Shown here one piece after another: positions 1-64,000 of a stretch of 64,000 bases of DNA. The stretch spans positions 83,204,001-83,268,000 of the forward strand of contig CM034546.1 in NCBI GenBank assembly GCA_020055645.1, in the 5' to 3' direction. The notes below the pieces were generated by a model. It worked only from the letters and a program-made list of their open reading frames with translations. It had not been told where the DNA came from and did not search any database. Made by a program: the position numbers and the translations under genes. This DNA comes from Tomocerus qinae. Lineage: Eukaryota; Arthropoda; Collembola; Entomobryomorpha; Tomoceridae. Within the stretch, counting starts at the first letter, position 1; the number at the start of each line of letters is the position of its first letter.

Positions 1-39
1 CAGAAAATGCTCCTTGAGAAGAACTACCTGGACAAGTGA
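1..39 (+). CDS. possible end of a terminal exon (12 codons)
   Basis: The first bases read CAG, as a 3' splice site would, and are followed by an open frame that stops with TGA at 37-39. The encoded end is short and charged (LLEKNYLDK). No homology can be judged from 12 residues, and the upstream sequence is outside the window. It could equally be chance. Confidence 0.2.
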   Translation, partial: QKMLLEKNYLDK

Positions 40-93
40 CCGTCTACTCAAAAGGTCAGTGTATTTTCAAAAAAATCTGAAATAACTGGAATT

Positions 94-785
94 TGGCATG
101 CTTTGGATTTTGCGGAAAATGGCGCTGATACAGTAAACCACAACGGAGGGTGACCGTGAAAAAATGCAAAGAATATGCAAATCGAATGTAAATGCGCTTA
201 TCAAGACAGAGCCATAGTGGACGAGTCCGAGTTCCTAATAAACAGATTCCACTCATCGCAATCTACTTCATAGCAATCTTCCTTCTCTCACAAACGTACT
301 TACTGATGTTTCATACTCTACCAACGTATTCCACTACACAACGACTCGGCTACCCCAACTTAATTCGGTTGGGCGAAGGTAGAATATATATATTTAAAGT
401 AAGTTAATCTAGCGTAATACATACTGTAATTGCATTATGTGTGTAATAATATAAACTTTAAGATTACAAAATAAAAGTTCTTTGAATAGATTGTAAGGTG
501 AATGTAAGCTCCTGCTGCAATTTGCGCGGGTCATCGGCCTCATTCCTTACTTAAGGTCTTTCCCTATTTGTTCTTCAATTCGCTTTCTATTACGTTGCAA
601 CTATGCATAAAATTATACAATATACCAGTGAAAAATATTAATATTAATTATTTGTCTTTCAATCTATCCTGTCATTATTGTACTTAGGTGGTAATTTCGG
701 TGGAGTGTTATAATCTGTACTTGTATGTATGATAATGTAACGCTGCTTACTACTGTTCTGAAAATAAAACCAATACCAATACCAA
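94..785 (+). mobile_element. dispersed repeat, copy A, with ACCAAT tail
   Basis: This stretch is similar to 50470-51511, from the shared start around TTGGCATGC to a 3' end of repeated ACCAAT units after a polyadenylation-like AATAAAA. Such short-unit tails are typical of CR1/L2/RTE-type retroposons or of SINEs that use their machinery. There is no reverse transcriptase frame, so it is a truncated or non-autonomous copy. Confidence 0.5.
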
Positions 786-1230
786 TTGTATGTAATGTGA
801 TTTATTGTTATACCATTCACGCCAGTAAGTTCTCGCCCGCCCGTAATAATATAAGGATAGATATATTCAGTGTTCACTGTTTAAAGTATAACAAAACACT
901 TTGTTGCTTTAAATTATACTCATCCGATACTCGGTTCTCTGTCACTCGTTTTAACTCATTTTAACGTAAAATGAGTTTCCGAGTATGTAAGACTCTTAGT
1001 TTGCATTATCTTACCATAATTGCACAGCTATTCACCATTGAGAGCATTGTTACATGAAATGTTACCCCTTGGGGTAGTAACTAGGGAGCATATAGAATTT
1101 GATTATGAATCTCTGCAATTTCATTGGCTAATCGAAAAAAATTTCGACCAATCAAAATCGTTTTTGAGTGTGGTCAGAATTTGAAAAAGTATACGAAAAC
1201 TGTGAGTCAACAGTATTAGGTATATATATC
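786..1230. other. no gene seen
   Basis: AT-rich sequence with no convincing frame. At 1105-1170 there is a short CATTGGC...GACCAAT dyad that resembles 11155-11215, so part of it is probably an old repeat. Confidence 0.4.
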
Positions 1231-1384
1231 AAATCAAATCAAATAATAGCTTTATTGTCAAACGGCATCAGACATATCCAAACATGATATACTGTTCTCC
1301 AGCAACAGACATAGAGTATTATTTGACTAACTACAGTACTTTTATAACAAACATATATTTTACATAAGTCAGGAATAACACAGA

Positions 1385-2464
1385 TTATCTTAAGGACTTA
1401 ATGTAAGTTAACAAACTGTTTTTGAATTGAGGTAAGCAAGTGATATTTTTTAGTTTATACGGTGGGCTATTCCATTCAAAGGCACCTCTTACTAAACACG
1501 AATCTTTAGACTGGGTAAAATTGCACCGTGGAACAAATAAGTCATTTATTTGTCTTGTAGTTCTCCTAGCATTATTTAATCTCAAGTAGTCTGAGAAATT
1601 ACCAGCATGTAGAAAGGTATAAGTATAAACGCATAACGAGTACTTGATTTGCCCAGAAACAGTTAAAATACCAAATTTATCATATATCATTTAGTAAAGA
1701 GATTAGGCATGGCGACATTGCCAGCATATATTCTACGGACAATTTTGTTACTAAAGTAGTACTTTAACAAAAATTGATCAAATAAACTTTGAATACTTTT
1801 TAGATTAGCCTCTGAAGTGCATGAATAGACAACTAATCCATATTCAAAAATTGAGTAAACTAGGGCCCTAAACAATACAGGCATTGATTTTGAGGGAATT
1901 TTGTGCTTATGTAGTAACAAATTATGGACCCTGAAACCCATCTTATGAGAGATACGGTCTATATGAGAATTAAAGTTAAGTTTCTCATCCAATTTTATTC
2001 CAAGGTACTTAAAACTTAGAGTACAATTTATAGTACAATCATTTACATTAATTGAGTCAGGAACTGCATATCAAATTTAGTATGTGGATACCTAAATACT
2101 AAATAATTGGATTTTTCCCAACTAGGTAAGGAATAGTTATTGTTGCACCAATTATTGAACTCCAGCATGTTTGATTGTACAGTAACAATGACATCACTTT
2201 TGCTAGCACTACTTGCTGGGGCCGCTAGGTCATCTGCAATAGTGTTTTTTTGAGCTTAAATATTTATTCATATCATTTATGTAATAGCAATATAAAAGTT
2301 GTTGTAGCGTCGAGCCTTCAGGAAGGCCACCATATACAGGAAAATTGTCAGAACGGAACCAACCAAATCTAATACAGGTACTCCGATTAGTAAAATAGTC
2401 ACACAATATTTTCATGACTTGACTAGGTGGCTCGAATTCGTCCTGCATCTTATTTATCAAGTGT
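1385..2464 (-). pseudogene. LINE reverse transcriptase, C-terminal half
   Basis: Frames at 2460-2230, 1992-1687 and 1690-1385 carry the back half of a LINE reverse transcriptase and its C-terminal domain. The A-D-D catalytic box lies near 2240-2250 but sits after a frameshift in a run of seven T (A on the coding strand). The segment with EYGLVVYS closely matches the LINE at 32192-37112, so both belong to one family. At least two frameshifts and a stop separate the pieces. Confidence 0.8.
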
Positions 2465-2468
2465 ACAT

Positions 2469-2907
2469 TGAAGTGACTCCTCTTTCCCTAAAGCCAGAGT
2501 ACTCCGTTATATGTATTAATCTATTAGTATGATAGAATATGCATATATTATTATTGGCCAATAGCATAATATAATAATGGTGATTATGGTGTTGTGTACT
2601 TACACTACCTATCCCTTCTCTATGCCAAGGTGATGACGATGATGACCAAATAGAACCGGATGTCACGTCACAGGATTAGATAGGATAGTGCACAATTTAT
2701 TATATCTGAACTACAATAATGTTTATAATGAACCGAATTGTATTAGAATAGTGTCTTCTCCTTCTGGTTTTCCCGCACGTCCAACTCCTTGCTCGTTCCT
2801 TTACTCACTGGCGGCTTCGTTGATAGCAAACACGAAGCGAGTTCTTGCCTTGCCGTAGAGTAGTTCTTGGTTGATAGGTTGTTGGGACTGGCGCTGCGGT
2901 CCCTTCA
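2469..2907 (-). repeat. 3' LTR of the Gypsy element
   Basis: 439 bp bounded by TGAAG and CCCTTCA on the plus strand. The part 2603-2907 is closely similar to 9256-9569. The left 130 bp align poorly with the other LTR. The third ORF runs into this LTR as far as 2801. Confidence 0.8.
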
Positions 2908-3226
2908 GTATCCTCCGTTGAAGAGGAAGTGTACCGGGCAAAACCTCTTGTGAGGTACCACTTCCAGATGGATGCTGGATTGAAGAGCCATTAACTATGG
3001 CTGTCCTTAATTTTGGTGGTACTCCGGGATTCTTGGTTTCCACGGCCTTGTTCTTCGTCCTGATGTTTAATTTATGGATGCGACGATTACGTTCATTTCT
3101 CCAGTGTGGGTTGTCATTTCGGAAGGTTCGGAGAAACTCGTTCTTTTCATTGACACAGGACTTTTTGAAATGAGTGTCAGAGCCGCAATTGTAACAGTAA
3201 TACTTAGCTGTCTTCTGAGGAGGCTC
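2801..3226 (-). CDS. CCHC zinc-knuckle continuation of the third ORF
   Basis: A single TAA at 3227-3229 separates this from the exonuclease-like frame; the reading frame is the same. Right after it lies C-Y-N-C-G-S-D-T-H-F-K-K-S-C (3196-3155), a perfect CX2CX4HX4C knuckle, the type that binds nucleic acid in Gag nucleocapsids. A basic stretch follows, and the frame runs into the 3' LTR to stop near 2801. Most likely the stop is a decay mutation and the ancestral product was one protein of about 540 residues, but two separate products cannot be excluded. Confidence 0.6.
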   Translation of the reverse strand, partial: EPPQKTAKYYCYNCGSDTHFKKSCVNEKNEFLRTFRNDNPHWRNERNRRIHKLNIRTKNKAVETKNPGVPPKLRTAIVNGSSIQHPSGSGTSQEVLPGTLPLQRRILKGPQRQSQQPINQELLYGKARTRFVFAINEAASE

Positions 3227-4447
3227 TTATGTCGTGGTTGTGTTGGGCGATGATGTCGACGGACTTGGGTCAATGGAGATATGGATGGAGTCAGTAAAAT
3301 GTTTGCATACAATTTCTTCGATGAATTTCCTGGCACCGAATCTCCTATCATACTCTGGTATGTGTCCAAGGGATTTTGCGAGAGTTTCCGCTGTAGTTGG
3401 TATGCTTCTGGCTATTTTCTCTGCAATTTTAGGCATCAAAACGAGGTTTGGTTGGGTGTCGTAATATTTAGCGATTTGCATTCTCCAGTTAAGTAGATCT
3501 TTGTAAATCTGCAGTGAATCTTCTGAGAGTGCTTTCGAGTAGATTTCTTTTTTGATGTAGTTGTTGTTGACGTACTTCTTAACCGAATCGTTGGTGTAGG
3601 TGGCCAGAACTGTCTTATTAGTTGAGTCATAAATGGATTGAAAGACTGCGATGGGGTTGTCTTTATGACTTTTTGCCTGCTTGATGACGAGTTCTTTCTG
3701 GTGATTCCATATACGAAGTAAAGTAATGGCTCCGTATTCTTCGAGTTCAGCGGGTAAGATATGATTGGCCACGGGTGGTCTAATTCTTACACGAAAATCT
3801 GCCCATTTAACATCTTTGTTGACTTTTTGACTGGCTGCTTCTCCAAGATAAAAGTCGACGGCGTTATTGAGGCTGATTTGTCTGTCGTTCATATACAAAT
3901 AATAATGACCTGCTTGAGTGTCTAGTACGTCTGTTGTGTATATTTGGAAGCAACATTGGAGCTTGTGGACGTCGTTGTAATGATCATGGAATATTTTGAT
4001 AATATACTTGTCTTCCAGAACTTGTCGAAGGAGTGTCATGATGAGAGAGTGGGTGGGATAGGGATCAATTATAAAAGTGTGATCCGGAATGGCGATTTGG
4101 ATGACTGCAGTCGAGCAGATGAAAGAGTTTTCTTCGTCCCACTTGATGTCAACTGCAATTTCTTTTGCGGACTGTAATAGACGGATCATCCACCGAAATT
4201 GCTGTTCGTTACGTACGTAGACTGGTTTTCGCTCCAAATCCAGGCTCTTGTAGATGTTCATGTGCAACACCACTTGCTGTGGCGGTCTCCAATTTTGGAT
4301 GGCCTTTTTCATGAGATTTGTTGACGAGTATCTGGGGCATGTATTCCAACGTCGTTGGTTGTCCAGAAAAATTGGGTAATCATCTTGTGGCCTAGATAGT
4401 GGTTTGGGCCACTTTTCACGCAAAGACTTAATTTCTTTGATGTTCAT
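3227..4447 (-). CDS. Rrp6/EXOSC10-like 3'-5' exonuclease domain with HRDC, carried by the Gypsy element
   Basis: A 406-codon frame, the longest intact one in the element. Residues 1-75 resemble the region before the nuclease domain of EXOSC10. Residues 75-250 read as a DEDD-type exonuclease: motif I A-V-D at 98-100, motif II around D159, then the family block W-A-D-F-R near 215-219 and L-P-x-E-L-x-E-Y at 231-238. Residues 303-382 resemble the HRDC domain (WRMQIAKYYD at 321-330). In the cellular family this enzyme trims RNA in the nuclear exosome. Here the motif I glutamate is lysine (D100-I-K102), and the aspartate four residues after the motif III tyrosine (Y238) falls in a three-residue gap, so activity is probably lost. 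It lies 130 bp after integrase, on the same strand. The domain call rests on motif reading, not a search. Confidence 0.75.
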   Translation of the reverse strand: MNIKEIKSLREKWPKPLSRPQDDYPIFLDNQRRWNTCPRYSSTNLMKKAIQNWRPPQQVVLHMNIYKSLDLERKPVYVRNEQQFRWMIRLLQSAKEIAVDIKWDEENSFICSTAVIQIAIPDHTFIIDPYPTHSLIMTLLRQVLEDKYIIKIFHDHYNDVHKLQCCFQIYTTDVLDTQAGHYYLYMNDRQISLNNAVDFYLGEAASQKVNKDVKWADFRVRIRPPVANHILPAELEEYGAITLLRIWNHQKELVIKQAKSHKDNPIAVFQSIYDSTNKTVLATYTNDSVKKYVNNNYIKKEIYSKALSEDSLQIYKDLLNWRMQIAKYYDTQPNLVLMPKIAEKIARSIPTTAETLAKSLGHIPEYDRRFGARKFIEEIVCKHFTDSIHISIDPSPSTSSPNTTTT

Positions 4448-4470
4448 TTCACCACTAACTGTGGCGTAAC

Positions 4471-4484
4471 CTGCAAAAGGAAAT
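4471..4484 (-). promoter_or_regulatory. candidate 3' splice site before the third ORF
   Basis: On the minus strand the sequence TTTCCTTTTGCAG ends at 4471, 24 bases before the ATG at 4447. It is a pyrimidine-rich acceptor. A spliced subgenomic RNA, as used for env in errantiviruses, would give the third ORF its own message. No matching donor near the 5' LTR was identified. Confidence 0.35.
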
Positions 4485-4578
4485 TGATGTCATGCTTGGT
4501 ATTTTCAAGGATAGAAGGACATAAGATGTTCGTTAATTTGGAGATTGACTGAGGAATTAATTTTGAAAATGAAATATA

Positions 4579-7276
4579 TTAGACTTTATAATTAATATTA
4601 CGGTTTCTGGGTCGAAATTTCCTTTGGGAAGGAAAATCGGTATCAGAAACAATAAGATCATCATTTTTATTAAGATTTTGTATACGTTTTTTCTGAAAAG
4701 ATTTTGAGTGCACAATAGGATCAATATCAACGTCAGATACATGGTAATTAGTCGTGGATTGTTTCTTAGGATTAGTAAGGACGGTATAAGTAACGGGAGT
4801 AGGTTTACCAACAACTTCATACGGACCAATCCATTTTTTAAATAACTTGGATGAGAGTTTAGCAGCAGCATCTGCTTTTTGATGGTTCCTAACTAGCAAT
4901 AACTGTCCAATTTCGTAAGAAACATCGCGATGGAATAAATCATATCGACTTTTAGTAATCTGATGTGCATGAATGAGATTATCTCTAACTAAACCAATGA
5001 TCTCTACTAATTTTTCGGGTAGATTGTCAGGAGAGGGTTGGGAGGAGGTTTGTAGTGCGCGATCAAGGGAGAGGGGAATTTTCTTACCTAGATTAAGAAT
5101 ATCAGCATTTATTTTAGTAGAATTATTGATCGCCGTACGCACAGCTAGCGCAAATTTCTGTAAATATTCATCCCAAGTGTTATGCATACTACCTACATAA
5201 CTACTAATCATAGTTTTAAGGTTCCTGTGTTGCCGTTCAGCTTGATTAGTCTGAGGGTGAGCAACACTAGTGAATTCATGCATAACATTCCATTTATTAC
5301 AAAGACGACTGATTATTTTAGAGGTAAATTTCGTACCATTATCAGACAAAATAACTCTAGGGGCTCCGTACCTACAAAAGATTTCATCTTCTAGAATTAT
5401 TTTTAATTTTGCAGCTGTTGCATTACGTATGGGGAAAAGTTCAACCCACTTGCTTAAATCATCTGTGACTGTGAGAACAATTTTATTATCAGCGCATCTG
5501 GAGCAACCATGTCTCTGCCTGGTCTATGCTTAATTTATATTTCCAATCAGAGAGCATAGCATGCCAGCGATCTAACTTTTTAGATTTACCTAGCATATTT
5601 CTCCACCAAACTAGAGCTTCATGATCCGTTTCTACTGTGATATTTTCTCCGAAAATGTAATTTTTGAATAAATTTACGCTCCACATTATAGCTAAACATT
5701 CCCTTTCTGAAGTATGAAGGTTCTTTTCACTATTTCGTAATTTTCTGCTTGCGTAGTAAATAACACGTTCGACATTATCTTTAGTTTGAACTGCACCTAA
5801 ACCAGTATCTGATGCATCGCATTTAACTGTGAAGGGCAAACTATAGGCGATGCCATGTATGAGGGCACCATTAGCTATGGCGTTCTTTAATTTTACAAAT
5901 GCATCTTCATGCTCAATAGTCCATTTATATTTGTTTCCTTTCTTAAGTAGCGAATACAAAGGACAACAAATAGTAGCGTAATCTTTAACAAATGTGGACT
6001 GATATTGACACAGACCTAAGAATTTTTGAAGTTCTTTAACACTAGTAGGCCTAGGATATTTATTAATTGCTTCTACTTTAGATTTGTCATGTGCTATGCC
6101 ATCTTGCGTAATAATATGACCAAGGTATGAAACTTCTCTAACACCAAATATGCATTTTTAAGGATTTACAGTTAAACCTGCTTGTAATAGTCTATTAAAT
6201 ATTACTTCAAGGTGTTGAAGGTGTTCTTCTAATGTTTTAGAGTAAACCAACAAATCGTCAATATAAACTACAGCGAATTTGAAAAGGTAACCATCTAAAA
6301 CTCTATCCATTAACGTGGAAAAAGTAGATGGCGTATTTCTTAAACCAAAGCTCATCACGAGCATTTCGTATAAGCCGTGAGGCGTGATAAAAGCTGATTT
6401 TGGAATACTATTCATGTGCAATAATCCGCTTTTTAAATCAATCAATGTGCAATAATCCACATCAAGTCTTAAAATTTGATGTGGATTATGAATTGGCGCA
6501 GAATTAGCGGCAGTTTGATTATTAACTTCAGTGTCGTCTATAACTAATCTCCAGTCTCCAGTTTTCTTTTCTCTATAAAAACAAGGTGAAGCCCATGGAG
6601 GACGAAAAGGTCTACAAATACCTAATCTTAACATTTCATCTAAGTCAGTTTTAAATCTGTCTCTAATTACTTGATTGTTACATGGAAAACATTTTTTTCT
6701 AACAGATTTGTCATCTGGACAATCTATTACATGATATGCCCAATTAGTTCTGCCTAATTTGTTTGAAAACACTTCAGGATATTTATCAATTAACGCTTTA
6801 ATTTGAATTTGCTCAGGTGTCATGTGAGGATTGTTTAAAGGAAAAGTTGTGTTAGGTTCGTTGACGTACCAGTAGACTTGTCTCGGTAAGCTCAACTCAA
6901 TGTTCATTTGTGTAATAAAATCAGCACCTAATACGCATTTGAAAGGTAAGTTATCAATAATGAAAAATGTAGTTTCAATTTGCTTTCCATCTAAAATTAA
7001 CATAATAGTCATTACGCCTAATGGTCGAATTGTTTCATTGTTAGCAGCTTTAAGTTCAATTTTTTGAGATAGTTTTGTATAATGTTTTTTAATTTTCTTG
7101 GCAAAGTCTTTAGAAATAAGGGAATAAGTTGAAAGAGTATCAAATCCAGCTTGAAAAGATTTAGAATTGATTGAGACTTCTACTGTGGGAACACCGTAAT
7201 CGTTTACTTGAAGGACCGGGAGGCAGATGGATTGTCGTAAGTCTGACTCCCTGCCAACTCTTTTAAAGGATGGCAT
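4579..7276 (-). pseudogene. Gypsy pol: protease, RT, RNase H, integrase (decayed)
   Basis: From 7276 the order is protease, RT, RNase H, integrase. The protease active site should be D-T/S-G but reads D-T-L (D46, near 7140). RT keeps the Y-I-D-D box near 6263-6252, and the motif A aspartate in LIDLKSG. A TAA at 6158-6160 interrupts the RT thumb region. RNase H is recognisable at 5959-5530 (CDAS and ETDHEA boxes). At about 5490-5530 the sequence jumps to the integrase core; the HHCC zinc-binding domain of integrase and the end of RNase H are deleted. The integrase core has both aspartates (near 5465 and 5345) and the glutamate in NQAER. Its C-terminal domain ends at 4579. With a mutated protease, a stop and the deletion, this copy cannot be functional. 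Confidence 0.88.
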
Positions 7277-7419
7277 TGATTTTCTTCCATTTCTCTTTGT
7301 CGTGCTTCATCAAATCCTTCGGAAACGGTGATTTTCATCTTCATTCCATTCTCTGTGGCAAGGATCCACAAGTGGGAGTGCAACTCCGCTTTTGCTAGGG
7401 CACTCGCGAGCATAGTGGC

Positions 7420-8640
7420 CTATGCCCCTGTATTTTCTGCGGACAACTTCATCGCTGTTGCCTTGGGAATTATTGTTTCTGGGGTTTTGGTTTGATTGTC
7501 TTGTATTGTTCTGTTTTGATTAATTTTGCTGTGAGTTATTTTGACTGTTTTGCTGTTGCTGATTAGAATTTCGTTGGCCGTTGGTGGAATAGTTGTTATA
7601 ATTGTCGGCAGGATTGTTAGTTGAACTGTTGTGGTGGCCGACTCGATAAGACTGATCTCGTTGCTGGCCTCTGAAATAGCCTCTGAAATTTCCTCTGGGA
7701 TTTTCTCTTTTGTATGGATATCTTTGGTAAGAGTTAGGTTGGTTTTGCTTTTCTTCATTTGTTTTCTGAAATTATTTCCTAATCTCAGCTTCTTGTCTTG
7801 TGGCTGGAGGTAAGTCGGATTGTCTTTTGTAGAAATTGTCTTCGTCACGTAGATTTCTAAGAGCTTGTGTCCCGTAAAGAATAAGATTATCAGCGTTCAT
7901 AGGTGTGAAATAAGGAATAGCCAATCGAAGTCGTGGTGTCAAAGTTGAAAGTATGCGTTGAACGGACACTTCTTCGGGTTCTGTAGGATTTACTTGCTTA
8001 GCCAGGGTTAGCATGTCGTATACGTAGGATTCTAAAGGTTCATTTATGTGCTGTCGACGAGAGTAGAGTATTCTAGCCCGTTCCGCTTGATGGTTTGGAG
8101 TATCGTATTTGTCCCTAAATGCTTGAAAAAGTTGTCCCAATCGAGTGTACTTGTTTTGATTAATTCAAACCATTGCTTGTTTTCCTTCGGTAGAACAGAA
8201 CTTAGCATGTTGATGTAGTCCGTAGCTTTGGCTTTTGAAATATCTTTCTAAGTCATCAAGGTAAGTTTCTGCTGAATGTTCCTTCGGTTTGTATTCAGGT
8301 ATCTTTACATTGGAATTGGGGGCGTAAAGGTTAACTGTCTGTTGATTGGCCAGTGGGAGTGGCTTTTGCTTGGGCTTGCTTCTTTTTGGCTTCTGCTTGG
8401 GCTTGCTTCTTTTAAGCTTCTGCTTGGGCTTGCTTCTTTTTGGCTTCTGCTTGGGCTTGCTTCTTTTTGGCTTCTGCTTGGGCTTGCTTCTTTTTGGCTT
8501 CTGCTTGGGCTTGCTTCTTTTTGGCTTCTGCTTGGGCTTGCTTTATATTGGCTTCTGCTTGTAACCTTGTAAGGCTTTATCTTTATTCTTCGAATAGCTG
8601 TCTTGTCTTTGTGTTCTGCTTTTATTTAGTATGGGCGTAG
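7420..8640 (-). pseudogene. Gypsy gag with internal repeat array (decayed)
   Basis: Gag-like sequence upstream of pol. A repetitive N-terminal stretch (see 8366-8554) is followed by capsid-like frames around 8330-7772, with at least two frameshifts near 8230 and 8125, and a Q/N/R-rich nucleocapsid region with an in-frame TAA near 7520. The nucleocapsid knuckle survives as G-H-Y-A-R-E-C near 7400, but its first two cysteines are replaced by R and Y. Identity rests on position and composition. Confidence 0.7.
8366..8554 (-). repeat. 27-bp tandem repeat, 7 copies, in gag
   Basis: Unit CTTGGGCTTGCTTCT followed by TTTTGGCTTCTG, repeated seven times with little divergence. On the minus strand it encodes a 9-residue unit of type QAQAEAKKK, expected to form a charged alpha-helix. 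The plus-strand reading (leucine- and tryptophan-rich) is antisense. Confidence 0.85.
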
Positions 8641-9240
8641 ATTTCTTCATGCATGAGAAATAGCACACCAGTAACTCTGGCGAGCCTTGCAATGGAAATA
8701 GTGTAATGACTTTTAGATGAAATAGGAATTATTTAAATGATTAAACTTTGCTGTAAGTCACTGCCTGTGACTGTCTTCAAAGTTAAAAGTCAAGAATTAA
8801 TATATGGCCAGTAACTCTGTAATAGCAATGCAAATCTTTGCTTAAACAAAAATGAAGATATTCACAACCATTAGCTATGGTACGAAAAATGTTAAATTTA
8901 TCTTGAGTGAGATCAAGTAGTTTAGTTATAGGTTGAGTGAAGTAAAAGGAATACGAGCAAGGTACGTTCGGAGACAAGGACAATTTGTATAAATGTTAGT
9001 GCAGTCGTGGCTTCTAGCTAATTTGCATACGTATGTAATGATATCTAGCTTTTTAGACATAAGACCTGGCGCCTGGCGCAATGAATTGCATTAAATTTCG
9101 TTTAACACGATTAATTTAGCACATACAACAATAATAATCAATAAATGGCATAATAAAATGATTTATGTAATTGTATATTATATTTGTTATTTGTATTGTC
9201 TTACGCGAATTGTAGGTGTTACACTCGTGCGAAATTTAGC

Positions 9241-9569
9241 ATGACTCTTCTTTCCACTACCTATCCCTTCTCTATGCCAAGGTGATGATGATGATGACCA
9301 AATAGAACCGGAGTCACAGGATTAGATAGGATAGTGCACAATTTATTATATCTGAATTACAATAATGTTTATGATGAACCGAATTGTATTAGAATAGTGT
9401 CTTCTCTTTCTGGTCTTCCCGCACGTCAAACTCCTTGCTCGTTCCTTTACTCACTGGCGGCTTCGTCTGCGAGTCTCTTCGTTGATAGCAAACACGAAGC
9501 GAGTTCTTGCCTTGCCGTAGAGTAGTTCTTGGTTGATAGGTTGTTGGGACTGGCGGTGCGGTCCCTTCA
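9241..9569 (-). repeat. 5' LTR of the Gypsy element
   Basis: Ends CCCTTCA at 9569, followed by the ACAT duplication. It is highly similar to the other LTR over about 310 bp, with a 14-bp extra piece near 9466. The inner border is uncertain: 9241 is where clear similarity ends, but weaker matches may reach about 9100. Confidence 0.75.
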
Positions 9570-9573
9570 ACAT

Positions 9574-10300
9574 AGTTAAGGCTTGGAAATGCCTTGTTTA
9601 TATCATAAAAAGACACACTTGCATAATTACGACTATCTATGGTAGTATAAATTGTATTTGTTAATTCCACTAGAGCATGAGTAGTCGGCAGACCTTATTG
9701 AAAACCATATTGGTTATCAAAAGAATAAGAGTTTGATAACATATGTGTAGTTAGATTAGTTAACAAAATAGACTCAAAGGTTAGACAGGCAGTATTAATG
9801 TATAGGGAAATTCGACCTCTGCCAATTGAAACTACATGTTTGACCCGCTGGCAGTAAGACTATTAACTGTTAACATATAGTCAGCTGTCGGTAGTGTTCA
9901 CTTCGAGTAAATACGATCAGGTGATTGGTAGTGCATGAATAAGTTGGCGGTCTTTAGTCTTACAGCGATCGGGTCCAACATGCAGTTTCAATTGGCAGAG
10001 GTCGAATTTCCCTTATACATTGATACTGCATGTCTAAGCCCTACTCTGCCTAGGAATGGGATTATAGTTATGAGTCTATGACTATTGGGATTTTGTTTAT
10101 CTCCATTGGGTTTTAAAAGTGGAGCAGCAACTCCTGCCTTCCATTCCTTAGGAATACAGCCAGTCTTAAGACATAAATTAAAAAGTTTTGTAATAGGTAA
10201 TACAAGTATCCCTAACATTACCTTTATAGTTTTAGGGGGAACACAATTTATGCCACTAGAAGCACTAACTTTATAGTAGGCACAGTAGGCAGTGTATTTG
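9574..10300 (-). pseudogene. LINE reverse transcriptase, N-terminal half
   Basis: Frames at 10300-10014 and 9803-9574 hold the front of a LINE RT: the P-P-K-T-I-K and T-K-L-F-N stretches, then the PLLK and IIPFLG region, and after the MITE the D-I-N-K-A-F-P motif A. The Gypsy element follows directly at the codons after FPSLNY. Confidence 0.75.
9804..10013. mobile_element. 210-bp MITE in the LINE
   Basis: About 30-bp near-perfect terminal inverted repeats starting AGGGAAATTCGACCTCTGCC, flanked by TAT on both sides. No coding capacity. The short target duplication suggests a Tc1/mariner- or Harbinger-type mover. Confidence 0.7.
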
Positions 10301-10306
10301 TGTATT

Positions 10307-10974
10307 AGGTTACCTCGTCAGGATGTTTGAAAAATGAAAATTCACTTTTTTCATTTGTGGATCTAAATTGGACGATTTAGATCCACAGCCAAATCTGTGT
10401 GCAAGAACATAGCACATTAATTAATATTTAGTATTTTTATCTAAATAGATTGCGTTGTCAATCAATTGTCAATCATACTTTAATCTATATGTTAATAAGT
10501 TTAATTAACTTTACATTTTTGTTGTTACTCACTAGGCGTTGCCCTAAACTAGTACAACTTAAGTACCTACTTATTACTTAGTACTAAGTAAGTAACCTTG
10601 TTCTTCTAGTATATAAGAACATTCATTCTTCTCTTGTATTCAGTCGTGTACGGACGTTCATAGCGTACTTATACACTCCTTCTAGATTACCTAATAAATA
10701 CTCTATCTTTCTCTCTACTCAAAGTCACTACGCAGTCAACTTATTTCGTTGCACTTAACATCTACACAATAGTTTGGACAGCGCGTTACTGCTCATCTGT
10801 ACTCAACGCTAAAGTTGTATGTACCCAATGGCAACCAACCTTTGGGTCATAGTCATTCATAAGTCAAAACTGTGAGCGCAGCGTAGATTTGGCTGTGGAT
10901 CTAAATCGTCCAATTTAGATCCACGAATGAAAAAAGTGAATTTTCATTTTTCAGACATCCTGAAGAGGTAACCT
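10307..10974. mobile_element. 668-bp TIR element
   Basis: Inverted repeats of about 95 bp (10307-10400 and 10876-10974) beginning AGGTTACCTC. The arms contain a smaller dyad, GGATCTAAAT...ATTTAGATCC. A related short motif is found near 23100, 23345 and 26660. No transposase. No clear target duplication was found. Confidence 0.7.
10610..10650 (+). promoter_or_regulatory. TATA box plus TCAGT initiator inside the TIR element
   Basis: TATATAAG at 10610-10617 and TCAGTCG at 10640-10646 put the initiator A 32 bases after the TATA start, the normal arthropod core-promoter spacing. An AATAAA lies about 55 bases further on. This could be the core of a solo LTR or a promoter carried by the element. 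No gene follows directly. Confidence 0.35.
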
Positions 10975-11317
10975 TTGCATGCAAGCAGTTGCTCTGTTTA
11001 GCAAGTAAGCATCATAGAGTTGAGTAAAGTGTATTGAGTTTGCGATTATGCTAAAGTGTTAGTCTGTATTTTCCTATCACAAGTCTTAGTTCAAAGTTCA
11101 GTGTTGAAATAAAAATTTCCCTTGGGAATGATTTATGAAAATCATATAAAATTTTGCTATGGAATTCTGTGCTCTGATTGGCCAATTTCAAAAATGCATC
11201 GACCAATCAGAAGCGATTTTCACTGCGGTTATTATTTGAAAAAATCTCTTAGTGATAACTCCAACAGTGGATTTTGTACTGTTATCTGTGAAGTTGGCCC
11301 CAATAAGGGCGAATAAC

Positions 11318-11612
11318 TTTTATGAATAATTCATTTTTGATGGAGAAAGGCTATTAATTATAATATATTTATTAAAATCGTTCAAGCTTTTGACAAAATT
11401 CTATTGTCATCCTCAGGAACTGGAGTTAACACTACAATTACACATAATATTCCTCCTATATCCATTAATATATGTAATTGTAGTGTTAACTCCAGTTCCT
11501 GAGGATGACAATAGAATTTTGTCGAAAGCTTGAACGATTTTAATAAATATATTATAATTAATAATTATAATAATTCTCCGTCAAAAATGAATTATGAAAT
11601 CAAAGGCTGGAA
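11318..11612. repeat. foldback element
   Basis: Near-perfect palindrome with arms of about 140 bp (11318-11455 and 11463-11612) around an 8-base centre. Outer ends read TTTTTGAYGGAGAA. Immediately outside lies CCCCAATAAGGGCGAATAA (11298-11316), which recurs inverted at 15788-15806. Confidence 0.75.
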
Positions 11613-11692
11613 GCATATAATATCATAACTTTTATGAACTTTAATTTCCTTGACAACTTGATCAACAAAATTTTGGGGCACATGTATGGGAC

Positions 11693-12089
11693 CAGAGTAT
11701 CGAGTGTGCCGTAAATACCGCATGCCGTAAATTGAATTTTCGGCATTTGGCATTTAGTTTACGGCATGCCGTAAATGCCGAAAACTATTTTTTAGCCACA
11801 AGAAGCAGTTAAATTCAAAATTACTCATAAATCAATGCAGTATTTGTCATTTCTCGCAATAATAAGGACAGAAATAATATAAATTATTTCAGGTTTCTAT
11901 TAATTGTGACTTTAGTTGGCGAAACGTTTTTGATTTTAAAAAAATTAATAAAATACATAGATTCAATTTTGAAAATGAATAGTTAATAAATATGTTATTT
12001 TACTATGTTTAAAGTAGTTTACGGCATTTACGGCGTTTACGGCATGCGGCATTGAAAAATAGTTTACGGCATGCCGACTTTATACTCTG
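11693..12089. mobile_element. hAT-like non-autonomous element, 397 bp
   Basis: Starts CAGAGTAT and ends ATACTCTG, flanked by the exact 8-bp duplication TATGGGAC (11685-11692, 12090-12097). Both ends carry clusters of GCCGTAAA / TTTACGGC, as in the subterminal transposase-binding arrays of hAT elements. Confidence 0.85.
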
Positions 12090-12097
12090 TATGGGAC

Positions 12098-12544
12098 CCG
12101 AATCCCCACTGTATATTACCTGACATAGGCTCATTTCACGTCCCCTTTTTGACACTTTGCGATTTTCATACCACAACCGCAATCCCACATACTCATATTC
12201 ATGAGGTTATGCCAGTGAATGAAAAGGTTGCCTTTTTGCTAGCACCCCATGACATTCGCTACATATGAAGCTGAATTAAAATAGATTTGTGGTTGTTACA
12301 AATCTCCTTTTCACATGACACAATAATATTGCCATAATAGTATTGCTATATAATACTTATACCGTCTAACATAGAAATTTCAATTTATTTCTTTTAATTT
12401 AAAATAACTAAAAAGGCAAAAAGGTTACCTACTTGCTAAACTTGCTAGGTAAAAAGCAACCAAAAAGGTAATCTTTTTTCATGCCCAGTTTCTGGACAAT
12501 TGCAAAGTGCAAAATATTTTAAATAAAGATGAAATAGGACCCTG
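12098..12544. other. no gene seen
   Basis: AT-rich, without a convincing coding frame or terminal repeats. A run of AAAAAGGCAA-type words near 12410-12470 is low complexity. Confidence 0.4.
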
Positions 12545-14668
12545 GAGCTAGGACACTAGACAATACTAAATGCAAGGTACTGAATCGTATAGAAGAAATA
12601 TCTAAAAAATCACAGTATTTATGGAAAGTGTATAAACAGCTGAATAATCTATCAGAAAAGAAAAGTAACGTTTCTGAATTACGTACTAATGATACAAAAC
12701 TGCAAACTAATACTGAAATAGCAAACTGTTTTGTAAATACATTTACTTTAGCTCATTCTACTGAAAATGATGCTATTCAAAGTTTTCGTAGTTCTCTCAA
12801 TCCCGACTGCCAACCAAATCCCTTTACAGATAAAGAAGTGTCTAAAATTTTAGCTCATATTAATGGTAGCTCTTTTGCGGGTATGTCTGGGATTTCACCA
12901 AAAATTATTAAATTGTTCTCCTTCTCACTCTCCCCTATTATCACTAAGATTTTTAATTTTGCCATGAGCTCTGGTTGTTTTCCCTATAACTGGAAATGTG
13001 CTATAGCTTCGCCTCTACTTAAATCAGGGGGATCTTCGATTGATCCCGGTTCGTGTAGATTAATTTCTATCATTCCTAACTTAGGTAAAGTATTTGAAGC
13101 ACTTATTGCTAGTAAAATTAGTGGAATTCATGACAACTTCTGACCTTACGTTTCCTTCGCAGTTTGGTTTCCAAAGAAACCTTTCTACTACTCATGCACT
13201 GATATCTCTTACATCACAAATTCATGAAGGATTAGATAATTCTGATCTCATTTGTACTCCATTTTATGATCTAAAAAAAGCTTTCCCGTCGGTCAACTAT
13301 ACTATACTCCTAAATAAGATGAAAAACAACTTTAAACTACCTGATTATATCCTAAATATTCTAGCCAGTTACTTTACTGAACGTAGGATATGTATTAAAC
13401 TAAATACCAGCTTTATTTCTGAGCCTAATGATGTTCTCGGTGGTTGTCCTAAAGGCAGTATACTATGACCACTGTTATTGTTTTTATATCTCTGACCTAG
13501 TTAATTATGTTAAAACTCCTGTAACCCTTTACGCAGATGACATTGCTAACATTTTAAAAAGTAATTCGATTGATAACTTATGTAACGAAGTATCTAATTC
13601 TATGAGTCAGCTTAGCGATTGGTGCGCTAATAACAAGTCATTCTTTGTTCACTATGAAAATAGATATTGTAAAAGCAATGAATTGTTAATAGATAAAATT
13701 ATTGTGAATAATGACGAAATATGCAAAGTAAATGTCTTTAAATATCTAGGAATTTATATTGATAAAAATTTAAATTTCGATAAGCATGTTGCTTATGTTT
13801 GTCAAAAAATATCATATCGATGTTATAATCTACTACGCCTTAAACGATTTATTTCCCATGAAGTAATGATAACCCTTTTCAAAGCCTTTGTTATCTCTTT
13901 AGTAGACTATGGCCTACCTATTTATGCTGCGACATCGATTTCAAATTTAAGTCATCAATAATCAATCATAATCAATCATCGATAATTTCTTGCTAACTTA
14001 TTTTTATGGCTACAAAAAGTTATGTAGAATGCGCAGTGGAAATTTGAAATATCCTGTTATGCATTTGCTTTATTCAGATTTCAAAATCTTTTCTGTTAAG
14101 GAGCAAATAAAATACTCATCTTTAAGTTTGTGTTACCCAATTCTCTCCAATCAATCCTTATACCCTCCTGAACTGACTTCTCTTTGGTTAAAAAGGAATT
14201 CGGATCGCTCCTCAAAATTCATCGATAACCTGACTCTTCCTCATTTTAACAAAGAATTTTTCAAACAGTCATTTCAATATAGATCGATAAAAATGTGGAA
14301 CGAGTTACCGTCTAATCTTAAAGAGTGTCAATCTATCCCTATTTTCAAGAAAATGCTTACCAAGCACATCGTTAACGAAAGATATTGAAGTGTATAATTA
14401 ATAACAATTGTTATCTTACTTATTTATTTTATGTTATTAATTTATTATATATACCTGTGTACTCACTTTATGTGTCTTAGTTAGTCGAAATGATCTACCT
14501 CTGTAATTGTATTGTATTTTTTGTATTCATATTGACTAATATTGCCATATTAGATCATCGCTATCTTATATTCTAAAAATGAAATGTCCCCTTATGGAAA
14601 ACAGCTCAAATTAACTTTTGAGTTGACATTGAACGACAATAAAGAAATTACTTACTTACTTTTTTAAT
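12545..14668 (+). mobile_element. 5'-truncated CR1/L2-like LINE
   Basis: Begins within the linker before RT and ends in an AATAAAG signal with ACTT-unit tail (about 14637-14665). ORF1 and endonuclease are absent, which is typical of a truncated retroposition. Confidence 0.8.
12628..14388 (+). pseudogene. LINE reverse transcriptase (decayed)
   Basis: Overlapping pieces at 12628-13143, 13094-13468, 13428-13961 and 13990-14388 cover most of RT and the C-terminal domain. Recognisable parts are the KVFEALI region, the DLKKAFPSVNY motif A, and the Y-A-D-D catalytic box near 13530. Frameshifts near 13140, 13440 and 13960 break it. It is close to the LINEs at 1231-10300 and 32192-37112. Confidence 0.85.
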
Positions 14669-15236
14669 ATAAGGTGAAGATGGGCTTGATTTCGAAATGA
14701 ATTTTTTAGATTATCTTGGCTGTGGTATGTTCACACATTATGAGAAATTACTGCTGTCTTTTACTGACTTCCTGCCAGAATTTTGAGCTCAAAATTTTTC
14801 ATGCTAATGTTATTCGAAAATTTTAGATACCATTTCAAAATAATTGGAAATTGGGTTGGAGAGGAACAATATATATAAACAGAAAATAATTCCAGGAAAA
14901 TCTATCGTTTTTTAGGGTTTTTAGGAAAACATAGGGAAAGCTAGTTGAGCTTTTTTGCTTAAATCTTCATTTCTCATTCCATTTTTTATTTCAAAAATAT
15001 ATCGAGACCGAGAGTTCAACATTTTCAGTTAAAACAATACCGTTCACAATCTCCGCAGAAATAAATGAATCATTTTGAATATAACTTAAGGTTCAGTGGT
15101 GGTTCAAAATACGGGGAAATTCAATGAGGGGAAGGTAATGGGGAAGTATCTATGGCTACGATTTAAAATACAGAGTCATAGAAATTTACTCTATGACAAT
15201 ACAGCAAAATGAATAGGGCATAAAAGTGACGATTTT
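14669..15236. other. no gene seen
   Basis: AT-rich spacer without terminal repeats or a credible frame. Confidence 0.4.
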
Positions 15237-15520
15237 GTTTTGGGAAACCTGGATCTAGTCCGAGAATATTGGTCGTAGAAAGACGAAGTTGGTCTCTAAA
15301 AACGAAGAAAATGTCAATTTATAGCAGCTTGCACTTAGATTCCTAATTTTTACCTCTGGTTACGAGATATTAATTAAAATTGCAATAACTCGCAAACGAA
15401 GGTAAAAGGTAGAAATCTAAGTGCAAGCTGCTATAAATTGACATTTCCTGCGTTTTTAGAGACCAACTTCGTCTTTCTACGACCAATATTCTCGGACTAG
15501 ATCCAAGTTTCCCAAAAAAA
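15237..15520. repeat. foldback element
   Basis: Arms of about 126 bp (15237-15362 and 15395-15520), nearly identical, around a 32-bp loop. Outer ends TTTTGGGAAACCTGG. It is followed by AAAAAAAGTTAAGAG and about 15 more bases that recur at 31723-31754 after another foldback element. Confidence 0.8.
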
Positions 15521-16746
15521 GTTAAGAGCGAATATGATAGTCAAGCCCAATCATCATTAGAAACCATACCTACCTCTTAAACGTCTCTACCATCCCTACG
15601 AATCCAAAAGTCAATTTTCATAATTTTCAGGTGGGGAAGAAACGGTTGGACGGCCACTTTAAGCCTCTTTATTGAGGGGAGCTGAAAAATCTGTTGCCGG
15701 GTGAAAAATTTTGTGGGCGTCGGGTCCCATGAGTGTCGGATATTTGGGAGAATTTTGTGTAAATGTTATTTTCAAAATTGGAATTTATTATTCGCCCTTA
15801 TTGGGGCAAGCTTCTTAACTAACAATAAAAGTGCTATGGATACTAAACTCCTATGTATACCCACTTTCTATACATACTGTATGAGTGGATTAGCTGAAGA
15901 AATGCCATTTTCAAAATCAAAATATATTTAAGTAAAATAAACAAAATTCGAAAGGACCAGGCAACAATCTCGATAAGATAAGATTAAAATTTAATATGCT
16001 AAAATAAGTCATGGTTATGTTTATACTCAAACACTCTTTAACACACGTTTTATTCATTATGTATCGCATTATGGATCTATACGTTATGGTTTTAATGACC
16101 GAAATATTACAAATATTGCTATATGTTGTAAGTGTAAATTGTAGGTGTTCTTAAAGCTGTATTTTAAATATCCAGAAATTCTAAATCTAAAGGTTCGTCA
16201 GCATATTCTGCCATGACTCGCGCGGCTGCCGCCACGCGGTACACACTATAGACAATTTCCCTTCCTAAATTTTTTCACTAAAAATTCATTTACTAATTGA
16301 TTTCCCATACAATTGGCTGCAAAATACATTTATTATTAAAATCTTTTCCATTAATAGTTGATCTTTGATATCACTGCAAATTAAATTGTGCTTGTTTACT
16401 CAACTTTCAATTCCAAATAATTGATATCTTATATCGCGTTTTATTCAACTCGCCTGCCGGCTAACATAGTGATATTCTCAACATGGTTTCATCCCAAAAT
16501 TCCATACTAATACTCTTTGCTGTTACTACGTGCCGATTGGATTTTCACCTTGCCTGACGATGCCACAAGCCAAAATTGACCATTGGATTTCCGGATACCA
16601 ATATTCAACTGTCTAATAGTGACCTGTGTATGGCACTATAAACAACATACACATCATACTGTAAGGCCTCTTGAATTTTTGTCAATTGACCTTGCAAATG
16701 ACACTGTTGAAGTAACCTTGAATCTAAAACTGAAAATTTCTCTCTG

Positions 16747-19700
16747 ATGGCTAAAAATTGTAATAACTGTTGCAAACCCATTACTAAACTTCAGCATTTT
16801 GTAAACTGTTCTAGCTGTGATGCCTACTATCATCGAAAGGGTTGCCTTCTACCTGTATCCTCTACAACCTTTGCTGAATGGAAAAGGATGGGATGGAGAT
16901 GCTTAACTTGTGAAAACCACCTAAGCCTTATGGACAACCCTTTACCTAATTTGATTGATGAATCATACCTATTGAACCATACTCAGACCTTCTCCAACGT
17001 TGCTGAAGCGAACTTGAATGAATGGGAATACTCACCATGTGAAATCAGCTTAAATCCTTTGACCGGCAACTCTTTACCTAATTGGAATGATGAATCGCAC
17101 CCACTTTATGATCTCCAGACATCAATCTTCAACTACTCACTACAAAATACGCCAGATCAAGCAACTTTGAATGATCAAACTCCACAACATCGACTTCCGG
17201 CCGGACTAAAATTTATTCACCAAAATGTCAACGGACTCAAAACAAGATATAACGAAATTCGTGAGTTGTTAACTATCGAATCGAATATATTATTTTATGC
17301 ATGCACTGAATCAAAACTTGATTCTAATAATGACGAAACTCAACGATTTTATATAAAGAACTATCAATGTATACGATTCGATAGAAGCAGAAAAGGTGGT
17401 GGTATTCTAATTTATCTTAGTTGCGTATGTGATTATGATGAAATTGAAATACCAACATCATTAATTATGCATAAGGAAATTGAAGTAGTGACTCTTAGAG
17501 TAAAAAGAAAATTCCTTAAACCTGTTACAATAACTACTATTTATAACCCTCCTAATCGTGAAAAATCTCTACTCCTCACAACATTAAGTAATATTGCTGC
17601 ACACTTGAAATCTTCTGATGATGATCTTATTTTTCTTGGAGATTTAAATATTGACCTGCTTAGTCATAACAGACACAAAGCTGAATTATTTAAAATATCA
17701 AGAGAATTCAATCTGCGGCAGCAAATAATTGGTGCTACTCGTGTAACAGAACTGTCTGAAACACTTTTAGATCATATCTATGTATCAAATAGTAAACTAT
17801 TCCCAAAAGCTGGCCACTTCCCCTTTGCTGGTTCAGATCATGACCTTACATATGTTATTCGAAAAATGAATAAGATAAAAGCCTTGCCCTTGATTATAAC
17901 AACACGTAATCTAAAATCAGCTGATTGGGACTCAATACAAACTATTTTGGCTAAGAGCAAATGGGAACTGACCAGCTCAAATAGTGTTGATTATAATATT
18001 GATCTTATAACTAATAAGCTCTTATCCCTTGCTGACATCCACACACCTATTTGTAAAATTAAATGTAAAGGTAATCTTCCTAGCTGGTATAACTCAGAAA
18101 TTCGTGATATGTGTAAATTACGGGATAAAGCTGCAAAAACGGCAAGCATGTCTAAATTAAAACTGATTGGAAACAATATAGGATTCTAAAAAATAAAGCC
18201 ACTAATCTCATGAGGAAAAGTCAAAGTAAATACCTACAAACTAATTTTGAGAAATATAAAAAAGAACCTCAGAAATTGTGGAATATTTTTGACGAATTCA
18301 CTAACTACAAAACCAAACAAAATAATGGTATAACCAAGCTAATAAGTAACGACAACCTATTAATCTCAGATAATGATAAAATATGTACTATGCTTTCTAA
18401 TCAGTTTATTATTAAAAAGGATACTAATATAATTAGTGACTCTGAGTTAGACCAATTAATCTCTAATTATTCGCTCGGTAAACCCAATGCTATACCAATA
18501 CTCACCAAAGAAGAAGTCTCACATGCAATTGGTAGTATAAAAAAAGCATCTTTTGACCCTAATGAAGTTCCAAAAATATTCTATCAAAAATTTGCGGATA
18601 CATTGGCTGTACCATCATGCTTTCTCTTTATGCAAATATTAAATTCTTCGATTGTCCCACAAGTTTTCAAATCTGCAACTATTACCCCTTCATATAAAAA
18701 AAAGGGTAGTAAATCTAGTGCAAAAAACTATCGGCCTATCTCGGGTCAATCGTTTCTATGCAAAGTCTTCGAAAAATTAGTATTTCCAATATTAAATAAA
18801 ATGATAGTACATGAACTTGATTCTCATCAATATGGGTTTAGAGCAGGACGGTCATGTGAACATGCTCTTGCTAAATTCACTCAAGACTGTTATAACGAAA
18901 TTGACGGTAAAAATCAACGAGTTGTAGCAGTTTTTATTGATTTTTCCACTGCATTCGATGGCGTCCAAAGTAATTTACTTATCTTAAAATGTATTATCCA
19001 ATTTCAGCTCGAACCCTTTATGATCAATCTTTTGCGTGACTATCTTCGAAATAGAACTATAAAAATTAAAAATGGGCGCTATATATCAAATGAATATCTT
19101 GTTGAAGCAGGCATCCCCCAGGGGGGGTTACTTGCGCCTCTCCTTTTTACAATGTTCATAAATGACATTGGCCATTCACTTAAAGTTAAATATATACTTT
19201 ATGCAGATGATGTTCTTTTATATACATCGCATTCAGACCTAAATATAGCCATTGATAAAATAAATATGGCAATGGAAACAATTAATGAATGGTGTGATCG
19301 CAATAAATTATATGTAAATGAGCTTAAAACAAAATTTATGGTTATTCACAAAAGTGGCGACTACACAGTTAAAAATCTTCACCTGAACCCTATCACTATA
19401 AATAATCTACCAATTGAAAGAGTATACTCTTTCAAATATTTAGGAATCCATATTGACTGTAATTTATCGTTTAATGAACATGCCAGTTCTGTTGAAAAGT
19501 GGTAGCAGCCTTGTCCAGGCTATATTCAATTAAAAGGTTTCTAAATAAAAATATGATGCAAATAGTTGTTCAGTCATTTGTTTTTTCCATCATTAACTAT
19601 GGTTTAATTATATGGACAGTCGTCCCTGAAACAAAATTAAAAGCAATTGACAACAAAATTCACAGATTCATTATTAATTTTTTTTACCCTAAACTTTTCA

Positions 19701-20047
19701 AATTTAATCAAAATTATGCAACTAAACCGAAATCTAAATCTAAATTTCAAAAAAATGTCAGTATTAATAATTTACTAAACCAATGTAGATTTTATACCAC
19801 ACTGGAACGACGTGAAATTAACTTGGTCAAATTTGCGTTTAAATCTCTTACTGGTAAATTCCCTGGCTGTAATGGTAATCTAATTCTAAGTAAACGAACA
19901 CACAGCTTTCCAAAACTTAGCAATAGAGTAAGGCAATCAGCCACTTTCAAAAAATCTATTATGAGCTCGGCTATTCATGCCTGGAATAAACTGCCCGTTA
20001 AAGGTCTTATGAAGAGCTTAGTTACAATAAACTTATTGATCTGGTAA
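16747..20047 (+). pseudogene. LINE polyprotein: PHD finger, AP endonuclease, RT
   Basis: The first frame (16747-18189, 480 codons) opens with a PHD-type finger: CNNC, then CSSC, an H, and WRCLTC near residues 5-55. An apurinic-type endonuclease follows from HQNVNGL near residue 158, with GDLNID and SDHDL boxes. The second frame (18210-19505) is RT with FIDFSTAFD motif A, PQGG, and Y-A-D-D near 19200. The third (19499-20047) is the C-terminal domain. Two breaks, near 18190 and 19500, separate them. This is the best preserved LINE in the window. It belongs to a different family from those at 1.2, 12.5 and 32 kb. Confidence 0.88.
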
Positions 20048-20270
20048 CGGAATTTGTAATCGCTAAAAGGGACTCAATCTATGTTAAATAAATATAAGTT
20101 ATTTCAAACTGTTTAGTTTTTAAGCATTTAGGTTACTAAAGTGTCAGCAGGGTAAGAGCAGTATTTGTACTGATTTGATTATCATGTAATCAATGTAGCC
20201 TGTGCATTGTGCACTTGTATAATGTGGACACTCTAATAAAACTAATATGAATATGAATATGAATATGACT
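16747..20270 (+). mobile_element. near-complete LINE with PHD finger, endonuclease and RT
   Basis: Coding part from 16747, 3' tail of AATATG units at about 20248-20268. The 5' untranslated part probably starts between 15925 and 16700, border not found. Tail type and domain order fit the CR1/L2 group. Confidence 0.85.
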
Positions 20271-22216
20271 GCGTTGATGATTTGAACTGAATTTGGAAGA
20301 TTATTTTGCGGAAGACTAATAATACTAGTGTAGAAATTTTTTCCGGAGGTTTGTAAAACGTAGATAGTAAATGCATGACATTTTGATACTTTGCAGAGTT
20401 GACTGGTAAGTACCCGTTATAGGACAAAGGTGCATTTATAATCGCTGTACGAATGTCATTTCTTGTAACATTCGGTCTCGTAACTATAAAATTGTCGTTA
20501 GGTTCAGCATTCATTATCCGGCTTACTAAAGGTTGCAACCTATTAGAACTGAATGATATCCGTCGAATTTCATTGATACCTCTGGCTGGAACAAGTAATG
20601 GATCTAAAGTTGACTTAAAGTCAAAAATCTAAGTCAAAGTGTCGTCCATATAAAGATTATCTGTCACAGGGTGGTTGCCATTAATAACTGGAAATGGATC
20701 AATGAGCCTACTTCTCCAAATGATGTTGACCCATTCCGAGGGAAAATTTATTTTATCTTGCTTTCGTTTAACTTTTTCGATGACTGCAAAATCAGCATCT
20801 ACTTGCATTCGACTATCGGAAAACAGATTTCGACGGTATCAAGACGTTCTTCGCAAATGGATTGGCAGTAGGATAACAAGTATCTGTTCTTGTTTTGTCC
20901 ATAACTATTGTCAGAGAACCAATGCAAATGGCGAACTTCAGGAGAAAGGTTTTCTTCAAAATATTTGATAAAACTTCATTGCTCCCTTTCTTACAAAAGT
21001 TTTCCGAGTACACAAACATGTAAGATTGATTTGTTCGTAGGTCGTGTATAGCAAAGTTGTATAGCCAAAGTTGACGGAGGAAGAACTCCTTACCAATATT
21101 TATGAGTGGGAATGCTAAATTTTTCTGGTAATCGAAACAGAAAAATCCGTGACTATCGTCGTATCTAGAAATATTTGTTTTTGACATTAGATTTGAAAAC
21201 TGTTCGGCAAATTCCCAGTGTCGGTCTTGCTGATTTTTTAACATTATGATTTCTTGCTGGTTTCCCTCTAATTGAGCAATTTGAATTTTTGCGTGAAACC
21301 TTTCACATGTCTCGCAAATGTCACTTCTGGGTGAACCAAAGCTTAAATTAAATTCGAAGTTAAATATTTTGCTGAATTGCCAGAGTTTTAAATTTTCTTC
21401 ACTAATTACGACTTCACTGCTTATAAATTTTCGATATAGATTGGCAACGGATGAGTTTGTTCCCAAGTACTTCTTGTTAGGATTTATAGTCCGACTCTCC
21501 CTTGCTGGCAAATTTTGGAAGAACCGTCTGGTAGTGGCTAAAACGTCTTCTGGGGTTCTACGGTGTTTTTTGTTTTCCTCTCATGTCCTGCACTGGTGCT
21601 TCCATATTCACAACCTAAATAATGAAAATGTATGATTAGCATATGCTTTTAGTTGGAAGGATTGCGCTTTTAAATATTATACCTTAGTTCGTAATCGACT
21701 CCTTTTTATTCCATGCAATCCTAAGAAATAGGTTGGACAAACCGAGATTACATTGTCCTTTAAGCGGATATTCCAATTTTTCTGACCTCCATTTGTTCCA
21801 TTAATTTTTTGAAGGTAGACATTTTGCATTTCATGATTTCCTAATGCGTAGAAATTACTGAAAACTTGATGTTTTTCTTCCCCTGTTAGACTCATTGCAC
21901 AATTATGTCGACATACTTCATCCCGCATTGCATTGCATTCATCCCCTTGGAGGGACTGCATTCACTGTATAATGTTGTACATAATATTCTCCTGGATGCC
22001 GAAGTAATAAAAAGTATATTAGAATAGTTAATGCTTGTTTTAACTTAAAATACTAATCCTGAAATTCATTAAATTGATGTAATTTTGTAAGATAATTTTC
22101 ATTACCTAGAGCTTTCCTCTTTTTTGTTATGTTTCTTCTACATGCTGTTGTGTTATGTTTTCCTGCTTTGTTCGTTTTTTTGGCTTAACCGGAGGTATAT
22201 TCTCTGCCATTACTTA
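20242..22216 (-). pseudogene. unclassified DDE-type transposase-like gene (decayed)
   Basis: From the 5' side: ATG at about 22216 with a K/R-rich start, a piece at 21961-21677, the main frame 21511-20813, and a C-terminal piece at 20538-20280. The middle has a C-x2-C pair (D-I-C-E-T-C-E), an F-D-Y-Q-K-N-L segment that may hold a catalytic aspartate, and a QLWLYNFAIHD segment. This arrangement is familiar from uncharacterised transposon-encoded proteins repeated in mollusc and insect genomes. Which superfamily it belongs to cannot be settled by reading. Stops and frameshifts near 22180 and 20860 make it a relic. It is flanked by the matching TIR at 22412-22458. Confidence 0.6.
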
Positions 22217-22680
22217 CTCAACACGACTTAGGAAAGAAAGCACAACTAAATAGCAGATAAAACTGCAAACTATTCAGTGAATTTTCACTTTTATAGATAT
22301 CATTTAAGGTTTTCAAAAATCTTTTGGTACATTCAAACTTGGTGCAATTGGTGCAAAAATTGTTCATGAAAAACCCTTTCATAGATGTACTTATCTCTTA
22401 ATCTCTATGGTAAAATTTTGGATTTTGAAAATGGCATTTCTTCAGCTAACCCACTCAATTGTAATTAATTTCTCAATCGGCAATCGGACAATAAGGGTGA
22501 TTAGTGAATCCAACTGATTGATTAACACTTATCAATTGGTGACAACAATCATCAGGTGCATATATCAGATATTTTATACTTTTTATTTAAAATTCTACAC
22601 GAAATTTAAATGAAACTATTTTTATCATTAAAAACCACTTACCACAGGAAAATAGTAAATGGTATTTTGTACACAGTGTG

Positions 22681-22787
22681 TATCTACTATAAAAGGCTCT
22701 ATCGGGTTACAATGAAGTAGTATCGTGTCATCGCTATCTACTATAAAATGCTCTATCGGGTTACAATGAAGTAGTATCGTGTCATCA
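22681..22787. repeat. 54-bp tandem duplication
   Basis: Two near-identical copies containing CTCTATCGGGTTACAATGAA. Each begins with a TATAAAA-like word. The repeat ends a few bases before the receptor-bearing cassette. Confidence 0.8.
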
Positions 22788-23936
22788 TCATCAATCAAGC
22801 ACGTATCCAGTAGGGGGCGGGGGCAAGGTTAATGGAGCCATAGTTACAGACTGATTGGTAAAGTTAGTCGTACACAAGGAATATAGAATTATTGGGGGTT
22901 CGGAACAAGTGAAAATGTGTGAAAAATTTACATGACTACAGCCGATCCCTAATTCCCCCCACTTGGGGATCCCAATTTAAATACACACTCGCCAAGTGAC
23001 GTCATTGGAGAGCTTTCCCACCCACTTTTCATTTTTCCATGGGTATCTGCCACGGGTTGGTCGTATAGAACATTTTAACGTTTTTTCAATCGTGAATCTA
23101 AATTGAACGCTTTAGATCCACAGCTATTTGGAGATTAAATTACTACTTTTGCAATTTGAATTTGCATTCATTTTTTTTAATTTTTGGCATTTTTTGGAAA
23201 AAATCCTCTCTGTTTCTCAGATTTAGGGGCAGCGATGCGCCCCCCGCCGCAAAGTTAATGGAGCCATAGTTACAATAATAAGACTGATTGGTAAAATTAG
23301 TCGTATAGAACATTTTCCAAAAAAATATCAGTGTTTTCAATCGTTGATATAACTTGAACGATTTAGATTCACAGCTATTTTGACATTAAATTACTATTAT
23401 TTGAATTTGCATTCATAATGTCTCCACGTGACATAAAAGTCCATCAGCAGCAAGGCGAAACTAAAGACAGAGGAGACTTTACTTGCATCGTTTTCCCGTT
23501 GACTCCTAATTTAGGGATGATGGATCTCTGTTTCCGGTCTTGATGATAGAAATGGCTAAGATAATCGAACAGTGTGTAGTAGACGGTAAGAACACACTAA
23601 TAGATGGAGCTGTTCCGTCACAATTTCTTCCAGGAAATTGGAGCTATGAAAGAACTAAGAAGTATTAAAATAGTAACAATAATCAACAGTAATTAAACTT
23701 CCACTGATTATGTTCCAATTCTAGATGTACTGCAGAAGCCTGATTATGTCATACAACTGCCTGACTGGAAAAAAGTACAAAACTTATTTATTGTAAATGT
23801 ATGCATTTAGATTCAAATTCATCCAATCTGGGAAATTATAATGACATTGGAAATTCTATTATTCAATTACATTCTGCTTGTGTGCATTTGTACGCGGTAA
23901 ATACAATTGCGACCGTATGGATTTATACAGCCATAA

Positions 23937-25773
23937 TTAAATTAATGGAGAAATCAGTGACAAAAGCGAAGTATTTAACAGCAATGGTGTGTGGCGAAGC
24001 TGAAAGAAAGAGCCAGCAGTTATTGCAACTGGGCGAAACGAATTTGCTCTCATCCGTATTAATTTGCTGGGCAGTTTTTGGTGCATTTTAATGCAATCCC
24101 TCGATTCTTCATAAACCCTTGCGCCTTGGGGTATCCCAAATCCAAAGCCAGCATAGCAGATGATGGACACCAAGGGCATGAACATGTAGCCGTGCATCGC
24201 TATAGAATTGTACATCGTGACTGTTGCAAAATTGCACAGAATCATTACAAGTCCAGCCACGCCGAGGGCAGCCGGAAGTGCGTGGTACGTATAATACTGA
24301 CCTCCATCATTTGTCAGGATGCATTTGTATCCGTCTGCAGGATGTCGACGGCATTTTTAGCGTCTCCGTCCTCGTTTTCGCCGTTGATAATGGAAAACCA
24401 GAAGACAGTTCCGTTCATGTAAATGAATCCAGCTGTGGCAAGCAAAATGATGGGACTCCATACATACAATGCAGCAAGAAATATTCCCACGAAAGTAAAG
24501 ATGTCTTTGTCTTTATATATTTCGGGAATGTGGTCGATAAAAAATCTTTGAAGAGGATCCATACGGGATACGAAAGAGAGAGAAGCAGCACAAAGCGCCG
24601 AAACATATGTCGCTGGCATCAGTTTCTGCAACATTTTCTCGTACTTCTTTGCTTTTACCGTTTTTCCTTTCGTTGGGGGGCATAGTTTGTCTACAAAAAC
24701 AAAATAAAATGCTCATTAATATTCATGAAATATTGATAATTGTTAAATTTAATAAAGATAAAATAAATAAGTTTATTAATAGAAAATTATGATAAACTAA
24801 ATACTGAAATGAAATATTATGTTTTAATTTGGAAAGTTGTTTAGGATTTTGTTGAAATTATCATACAAACGTGATAACGTGAAAGTAATTTTCTATTTTT
24901 ACGTCTATGCCAATATGATATCGTAGAATACGATTTCATCAAAGAAATCAACAAGTGCAATTTTATCAACTCATATAACATTATTAATTTGTATATAAAG
25001 AGTGGTAAAACATTTACTTCAATTATTGTGATCAAATGTCAACGCTCCATTTATCTAAACTATATTTTTAAACATGTATTGAAACTAATTAAATAAACAC
25101 CCACATATTTCCAATGCCTAAGTTGTTTGCTAAGTTTATGAAATAAATAATATTTTGCAGAATAAGATCCGTTTCAGAGAAATTTCCTAATAAATGTTAA
25201 TATTGTTAATTAAATGTTGACAAAATCATGGTTTTAATTAACTAAAAATAAAAAATAGTTACTTTGCATATCCAGATCGAATTTGAATGCTCCGTTTATC
25301 ATGGTGACAATGAATTTGCCATTGAACACCAGAACACTTTTGATTAGAGTGGATAAAAATATTGTGAGGATATAGAATACGTACATTATTATTTGACGAG
25401 CTTTAAAATTGGGGTCATGTTTAAATGTTTCTTTTAAAAGTCTGAGGGCTATATTATGAACCTCGTCTCGATTCTGAGGGCTCCTCAAATCCTCGTTTAC
25501 CATGGTGAGGACCAATCAGCGATTTTAAAACGAATCTTGAGGAGCCCTCAGAATCTGAGACGAGGTTCATAATATAGCCCTGAGGGTTCCATATGTTGTG
25601 AGGGTAACTCCGAAATACATCACACCGTATAAGTAGATGATATTGAGTTTATCTTTCACAACGCTGAATTTCCTTGTTTTCTTATTCCATGTATAAGGAG
25701 CGACCTTTAGAAGGGTCGAGTAGAAGAAAAAATAGTTGTCAAAGCATTTAAAAACTGCTTCTGTACCAGCCAT
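23937..25773 (-). pseudogene. gustatory-receptor-like seven-helix chemoreceptor, disrupted
   Basis: Coding starts at the ATG 25773 in a good CCATGG context. Exon 1 holds the cytoplasmic N-terminus and two helices. It is interrupted by a 135-bp MITE (25446-25580) whose removal restores the frame. The exon ends near 25263 at a donor GTAACT. The next exon begins about 24690 after TTTTGTTTTTGTAG, in matching phase, and carries the remaining helices. A frameshift lies near 24340. The last part ends at the TAA at 23937, with a C-terminal helix preceded by the R-x3-S-F-R-P-V-A-I-T-A-G-S-F-F pattern that fits arthropod gustatory/odorant receptors before helix 7. Total length would be about 400 residues, normal for the family. 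Such receptors are ligand-gated cation channels in sensory neurons. Family assignment is from motif reading. Confidence 0.6.
25446..25580. mobile_element. 135-bp MITE in the receptor exon
   Basis: Near-perfect palindrome with ends GGGCTATATTATGAACC and its complement, flanked by TGA on both sides (25443-25445, 25581-25583). It introduces an in-frame stop a few codons into the insert. A 3-bp duplication fits Harbinger-like MITEs; a 7-bp reading, CTGAGGG, is also possible. Confidence 0.75.
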
Positions 25774-27049
25774 GGTTTGGGGGTTAATTATACGTATTAT
25801 AAGTTATAGGTATTTATTTATGCTTGTCCAACAATGCTTCTCGGTGAGCTCCTGTTAATTTCAAGGAACCGAATAATATATTTCGTTCCTTAGCATTTCA
25901 AATCTTCAATATTCAGTTCCAGGTTTGTATATAGACATCCACTTTTGGAATAGGAAAACTGCAGGAAATTTGAAATACCTGTTATGAAATACCTGTTATG
26001 AATCTTAATACTAAATAGCACAAATAGAAAATGGGATGGTTATAAAAATAACATAAAAATTCAACCAAAACTTAACAAATCCAAAAAATATGTCTGCATG
26101 ACCACTAAACAATTTTCGTTTCAAATATCAAACCTATAAGCATAAAGTTTTTTTAATTGGTCACCCATCTTTTTTTGAAACAGTGTCACTATGTTATTAT
26201 TATTCTATTTTTTAACGTTGTTCCTATAACTGTCCCATTTTCCATTTGTGCTATAAATAAGTTTTGTACTTTTTTCCAGTCAGGCAGTTGTATGACATAA
26301 TCAGGCTTCTGCAGTACAGAAGCGGAACAATAATCACTGGAAGTTTAATTAATTTTGTTACTATTTCAATTCTTCTTAGTTCTTTCATAGCTCCAATTTC
26401 CTGGAAGAAATTGTGACGGAACAGCTCCATCTATTAGTGTGTTCCTACCGTCTACTACACACTGTTCGATTATATTAGCCATTTCTATCATCAAGACCGG
26501 AAACAGAGAGCCATCATCCCTAAATTAGGAGTCAACGGGAAAACGATGCAAGTAAAGTCTCCTCTGTCTTTAGTTTCGCCTTGCTGCTGATGGACTTTTA
26601 TGTCACGTGGAGACATTATGAATGCAAATTCAAATAATAGTAATTTAATGTCAAAATAGATGTGAATCTAAATCGTTCAAGTTATATCCACGATTGAAAA
26701 CACTGAAATTTTTTTGGAAAATGTTCTATACGACTAATTTTACCAATCAGTCTCATTATTGTAACTATGGCTCCATTAACTTTGCGGCGGGGGGCGCATC
26801 TCTCCCCCTAAATCTGAGAAAAAGAGAGGAGTTTTTCCAAAAAACCAAAAATTGCAAAAATTTTTCTCGCTTTGCGGGAATATGTCTCATTTTTTACATT
26901 ATTTTTAGTTGCGCCCCCCTTTGATCAAATTTCTGGATATACGTGCCTATCATCAATATAGTTTTATTAAAATGTTTTATCACTTTTATGTGGTATTGCT
27001 GTATCACTAAGTAGATTATTAGAAACTTGCTTCTTCTTGCATTCCTTAA

Positions 27050-29610
27050 GGGAAGCGTTATAACAAAGTTAACTGGAATGATTTAAATCTTGAAGTTAGT
27101 AAGCTGAATTGGAGCACGCTATCAGACTTGGAAGTAAACGAGCAACTAGATTTCTTTACATATGAAATTCAAAAGCTGGTTGATCAATACATTCCACTAC
27201 GTACTGGTTATACTAAAGTCTTTTTATCACCATGGCTCAAAGAAACGCATGCTCCAGGTTTAAGAGCCATGATTTATGAGAAACAAAAGGTAAAAAACAA
27301 ACTTGATAAACACTTTAGTCCACAATTACAAATTAAGTTCAAAAGATTGAAATATCGTGTTTCTAAAGAATTGGCGCAGGCAAAGAAAGATTATTTCATC
27401 AAGAAGTTGACTGATAACAAAGATTCATGTAGTATATGGCATAAATTGAATATACTTTTTTGTAATAATCGTAAACAAGCAAATTGCATTGAATCTCTCA
27501 ATATTAATGATTGTATAATTGAGAGCAATGCTTCTCTATGTGAAACTCTAGCTGATACTTTTATGGTAAACAGTAAAACTGATTCTCAGGTAGATGAATT
27601 TTATAAAATACTAGGCGATATTTCTAGCTATACTTTAATTGATACGGACAATCTGTCCACTAAGTTACCGTTAACTATTACAAAGGAGGATTTAGTCCGA
27701 GCTGCAAATAAAGTTAAGTTTAAAGTAGCTGATAAGAATGTAGAGATACCTGCTCAGGTTATCAAGGGTTGTATGACATCTATCATTGACAACTTAACTA
27801 TCATTTTCAATAATGTTCTTAATTCTGGAACTTTGCCTAACTTATGGAAACAAAGCAAAATTGTACCATTATACAAATATAAAGGTAGCAAATCAGACCC
27901 CTCATCCTATCGTCCTATTAGCAACTTGCCACTGCTAAGTAAATGGCTTGAGGTGATACTTAAAACAAATATTTCTACTTATGTAGAAGACAATAATTTA
28001 CTGACTGACGAGCAACATGGTTTTAGACCAGGGAGATCTTGAATAACTGCGCTCACTACACTAACTCAGCACTTATACTCAGAGCTGGACAAACCCAAAA
28101 TGAAAGTGGGGGCCCTTTACATCGACATCAAACAGGCTTTTGACCACGTGATCCAGGATAATTTAACTGAAATGTTGACTAACTATTATAAATTCCCTCC
28201 CACATACAGTAATTTCTTCAAAAATTATTTTTTAAATCGAAAATTCGTGGTAGTGAATGGAAACTACACTTCTCAACCATTTGAGTATGGGCGCGGGGTC
28301 ATACAGGGGTCAGTACTTGGTCCTCTATTATTTAACCTATATTTTAACATTATTTCTGTCAAATTAAATAGCATAGGTATTTTCCATGTAATGTTTGCAG
28401 ATGACCTGGTATTGGTCTATGCTACCGAAAATGCACTAGAAATCACTAATATGTTATATAGATAACTATCTCAAAAGTCTGGACAAATGGTGCTGTTCAA
28501 TTGGATTACAATTAAACTATGACAAAACCAAATATATGATTTTTACAAAAACTAACACGTGTGTAAATGACAACCTCACTCTTAATTGTAATGGACACGA
28601 TATAGAGGGAGTTTTTGTATTTAAGTATCTGGGTGTACAATTGGACTCTAAATTAAACTACAATGTCCATTTCAACTATGTTGAAAAGAGATACTCATCA
28701 GCGCTAGGTGCACTAAATAGAGTCAGAAGACAAGCCCCTTTTAAAATATATACAATGCTTCTTAGTACCTACGTGCTGCCCTTTTCTGACTATGCCATAT
28801 CTATTTGGGGCCCTACTAAATTAAATCAAATGGGTTCTCTTCAAAATAAAATAAACAGGACTCTATGTATCTATCAGTATCCTAAATTAGGAAAATATTA
28901 TAATAAATATTTTTGGTCGAATTCTTGTAATGAAAATAATCTTAAAGTTAAGCAATGTAAACTAGATCATCAAAAAGTGAATTACTATATGTTACTTGAA
29001 AGAGGTAATCTTTTAACTGTACAAGAAAGATTACTATATGTTACAATGATAAGTTTGTATAAGATATTAATATATGGTACCAAAATTATTTCAATTAATA
29101 ATTATTATTGTAATGTTAAAGATTTTGTATCAACAAGACGCACAAGGCAATCCAATGATCTACCAGTTATTTATCATCATACAGCTGCTTTTGCTAAAAG
29201 TCCTGTAGTTTATGCCAGTAATTCTTGGAACTCCCTTAGTCATGTGCTGAAAGCTAAAAATTTTTCTGTCTGTAATTTTGCATATCTGCTAAACCAATAT
29301 ATACTTATATTACGTAAGGATGACTATGTATTCTAGCGCTAATATAATTTTAAGTACACTTCTATCTACTAGATGTTACTAGCTTTAATTTTTAGAATAC
29401 TTATGTGTTTTAACACATTAATCTTATGTTTGTATGTATAAATTGACTATCGAACTTTATCTGGGTACGTATCGGCTTTGATTGTGGGAGTAAGGTGACG
29501 ATACTGGCTTGCCTTCAGTGCTGACTGTTGTTAAAACATTTCTTCTTGTAAGATTTGAACTTTTTAGCACTCAAATAAATACGAATACGAATATGAATGA
29601 ATATGAATCT
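27050..29610 (+). mobile_element. 5'-truncated CR1/L2-like LINE
   Basis: Starts in the region between endonuclease and RT and ends with an AATAAAT signal and AATACG/AATATG units at 29573-29608. It lies directly beyond the right end of the receptor cassette. Confidence 0.82.
27128..29336 (+). pseudogene. LINE reverse transcriptase (decayed)
   Basis: Frames 27128-28042, 28100-28465 and 28536-29336 cover the linker, RT and C-terminal domain. Motifs: SYRPISNLPL, the QHGFRPGRS segment, D-I-K-Q-A-F-D motif A and F-A-D-D near 28400. There is a TGA at 28040 and a frameshift near 28463. The family differs from the other LINEs here. Confidence 0.85.
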
Positions 29611-31434
29611 GAAAGTGGGAAAACTCGATAATTTTGTATATAGTACAATAACCATAAATATAATTTTAAATGAAGCAGAATAGAAAATTTATTGCACAAA
29701 AGTAGTTTATTAAGCTCTTTCTTGTTTTATCTCTTCTTGCTACTCATCACTTATCACCTTTGAATTTAAATCTCCGAACCGAATATTACTTATTGGGACT
29801 GTGTAGACCAATGTGTTATATAACCCCATAAGGAATTTTTAAGTTTTCTTTTCTCGACTGGGTTGAATCTTGAATTTAGGCAACGGTACCTCGTTGCCGT
29901 TGTTGATGGTAAACAGTGTTGCCAATTCATCTTTTACCACCGGCAACAAAGACAACACTCTCATTTGGTTATATAATAAACTTATCGTATTGTGACAACA
30001 GTCACGAAAATGAAAATATTATATTATTTAGCATAGTGTATATTATATATTGTATACTGCAGTTCTGAATGTATTGATATGTGTGAAGTAATGTATGTAA
30101 TTTGTTGTGTAAGTACATTCATATTGCTAAAGTATTTTACAGGATGTTCAATGACAATTTATTATGTGTCAATATATTTGCAAGCATTAAGGTTTGTCAT
30201 TTAGTATTCCTGTTATTTGTTTTTGTTTTGGAATCCGTGTGTAATATTCATTCTGTTTTCAATTTACATTCTGTACAAAGAGTATTTAAAGTAATGCCAA
30301 TGCCTAATAAAGATAGTAGAGATCCGGAGTAGACCTCCCGAATACAAACATCCACTTTTTGTCTACTCATCTTTAACTCCTCATACTTTCATAATTGCAC
30401 CCCACCATTCCCCCCCCCTCGAAACAGCACCTAGCCCCACCACATACATATAATAATAAATACATATAATTCCCGTCATTACATTGATCCTTCGAGCCGA
30501 TACTACTCGATGTAGCCCCCCCATATTTCTCATTACTCAAAATTTTTCCCTTTTTTCAAAGAAGTGCCCAAATCACCCAATAATCCAATACCCAGCCAGA
30601 ATAGCCATATAATTTCTATTATTCTCAAGTTTCTCCAAAAGTGGTTGTTAATAAGATTATTCATATTCTGATTGTAATTACCCTCTGTGAATGAAATCTA
30701 CTGAATTTATCAGTTTTCTGAATTGAAATCATTGCTAGTTCGTTTCAGTTCATCACCTACTCAACTTCATGTCTACAGTTAGTTCCAATTAAAAACTTAT
30801 CCGCTATTTCAGTTAGAACGTTTAACTCAAATCTTTAAAAAAATCATCCGTGATCAAGTCCCCAGAATCTGTTTACATAATCCACAGTAATCCTTAAAAT
30901 TCTTACCACCCGTATTCCGCCGTCACCTTCACTGTACATCCCACAATTTCCCTTTTATTTCCATCCATCGATTTCCCTCACAATCCCAAAGCTACTCCTT
31001 TATTTTCCTTTGATAATTTTAATGCCATCAATTATATTTCATCCCATTAACTTTCAATATACCAACCTCCTGATTTAGAAATAAAATTCCCCGTATCCTC
31101 TTCTGCAATTTATCCATAGCCCTCGTCAATCTTTACTAAAATAATCCTTTACCTACTGTTCCTGATCACATCTACAAAAAAACCCGTCACTTTTTGTTGC
31201 TTTGCACTGAATTCTGGACAAATTTCTACAATCTGCAATATTTATTCTGGTTAACTGACCGTCAAAACAAACACCAGGAGAATATCACAAAAATTTGATT
31301 ATATAATTATATTCTAGCGCTTCAGCATATTTGACTGACTAAAAAGGTGGTTAGTACAGACAGTTTATTCACTGAGCCCCAGTTACACTTTTTTAGATCA
31401 TGAAGAACATATAATACAGATTACATCCGACTTC
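29611..31434. other. no gene seen; pyrimidine-biased stretch
   Basis: 29611-30340 is AT-rich without recognisable features. 30340-31200 is biased to C and T on the plus strand, with a C-run near 30411, and resembles the degenerate minisatellite at 42720-43800 in composition. No splice-bounded exon was recognised. Confidence 0.4.
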
Positions 31435-31444
31435 CTTTACAGCA

Positions 31445-31712
31445 TCCGAATCAACTCAAAAACCAATAGACCTACAAAAAAGTTTAAATAGGAAAACAGA
31501 TACTCCACAATCCCCTGCATTCGGCTCCGAAAGAATATTTCAAACATGTTGGTCCAATCTGGAGATATAAACGTTTTCGTGCGGAATTTGCAATTAATCG
31601 CAACTACAGAGAAATGTTTAAAATATTCTTTCGGAGCCGAATGCTGTGGGTTATGGAGCATCTTTTTCCCTATTTAAACTTTCTTGTAGCTCTTTTGGTT
31701 TTTGAGTTAAGA
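31445..31712. repeat. foldback element
   Basis: Arms of about 95 bp (31445-31545 and 31620-31712) with a shared GCATTCGGCTCCGAAAGAAT core. The same AAAAAAAGTTAAGAG-starting sequence as after 15520 follows at 31723. Confidence 0.75.
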
Positions 31713-32737
31713 TTCTTTTGGTGCAAAAAAAGTTAAGAGGCAATATGATAGTCAGAATAATTTGCCGGTTGCCAACATACGCTTCCCTTAAGGTTTTAGT
31801 TCCCGCCTGCATATCAACCACAAGGGGCTATCAAAATTCATGCTAAAAAATGCATTTTTTGGAATTGCGTTGACTTATGCCCTCGGATATTCCATCAACA
31901 GCAATTCGGGTCAACCTCCATGCATTTAAAATTCATCATAACATCTTTACATCGGCTACTATTTCTCCCGGAGGATCGGTCTGATTTTAATGGGACCTAC
32001 ATTTTTGGAACCGTGGACTATCAAGGAACAAAAGTTGCCATTCGGAACTTTGATATAGTTGCTTTAAATGGACCAAAAACATCAACGTTTTATGAAAAAC
32101 TAAAAATGACTCATTTTTTTTGGGAATTTGATTTTTTTAAATGCATTTAAAACAACTAATTCAAAATTCCGAAAGGCAACTTTTGTTCCTTTTTTCAATT
32201 CAATTCAAAGCTTTATTGTCATACTTAGTTCAGCTAGCAATCAAGCTGGTCTCCCACTCCCACCAAGGACACCAAACATAAATCCGAAACAACGGTACAG
32301 ATAAACATAATAATGATAATAATCACAAATTAAACAAAATACAGTGTAATTTAGCATAATGCTAATTAGCAAGTACATAGGTAGACATAATAGAGAACAA
32401 AATTATTGTAGTAACTTATACCTTTGGAATTTTAAATAGTCAGACAGGTTCAATTTAAAGTTAGGTTAGGTCTTAATTGATTGCAATTCGTAAGGCAACT
32501 CATTCCAAAGTTTAGCAGCTCTGTATTGGAAAGATTTTTTAAACATCTCACTATTGGGCTTCGGTAGTTCAATGCAGAATGCAAATTTACTTGACCTCTC
32601 ATTAACTTTAGGGGACCATAAAGAGGTAATTGTAGTAGGATACTAAGTAGGGTTTTTGATCAGCGGGAAAAAAGTATTAAGTACAGAATACTTAATTTGC
32701 TCATTAACAGTAAGAATGCTAAAGTTGTCATTAAATT

Positions 32738-35142
32738 TCATAATATCGAAAAAGACATTCCCAGATCGTAGTCTATCAGCCACTTTGGCATTACATGAAA
32801 ATTGATTAGAAAGTTGTCAATGATTGATTGAATTCTTTGTAAATTAGACTCAGAGGTAGCAGAATACACAACTAGACCATATTCAAACAGAAAGTATACA
32901 AGTGTTCGGAAAAGAATTGCCATAGTTTTTGATGGAATAAATCTTTTATTACGTAACAAATTATTAGCTCTGAAAGACATCTTCTGGCAAATATACGTAA
33001 TGTGTTGATCAAAACACAATTTATCATCAAAAACTATACCAAGATATTTAGTTTGTGATTTCTGTACCAAAGAGTTACCGGAAGGATCAGTAACAGAACA
33101 TATTGGAGGAGGAGTAGGCCTATTAGGGTTTCTGAATTGAATGAACACAGATTTCTCCCAACTAGGTGTAGCCAAATTATCAGTACACCACCTGTTTAAA
33201 GAATGCATTGAGTTGGCCACTTCCAAAGAAAGAGAATTGGGATCATTGACACACAATGGATTTGAAATATCATCCGCATAGAGTGACAATGATGTCGTAA
33301 AGTAATTTTTAATGTCGCTAATGTAGTAGCAGTAGAGAAGAGGTCCTAGTATGGACCCTTCTGGACAGCCACCAAAAACATCAAATTTTGCAGATAGAAA
33401 TGAACCAAGGCGGATAGAAACGTTCCTATTGCAGCAATAGCTACTATGGAACTTAGAGATAATAGAACCTAGAGATAATCTGGAACTTGAAATTGATCCC
33501 TAAAATTGGTAGTCAAAAGAAAGCTTTTCACTCCCCATATGTAGCTCCAATTTATCACGAATAATAACTTCAAAGACTTTACCTAGATAGGGAACAATTG
33601 ATATCAACCGATAGGATCCAGGGTCATTTCTGCTACCTCCGGTTTTAAAAAGAGGTCTCGCTATAGATTCTTTCCAAACTTGAAGAAATTCTCCAGTTGC
33701 AAAGGCAAGATTTAAAATTTTCGCAATTTTATCTGCTAAACAAGAGTGTAATAGCTTAATCAGCTTAGCTCGTAAGAAGGAAATGCCAGCCGCATTTGAA
33801 GGCTTTACATGATGGAGATACAGTATTACCATCTACTATTAGCTTATTAGCACCTTGGAATGAGTTTCATAGTTTTAAAAGACTAGTGGTATCATCACTA
33901 TGAGACAAGGCAAACATATTGAAAAACAAGAAGCAATGTCTGCATTTTCAGTTACCAGACTATCGTTTTAATTGACCTCAGTTATTATAGTAGATTGGGT
34001 ACTAGTATTAGTCAATTGTTTGTATAACGTAAACAGTTCAGCTTGATCAGAGGTTTTTCGAAAAGAATTTAAGTAGTAATTACGCTTAGCTTTTCGAAGC
34101 AAATTATTTGTATAATTCTTGACTTTATGACTATAGTCAAAAAGAATAATATTGGCATCAGATAAAGCTAATAATTTCTTTAAATAATCTCTATAATGTA
34201 TCATCTTTTTTAAGTCCGCATCTATCCATGGGTTCTCAAAAGACTTTACATTTCTTTTTACTATTGGCACCATATCATTGAGTACATTCATACAGAGAGA
34301 TTCAAACGTTGTTAACATTTCATTTATATTATCACATGAATCTAAGACAGACCATGGAACATTATTCAATTCAGTTTCAGCTAAATTAGAATCAAAGTTT
34401 TTATAGTTTCTAGTACAAATCATTTTACGTTTGAATTTACATTTGTTTTTCTTTCTTACAACGTAAATGAAGTCATGGTCAGACAAGTGGGTGGAAATAA
34501 CTCCAGCATCTTTAACGTAACCATCCCTATTAGAATACACATGATCAAGAAGAGATTCATAAATAGTACTAATACCATTCAACTTTCTACGTCTATGAAA
34601 AGTAGATTTGGTGATATACTGTTTAAACCCTAATGAAGACATACTTCTTACTAGTTTATTAGACTTCTTATCAGTCAATGTATCAGAGTTTAAATCACCA
34701 AGAAATATGACTTCATTGGAATGACCATTTAAATGGAGGAATAGTTTAGATAATTCACTTATAAAGCCCAAAGTGTTAGTACCATTCTTTCCATTAATAT
34801 CAACCAAGGGAGAGTCAGGATGTTTATAGATACAAGAAATTACAAATGGGGCAGACTCAGGAAGCTTAACCTTAATACACAAATACTCATTTTCATTAGT
34901 AAAATCGTCATATACTATCTGTGATACATTAAGGTTTTCCTGAAATAAATGACAAGCCCACCTCTTGCCTCTGCCTGTCAAGCCTTAAAAGAGTGTAGTT
35001 ATCGATGCTGTACATTTCATCTGAGTAATGCGTCTGGGTTCCATGACTTTCAGATACACAAATAACGTCAAAATCATAGAACCGTGCATAAACCTCAAGT
35101 TGATCTTTTTTGTGATAAAGGCCATTGATATTCACATGCGCA
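32738..35142 (-). pseudogene. LINE endonuclease and reverse transcriptase (decayed)
   Basis: The endonuclease begins near 35142 with NINGLYHKKDQLE and continues in 34981-33968, with GDLNSD and SDHDF boxes. RT follows in 33832-33500 and 33289-32738. The Y-A-D-D box is near 33280. Frameshifts occur near 34980, 33900 and 33400-33500. The C-terminal domain contains EYGLVVYS, shared with the LINE at 1231-10300. Confidence 0.87.
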
Positions 35143-35342
35143 ATGCAGCAATATCAAAGGAATTCTGTAGTGATAAGGATGGTGAGTCCATATCACCATA
35201 GAGCAGTTGAAAGTCAGCATCGTCAACTGAGACGAATGGAAAAATACAAGGCATGCAGAAAAATACACTGTAATGGCTATTATCTTTACAATTTTCAAGG
35301 TTAGGCAAACTGCATCTATGGAAAGGCTGTGAGCAAGCATGG

Positions 35343-36552
35343 TTGGATAGGAAATGAAAAATGTCACTGCTCATTTTTGTTCAAATTGGTGGTTAATCGG
35401 TTTATCATAGTCTAGAAGGACATTAAAAAACTTTTTTTATTTATTGGGAATACCCTAATTCCCGAATTCGGGTATTAGAAGTGAAAGGTCAATATCTCGG
35501 TCAAAGGTCAACGTAAGGCGTTCAAATTTACACGGTTGAAAGCCCTTCTTAAGACCTTTCGAGTGATATATATCAAGCATGGGGTCATCGCAAAACGATT
35601 GAGAAAAAACTGAAAAAGTGGAAAATTATGGTAAAATTTGAAATTCAATATTTTCGAAAGTTGCAAGTTGTTGCAAAAGTTATTTCCTGCAAAAGATGCT
35701 ACGATAGTAGGTCTACACGTCCCTACTAACCGTTAAGCAGAGCAGTGCAGAGCGTGAGAGAAATCGATGTTCAAATTTCTTAAGAATTACCAATTTTCTT
35801 CGTCAGTAGTATGCATGTGCGGAACTTACGCCCATCAATTTCCCACTTCAATTGCGCCAATATGGGATTGGCAGGGACCTTTTCTACTAGCAGCAGACTG
35901 TAGTAACACAGCTGTAAACGACTCCAGTTCACCGGCTTCAAAATCTTGGAGTACCGAATTTCATAACCACTTAACAGCTGTGTTACTGCAGTCTGCTGCT
36001 AGTAAAAAAGTTCCCTGTCAATCACATATTGGCGCAATTGAAGTGGGAAATTGATGGGCGTAAGTTCCGCACATGCATACTACTGACGAAGAAAATTGGC
36101 AATTCTTAAGAAATTTGAACGTCGATTTCTCTCACGCTCTGCACTGCTCTGCTTAACGGTTAGTAGGGACGTGTAGACCTACTATCGTAGCATCTTTTGC
36201 TGGAAATAACTTTTGCAACAACTTGCAACTTTCGAAAATATTGAATTTCAAATTTTACCATAATTTTCCACTTTTTCATTTCTTTCTCAATCGTTTTGCG
36301 ATGACTCCATGCATGATATATATCACTCAAAAGGTCTTAAGAAGGGCTTCCAACCGTGTAAATTTGAACGCCGTACGTTGACCTTTTACCGATATATTGA
36401 CCTTTGACTTCTAATACCCGAATTCGGGATTTAGGGTATTCCTAATAAATAAAAAAGTTTTTTAATGTCCTTCTAGACTATGATAAACCGATTAACCACC
36501 AATTTGAACAAAAATGAGCAGTGACACTTTTTATTTCCTATCCAACCATTGT
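35343..36552. mobile_element. 1.2-kb hairpin element in the LINE
   Basis: Two arms of about 600 bp, from ATGGTTGGATAGG outward ends to a loop of about 60 bp near 35915-35975. The arms are very similar but not identical, with scattered substitutions. No coding capacity is convincing. It divides the LINE between its finger and its endonuclease. The flanks (minus strand) read GCTTCACA and GCTTGCTCACA, a possible imperfect target duplication. Confidence 0.8.
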
Positions 36553-36863
36553 GAAGCATTACAATTTACAATTATAAGATTCTTTAAAGTCTTAAGGCAG
36601 CACATACCTGTTATGACATTGTTGCTTAAAATATTAGACACGGGCTGCTTTTTCAAAACTAATTTACAATTAAAACATAGAAATGATTTTTTAGAAAACA
36701 AAAATAAGAATTTTTTTTGAGAAAACGAGGTACACAATCTATGGAAATAAAAACCACAATTGCTACAATGAAGCCAATTTTTTCTATCGTCTACACTATT
36801 ACACTCAATGCACACAGCTTTCTTCGTTAAAATTTTCGGAGACATTAGAAGAGTAGAAGACAA
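36531..36863 (-). pseudogene. LINE N-terminal PHD finger
   Basis: Starts at ATG 36863. Carries CIEC, CSNC, an H and FLCFNC in PHD spacing, as in the LINE at 16747. The frame then runs into the hairpin and stops, so it is cut off from the endonuclease at 35142. Confidence 0.8.
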
Positions 36864-37097
36864 ACAACCGAATTCACCAATTAATTATTAGGTCATGGCA
36901 AACCTTGCACCATACAGATGGGTCAAACACTATGACCATGGGCAATTATTAGGCCCCAGGAAGCCTGGCAGCGTACATATGGGCTAAGTACTAGCCGAGG
37001 CATTTTAATAGGCGCCTGGTACCTAAAAGCTTAGTAGCAAGCAAGGAGCAGCCAGCAAGGTAGAGAGGAGGCAGAGTCAAGTGCTCAGCTCGAAGGC

Positions 37098-37112
37098 TGG
37101 AACTGAACTGAA
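37098..37112 (-). promoter_or_regulatory. initiator at the LINE 5' end
   Basis: The element's first bases read TTCAGTTCAGTTCC on the minus strand. A TCAGT initiator at the very 5' end is how jockey-like LINEs carry an internal promoter with transcription starting at their first base. Downstream elements were not identified. Confidence 0.4.
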
Positions 37113-37349
37113 GTTCCTTGATAGTCCACGGTTCCAAAAATGTAGGTCCCATAAAAATCATAAACCTCCGGGAGAAATAGTAGCCGATGTAAAGATGTTA
37201 TGATGAATTTTAAATGCATGGAGGTTGACCCAAATTGCTGTTGATGGAATATCCGAGGGCATAAGTCAACGCAATTCCAAAAAATTAGTCTCTAGGAAAC
37301 GGGGAAGTGTATTATATTATAAAAATTGCTATACTGACGCAACCTGCGG

Positions 37350-37582
37350 CATTCCAGGCTTCATTCGATTTTTTTGTAATGCATTCGATTTGTGACGTCA
37401 CACGGCGACATTTCCTATTCATTTCCATGGGGCAGAAAAATTTTTTTGACAAAATTTTTTTAATTTTTTGACATGCACTTTCACCATGGTGATGGCCCAT
37501 GCAAATGTATAGGAAAGTCGCTGTGTGACGTCACAAATCGGTTTACATACACAAAAATTCAGAAGTGCCTGGGAATTCCAAA
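37350..37582. repeat. small foldback element
   Basis: Arms of about 60 bp. The inner 33 bp are the best matched and contain TTTGTGACGTCACA on both sides (37388-37400 and 37525-37540). Confidence 0.65.
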
Positions 37583-37597
37583 CCTATTTTACTTCTA

Positions 37598-38030
37598 CTA
37601 GCCTTGATACTGACGTGTAGTAGCATTTCCATCTGCCGTCATTGGCAATGTTATTACTTTAGTACAAAATCTTTTTTGTTTGCATCTTTCTCCAATACAT
37701 TCATACGTGTGTAAGTTTAAGTTATAACCATGGTAGTTATAACTACTATCAAGGATGTCTATTGTCCATGTGACATAAACGGCCGTCAAGTACAAGCATT
37801 GACGCCGTAGTCATAGTGATAATAGTACTAACGAAAGTACTAACCAATAGATTTACAAATACCATGTTGGTAACTAACCGTAAGACGGATAGCATCTTGT
37901 TTATCAATATTGCACTGCCAAAACGTCCCCTTGAGGTAGTGGAATGGCCGGGTAGGTTAACTATGTGGTTTCGGATTTGACAATTGACGGGATAAATTTT
38001 GGAAATTATATTTATTTCGTTAGCAACCAA
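37598..38030 (-). CDS. uncharacterised short frames
   Basis: A frame from 38030 contains a hydrophobic stretch (FVNLLVSTFVSTIIT) and stops at 37749. An overlapping frame, shifted by one, runs 37795-37598 and has four cysteines in a CIGERCKQKRFC pattern. They could be a frameshifted small secreted protein, or noncoding sequence. They lie beyond the end of the metalloproteinase gene on the same strand. I do not recognise them. Confidence 0.2.
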
Positions 38031-38441
38031 CGTAAACTGCGTCCTTAATTAAAAATGGAACATATTATGAGTAAACAACCTTTTGTGCTGTGTCTTTTAT
38101 ACGTTACATAGGTAATTAATTATCTCCTATAGTTTTGCACATTATAATACATGACATAGAAGGCAATAAATCAATTGATTTTGATTACTGGTTACATGGA
38201 AAGAGCTGCACAGGCAGACTATCAACAAAAGAAATTGTAACGTCCGAAATGCTAAGCAGAAAAAATGAACATAGATAAATATGAAAATACTAAAATTATA
38301 AAAACTGCCTATTAAATAAATATGGTTTTTGTACTAATCAAGATCGGAAATGGAGAAATGTACGTTCAGTTTAATTCAATTCAAGTTTCAATTTAATTGT
38401 TCAGTAGAGCTAATTGCTGATTATGTCCAGTTTTAAGAAAA

Positions 38442-38447
38442 TTTATT
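38442..38447 (-). promoter_or_regulatory. candidate polyadenylation signal
   Basis: AATAAA on the minus strand, about 200 bases after the metalloproteinase stop codon. Confidence 0.35.
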
Positions 38448-38643
38448 ACATAAATTATAATAATAGAAGTGTAGGGATGAGTGCAGGTGCATTAAATATA
38501 TAAATATGTATGTATAAATTGCCTGTGCGGCTCTTCCTTTTAGTTATGAGTAATAGTATTATAATAATAAAAATAATTGAAGTACATGTACACAAAATCA
38601 CACAATATTATAATAACAGTCTTTTCTACACGAATACTAATAG

Positions 38644-38747
38644 TTAATTATACAAAAAGTGTAACACAAAAGCGATCCACAGATACGTTAATAGGCGATT
38701 TGAGGTTAGTATCACATCGGCCGAACTTCCTGAGTGCCCATCTTCAC
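38644..38747 (-). CDS. Mmp: matrix metalloproteinase, last exon with GPI-type tail
   Basis: The acceptor TTGTTGACAG ends at 38748. The exon starts with two bases that complete a glycine codon split by the intron after 53258, so the phase fits exactly. It encodes 33 residues and TAA (38646-38644): a short S/G-rich linker (GHSGSSAD) and a final hydrophobic stretch (LLTYLWIAFVLHFLY) with no basic cytoplasmic tail. That layout is a GPI-anchor signal, as in the insect Mmp2 type. The exon is assigned by phase, strand and composition, because a tail this short has no family motif. The intron before it is about 14.5 kb. Confidence 0.65.
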
Positions 38748-38929
38748 CTGTCAACAATCATTATTAGTTACATTATTGTCACCCATTATCACATAATCAC
38801 ATCTTCATACATACTAGTCTTCACTAATTAATATTGGCCATATAGCTACAATTTCTCCACTTGTTGAAAATGCAAAAATGAATAGAGAATAGCGAATTAA
38901 ATTTCATTTGTACAGATGTAAAAAGCCTC

Positions 38930-39075
38930 TTTGGGATTTAGTAGGGGGTGGGGGGGGGCGCAGCGACCCCCCTAAATCTGAGGAAAAGAGAATTTTTTCT
39001 CAAAAATGGCCTAAAATTCTTGGTATAATTTTTGCTTTGTCCCTTGAACAAATTTCTAGATACGTGCCTACATGA
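38930..39075. repeat. solo end of the cassette family
   Basis: A G-run, CCCCCTAAATCTGAG and AATTTCTAGATACGTGCCTA match the right end of the receptor-bearing cassette (about 26790-26955). A fragment of the same family. Confidence 0.55.
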
Positions 39076-41304
39076 TTGAATAATCGAATTTTTAAATTGG
39101 CTGGGCTAAAGACCAAAAGGCATGATTGGGTTTGAAAATAAAAAGATGAGCGCCTGCGGCTTAGTACACCGTTATTTTGCACTTCACATTTTGCAAAATT
39201 TTTGTCCCGGAACTGGGCCCAATGGAATAAATTCTGGAAGCGCAACTGGCCACGAAAATTCAATTTGTATACTAATTTGCACTTTGCATCGGTTTGCAAA
39301 GCCTGAAGGGGTTTTGCAGTTGAGTTATAGAAATTGCAAAGTGCGTAAAAAGTGCGTGTGCAAATTGCAAAGCAACAGTGTAATAGGCCCCAGAATTGTG
39401 GTGGATGAAATTGGGAGGCTGGACAAAATTGGATACAATTGGGTTATTCCACCTAATTTTGATAAATAATTTTGCCCTGAATATAATAACATTAAGAAAT
39501 GCGTATTGATACTATTCCTGGAAACGACCAATTACTCTGACTATATCATAATAAAATATTCCGTTTAAAGTCCGGATTCGTAGTTACGGACAGATTTTCC
39601 GACTATCGTATATCGTATTCCCTTTACATTTCCCATTAATTGTTTTTAGCAGAATCCCTAAGGATCTGAGACCATTGGTCTTACACCCATACAAATGTAC
39701 ACATACACTACAAAGTTTCCACCTAAACCCCCATGAAGCTATGTTTTGGGGTCGGGGTATATAAGCAAAAACATTAATTAGTTTTGTTCTGCGCATCGTT
39801 TTAGGGAAGAATTCTGCTGAATTCTACTGGTTTTTCATTCTGTAGATCTGTTCCACTGCAACTTTACCAAAACCAAATGTAATATTTAATGATTGAATAA
39901 CTGTTTTATAGAATATAGAGTCTGTTTTCTCAAAATTACATGTATTGTATTGTATTTATTGTCAGTTTCCATATGTACATAGGTAATTAGACTGCCAATT
40001 AGTTTTAAACATAGTTACTTGATTTGCAATTACTGATTATATGGACTTAATCAATTTAGTGTTTTACAAAGAAAAAATATTAATGCCTATAAACTTATTT
40101 TAACTTATCATTCAGAGTCATCACCTTCTACTTGTAAGTCATAGTATATACTGTACCTTGAAATGTAAATCGCCAGTTATAATTAGAAACAGGATTACAA
40201 GTGACGACAGGGGTGATGACATGACGAACGCTATGGATATGACCCGATATTATGTTTGTTTACTATTACGATTTAAGATTGACATGCCAGTTAACCTCTC
40301 AGAAGAAAACAGTCTACATTAAATTCGGTCACACATCAGTTACGTTAAACAAATCTACAGAAATATTCCTGTTCCATTCATCAGAATTTGATTGATTACA
40401 CCATTCTTATTCGGTACGAAGTCGGAAAGACAGTAGTACTGTTACGCGTCTGATAAAAGTACGAATTAATCTTCGCTAATCTATCTAATAAAAATTTAAG
40501 GAAGTTTGCATTTGGATAATGTCCCTAAAATGAGCAATGCACAAGTCCGTATATATGCTATGCTTTATCTAACATCAGGTATCAAATTGCAACTTCTGTG
40601 TTAAGATCTGGTGTGTGATTATTTCAAAACTAACAACATCTTTGATTTTGATTGTGCTTTGTGTTTGTAGTAGATATATGCATGTTTTGTATTGCCTTTT
40701 GGATATTGATTGTTTATTCATCTGTGAAGTTAAGTATCTTTCTTAACTTAAAAATATTCGACCTGGATTGTTTTGCGAAACTTGCGAAAGTGAAAAATTG
40801 CGAAACTGAATTAAAGCAACAGGACTAATGCTGCTCAGAAGCAGTTTCTCTTGAAAATGTGTACCAAAAAATTGACTTTAATATTAAATATCTCAGAAAG
40901 TAATGGGACTTTAAAAAAACTTGGCAAGTATATTTGGGTAAGTGTGGGGGACCTTTAGTTTCAATATGAATCAATTACTACCAGAGGGGGCGGAGATAGC
41001 TTCAGACGGGAGTTACGAGCCCCTAAAACATTTGACTGGCTCAAAATGGTTTGAAAAAACATTTTTACATACCCTTCGACAGACTCCATGGATTTCAGCA
41101 TTTTGAAAATTTATAGCACCATTTTAAAATTTAGGACAGTGTGCTATGCCATAAGCATAGTAGGCTACTAAGGCAAATACTAATGATTTTTTTGAGATTG
41201 TTTTTATTACGGGGATGGATTACCTATTGAATTTCTCTTGAGTGCTAGGTTCGTCCCTTTGCTGGGTTCACTAGTATCTGTAATACAACAATAGCAGTAT
41301 GGTA
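39076..41304. other. no gene recognised; intron of the metalloproteinase
   Basis: Intronic on the minus strand. 39938-39985 looks like the 3' end of a LINE in minus orientation (TGTAT units, TTTATTGTCA), probably a very short insertion. 39640-39700 resembles 41670-41719 (CCCTAAGGATCTGAGACC), a shared older repeat. Nothing else stands out. Confidence 0.4.
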
Positions 41305-41385
41305 CTGCGATGCGCCAGTAGTAGTGCGTAGGGTGATAAGGTCGGGAGTTCAAAACCCACCCATATCAACAGAAAATAAAAATAG
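41305..41385 (+). repeat. tRNA-like sequence, possible SINE head
   Basis: GGGAGTTCAAAACCC at 41344-41358 resembles a Pol III B box, with a weak A-box-like stretch about 40 bases before. T-arm pairing is incomplete, so this is not a working tRNA gene. Confidence 0.25.
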
Positions 41386-41719
41386 GGTAAAGTAAGAGGT
41401 GAGAAGGGCAGTGGTGGTATTGTTTTTGCTACTGAGAATTTTCTACATTTTCCATTCTAATGGTTCCAAACAGTCCATGCAACATTTGGATATTGTACTG
41501 TTTTGACGCTGACGGAATATACCATAATTTTACTAATACGAGACCCGTTCTTGACCCGTGACTTCGTCACGGTAACAATTGTTCGAAAAACTTTATTCAC
41601 AAAATAGAAATTAAAGCCCAAGGTGCATGGAAACGAAAATAATTTCTCGACCACCATATTTGTCAATAATTCTTTTTGGAAATGCCCTAAGGATGTGAGA
41701 CCACAGGTCCCACAACCAT

Positions 41720-42471
41720 CAGGGTTGTGGGTCGGTTTTTTATGGGTTGGGGTTTTTTGGGTTTTTTGGCAAAAAACCCACCCCGCTTTACTTAAAAAAC
41801 CCCGGGTTTATTGGGTTTTTTACAAAACATACAAAAATTTGCACTACAGCTCCATCTAGATACGCAATACATACTAGTTTCTATTCAAAAATGTAAACAA
41901 ATGCATAATCAGGTGGAAACAAACATAGCTTCTACACTTCTACGCGTAATTAATGTATCGTAATGTGAGGGCTATAATAATATTAGTTTTATGTATACTT
42001 TAGTCATTGCATTGTGAAGAATATGTTTATAATATTGTTGTACACATAATTTCAATTTATCACTTGCATATTCATTATTGTAATGCTTTGCAATTAAAGC
42101 TTCAAATTAACAAAGGAATAATTTCATAAAGTTAATATAATCAGTAAAATATTATAATGCTTAATATTTCACTAGTTGTTATCAAACAGTAATAATAATA
42201 TAGGTGTTCACAAAAATACTGCATTTTCTACGTTACAACATAATAAAATTAAACTTTTATGCTTTAATTTTTCTTTTCATTGACGTAAGTAATAGTAGTT
42301 GACACGGTTGTTGTTGTCGTCAGCTGTAGTTTTCATATATGGTATAGTATAGGCTTGTATTTATACCTATAGTTATATAAAAAACCCTTAAACCCAAAAA
42401 AACCCAAAAAACCCTAAAAAACCCGGGGTCGAGGGTTTTTTCCCAAAAAAACCGGGTTTTTCGATACCTTG
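41720..42471. mobile_element. hAT-like non-autonomous element, 752 bp
   Basis: Starts CAGGGTTGTGGG and ends GATACCTTG, flanked by ACAACCAT (41712-41719) and AAAACCAT (42472-42479), 7 of 8 matching. Both ends are filled with GGGTTTTTTGGG / AAAACCC runs, much as in 52155-52737. Confidence 0.7.
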
Positions 42472-42719
42472 AAAACCATACGGTAAATTTTGATGTAAAT
42501 GTTCAGTAAATGATAATTTTTGCTGGTTACCGAGCAACATCTCCATTTGGGGCAAAAACAATCTGAGTCTTTTGAAACATGCGCCATTCCCTTATGATTA
42601 AAGTTAACAGAAAACCAAAAAATTGATATTTTCCATTAACTTCTAACCAACATATCTACCTAACCAATCATAAATTTTTTTTGATGTAGTCTCCTACTCT
42701 CCAACCTATCCGCAACCCC

Positions 42720-43800
42720 AAAAAATAGTTTTTAAAAGCTCCACTTAATCTCCACTTTCCAACGCATTGACTTCCCCAGCAAAAAATAATTTCTATTTGC
42801 TAATTGATGTCTCCACCTCCTCACACAGTGCCCTCCCTCAAACCAAAGTTCTATGTATGCTCGATTCCCTACCAAGTCCTCCAATCTACAAAATACTTGT
42901 TATGAGCTCCATGCTATCTCCACATCCATTTTCCAAAACGACTACCATTTTCATGTAGGCTCCCAATCGCAGTCAATCGCATCCAAGTGCCCCCAAAAAC
43001 TTTTTGTCATTTCCGTAAGCGTGTTTATATATCCAAAATATCCCTACCTCATATCCTTCCTTAATTTAGTCAGATTTTTCAAATTCTAATTTTTCAGCTC
43101 TCCCCTCCATTCCCCTCCCCCAAATAAAAATAATTTAATCAGCCTCATATATTTTCTGTAATATTTGCTCACCTATTCTCCACTGAAAACAAAAAAAACT
43201 ATATTACAGATCCGTTTCGTTCTCCACAACCACTTCCCACGCACGCTTCCAATAAAAGTTTTTAAATCTGTTATAATAAATTTGCTCTTACTTTGGCCCA
43301 AGAACTGGTTGGTTGCGGATCCCGAAAACAAACATTTTATGTCTTTTTTAATGTTCGACTAAATGAATAAGACCAATTGTTTCACGCCTCCAATTTTCAC
43401 CTATTTTTTCCCCATTAAAATATATTTCTATTATTCCCGTGTATCGTCTCTGCTCCATTCCCCTCTCACAAACCAAAAATAATATTTTATTTGCTCCACA
43501 AAGTCTCCACTTCCCCACCCATTCCCTTCCGACAAACAAAAAAATATTATATTTGCTACACGAAGTTTCCACTTCCCCACCTATTCCCCTCCCACAAACC
43601 AAAAAAAAATTTATTAGCTCCACGTAGTCTCCACTTCTCCACCCATTCCCCTACCTTAAACAAAGTTTTATAAGCTCCACATAGTCTCCACTGGCCCACC
43701 CATTTCCCTCCCACAAACCAAAAAAATATTTTTATTAGCTCCACGTAATCTCCACTTTCCGACCCATTCCCCGCCCCAAAACAAAAATAATTTTTTCATC
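42720..43800. repeat. degenerate minisatellite, about 62-65 bp unit
   Basis: About six clear units at 43430-43795 built on CTCCACNTAGTCTCCACTT, CCACCCATTCCCCTCCC and an A-rich run. Weaker units extend left to 42720. The minus-strand glycine/tryptophan-rich frames here are products of the repeat. Confidence 0.8.
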
Positions 43801-44199
43801 AACCCAGTTGTACAACATTTGCGTAATTTAATATGTGCCTGTAACTGAGGCCTAAAATATATATGCATGTGTGTGCACATTTCTCCTGTTGTAGGGTAAT
43901 ATGAGATATGATAACAGCTGCCATCTCTCGTTCTGTTATTCATTTGCTCGGCTCGGTCTATTCACGGCATTGCATTGCTTTCCAATCCCTATAACCTGTA
44001 TCTCTCAACCAACAACCTTCCATAGACTAAAACATGTCCCTGTACAATAAGACTGCTATTGCTATTGAGATATAACTGCAACTTCCTTATTGGTTATTAC
44101 CCTTGGCTATTGTTTGTTACCCTTGGTTATTGGTTGTTACCCTAACACGTGGGTATATAAACTGCACCATGGGGATAATACTTTTATAGCATTCTTAGG

Positions 44200-44800
44200 G
44201 TGGTACTACCAACCTCCGTCATAAGACCATCTTAAGATTATCTTATGTAAGATCATCTTAAGACCAGCGAAGATCTTATTGAAAATCGGTACCACGATCA
44301 TTGTGACAACATCGTCTTACACAAGACTGCCTTGAGTCCCGTCTTTCATAAAATCAAGGAAAGTTCATCTCAAGTCCATCTTACGATCTCGTCAAAGCAA
44401 AATTTTAGACAAAATCGGTGGGGTTACTACGGGTACTTGAATTTTCATCAACAATCCAATTACCCTCCTATTGACACTCCCTACTCCCGTATTCTCATCC
44501 GGAAAACTATGGCAACAGTTGTCTTAAATTGTTGATGTGAGATAAAGCCATCACAGGGGACATTCGTTTTATTGAGGAAAATGCCTACCAAAAAGAACGA
44601 AAGATCGTCTCAAGACGACAAAATCGGGGTCTTGGGAAAGATGAACTTAAGATTGTTATTTTAGGATCTTAAGTCATAAGACGACGATCATGGTACCGAT
44701 AAGATGGACAAAAGATATTGCTATAAGATTGTCTTGAGATGATGATATCGTGGTACCGATTTTGAGGAAAGGTGATCTTAAGTCACTCATAAGTTTTGGA
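44200..44800. repeat. dyad-rich foldback region
   Basis: Many copies of TCTTAAGAT-like words in both orientations, and an outer inverted pair AAAATCGGTACCACGAT (44284-44300 and 44748-44764). Low coding likelihood. Confidence 0.55.
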
Positions 44801-45049
44801 GTGGTCTCAAGTCTGAGTTCAGAGTATGAGCCTTAGAGTAAGCGAAGCGAGAACCCACCTAAAATTACATCTTTGACAACCTTCTATACTTTTTGGGACG
44901 TCGGGGCAGGTCAAAAACAGGACGGATAGTCAGTCTACACTACAGGTGGCTGGCTAAAATGCAAAACACAGCCGGCTAAAGTACAATACTGCTTATTTAA
45001 GTTTGGGGCATTTAAAAGATTTAACCGGCATTGGAATTTTGGATGATTA

Positions 45050-45275
45050 AAGTGTTAATTTGGGTTAGATTGCATTAAAGGGGGCCACTAAGTTAGAGTC
45101 CGGCAGGTACCCCGTATTTCAGAATATTTATACGTGACCCCCCAATTGTTTCAATGGATCTTTGCCGGACATGAACTGGAGGGTCCGTTCTCACCCTCAA
45201 CACCCCCCCTGGGGGGTCAGGGGCAAAATGAGATAGATTCAACCTTTAATGCAATCCAACCGTTAAATTGATAAA
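45050..45275. mobile_element. small TIR element
   Basis: About 30-bp inverted repeats around GATTGCATTAAAGG (45067-45081) and CCTTTAATGCAATC (45243-45257), with a G/C-rich centre of GGGG and CCCC runs. Confidence 0.55.
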
Positions 45276-45667
45276 TTGTGGTATATGAACACCGATGTTT
45301 ACCTCTTTCGACTCAAAAATAGTTCACATAGCAGAGAAACAACAATCAGCACCATGCATTACGATTGAAACTAAAAGTAGCATTCATTGACTTTGGGACA
45401 GGACGATCTGGCCAAGACGGGATTTTGCGCATAATTAACTAGGTTTACTGGGGATTTTAATTGTATGTAGGGAATGGACTTCTGCATCGCCCCTCCGTCA
45501 ACGAACTCAAGTTTCCGCGTCAATATAGTCTGAAATAAAAATTATCGGTCGAAAAATGTCAATCATTTTGAAGAAAAGTACTATGGTATACATATGGTAC
45601 ATTTATAGGGAAGTTAATGTTAATATACACAAATCTTTTACAGGGAGGTAATGTGTGGCAGACTATG

Positions 45668-46150
45668 TCATCTACGTTTACGTACTATTTTTTTATCACG
45701 CACTTCGTAAGCACTCTCTATAATGGCGAATACTGACATTATGTACCGTTCAACGATGTACGATGTACTTTTCATGCCACTTCGAGAAGAATAAAGACGT
45801 TTTTGTCCAAAAATATTTTCAAATTGAACTGGGTACAGGTCTGACTGGTTTGTAGGGCCCGAGTTGGAAGAATCTCCCTTTATGTATATGGCACCATCAT
45901 TTATTTTGGATGATGTTAAGAATGGGTGGAATGGCCATTTATAGTAATGATGGGTAATTTGGCCAATTCTATTAATTAATATCTCACATTCTGTTGGGCG
46001 GGCAGCGGGATGGGTTAAAGTTACTATGAACGCCACTTTTCTTTTCTGAATAGACCTCGCAAACAATAAAATTGAAAGATAAGAAGACAATGAAAGCTCT
46101 CGCTCGACTGGGCTCACCGATGTATATGCGTACCTATTGAAAGAGTGCAC
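45668..46150 (-). CDS. uncharacterised 160-codon frame
   Basis: The first third (46150-46024) lies in a palindromic element. The remaining 118 codons to the stop at 45668 are outside it, and of ordinary, non-repetitive composition, with a basic end (KKIVRKRR). A frame this long in AT-rich DNA is mildly suggestive. It may be a fragment of a gene interrupted by the palindrome. I do not recognise it. Confidence 0.3.
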   Translation of the reverse strand: MHSFNRYAYTSVSPVERELSLSSYLSILLFARSIQKRKVAFIVTLTHPAARPTECEILINRIGQITHHYYKWPFHPFLTSSKINDGAIYIKGDSSNSGPTNQSDLYPVQFENIFGQKRLYSSRSGMKSTSYIVERYIMSVFAIIESAYEVRDKKIVRKRR

Positions 46151-47645
46151 AGTGGGTCTAATCTATACAAAAAGTGGACATAACGGCGTAGTGTAATGAG
46201 TAATGAGTAGGGACTATGCGATGGTTGAAGAGCATGAGCATGCAGCATCAATATTTTTAAAAACTATAAAGCGAAACTCGAACAAAAAAATGGTGATTTT
46301 GCAAAAATACGAATTGTTTCGGCAAACTCCTACAAAAAAATAAATTGCCGTGAGAGTTTTTCGAAACATTTGGCTTTTATGCGAAAATGTTTTTGTGTGA
46401 GTTTTCGTTTTTAGGAACAATTCGCTTTATAGTTTTTAAAAATATTGATTTCAAAATAAATTTTAATTGTTTAATTTTTGAGTGTTTTGTGCTTTGTTTA
46501 TTTATGTGCCACTTTACAATGTTTAATTCATGCTCTTCAACCATCGCATAGTCCCTACTCATTACACTACGCCGTTATAATTATGTCCGTTATGTCTTTT
46601 TTTATAGATTAGACCCACTGTGCACTCCTTCAATAGGTACGCATATACCTCGGTGAGCCCAGTCGAGCGGATTCACCCCCGAATTGTCAACACTTTTTTG
46701 CCAACACACGAAAAATTTTTTGTCAACACCAAGTTTCTTTTTTGTCAACATAACCAAAGTCATTTTATCCTATTTTGTCAACAACATATTTTATTCAATA
46801 AATTATGCAATAAATAAATTAAAATAAAGTAAAATAAAATAAACGTTAAATAATCAGTCACATAATGAAGGTAATATATGAAAATCAATGAATGAAATGT
46901 GCAAGTAAAAACTAAAGTACAAATTGTAAAAGATAAAAAACTTAGATAACTTTAAACGTTTGGTATACTGGACAGCATGTGCACATTTCTTGTTAGAAAA
47001 CATATTTCGCTCAACAATCCTATTCAATTTTTGCTGCGATGTTGGACTTTCTGAAGTATTATTAAGGAATTTCCACATCGAAGCACAGAACGATCAACTG
47101 CGATTGGTAGCGATTTAATGGGTCATTTTCAAAAATTTTATTTGAACTCAGAAATGGTTTTAAAAAATTCTTGGCGATATTTGAGAATGTTTCTGTTAAT
47201 TTCAAATTTTTAACTTATGTTGAAGCACGTTTAGACCAATGTTAAAATTCGTACTCTTTTACATGTTTATTATAATATAGATATTGGACTTTCATTTGCA
47301 TTTTTTCTAGCTGCTCATACATGTCCCATTTCAAAAAACTTTTTTGCAAAAAATGATTATTTTACTAGTGCACCAGCACTGTGGTGCTCCAACCAACAAT
47401 TGAATTGGGATCTATGAATCATGGAAAAGAGATGCTAAACTTGTGTTGACAAAAAGTCTAAATGGGTTGACAAAAAGGTGTTGACGACCAAAGGGGTCAA
47501 AATTGTGTTGGCAATTCGGTGTTGACAAAAAGGTGTTGACAATTTGGGGTGGTCCCGTCGAGCGAGAGCTTTCATTGTCTTCTTATCTTTCAATCTTATT
47601 GTTTGCGAGGTTTATTCAGAAAAGAAAAGTGGCGTTCATAGTAGG
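46024..47645. mobile_element. palindromic element split by a hAT-like insertion
   Basis: Left arm 46024-46300; right arm 46420-46669 and 47565-47641. Ends read ACTATGAACGCCACTTTTC and its complement. The right arm is interrupted by 46670-47556. Arms of about 275 bp. Confidence 0.8.
46670..47556. mobile_element. hAT-like non-autonomous element, 887 bp
   Basis: Exact 8-bp duplication GTCGAGCG (46662-46669, 47557-47564). Terminal repeats share ACCCC, AATTGTCAACAC and TTTTTGYCAACAC. The TTGTCAACA word recurs at least four times at each end as a subterminal array. Confidence 0.85.
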
Positions 47646-47830
47646 CAGTAGGCAGTGGTTGCAGAGGTGTAGGTGGACGAGTGAGAGGAGTGAGGTTGAT
47701 GAGGGAGGAGGAATGAAATGAGTGAGGTTGAGAAGGGAGGTGTAGTGAGAGGAGAGATGTTGAGAGGAAGGTGGAGATGGAGGAGGAAGGTGGATGAGTG
47801 AGGTGGAGGAGGTGGAAGTAAAAATAGAGA
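47646..47830. repeat. purine-rich low-complexity tract
   Basis: Almost only G, A and T on the plus strand, built from GAGGNGGAGG-type words. Minus-strand serine/proline/leucine frames here are artefacts. Confidence 0.8.
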
Positions 47831-48929
47831 ATGTTTTTTTCCCACTCACTCCTCAACTAAGGTGCAGCATAAATCATATATATATAAACTATATAAATAA
47901 TCTATATGAAAAATTAACAATCTACAATAGATCTTATAAGATTGTCGTACGACTGGCCATGCTCATTATTTCTCATTTGAATATTGTATTTAAATTACAT
48001 TCAACTTGTAAGTTCATCGTATTTTAATGTTACACTGAAAATATGCAAGTTTGCTGAAAGAAATTAGTATATCTCCTAAACCATTTCTCGCAATCCACTA
48101 AATTTAAGTCCCATAGTAACATAAATATTTGTTTGGGAATTTCATGTTTTCGGCATAATGTTTTCTGTGAACACAAACGAAATAGAAAATACAATATTTG
48201 CCTTGCAAATAGGTCTAGACAGTTTCGCTTTAAAAATGGATCCGTTTTGTAATGATATTCATTACAAATTAGTTGATGGCCAATGTGGAAATGAGGGGAG
48301 GCGGCCAAAATATCCATGGTTATTATAATAAAATAATAAATCACAACACAGTATTTCATTTCAAAATGTTATGATTTTCATGAACATTCTCAGGGGGAAT
48401 ACTTATTGCAACAATTGACTTCTGCATTACAGTCGTTTGATATCAGTATATATTACATACCTTTTAGCATATCATATCCTCGACTCTATCAATAATACAA
48501 TTTATAATTATGTTATTGGATTAACTTTCAAACTATGAAAACAACATAATAGAATAAGATCATTTTAATTACCTGCTGCAAGGATCTACTGTTGATACAA
48601 CTACTATTATGTTGACACACAAAATAGACAGTAGGCATACTAAAGGGTTTAGTTAGGGTAGATTTTTCGGTTATGCATCATCAATCATCATCAAGTTATA
48701 TATTGCAAGGCACTGCATTAGCGTATTACTCTCTCTGAAATTGTACACATACAAGCTAATAGTAATTAAAATTAAGCTAGTCTACTAGTCTATTACCACT
48801 GCACTGAAGGATACGTGCATATAAGTGCTGTGGTGAGGCATCTACCGAAGTAACGAATAATCATAATCTATTCTAATAATCTATTCTATTATGTTGTTTT
48901 TACTGTTACCCGCTTTGAAGTTTAGCCTT

Positions 48930-49060
48930 CCTATCCCCAAGTTGCATAGCGATACGCATTTTGATTGGTTGATAATTTTTGAAATCCTGCAATCTGATTG
49001 GTTATTTCTATGACAAAAATTCTACAGGTTACCTAAATGGGGACACATTTTCAAAAATTA
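48930..49060. repeat. fragment related to the foldback at 57660-59215
   Basis: GATACGCATTTTGATTGGTT and the following 90 bases align with 58008-58110. No inverted partner is nearby. Confidence 0.5.
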
Positions 49061-49270
49061 TGAAATTGTTGCAAAACTCAACCAAGTCATATTATGAATC
49101 ATCTGAATGATCTATTTACCTACTACTTTCCCTTTCAATGTACACATTTATGAGAATGGTGAATCGAGCTATTTATATACACAATATTATGCAATTATTT
49201 AACTATGACTCTGGTACAAGTGAACAATTGGTACTACTTTATTCCAATTTATTACCAAATAAAGGTTATA

Positions 49271-50106
49271 CCGTATTTTCAGAATTAATTCACCCTGTTC
49301 ATAATAGTTAACCCCCTCCGGGTCAACTATTATATTTTCACGTTACCAAGTGCCTTGAAACATTAGTTGACCCTCTCCGAAATAATTGACCCCCCTATTT
49401 GGTATAGTGGGGGTAATATGACCCACACATACTAGTATACACATAGTTGAGTATTTTCATGGAAAAATATGGTGAATTGGAAATTTGAATTACTTAGATT
49501 ATGATAGGTAATATGCAATCACTACAGCTCAGCTGAAGTCACGATACTGTCATTTTAGTATACATGTCTACCCCAGAAGGTCGTATCCAATCCAAACTAC
49601 TTCTAAACGACCAGTGAAATACAAATTCTCAATTAGGAGTAATTAGGATATAAACAATACATGATGCGATTATACAATATAGAATTTAGCGGACTGCATA
49701 CAACTAAGCGGCATATACATAAAGTAGCAGCACAATTCAATATTATACGCGAAAACCAAATTAGTGGAGGTAAATGTTCTTTCTAAGTTCCAATGTTTTT
49801 GTCTAAGAAAGTGCCACTGCCACTATTCTTTATTCCAACGACTAATGGAAACAGACGACCGATATATGTAACTGAATATATTCTTAATAACGTTTAATTT
49901 ATTTGTTTTTCCTTCATTTGACATTACACTTTGTCATTGTTTCTATTCATTTAAAAATATTAAACAAAAAATTTACCATTCGCCTTGAAACAATAATTGA
50001 CCCTGCTCGTTTTAGTTGACCCCCCCGGGGTCATCTATTTATTTTTCGCATGAATGGCATGGTTGAAACAATAGTTGACCCTGGTCAACTAATTCGGAAA
50101 ATACGG
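49271..50106. mobile_element. 836-bp non-autonomous element with TA duplication
   Basis: Ends CCGTATTTTC and GAAAATACGG with TA on both sides. Arms of about 30 bp, with many TTGACCC / GGGTCAA words in the subterminal regions. TA duplication fits the Tc1/mariner group. Confidence 0.7.
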
Positions 50107-50212
50107 TATATAATATAGGTCGGTTTGAAGATTAATATCATTCAGTACTGTGTTATAGTAGCGTAGAACAAAATATCAATAAATCATTAAGATCCATCTT
50201 TTTTCATTTCAG

Positions 50213-50358
50213 CTGTATTATTTAGCCTAGGAGTCCTTTTGACCTGGATTCGACGAAAATTAAAAGTTAGTCGCCTGAGTGTCATTGAGGAGTTGTCCAA
50301 GAAAGGTTACAGTCAGCTCGGAAATATTAATGAAGCATCAGCTTTTGAGACAGTGTAA
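50213..50358 (+). CDS. terminal exon of an unrecognised membrane protein
   Basis: A strong acceptor, TTTTTTCATTTCAG, ends at 50212. The exon has an open frame of 47 codons after a split codon and stops with TAA at 50356-50358. It begins with a hydrophobic segment (VLFSLGVLLTWI), then a basic stop-transfer stretch (RRKLK) and a tail of about 34 residues with a YSQL sorting-type motif and a C-terminal E-T-V that fits a class I PDZ ligand. So it is probably the end of a single-pass or multi-pass membrane protein. Upstream exons were not found. It lies on the opposite strand within the metalloproteinase intron, inside an inverted-repeat-bounded segment. Confidence 0.5.
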
Positions 50359-50469
50359 TCTGATTGCTTCTACATATTTATAGAGATCGAATAGCAATAG
50401 CATAAATTTTTTAGCATAACCGCAAACTAATACAGTGTACTATAAATTATATTAGATTACTTTTACCAA

Positions 50470-51511
50470 AATTGGCATGCCTAGGAGTAGTGAGAAAAAT
50501 GGCTGTTCAGGCAGACGAAGCGACAACGAAGACCGTCAAAAATGCAAACAATATGCAAATCCTTTATTTGGTTGTCGAAGATTAACTTGGAAGTTATCCT
50601 GGCCTACTCCACGCCATACTCGTACTCACATCCACGTCGTACAACAGCCTAACGAAAGCATGACTCGACTCCCTCAACTTCTCTGGGTTGGGTGTGTAGG
50701 TAGTCATAATATAGCTAATGACATACAATTCGGTATATATGTTAACGGTAATAAGTAAATTCAGGCATTAAGTAAAATTTTGAAAGATTTTAGTTTTCCG
50801 TACTTATAATTTGAAAGAACATTCATATTCCATTATTTCGTATTTGTATGTGAATAAGGACAATTTTAGAAGTCCAAAAAGGTAAAGATGTTTACTGTGT
50901 CATGAATAAGGACCGAGTTATAGACCTTAAAACTTTTGCATAAAAACCACTACAACTTCTTAAGTCTTAGTCGCACACTATTCATATGCGGCATTTTAAA
51001 TTCGTTACAATTTCCTCATTTAGGAAAAAGAATATATTTGGACTATATAAATGGTCTTCTAAATTTCAAATACTAAAAACTAGAATTCTTCAAAAATTTT
51101 ACTTATTGCCTAGGCATTAAGCTTAATGCCTGAATTTACTAATTGCCGTTAACATATATATTGTAATTACATTACAGTACAAAATTTTTAAACACTATTG
51201 TTTTACATATCTTAATATTCTTTGAGAGATTTAGTAAGGTGAATGAATAAGTATAGCGCGGGTTGTTCTGCTGCATAGGCGGCATTCCTTATGTTAATGT
51301 CTTTCCCTAATTCTGATTGCGACTGCAATAATTTTATTATATTTAGAATATATACCAGTGATTACCATTATATGTCTGTAAACCTTTCCTATGATAATTG
51401 TACTTCTGGTGATAATTTCAGTGGCATGATAAAGTATATACTTGTATGTATGATATTGTAAAACTGCCTATTAACTTTCAGAATAAATACACCAATACCA
51501 ATACCAATATA
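50470..51511 (+). mobile_element. dispersed repeat, copy B, with ACCAAT tail
   Basis: Homologous to 94-785, ending in ACCAAT units at 51488-51508. Interrupted by a 433-bp element at 50731-51163. No RT frame. Confidence 0.5.
50731..51163. mobile_element. 433-bp TIR element in copy B
   Basis: 40-bp inverted repeats, TATATATGTTAACGG and AGTAAATTCAGGCATTAAG in order, near-perfect. AT-rich centre without frames. Confidence 0.7.
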
Positions 51512-51825
51512 TACTGATATCAACTGTAATGCAGAAGTCAAATGTTGTAATAAATATTCCCCCTGAGAATGTTCATGAAAGTCATATAAAATTTTGAAAT
51601 GAATTACTATTTATTATAATAACCATGGATATTCTGGCCGCCTCCCCTCATTTCCGCATCGGCCATCAACTAATTGGTAATGAATATCATTACAAAACGG
51701 ATCCATTTTTAAAGCGAAACTGTCTAGACCCATTTGCAAGGCAAAAATAGGGTTTAGTACTAGACAAACTTAGACCGGGTACTAAAAAAGTTTTACTTCC
51801 ACCCAAGGAGTGTCAACAGTTTCAA

Positions 51826-51967
51826 CAGGATGGTTCAGCTAGGCACTTTGCGTGAATATCTATAAGGGACAAATCCTACCAGAGTTGTCATTGGCAACAA
51901 TCGGATATGGGACGAAAAACGTCCCTTATAGATATTCACGCAAAGTGCCTAACTGAACCCTCCTTAT
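51826..51967. mobile_element. 142-bp MITE
   Basis: Arms of about 44 bp, containing TAGGCACTTTGCGTGAATAT, around a short centre. Confidence 0.75.
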
Positions 51968-52154
51968 GAAAAAACAGCCAAAGAGAAACCAAGGGATACC
52001 TAAACCAGTTAAAGCTCCTTGCTTCCACCTAACTACTCCATCTCAATCCTCCACCTCCCTTCTCCATCTCCGCCATTGCAAACACTGTCTTACTTCAACC
52101 AAAATAAATATTGTGAAAGCCTTAAAAAATTGAGTCATTTGGAAATATTGTAAT

Positions 52155-52737
52155 CAGGGCATGAAAAACCCGGGTTTTTGGGTTTTTGCTATGAAATGGG
52201 GCAATGTGAAAACCCAAGGATTGGAGCAGAATACAAGAACTCTAGTTTAAAATATCCGTTATTTCAATCCCTTAATCAACTAATAAACGTATTAGGCAAC
52301 TGATACAAGTATTTATTTGTCAATCCAAAATATTGTGATAAACAAATTATGTTTATCTCAATATTTTGGAAATAAATGTTAACAAATAAATGTTAAAAGA
52401 GAATGTTTCAATATTATAGATTTCAAGTTCGTCAATTCTATATTAAGTCGCCTCCACTTCCATATAACTACTTAATAAATTGCCAACCGATTATTTGATC
52501 AATATACTTTTGACTTCAAATTACTACTAGCCGAATCGGAAAATTCACTTTATAATAATGTCTTCTTCCAGATCGCCCAAATAAAGAATCAAAATAAATA
52601 TTATTTTAAGTTTGAATATGGAACAACCATAGTGAACCACAGTAGATGGCAGATGCTACTGCAAAAACCCAGCAAAAACCCAAAAAGGCGGGTTTTTGGG
52701 TTTTTCTTAGGAAAAACCCTGCCTTTTTCATGCCCTG
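52155..52737. mobile_element. hAT-like non-autonomous element, 583 bp
   Basis: Starts CAGGGCATGAAAAA and ends TTTTTCATGCCCTG, with the exact 8-bp duplication ATTGTAAT (52147-52154, 52738-52745). Subterminal GGGTTTTTGGG runs resemble those in 41720-42471. Confidence 0.88.
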
Positions 52738-52934
52738 ATTGTAATTCCCTTTACACACCTGGAAGGTTCATTTCACCGAATTACGCTTCCAGGTTGGGGT
52801 GTGAATGTAGGCATGAATCAGCGACCAACACTGGCGTCACGTCTATTAGAATTAGAATAATTGTGATATGTGTGTCTATATCATGGTTGTAAATTACAAC
52901 TTTTAATGTGTGTCTGTGTGCATAACCAAACCAG

Positions 52935-53092
52935 AATTAATGTTTTCGATAATGTACACCAAAGCAGTTTACACACGTAATGTGCCTATGTCGGGTGCCT
53001 TCCAAAGTTACCCGACACAGACACATTACATGTATGTGTTGGACTTAGAGTGAACGGCTTTGGGGTACATTATCGAAAACATTAATTGAACG
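52935..53092. mobile_element. short TIR element
   Basis: Inverted repeats AATTAATGTTTTCGATAATG at both ends around a 110-bp centre that itself contains a GTGTCGGGT / ACCCGACAC dyad. It lies 165 bases from the metalloproteinase exon at 53258. Confidence 0.65.
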
Positions 53093-53257
53093 AGTCAGTC
53101 AACCAGTAAATATTGTATAAACGACGGGAATCTTTTTTACGGGCTCGCATTTGTCCGTTCCATAATACCCGCGGGCACCCATATAAGGGCCCGTAGTTTT
53201 TAAACATTAGTCCTTATATGGTAGATAGATATCTAATCTTGGTGCTGTGTATCTCAC

Positions 53258-53390
53258 CGGCATCTCCACTTGAATCATTCTGATAATCCGGAGACGGGGA
53301 TCGCCCCGAAGTCTTCATTGTCTGCTTTTTTCCACACCCATACCACCAGTTGCCCACCACGCGGGGAAACGGCGGATCTGCGTTGTCCAC
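53258..53390 (-). CDS. Mmp: matrix metalloproteinase, end of hemopexin domain
   Basis: The acceptor GGTATGTCAG ends at 53391. The exon starts GTG GAC, in phase 0 with the donor at 63494, and ends one base into a codon at 53258 before GTGAGA. It encodes 44 residues. V-D-x-A-D-P-P-F-P-R and then W-W-Y-G-C near the start are the classic closing part of the hemopexin propeller, whose last cysteine pairs with one at the start of blade 1. The rest is a polar S/D/G-rich linker to the membrane anchor exon. Confidence 0.88.
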
Positions 53391-53973
53391 CTGACATACC
53401 AAAGAAGAGCAATTCATTATTAAACATGGAAACCAATTTTAATAGAAATCAGAACTGTCTCTTCTGTAAAATTCATTCGATTCGATTTGATTCATTTGGT
53501 ATTCGGTATTCGATCTTTTGTTTTCGCATTCTACCAATCATTCTACCAAATGACTTTCGATAATTTGATTCCACACCGAATTACACACACATAATGAATT
53601 TAAATCGTTGTATAACCTAAACGTAAATTGATCAAGAGACCTAAATACACCTAAAGACTATTAGGACTTAAGATCCAAAACATGTATTCATAAAATTAAA
53701 TATGAATATACTGCACTGGCTAGAGCTTTATTTGGCTTTTGTCTATATTTTGTTGGCATATGGTCGTGGGACTAAAGGGGATCAGAGCAAGGTGAGCCGG
53801 CACTGCATTGGACCTGTGTGGGGCTTACAAAGTATAAGACCAACGCAGGTACAGCGGTCAAGGTATACTCTGGCACAGCATTTTCTTCGAGCTTAGGGCC
53901 AAGTTTTTCCCAACAGATTTTTGCAGCTTGGGTAGTTGTATATAAAACCCTTGAACCCAAACAACCAGGATAG

Positions 53974-54200
53974 CACCGTGTATCGTATAGCCTAATGCAT
54001 TAAAATTGTCACCAGACGTATCTGGATATTTGTAGATGTTTGAGCGGGTCTATTGATTGAATGTTAGAAATTCTTATAGGTTAATTCTCGTCCATCCAAC
54101 AGTTAATATTTTACACCATGGGGTAGGCCTGCGCAAACATTATAAAAATTCAGATACGTCTGGTGACAGTTTTAATACATTAGGCTATACGGTGCGTGTT
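53974..54200. repeat. foldback element
   Basis: Arms of about 50 bp sharing ACCGT, ATAGCCTAATGCATTAAAA and ACCAGACGTATCTG. Confidence 0.7.
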
Positions 54201-54321
54201 ATGTGTGACTGAAGGTGAAATAAAAGTTGATGAATTCTACATCATATATGATGTGTCTTCAATACATTCTACTAGAGACTATGTAGATATCCATTCGTTA
54301 ATGAACGTATTAATATTATTA

Positions 54322-54544
54322 TTATCGATGTCACCTTTTCTATTATCGGAATCAACTTTGTAATTATCGAGATCATAATTGTAATTATCGAGATCATAAT
54401 TGTAATTATCGAGATCATAATTTTAATTATCGAGATCATAATTTTAATTATCGAGATCACCATTGTAATTATCGAGATCATCATTGTAATTATCGAGATC
54501 ATCATTGTAATTATCGAGATCACCATTGTAATTATCGAGATCGT
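54322..54544. repeat. 21-bp tandem repeat, about 9-10 copies
   Basis: Unit AATTATCGAGATCATAATTG plus T with small variants. As 21 is a multiple of three, the minus strand reads through as a repeating I-S-I-I-T-M-M type frame; this is a by-product. Confidence 0.9.
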
Positions 54545-55499
54545 CCTACGGACGGGGGCAGTAACAAAGCGCTTGAATATTCTAAAAAGAAAATTCAAAA
54601 GACACTAAATAATTAGTTTTAAAGTTTAAAACTTCATTTATAAAATTTTAACCTTAAGAGTACGAATTTTACACTGAAAGTCTTTGACAAAACGTTTTTG
54701 CTCAAAGAGTATCTTATATAAGGAAAATACCACAACTTTTATTGTAGAAAAGTACTCACCGCTGACCGAATCTAGATGTAACAGACCACACTCAATCTAC
54801 CCAAATGTTTTACAATTTTTGTATATTGATAAATAAGAAACCCTTAAAGTTAAGTTTTACCATGATATTTACTTGTTATATTTGTTTGCCATAAAATTAT
54901 TGTTAATTGCCAAAAGATTGTGAAAATCAGTCAGTCGGTCATGAAAGTCACTGGAGGTAAGGTGGTCAGAGCCGCTCATCAGTAATTGTATTTTTTTTAA
55001 ATTGTGCAAATAAACTAGTGTTTTAAGTTTAATTGTGTCGCACAGTTGGATTGAAGCATAAAAGTATAGTTTTTGTCAGCAACAAATGGTCCTTCGAGAA
55101 AACTGAACAGTCCTATGGAGAGAGTCATTGGAAATTTGGAGTGAGGAGGAGAACCAAGACAGCCTATTCACTTAGTTCGCCGGAGATGTAGAACCTACGA
55201 TAGGATGAATCTTGTAACTAAAGGAACCGAGAAGGGGTCAGTGTGGAACAGAAGTGAAAATCCACCCGGGCCTCCGAGAACCGGACGCAGAAAAATTTTG
55301 CGCGATTGATTAATGAATTTTAAAAAAACTCTGAGCTATTTTAGGAAAAGCGGAGCCTTGGGACCCTCTAGGACCTTGTAAGAATGAGTTTATTACATTG
55401 AGTTGTTCTTCACTTATCCGTGTTTTTCTAAAAAAATTTGAATGGTTTTGTACTTAACTCAATGTAAATAGTTCATGTCAAATTCCCCTAGATAACTCG
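54545..55499. other. no gene recognised
   Basis: Intronic on the minus strand. Mixed composition, no terminal repeats. 55090-55320 is less AT-rich than its surroundings, but has no long frame. Confidence 0.35.
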
Positions 55500-56190
55500 A
55501 CGGAGGGGTGTTGGACCTTAAATGACATCGTCAAGACTTTAGAAGATAATGAAATTCCAGGAATTACAATAAAGCAAAATCTACCACTACTGACAAAAAT
55601 AATACACATCCTACTCTTCGCAGAAGTGCTGACTGCTAAATTTAGACACAATCTACGAAAAATAAATGTACTTGAAATATACCTGTCGGAAAATTTAACC
55701 TATTAAAAACCAAAATTGTGGTTTTCAGAAAACACGGAAGGCTCTCAAACCTAGAAAAATTCTACTGAAACAAAGATTAAATAGAGATAGTAAAAAGCTA
55801 TATCTATCTTGAAGTAACATTTAGCTCCTCTGAAATATTTAACTTAAATGTAATTGCAGCAATTCAAAAAGGATACAAAGCAGTAAACACCACAGTACCA
55901 ATTATGAATAGAGGAAAAATATACATTTATCAACTATTCATTTTAATTGTGAGATCGACCACTCTCTATGCTTCCCCAATCTGGGCCTTGTCACATTCCG
56001 ATTCCATTGAAAAGATTGAAAATTCCTAAAGAGATTTCTAAGACTATCTAGATCCACCCGTAATTACTTAGTAAGACTCGAAACTGGTGCAATACATACA
56101 ATGTATTTTGTGTAAAAAGTTATCTAGCCTTCTTATGCAGAATATTAAATAAACATAGTCTAGTAATAGTATGCTTTAATGCGCAGAGTA
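55500..56190 (+). pseudogene. old LINE reverse transcriptase fragment
   Basis: Reading through several stops, the plus strand shows the RT palm (an LLFA-E-V remnant of the F/Y-A-D-D box near 55610), the YLSENL region, and near 56060 N-Y-L-V-R-L-E-T-G. The last matches the fragment at 62030. It is heavily mutated. A different LINE clade from the CR1/L2-like copies. Confidence 0.55.
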
Positions 56191-56214
56191 CAAGATAAGA
56201 GATGTCATTGGCAC

Positions 56215-56440
56215 AGGCGTCAGGTAGCCTGATAGTCAAAGCAAAACAATTAAAACTCAATTTTTTTCTTATTTCATTTCCATGGACATCAGTAGGGTTC
56301 TGTCTATCTCTGTCCTATCAGTCCCTATCTCACCCTTGGTTTACTTGCATTCATTTTGGTACAAAATTGTCGAATTTTATACCAAAATGAAAAAAATTGG
56401 ATTTCAATTATTTGCCTGACTATCAGGCTACCTCATCCCG
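56215..56440. repeat. foldback element
   Basis: Inverted pair GTCAGGTAGCCTGATAGTCA and TGACTATCAGGCTACCT at the ends, with A/T-rich inner arms. Confidence 0.65.
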
Positions 56441-56444
56441 AGCA

Positions 56445-56940
56445 GTACACAAGTTGCTACGTAGCTACGATTTTGATAGCAACCTACTCTGCAGTTTTAC
56501 GTAGCTACTTAAGTGAAGCTTCTTCGTCATTACGCTTTAGAAGCTACCCAAGGGCTACGAGTCAGTAGCAACTAAGTAGTTTCAGAGGGTCATATGTGAA
56601 CATAAATAATACCCCAGTTATCAACTGAGTCAGTTTGGGCGAGTGACTTAGGAGCTCAGGTAATAGAACACATAGTTAGCATGAGTTGAGACAGGCTAGA
56701 GTACAAGTCCTGCCAGTCGCTACTTTTTGCATTTTTATGAATCGACCCAGTAGCGAAATAGTAGGCTGCGGATTAGCTACTGAGCAGACTGCCCAGTAAG
56801 TCGCCAGCTTTCACATAGGGATGATCAGGTAGCCTCCCGAAAGATAAACAGAGGCGATTGCGATCTACCCTGCAGCTACCTACGCGCAGGTTGCTTACTT
56901 CTAAGTAGCTACTTAGAAACTTTTTGTGCTGCTCGGGATC
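56445..56940. mobile_element. TIR element with GTAGCTAC arrays
   Basis: Ends ATCCCGAGCAGYACA and complement. GTAGCTAC, TACGTAGC and related palindromic words recur ten or more times in both subterminal zones. The centre (56640-56723) has a weak tRNA-like stretch (GGAGCTCAGG and AGTACAAGTCC as A- and B-box-like words). Confidence 0.65.
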
Positions 56941-57659
56941 CTAGTCCCTATAACAATCACTAAGGTAATTATCTTGCGCAGAGTATGCTAGTAGAAAATG
57001 ACGGTAGATACAACTGGTTCACACAAGGTATTAACCTACTCAAACTAGTCATCGCTTAGTATATTCTAGCGATTAATGATAATAATAGTTAAATACCATA
57101 GACTAAGTATTCATAGCAGAAAAAAGCTTTTTTCTGCTATAAGACACACAAAGTCCATTTACCAATCTGAAGGCAAATTTGAGTGCCTATACTGCCAAAC
57201 TATTGCGCCACGAATTGGAGCCTGTTCTCAAACTCCAATCCACCTGAGGTGGTAATAATTTAGTCATTGTTATTGGCTGTCAAATAGCAATTAGTAATGA
57301 TTAAATTATGAGTGATGGCATCAAATATAACAAAGACTTTGGGCGTATTAAGCTGTTTCAGGCTTAATCTTAGTATATGGTCAAATACCATCTATTCTAG
57401 ATAAATTCAAGATACACCTAAGAAATCTATATATAAGCCGCGCACAAAACTCATCCTCAATACCACATTATTCCTACATGCTATCCATTGACATCGAGTC
57501 TCACACCTTATGTGAAAATAGGAGTAAGTACCTCGACGCTAAACTACCAATACATGTTATATCTATAGTTTCAAAAATAAGATCAAATTTGATCTGGCGA
57601 TGGTGATCCTAACTATGTATACGCCAATGATACCAAAATATGCCTCACATTGCCACATA
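56941..57659. other. no gene recognised
   Basis: AT-rich, with only short dyads such as AAAAAAGCTTTTTTC near 57120. Intronic on the minus strand. Confidence 0.35.
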
Positions 57660-59215
57660 CTGAACTATGACTTACTGTCAATTCCTCGTAGCATAGGCGT
57701 CGGAACGTAATTTATCAAGGGGGGACAAAATGGCTTCTTCAGAAAGGGAGGGCCACCAAAATAATAAAATATTGGTAAAACGAAAACATATTCGCTCATA
57801 TTCACAAAATTTTTCGATTTTTAACCTTTTTTGACAAAAAAATCGTCTTTTCTGGTGCTTATGTAATTTTAGTTTGGTTTTTAGAACATTTTTAGGGGGA
57901 CATATCCCTCCTGGCCTTATTCTAGGGGGGACATTGTCCCCCCTGTCCCCCCGGTTCCGACGCCTATGCCTCGTAGTGATGGTATTACCCATTGCGGAGT
58001 GGCACTTGGATACGCATTCTGATTGGCTGAAATTTTTTGAAATCCAGCCTTCTGATTGGCTATTGCTATAACGAATATTTTATAGATTCCCCAGATGGGG
58101 GAATTTTAGCAACACTTTACAATTTACTACAAATTGTAATGCACTACATGAATTTCATACACAGGATATTCGTATATTCCTCGTAACTGATTCTGATATC
58201 GGAGATTGCAGTGCGGACGTACCTGAAGAAGGAGAAATTCTAGCGTTGATCTCCATCAATCAGAACTCAATTCCTGTGTCCTTTACCGAAGGAAAATAAA
58301 GGAGTTCTGATCGAGATCCTTCTGTTGAACATCATCGAGCACTATGTGTATCCCTGTTTGTAAATATTTTATTTTTTATTATTTATTTATGATCCTTATA
58401 AGTTTTTGCTATCTATTAACCCACAAATCTATTTGACGAATTATAGACCACACAGTCGTGTGGTCTACTGATTTTCATCACGATTACTTCACAAGCCCAC
58501 TGCTTCCCCAGCCGCAAACAAAAATACCAAATAATAGGATTATAAATGAGTTAGAAAAGAACGCCGAATAGGGTAATATTTTGTACTATTGTTATGCATT
58601 TTAATTATTTTAATTTTCAAATTTCAGTACTGATAGTTGATAGATAAGATTATTATTTACTAAGATAGTAGCATCTCTCGTTATATGTTAGCTAACTTTC
58701 AGACTTTATGCAAAATCCTTCTGTGTATAATATTATTACATGGTCTAGGTTGAAGTCGTAAAATTCTGTATTTTATTGTTATTGCTATTAGAGATTTGAG
58801 TAAAATTATTGGTTGGCAAAAGTCAATGCAGTAGAATAAAACCTAATGAGTCATCTGTTTGAAGCGGAGGCAGTTTATCAATAATTCACATTTCACACTT
58901 CAACATCAGGGTTTTTAATTACTATACGCGGTAAATGATTCATAATAGTAGAATGAGAACGTTACCTTGCAAAGTTATAATCTTTGTGTGCATCCTGTTC
59001 ATGATATTCATGTAGTGCATTGCAATTTGTAGTAAATTGTAAAGTGTTGCTAAAATTCCCCCATCTGGGGAATCTATAAAATATTCGTTATAGCAATAGC
59101 CAATCAGAAGGCTGGATTTCAAAAAATTTCAGCCAATCAGAATGCGTATCCAAGTGCCACTCCGCAATGGGTAATACCATCACTACGAGGAATTGACAGT
59201 ATATCATATAATCGT
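57660..59215. mobile_element. foldback element split by a hAT-like MITE
   Basis: Arms 57665-58150 (minus the 277-bp insertion) and 58990-59205 are almost identical inverted copies, with CTGATTGGCT words and CCCCAGATGGGGGAATTTT. The centre is 840 bp. Confidence 0.8.
57692..57968. mobile_element. hAT-like MITE, 277 bp
   Basis: Starts CATAGGCGTCGGAAC and ends GTTCCGACGCCTATG, with the exact 8-bp duplication CCTCGTAG (57684-57691, 57969-57976). Termini of the GGCGTCGGAACCGGGGGG kind are common among animal hAT elements. The intact arm at 59180-59200 shows the empty site with one CCTCGTAG equivalent. Confidence 0.92.
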
Positions 59216-59543
59216 GTGTGTGCACAGGCTTTACAAACTTCCTGATAAAAAGGAATTTCCTACACCAAAATAATAACTATAGATCGTAGCATCAAATACA
59301 GGGAACAATTAAATATTCCATTTTCGAAAAACACTCCAACAAAGTCACGAAAAAGCTCCCTTTTAAAATCAAAAAAATAACATTCCCCGTGGGATTTTCA
59401 AAAACGTACAAACCCCATGAGTCAACTTACGAAAAAATATTTTTAAAGAATAAATAGTGGCTCCCAGTACTGTTATTTGTTTCTACAAAAAGATGTCCCA
59501 AAGTCCCAACTGGCACATAGGAATCAAGAGGGTAGTAAAAAGT

Positions 59544-59985
59544 GGTGTTAGGCGAGGTGGCCCCATGGAAACTGGCCCCCCGGACACCTGGCCCCATGGC
59601 AAGTGGCCCTATGGGGATTTAACATGGGACTTAGCAAGGGGATTTAACATGGGACTTAGCATGGGGATTTAACATGGGACTTAGCATGGGGATTTAACAT
59701 GGGACTTAGCATGGGGATTTAACATGGGACTTAGCATGGGGATTTAACATGGGACTTAGCATGGGGACTTAGCATTGGAGAGAGTCGTAGTATGTATGTG
59801 ATGGCCCTTCTGAGGGCCAGTACATTGATTGGGAAGGGGATTGATGGATGTTAACGAGCTCATCGATAAGCTCGGACTATACACGGAAGCTGCTCCCACT
59901 TGGTGCCAGCTATCCATAGGGCCACTTGCCATGGGGCCAGGTGTCCGGGGGGCCAGTTTCCATGGGGCCACCTCGCCGGACACGG
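59544..59985. mobile_element. hAT-like element containing a minisatellite, 442 bp
   Basis: Inverted repeats of about 65 bp, containing GGCGAGGTGGCCCCATGG and GGCCCCATGGCAAGTGGCCC. Exact 8-bp duplication TAAAAAGT (59536-59543, 59986-59993). Confidence 0.85.
59612..59770. repeat. 25-bp tandem repeat, 6 copies
   Basis: Unit ATGGGGATTTAACATGGGAC plus TTAGC, almost without variation. It is confined to the hAT-like element. Confidence 0.92.
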
Positions 59986-60647
59986 TAAAAAGTAAACCCA
60001 GCTCTACTAAAAAATGTTGAATAAGTTTGTCGATGAACCAATTTGGATTAGAAGATGCTATTTAATACGCACATTACTATCATTACGAAATGTTCCCTTT
60101 CGCTAATCATTTCCATTCGATCCCCAACCACCATTCAACCTTATATAAATTGCTATTATTATTTTGATGTTATAATAATAATATGAAACGACTAATTTCG
60201 TTAGTTTAGAGAAATTGGGCTTGCGCATTTTGCTTTTAAGGAGCCTGCATATATTTCGTGCGCAGTTACTCAAAAGTGTTGCAGTCAGCACTTGTGTTAC
60301 TCATGAGGGGAAGGGCTTTATTGCTTTATCGAAAAGTCTACGATTATAATATAGAGATTACTATCCCTTATATGGAAAGTCAGTAGAGTCATAAGTAAGG
60401 ATAGAGTGGAAGTTTACATTCAATCTGTGGTATAACTTTTGTGGTAGAAATCCCCGCGAAAGTATATAGATATAGCTATAGATATACCTATAGAGTTTAT
60501 ATATATAACTAGGCGGTAACAGGGCCCAGGCCCTGTTAGAAATAAAGCTAGTTTGTATATCGGGCAGTATTGTACGCATTAAGGAGAAAGTAATTCAGGT
60601 GCATAGATATTTTATATATTAATTCCAATGGACCTTTTCACGGTTTC
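59986..60647. other. no gene recognised
   Basis: AT-rich intronic sequence with a run of TATAGATATA words near 60465-60510. Confidence 0.35.
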
Positions 60648-61068
60648 TAAGGGGTAGGCACCAGTCTTATGGAGTTCATGCACCGACAGATCTGAACAGG
60701 ATTAAAATATGTTGTAGAACTATTTTTTCTGACTAAGTCATTATTGTCGAAATTCAATATGGGCTACCGTTTTCGAGATATCTGTGGTCAAAAACTGCCT
60801 TAGGGGAGCAATCCGGCAGCCGAAACCCGCAGATTATTGTAATAATAACTATGGTTGGCAGGTAATAAATCTGCGGGTTTAGGCTGCCGGATTGCTCCCC
60901 TAACGTTAAAAAGGCAGTTTTTGACCACAGATATCTCGAAAACTGTGGCCCATATTGAATTTCGAAAATAATGACTCTTGGTCAGAAAAAATAGGGCTAC
61001 AACATATTTCAATCCTATTCAGATCTGTCGGTGCATGAACTCCATAAGACTGGTGCCTACCCCTTTAG
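60648..61068. repeat. palindromic element
   Basis: Arms of about 190-200 bp ending AAGGGGTAGGCACCAGTCTT, around a short loop near 60838-60863. Differences between arms include a 7-base insertion near 60905. Confidence 0.85.
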
Positions 61069-61734
61069 TGGGCCAGAGATTTAACATTGATAAAGAGTCA
61101 AAAATTATTCCAAAACTTCGCCTTACTAAGACCGAATCAATTTTTTGGGTTGACCACCATTATACATACTGCCATTAATTAACAATGGACCATTTTGAGG
61201 TCAAGTTAGCCTTAATTGGCAATATAGTGGTCAATTAGAAAATTAAATACTTTTGACTGTAATTTTTTGACCGCATAAGAGAGTTTGAACTTTTATATGG
61301 GACTTATTCTTCGAATTGATGCCATTTTTCCTGAGTACTATTCCTGTCTCATTAGTCTGTTATACTGGGACCAAGATTCAAGTAATCATGGGTACCCAGC
61401 CTTTAGAGTTAATTAATTAAAAGACCCATAATGTGAAAATGAGTGAGGGGAAGCAGTTTATTTGTTTTCGTAGGAAAAAAGAGAATAACACTTGGCAGTA
61501 TGCATAATGGTGAGTCAGAGTAACGTAAAATTATAGCCCCAATCAAAAATGTGACCCTAATGACTGTCCAGATTAAGTGCCGATAATGACAATACAGTTT
61601 CAACATAAAAATATTGACATTTGGTGGTAATACAGTGTAGTTTCAGAATATTTTTTGACTCCAGGTTTGAAGTAACTCAATGTCAATGTGTCAATGCAAG
61701 TTTTTAAGAGGTTTCAGGAAAATGTCAGTATTTC

Positions 61735-61862
61735 CATGACCACCTGAAAATGTCATTATTTTCATGACCACGTGAAAATGTCATTATTTTCATGACCAAC
61801 TGAAAATGTCAATATTTCCATGACCATCTGAAAATGTCAATATTTCCATAACCAACTGAAAA
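61735..61862. repeat. 28-bp tandem repeat, 4-5 copies
   Basis: Unit CATGACCANCTGAAAATGTC plus AWTATTTY. Confidence 0.88.
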
Positions 61863-62029
61863 TTAAAAAAAGAGGTAATGTTGGTGTTGTTTGGCCAATA
61901 TTGACAAAATCAAAGATGGACAGCTGAGTTGCCAGAATGAAAATCTTTGATTCAATTTGCCAATCAACTCTTTTGTATAGCAGTGTAATTGCCACAATTA
62001 TTGAGTCAGTGCAGCTGCAATTCCTTACT

Positions 62030-62990
62030 GAGACTGCCATTAAGTACTCCCGATTATGTCATTAGACTAGAGACGGGCAGAATGAAAATTGTAACTCACG
62101 CCTTTAAGTTTGCTATAAGATTATGGGTTAAAATTTTACGTATGAAGGAGGAACAGTACCCAAAAATTGTATTTAATACGTTACACAATCTAGATGAAAT
62201 GCATAATCGGGAAGATAAATACAACTGGGTGTCCCAATTAAAATGTCATATCGAAAAGTTAGGTTTTAAGTTTGTTTGGCAATCACAGAATATTGATACA
62301 ATAAGGGAAAATTATTGGGAAATGTTGATTAGGATGATAGATGTGCAGCGACAAAATGATGTTGAAAGAAAAGCTAGGGCCACAACATGCGTACTGCATC
62401 GACATTTAAAAATTGACGAAGTAGGTGCAGAGCAATATTTACGCTGGAGGGTCCCTATAGAAAAGGTAAGAGTTCTAGTGCAATTAAGACTTTTTTTGCT
62501 CCTAGGATAGTAATTAATGGAATAAGATACAACTTATACTATAATGAACTTTGCTCTCTCTGTCGGAATACGGATAATGAAAATGACGACTTATACCACA
62601 CAATATATAAATGCCTAATATATATTCTAAACCTTTCAGGGATACGTTATTACCCGCTACTAATTTAAAGAAAAATAACTTCCATACTCCCTTGAGGTTG
62701 AAGACAAAAAAGTCCTAGCGGACATTTACAATCTTGTGGTACGGACCTTCAAGCTCAAGCCTGGGTTGTAAATGAGTAACATTGTAATCCATACCTTACC
62801 TCTTACAACTAATAAACTTTTTTGTATTTGCTAAACTAATTAAGCACAATGGTATAGCATAATATATTTGGATATAGTTATGTTATATTGATGATAATAA
62901 TATGATTTTTGTATTAGTTTATGTCAAATTGATTCTTTGTGTAATGAATGTTAATTCAAGAAGCACAATAAAATATCTATCTATTTATCT
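62030..62990 (+). pseudogene. LINE C-terminal fragment with zinc finger
   Basis: A 62080-62510 frame matches the region after RT (V-I-R-L-E-T-G near 62060). After a frameshift near 62490 the reading continues with ELCSLC, then H-T-I-Y-K-C, a C-terminal CCHC finger of the kind seen in several LINE clades. The 3' end is CAATAAAATATCTATC with ATCT units near 62965-62990. It overlaps in homology with 55500-56190, so these are two copies. Confidence 0.65.
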
Positions 62991-63494
62991 ACCAACCTCA
63001 CAGCACTGACCAGGTTTAAGTGCACTGAAGATTGCATGACCTATTATGAAATTATTGATAACAAAGTTTTTCTGGTTCAGACGTGTAGGGATTTGCCACA
63101 TATTGTGCTTAGCTGGGATTTAGAATTACGGCAAATTAACATACAGAAGTACAAACATACAATGTCACGTGACTAACTTTTGCGGTCTATCTAATAGTAA
63201 TGATAATGTTCGCGGGTATTTCTGCCAGTAAAAGTAAACAAACTAAACTTCCAGTCTACTTTATATCTAACGTCTTTTGGAAAGTTATGGATTCGCATTT
63301 GTATTAATATTTTATTTCATGTCAATAACTCATGCTAAAAGAGCATATACGGGATATTCATTTGAGTATACAGGTTGTCACTATCGATATACGTAATATC
63401 CTTTTGCATATACAAGTTGTCACTACCGTCATACGAAATCATTTATACAAGTTATCTAGATACTCTACGGCTGAGATATAGAATATTAACTCAC
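62991..63494. other. intron, no gene seen
   Basis: Intronic on the minus strand. GTTGTCACTAYCG words repeat at 63374 and 63417; no clear mobile element. Confidence 0.4.
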
Positions 63495-63818
63495 AGCAAA
63501 ACTTCGGTCATTAAATCTCCAGTATTTGTTAGCCTTGAAGAAATAGGTGTATCCATTCGTGTAACGGAGAGCTGCATCTAAATGGTTCGGAATCCCATTC
63601 CAATTGGAAATAGGCTTCGGATAACCCAGACTGACTTGCGGTGTCCTAGCAGGGTCAAATCTCCAATACTGGTCTCCCTTGAAGAAATATATTTTTCCAT
63701 TCCCTGACCACACTGTGGCAGTGTCTATGTTGCCAGGCACCCCAGAAAATCCATCGGAAATCTCTTTCGGGTACCCTGTATCCATTCGCATGTCCGTGAA
63801 CCGCCAATACTTAGAACC
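63495..63818 (-). CDS. Mmp: matrix metalloproteinase, hemopexin-domain exon
   Basis: The acceptor GATTATTTCAG ends at 63819; the donor GTGAGT starts at 63494. The exon is 324 bases, 108 codons, phase 0 at both ends. It shows about two and a half hemopexin repeats, each with the K/Q-Y-W-R-F signature (residues 3-7, 51-55 and 97-101), the G-Y-P-K/P-I segments and D-A/T-A helices. The level of motif identity with arthropod secreted and membrane MMPs is high. In this family the catalytic zinc domain is encoded upstream, here beyond the window end. MMPs cut extracellular matrix; the propeller binds substrates and inhibitors. Both exons downstream are phase-compatible. Confidence 0.9.
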
Positions 63819-63889
63819 CTGAAATAATCGGTTGTAGGTTAAAACATCGAAAGCCATTTGTTCGAATGACGTTTTATGGTCAAAATAAG

Positions 63890-64000
63890 ATAGAATACAT
63901 AAACATAGAATGCAAAAACAAATGTTTGAATACCGAATACCAAATGATAGAATGCAAAAACAAATGTTCGAATGCTGAATGCACAAAGATAGAATGCAAA
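63890..64000. repeat. tandem repeat, about 44-bp unit
   Basis: Two and a half units of ATAGAATGCAAAAACAAATG plus GAATRCYGAATRC words. The array runs out of the window. A related piece lies inverted at 53490-53540. Confidence 0.7.

Follow-up and report, generated by a model that had tools for sequence, protein, structure and literature searches.

What does a reading frame related to the exonuclease Rrp6/EXOSC10 do between the integrase and the 3′ LTR of a retrotransposon? The question is raised by a decayed element of Ty3/Gypsy type within 64,000 nucleotides of Tomocerus qinae DNA (the window), in which a third open reading frame, ORF3, lies downstream of pol.

A decayed Ty3/Gypsy-type element

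The element was recognised by a pair of LTRs together with protease-reverse transcriptase, RNase H and weak integrase matches, all on one strand:

9570..9573: ACAT, putative target-site duplication, direct reading
2469..9569, minus strand: decayed LTR element of Ty3/Gypsy type
9242..9569, minus strand: 5′ LTR, aligned to the 3′ LTR, its low edge placed by eye with the help of the TGACTC end that both share
7420..8654, minus strand: gag region, interrupted by stops and changes of frame (Retrotrans_gag E 0.0066, under the cut-off, in the 7772-8140 frame)
6158..7276, minus strand: protease and reverse transcriptase (RVT_1 3.1e-16; gag-asp_proteas 1e-6)
5489..5959, minus strand: RNase H (RT_RNaseH 6.1e-29)
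4579..5349, minus strand: integrase, C-terminal part (SH3_Tf2-1 7.6e-5, rve 0.018, each under its own cut-off)
2469..2907, minus strand: 3′ LTR, which towards its low edge holds some 115 bp of additional AT-rich sequence
2465..2468: ACAT, putative target-site duplication, direct reading

The order protease, reverse transcriptase, RNase H, integrase is that of Ty3/Gypsy elements, with the integrase part matched only below Pfam cut-offs and in a frame different from that of RNase H. Because gag contains at least two frame changes in addition to its stops, a reading as a single frame was dropped and the stops there were not counted; by eye, the gag knuckle of the present copy looks incomplete. 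The LTRs align over 2600-2907 and 9252-9569 and are 2.3% apart (7 substitutions in 299 aligned sites, with 22 gap columns, for 2603-2907 against 9255-9569). Compared with the 5′ LTR, the 3′ LTR carries five extra terminal bases besides the AT-rich stretch, both read by eye from the alignment. The original prediction had taken the borders as fixed by TG..CA ends and an ACAT duplication; TG..CA and an adjoining ACAT are present at both ends, but the end of the 3′ LTR is uneven, and the target-site duplication is plausible without being flush. Inspection of the LTR alignment by eye for a primer-binding site and polypurine tract gave a weak purine run and no clear tRNA match. Compared as a protein with 1166 candidates, the reverse transcriptase matched nine of them at 31 to 54% identity, each along part of its length, and there is no second copy of the element within the 64-kb window.

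Two repeats lie inside the element. The 5′ part of gag holds a tandem array of 7.5 copies of a 27-nt unit (8360-8561, minus strand), open throughout in two of the three frames and with one stop in the third; in the presumed gag frame it encodes lysine-rich repeats. The AT-rich insert in the 3′ LTR (about 2488-2602) includes a palindrome at 2543-2572 and is possibly a MITE-like small element. In the surroundings, non-LTR retrotransposon-like frames occupy 16711-20047 (plus strand), 27050-29336 (plus strand) and 32738-36884 (minus strand), and each of four LINE-type frames scanned had an endonuclease or reverse transcriptase match, some of them under the cut-off. At about 9800-10015, as judged by eye, a segment of some 30 bases that includes ACCTCTGCCAATTGAAACT recurs as its reverse complement about 170 bp away, perhaps another small mobile element. 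Hemopexin repeats at 63486-63998 (minus strand; Pfam 7.2e-35) probably form a matrix metalloproteinase exon of animal type, in keeping with an animal host.

Domains, relatives and active site of ORF3

As originally predicted, ORF3 lies between the integrase and the 3′ LTR, i.e. in the env position, on the strand of the element, and its frame runs into the 3′ LTR:

3230..4447, minus strand: ORF3 (406 aa), with an exonuclease fold like that of Rrp6/EXOSC10, an HRDC domain and some of the catalytic residues lost
3770..4222, minus strand: exonuclease domain, ORF3 residues 76-226 (PF01612, DNA_pol_A_exo1)
3332..3514, minus strand: HRDC domain, ORF3 residues 312-372 (PF00570)
2804..3226, minus strand: in-frame continuation behind the TAA, a basic tail (net charge +14) that runs into the LTR
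3155..3196, minus strand: CCHC zinc knuckle CYNCGSDTHFKKSC

The 406 open codons (4447-3230) end at a TAA at 3229-3227, past which the same frame stays open for 141 more codons up to a stop at 2803-2801; the longest stop-free run in 500 mononucleotide shuffles of 2908-4580, read in six frames, was 203 codons. The knuckle is the only CX2CX4HX4C pattern in the window in six frames. It is in frame with ORF3, as had been claimed, but the TAA, which the original prediction did not mention, precedes it and cuts it off in the present copy.

Pfam matched both predicted families, the exonuclease with an E-value of 8.3e-18 and HRDC with an E-value of 3e-5, the latter exceeding its cut-off by just 0.5 bits (24.3 against 23.8 bits), and no other family above cut-off. 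PMC2NT (PF08066), which 89 of the 120 EXOSC10-type relatives listed have by annotation, gave no match in ORF3 at E-values up to 10; 75 residues precede the exonuclease match. RNase D models (NCBIfam) match ORF3 far below their own cut-offs. The exonuclease domain carries a net charge of -5, and HRDC one of +1.

The best 13 solved relatives by sequence are all Rrp6/EXOSC10, and a predicted model of ORF3 overlays most of the Rrp6/EXOSC10 core, a likeness that is partly built in because the model was made from an alignment with EXOSC10 proteins. Both matches in a protein search of 2513 candidates are EXOSC10 as well (24 and 26% identical), with no nearer relative among these candidates; the length limit of this search would pass over any ORF3 that forms part of a long polyprotein. 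With a profile, 8000 candidates were scored, of which 5161 were EXOSC10-type matches; 47 of the 120 relatives listed out of these matches were aligned with ORF3, which is 21-26% identical to every one of them. Scanning viral_contigs with ORF3, the reverse transcriptase and two alignments yielded no relative, and a BFVD fold search with ORF3 gave weak matches, mainly to DNA polymerases. One more of the 120 was looked at, P0012 of Petromyzon marinus (1139 aa), a predicted protein that has EXOSC10-like exonuclease-HRDC segments in tandem, which by eye are without the motif I DLE block.

The alignment shows where ORF3 departs from its family. The motif I Glu, conserved in 46 of the 47 aligned relatives, is Lys in ORF3, and the motif III Asp, conserved in all 47, falls in a gap. 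This removes two acidic metal ligands out of the four that are conserved; ORF3 retains the first Asp along with the Asp of motif II and the Tyr of motif III. Further changes near the active site are HH to WD, GA to DH, W to K and H to I. Overall, 117 columns are shared by at least 45 of the 47 relatives, and ORF3 keeps 41 of them; counting only columns where ORF3 has a residue, 27 of 65 are kept in the exonuclease and 8 of 26 in the HRDC domain. The DEDD exonuclease of the original prediction thus stands as to fold family and accompanying HRDC domain, but judged from these residues ORF3 is probably a non-working nuclease. Since the LTRs are only 2.3% apart, most of the change in ORF3 predates the insertion, and this one copy suggests that the element probably spread while carrying a dead nuclease.

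Candidate splice sites and AGNNA-loop hairpins

Splice sites were ranked with a home-made consensus score whose weights were set from general knowledge. On this score the best of the 463 AGs in the element, and the ninth of 3510 on the minus strand of the window, is a candidate acceptor directly ahead of ORF3:

4471..4490, minus strand: candidate splice acceptor TTTCCTTTTGCAG, ending at 4471, 24 positions ahead of the ORF3 ATG

Among 3360 donors ranked in the same way there is no strong one ahead of gag: the candidates at 9454 (5′ LTR) and 8668 (leader) rank 91 and 140, and the best donor of the element, 5087 (rank 8), falls in the integrase. With a candidate on the acceptor side, a spliced ORF3 mRNA is plausible.

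The sense strand of the element furthermore contains a family of small hairpins with AGNNA loops:

8867..8881, minus strand: ACCAT-AGCTA-ATGGT, leader (z -1.58)
8756..8772, minus strand: AGTCAC-AGGCA-GTGACT, leader, AGNNA loop on a different stem (model match E 0.76)
8666..8682, minus strand: CGCCAG-AGTTA-CTGGTG, directly ahead of the gag ATG (z -2.86)
7243..7257, minus strand: TTGGC-AGGGA-GTCAG, loose member sharing only the AGNNA loop
5866..5882, minus strand: CGCCAT-AGCTA-ATGGTG, within RNase H (z -1.86)
4450..4466, minus strand: CGCCAC-AGTTA-GTGGTG, between the candidate splice acceptor and the ORF3 ATG (z -3.07)
4268..4284, minus strand: CGCCAC-AGCAA-GTGGTG, within ORF3 (z -0.44, no better than shuffles)
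2986..3002, minus strand: AGCCAT-AGTTA-ATGGCT, ORF3 tail (z -3.44)

AGNNA loops account for 8 of the 18 GC-containing hairpins with 5-nt loops on this strand, against 2 of 239 such hairpins outside the element (both strands, 9601-64000). In 400 shuffles of the element the AGNNA count ranged from 0 to 3, and the largest loop class of any kind reached 6, once. This test compares all 64 loop classes and is therefore fairer than one of the grammar CCAN-AGNNA-N′TGG, which was first noticed by eye. The grammar has six exact sites on the sense strand of the element and none on the opposite strand or elsewhere in the window; one mismatch adds 8820 in the element and 19602 outside. As a cluster, the six compare with a maximum of 4 in shuffles (reached in 2 of 300) and of 4 in 14 strand segments elsewhere. 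Some results count against the hairpin reading. Allowing one mismatch, CCANAGYTANTGG has 12 matches in the window against 1.70 expected, seven of them in the element and five outside. On the antisense strand, with the tandem array unmasked and the GC filter off, the class AGNNT makes up 7 of 72. Site 8814 (z +0.74) folds unlike the family, and the model match of 8752-8776 is no better than that of 19584 outside the element (E 0.85).

Whereas the innermost pair and CCA/TGG served to find the sites, the outer pairs did not, and in the outer and lower stem the pairing is mostly kept with differing bases; the loop-closing pair is U-A, C-G or G-C. Seven aligned sites show 84.1% pairing, compared with 68.3% after shuffling. 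Two of the five covariation measures are weaker. Out of 500 shuffles, 27 reached the observed number of pairs with changes on both sides (91 when only the upper stem was counted), and 15 reached that of further pair types (235 when only the upper stem was counted). Rfam families gave no match on 2400-9700 up to an E-value of 1, and a literature search of titles and abstract starts found no paper on AGNNA-type hairpins. The link between the hairpins and ORF3 is one of co-occurrence and nothing else.

What ORF3 may do for the element

That no described lineage carries such a gene, as the original prediction had it, fails when taken broadly. A paper of 2017 describes DEDDy-type exonuclease ORF3s in the Juno and Vesta LTR elements of bdelloid rotifers (PMC5408684), and a DnaQ-like exonuclease is listed among the known accessory domains of LTR elements in a paper of 2019 (PMC6338049). 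Like the present ORF3, those of Juno and Vesta are RNase D-like DEDDy exonuclease frames downstream of pol on the same strand. Their invariant residues are, however, reported intact (DEED), whereas two metal ligands are lost here; HRDC, present here, goes unmentioned in the main text on Juno and Vesta; and the CX2CX4HX4C knuckle sets our ORF3 apart from their published description, which notes a Cys-His-Cys motif in Vesta2 and Vesta5 (PMC5408684). The same source describes ORF3s of LTR elements as expressed from spliced messages and offers RNA 3′ end processing as one suggestion for the bdelloid ORF3s. As far as these descriptions go, a DEDDy exonuclease ORF3 is already known, and what differs here is the HRDC domain, the lost catalytic residues, the knuckle, the setting in an animal genome with LINE-type frames close by, and the hairpin family. 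Our literature search (titles and abstract starts) turned up no LTR element described with an ORF3 that joins an exonuclease to HRDC.

Among host proteins, Rrp6/EXOSC10 shares with ORF3 the DEDD exonuclease domain and HRDC core, but ORF3 differs from it in having no PMC2NT match, no motif I Glu and no motif III Asp, and a zinc-knuckle tail behind the core. The RNase D of Trypanosoma brucei (7c42 to 7c4c), an active enzyme deposited as a CCHC-type domain-containing protein, resembles ORF3 in its exonuclease domain, and the structural overlay is confined to that part (about model residues 63-289). A likeness of another kind is offered by Egalitarian, in which an exonuclease-like module and an adjoining helical domain contact RNA stem-loops, two of which are used per transcript, while the putative catalytic residues, some 15 Å away from the RNA, are not needed, and further LOTUS-like domains share in RNA binding (PMC13186709). 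One solved Egalitarian complex contains the RNA stem-loop of the I-factor retrotransposon, according to the structure listing. ORF3 would correspond to this layout with its exonuclease fold, helical HRDC domain and knuckle; yet Egalitarian is a host gene and ORF3 is element-coded, and their sequence match is weak (E 8e-4). Membership of ORF3 in the Egalitarian family was rejected, as Pfam found above cut-off none of the LOTUS-like domains that in Egalitarian stand ahead of ExoHD-XAD.

Some rival explanations concern ORF3 itself. A host EXOSC10-like transcript may have recombined into one element lineage and have no role there; ORF3 is seen in a single copy, and its third-codon-position base composition (GC3) is unlike that of pol, as for a foreign insert. 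Such a passive capture is nevertheless unlikely, given a frame of 406 codons that stays open despite an identity of just 21-26% to the 47 aligned relatives and a candidate acceptor directly ahead of it. We attach a similarly low probability to an active 3′-5′ exonuclease in intact copies, as proposed for the bdelloid elements with their intact residues (PMC5408684), of which only the present copy would have lost the site: this copy is decayed in other parts too, but the surroundings of the active site differ far beyond what the LTR divergence would give. The Rrp6-like core with HRDC and a probably non-working site would also suit a decoy role, in which ORF3 ties up the nuclear exosome of the host, or partners of it, and thereby shields the element RNA. 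The N-terminal PMC2NT domain recruits exosome partners, and its lack of a match in ORF3, set against its frequency in the relatives listed, makes the decoy very unlikely.

Other explanations concern the hairpins. They may be dispersed packaging or assembly sites for Gag, with ORF3 in an unrelated auxiliary role, a possibility of some weight though well short of even: three of the eight are leader hairpins, placed between the 5′ LTR and the gag ATG, where a Gag packaging site would be expected, and the others are scattered over pol and ORF3, but the gag knuckle seems incomplete in this copy and one hairpin sits right at the start of ORF3. Alternatively, the 13-bp units might be DNA sites for a host transcription factor. 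They are near-palindromic, so that DNA and RNA readings overlap; the AGNNA loop stands on the sense strand in six of six exact sites, though, and the stem pairs that played no part in site finding mostly pair with different bases, which leaves DNA sites a decidedly slim chance.

The explanation that we favour, at about an even chance, is that ORF3 is a native third gene of the element, derived from an Rrp6/EXOSC10-type protein, with an RNA-binding accessory role and as a candidate reader of the hairpins. An RNA-binding accessory protein would be the most economical reading of ORF3, and we judge it, with the original prediction, the better one than passive capture; the whole case is that of a single copy of the element. 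In the proposed mechanism, an exonuclease-HRDC protein of this type would have been captured as ORF3 and kept in the env position, its nuclease activity would have been lost before the present copy inserted, and the protein, made from a spliced mRNA via the acceptor at 4471, would serve the element by binding RNA. In the most speculative step, ORF3 or Gag would recognise the element's own AGNNA hairpins for transport, packaging or translation control, the grip of ORF3 being modelled on that of Egalitarian's exonuclease-like module on stem-loops. We hypothesise ORF3 as their reader, for which Gag is an equal candidate. The strongest form of this reading, in which a dead exonuclease-HRDC-knuckle protein reads about eight hairpins, including those at the gag and ORF3 starts, and so couples genome recognition, RNP transport and translation, we put forward with low confidence.

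EXD1 and Maelstrom are host piRNA factors, and we know of no HRDC domain in either. If the reading is true, ORF3 would have arrived independently at what Egalitarian, EXD1 and Maelstrom represent, nuclease folds turned RNA-binding adaptors. ORF3 bears on the role of non-envelope third genes in LTR elements: a dead version, whose own transcript also holds a family of recurring hairpins, would point to RNA recognition rather than 3′ end processing.
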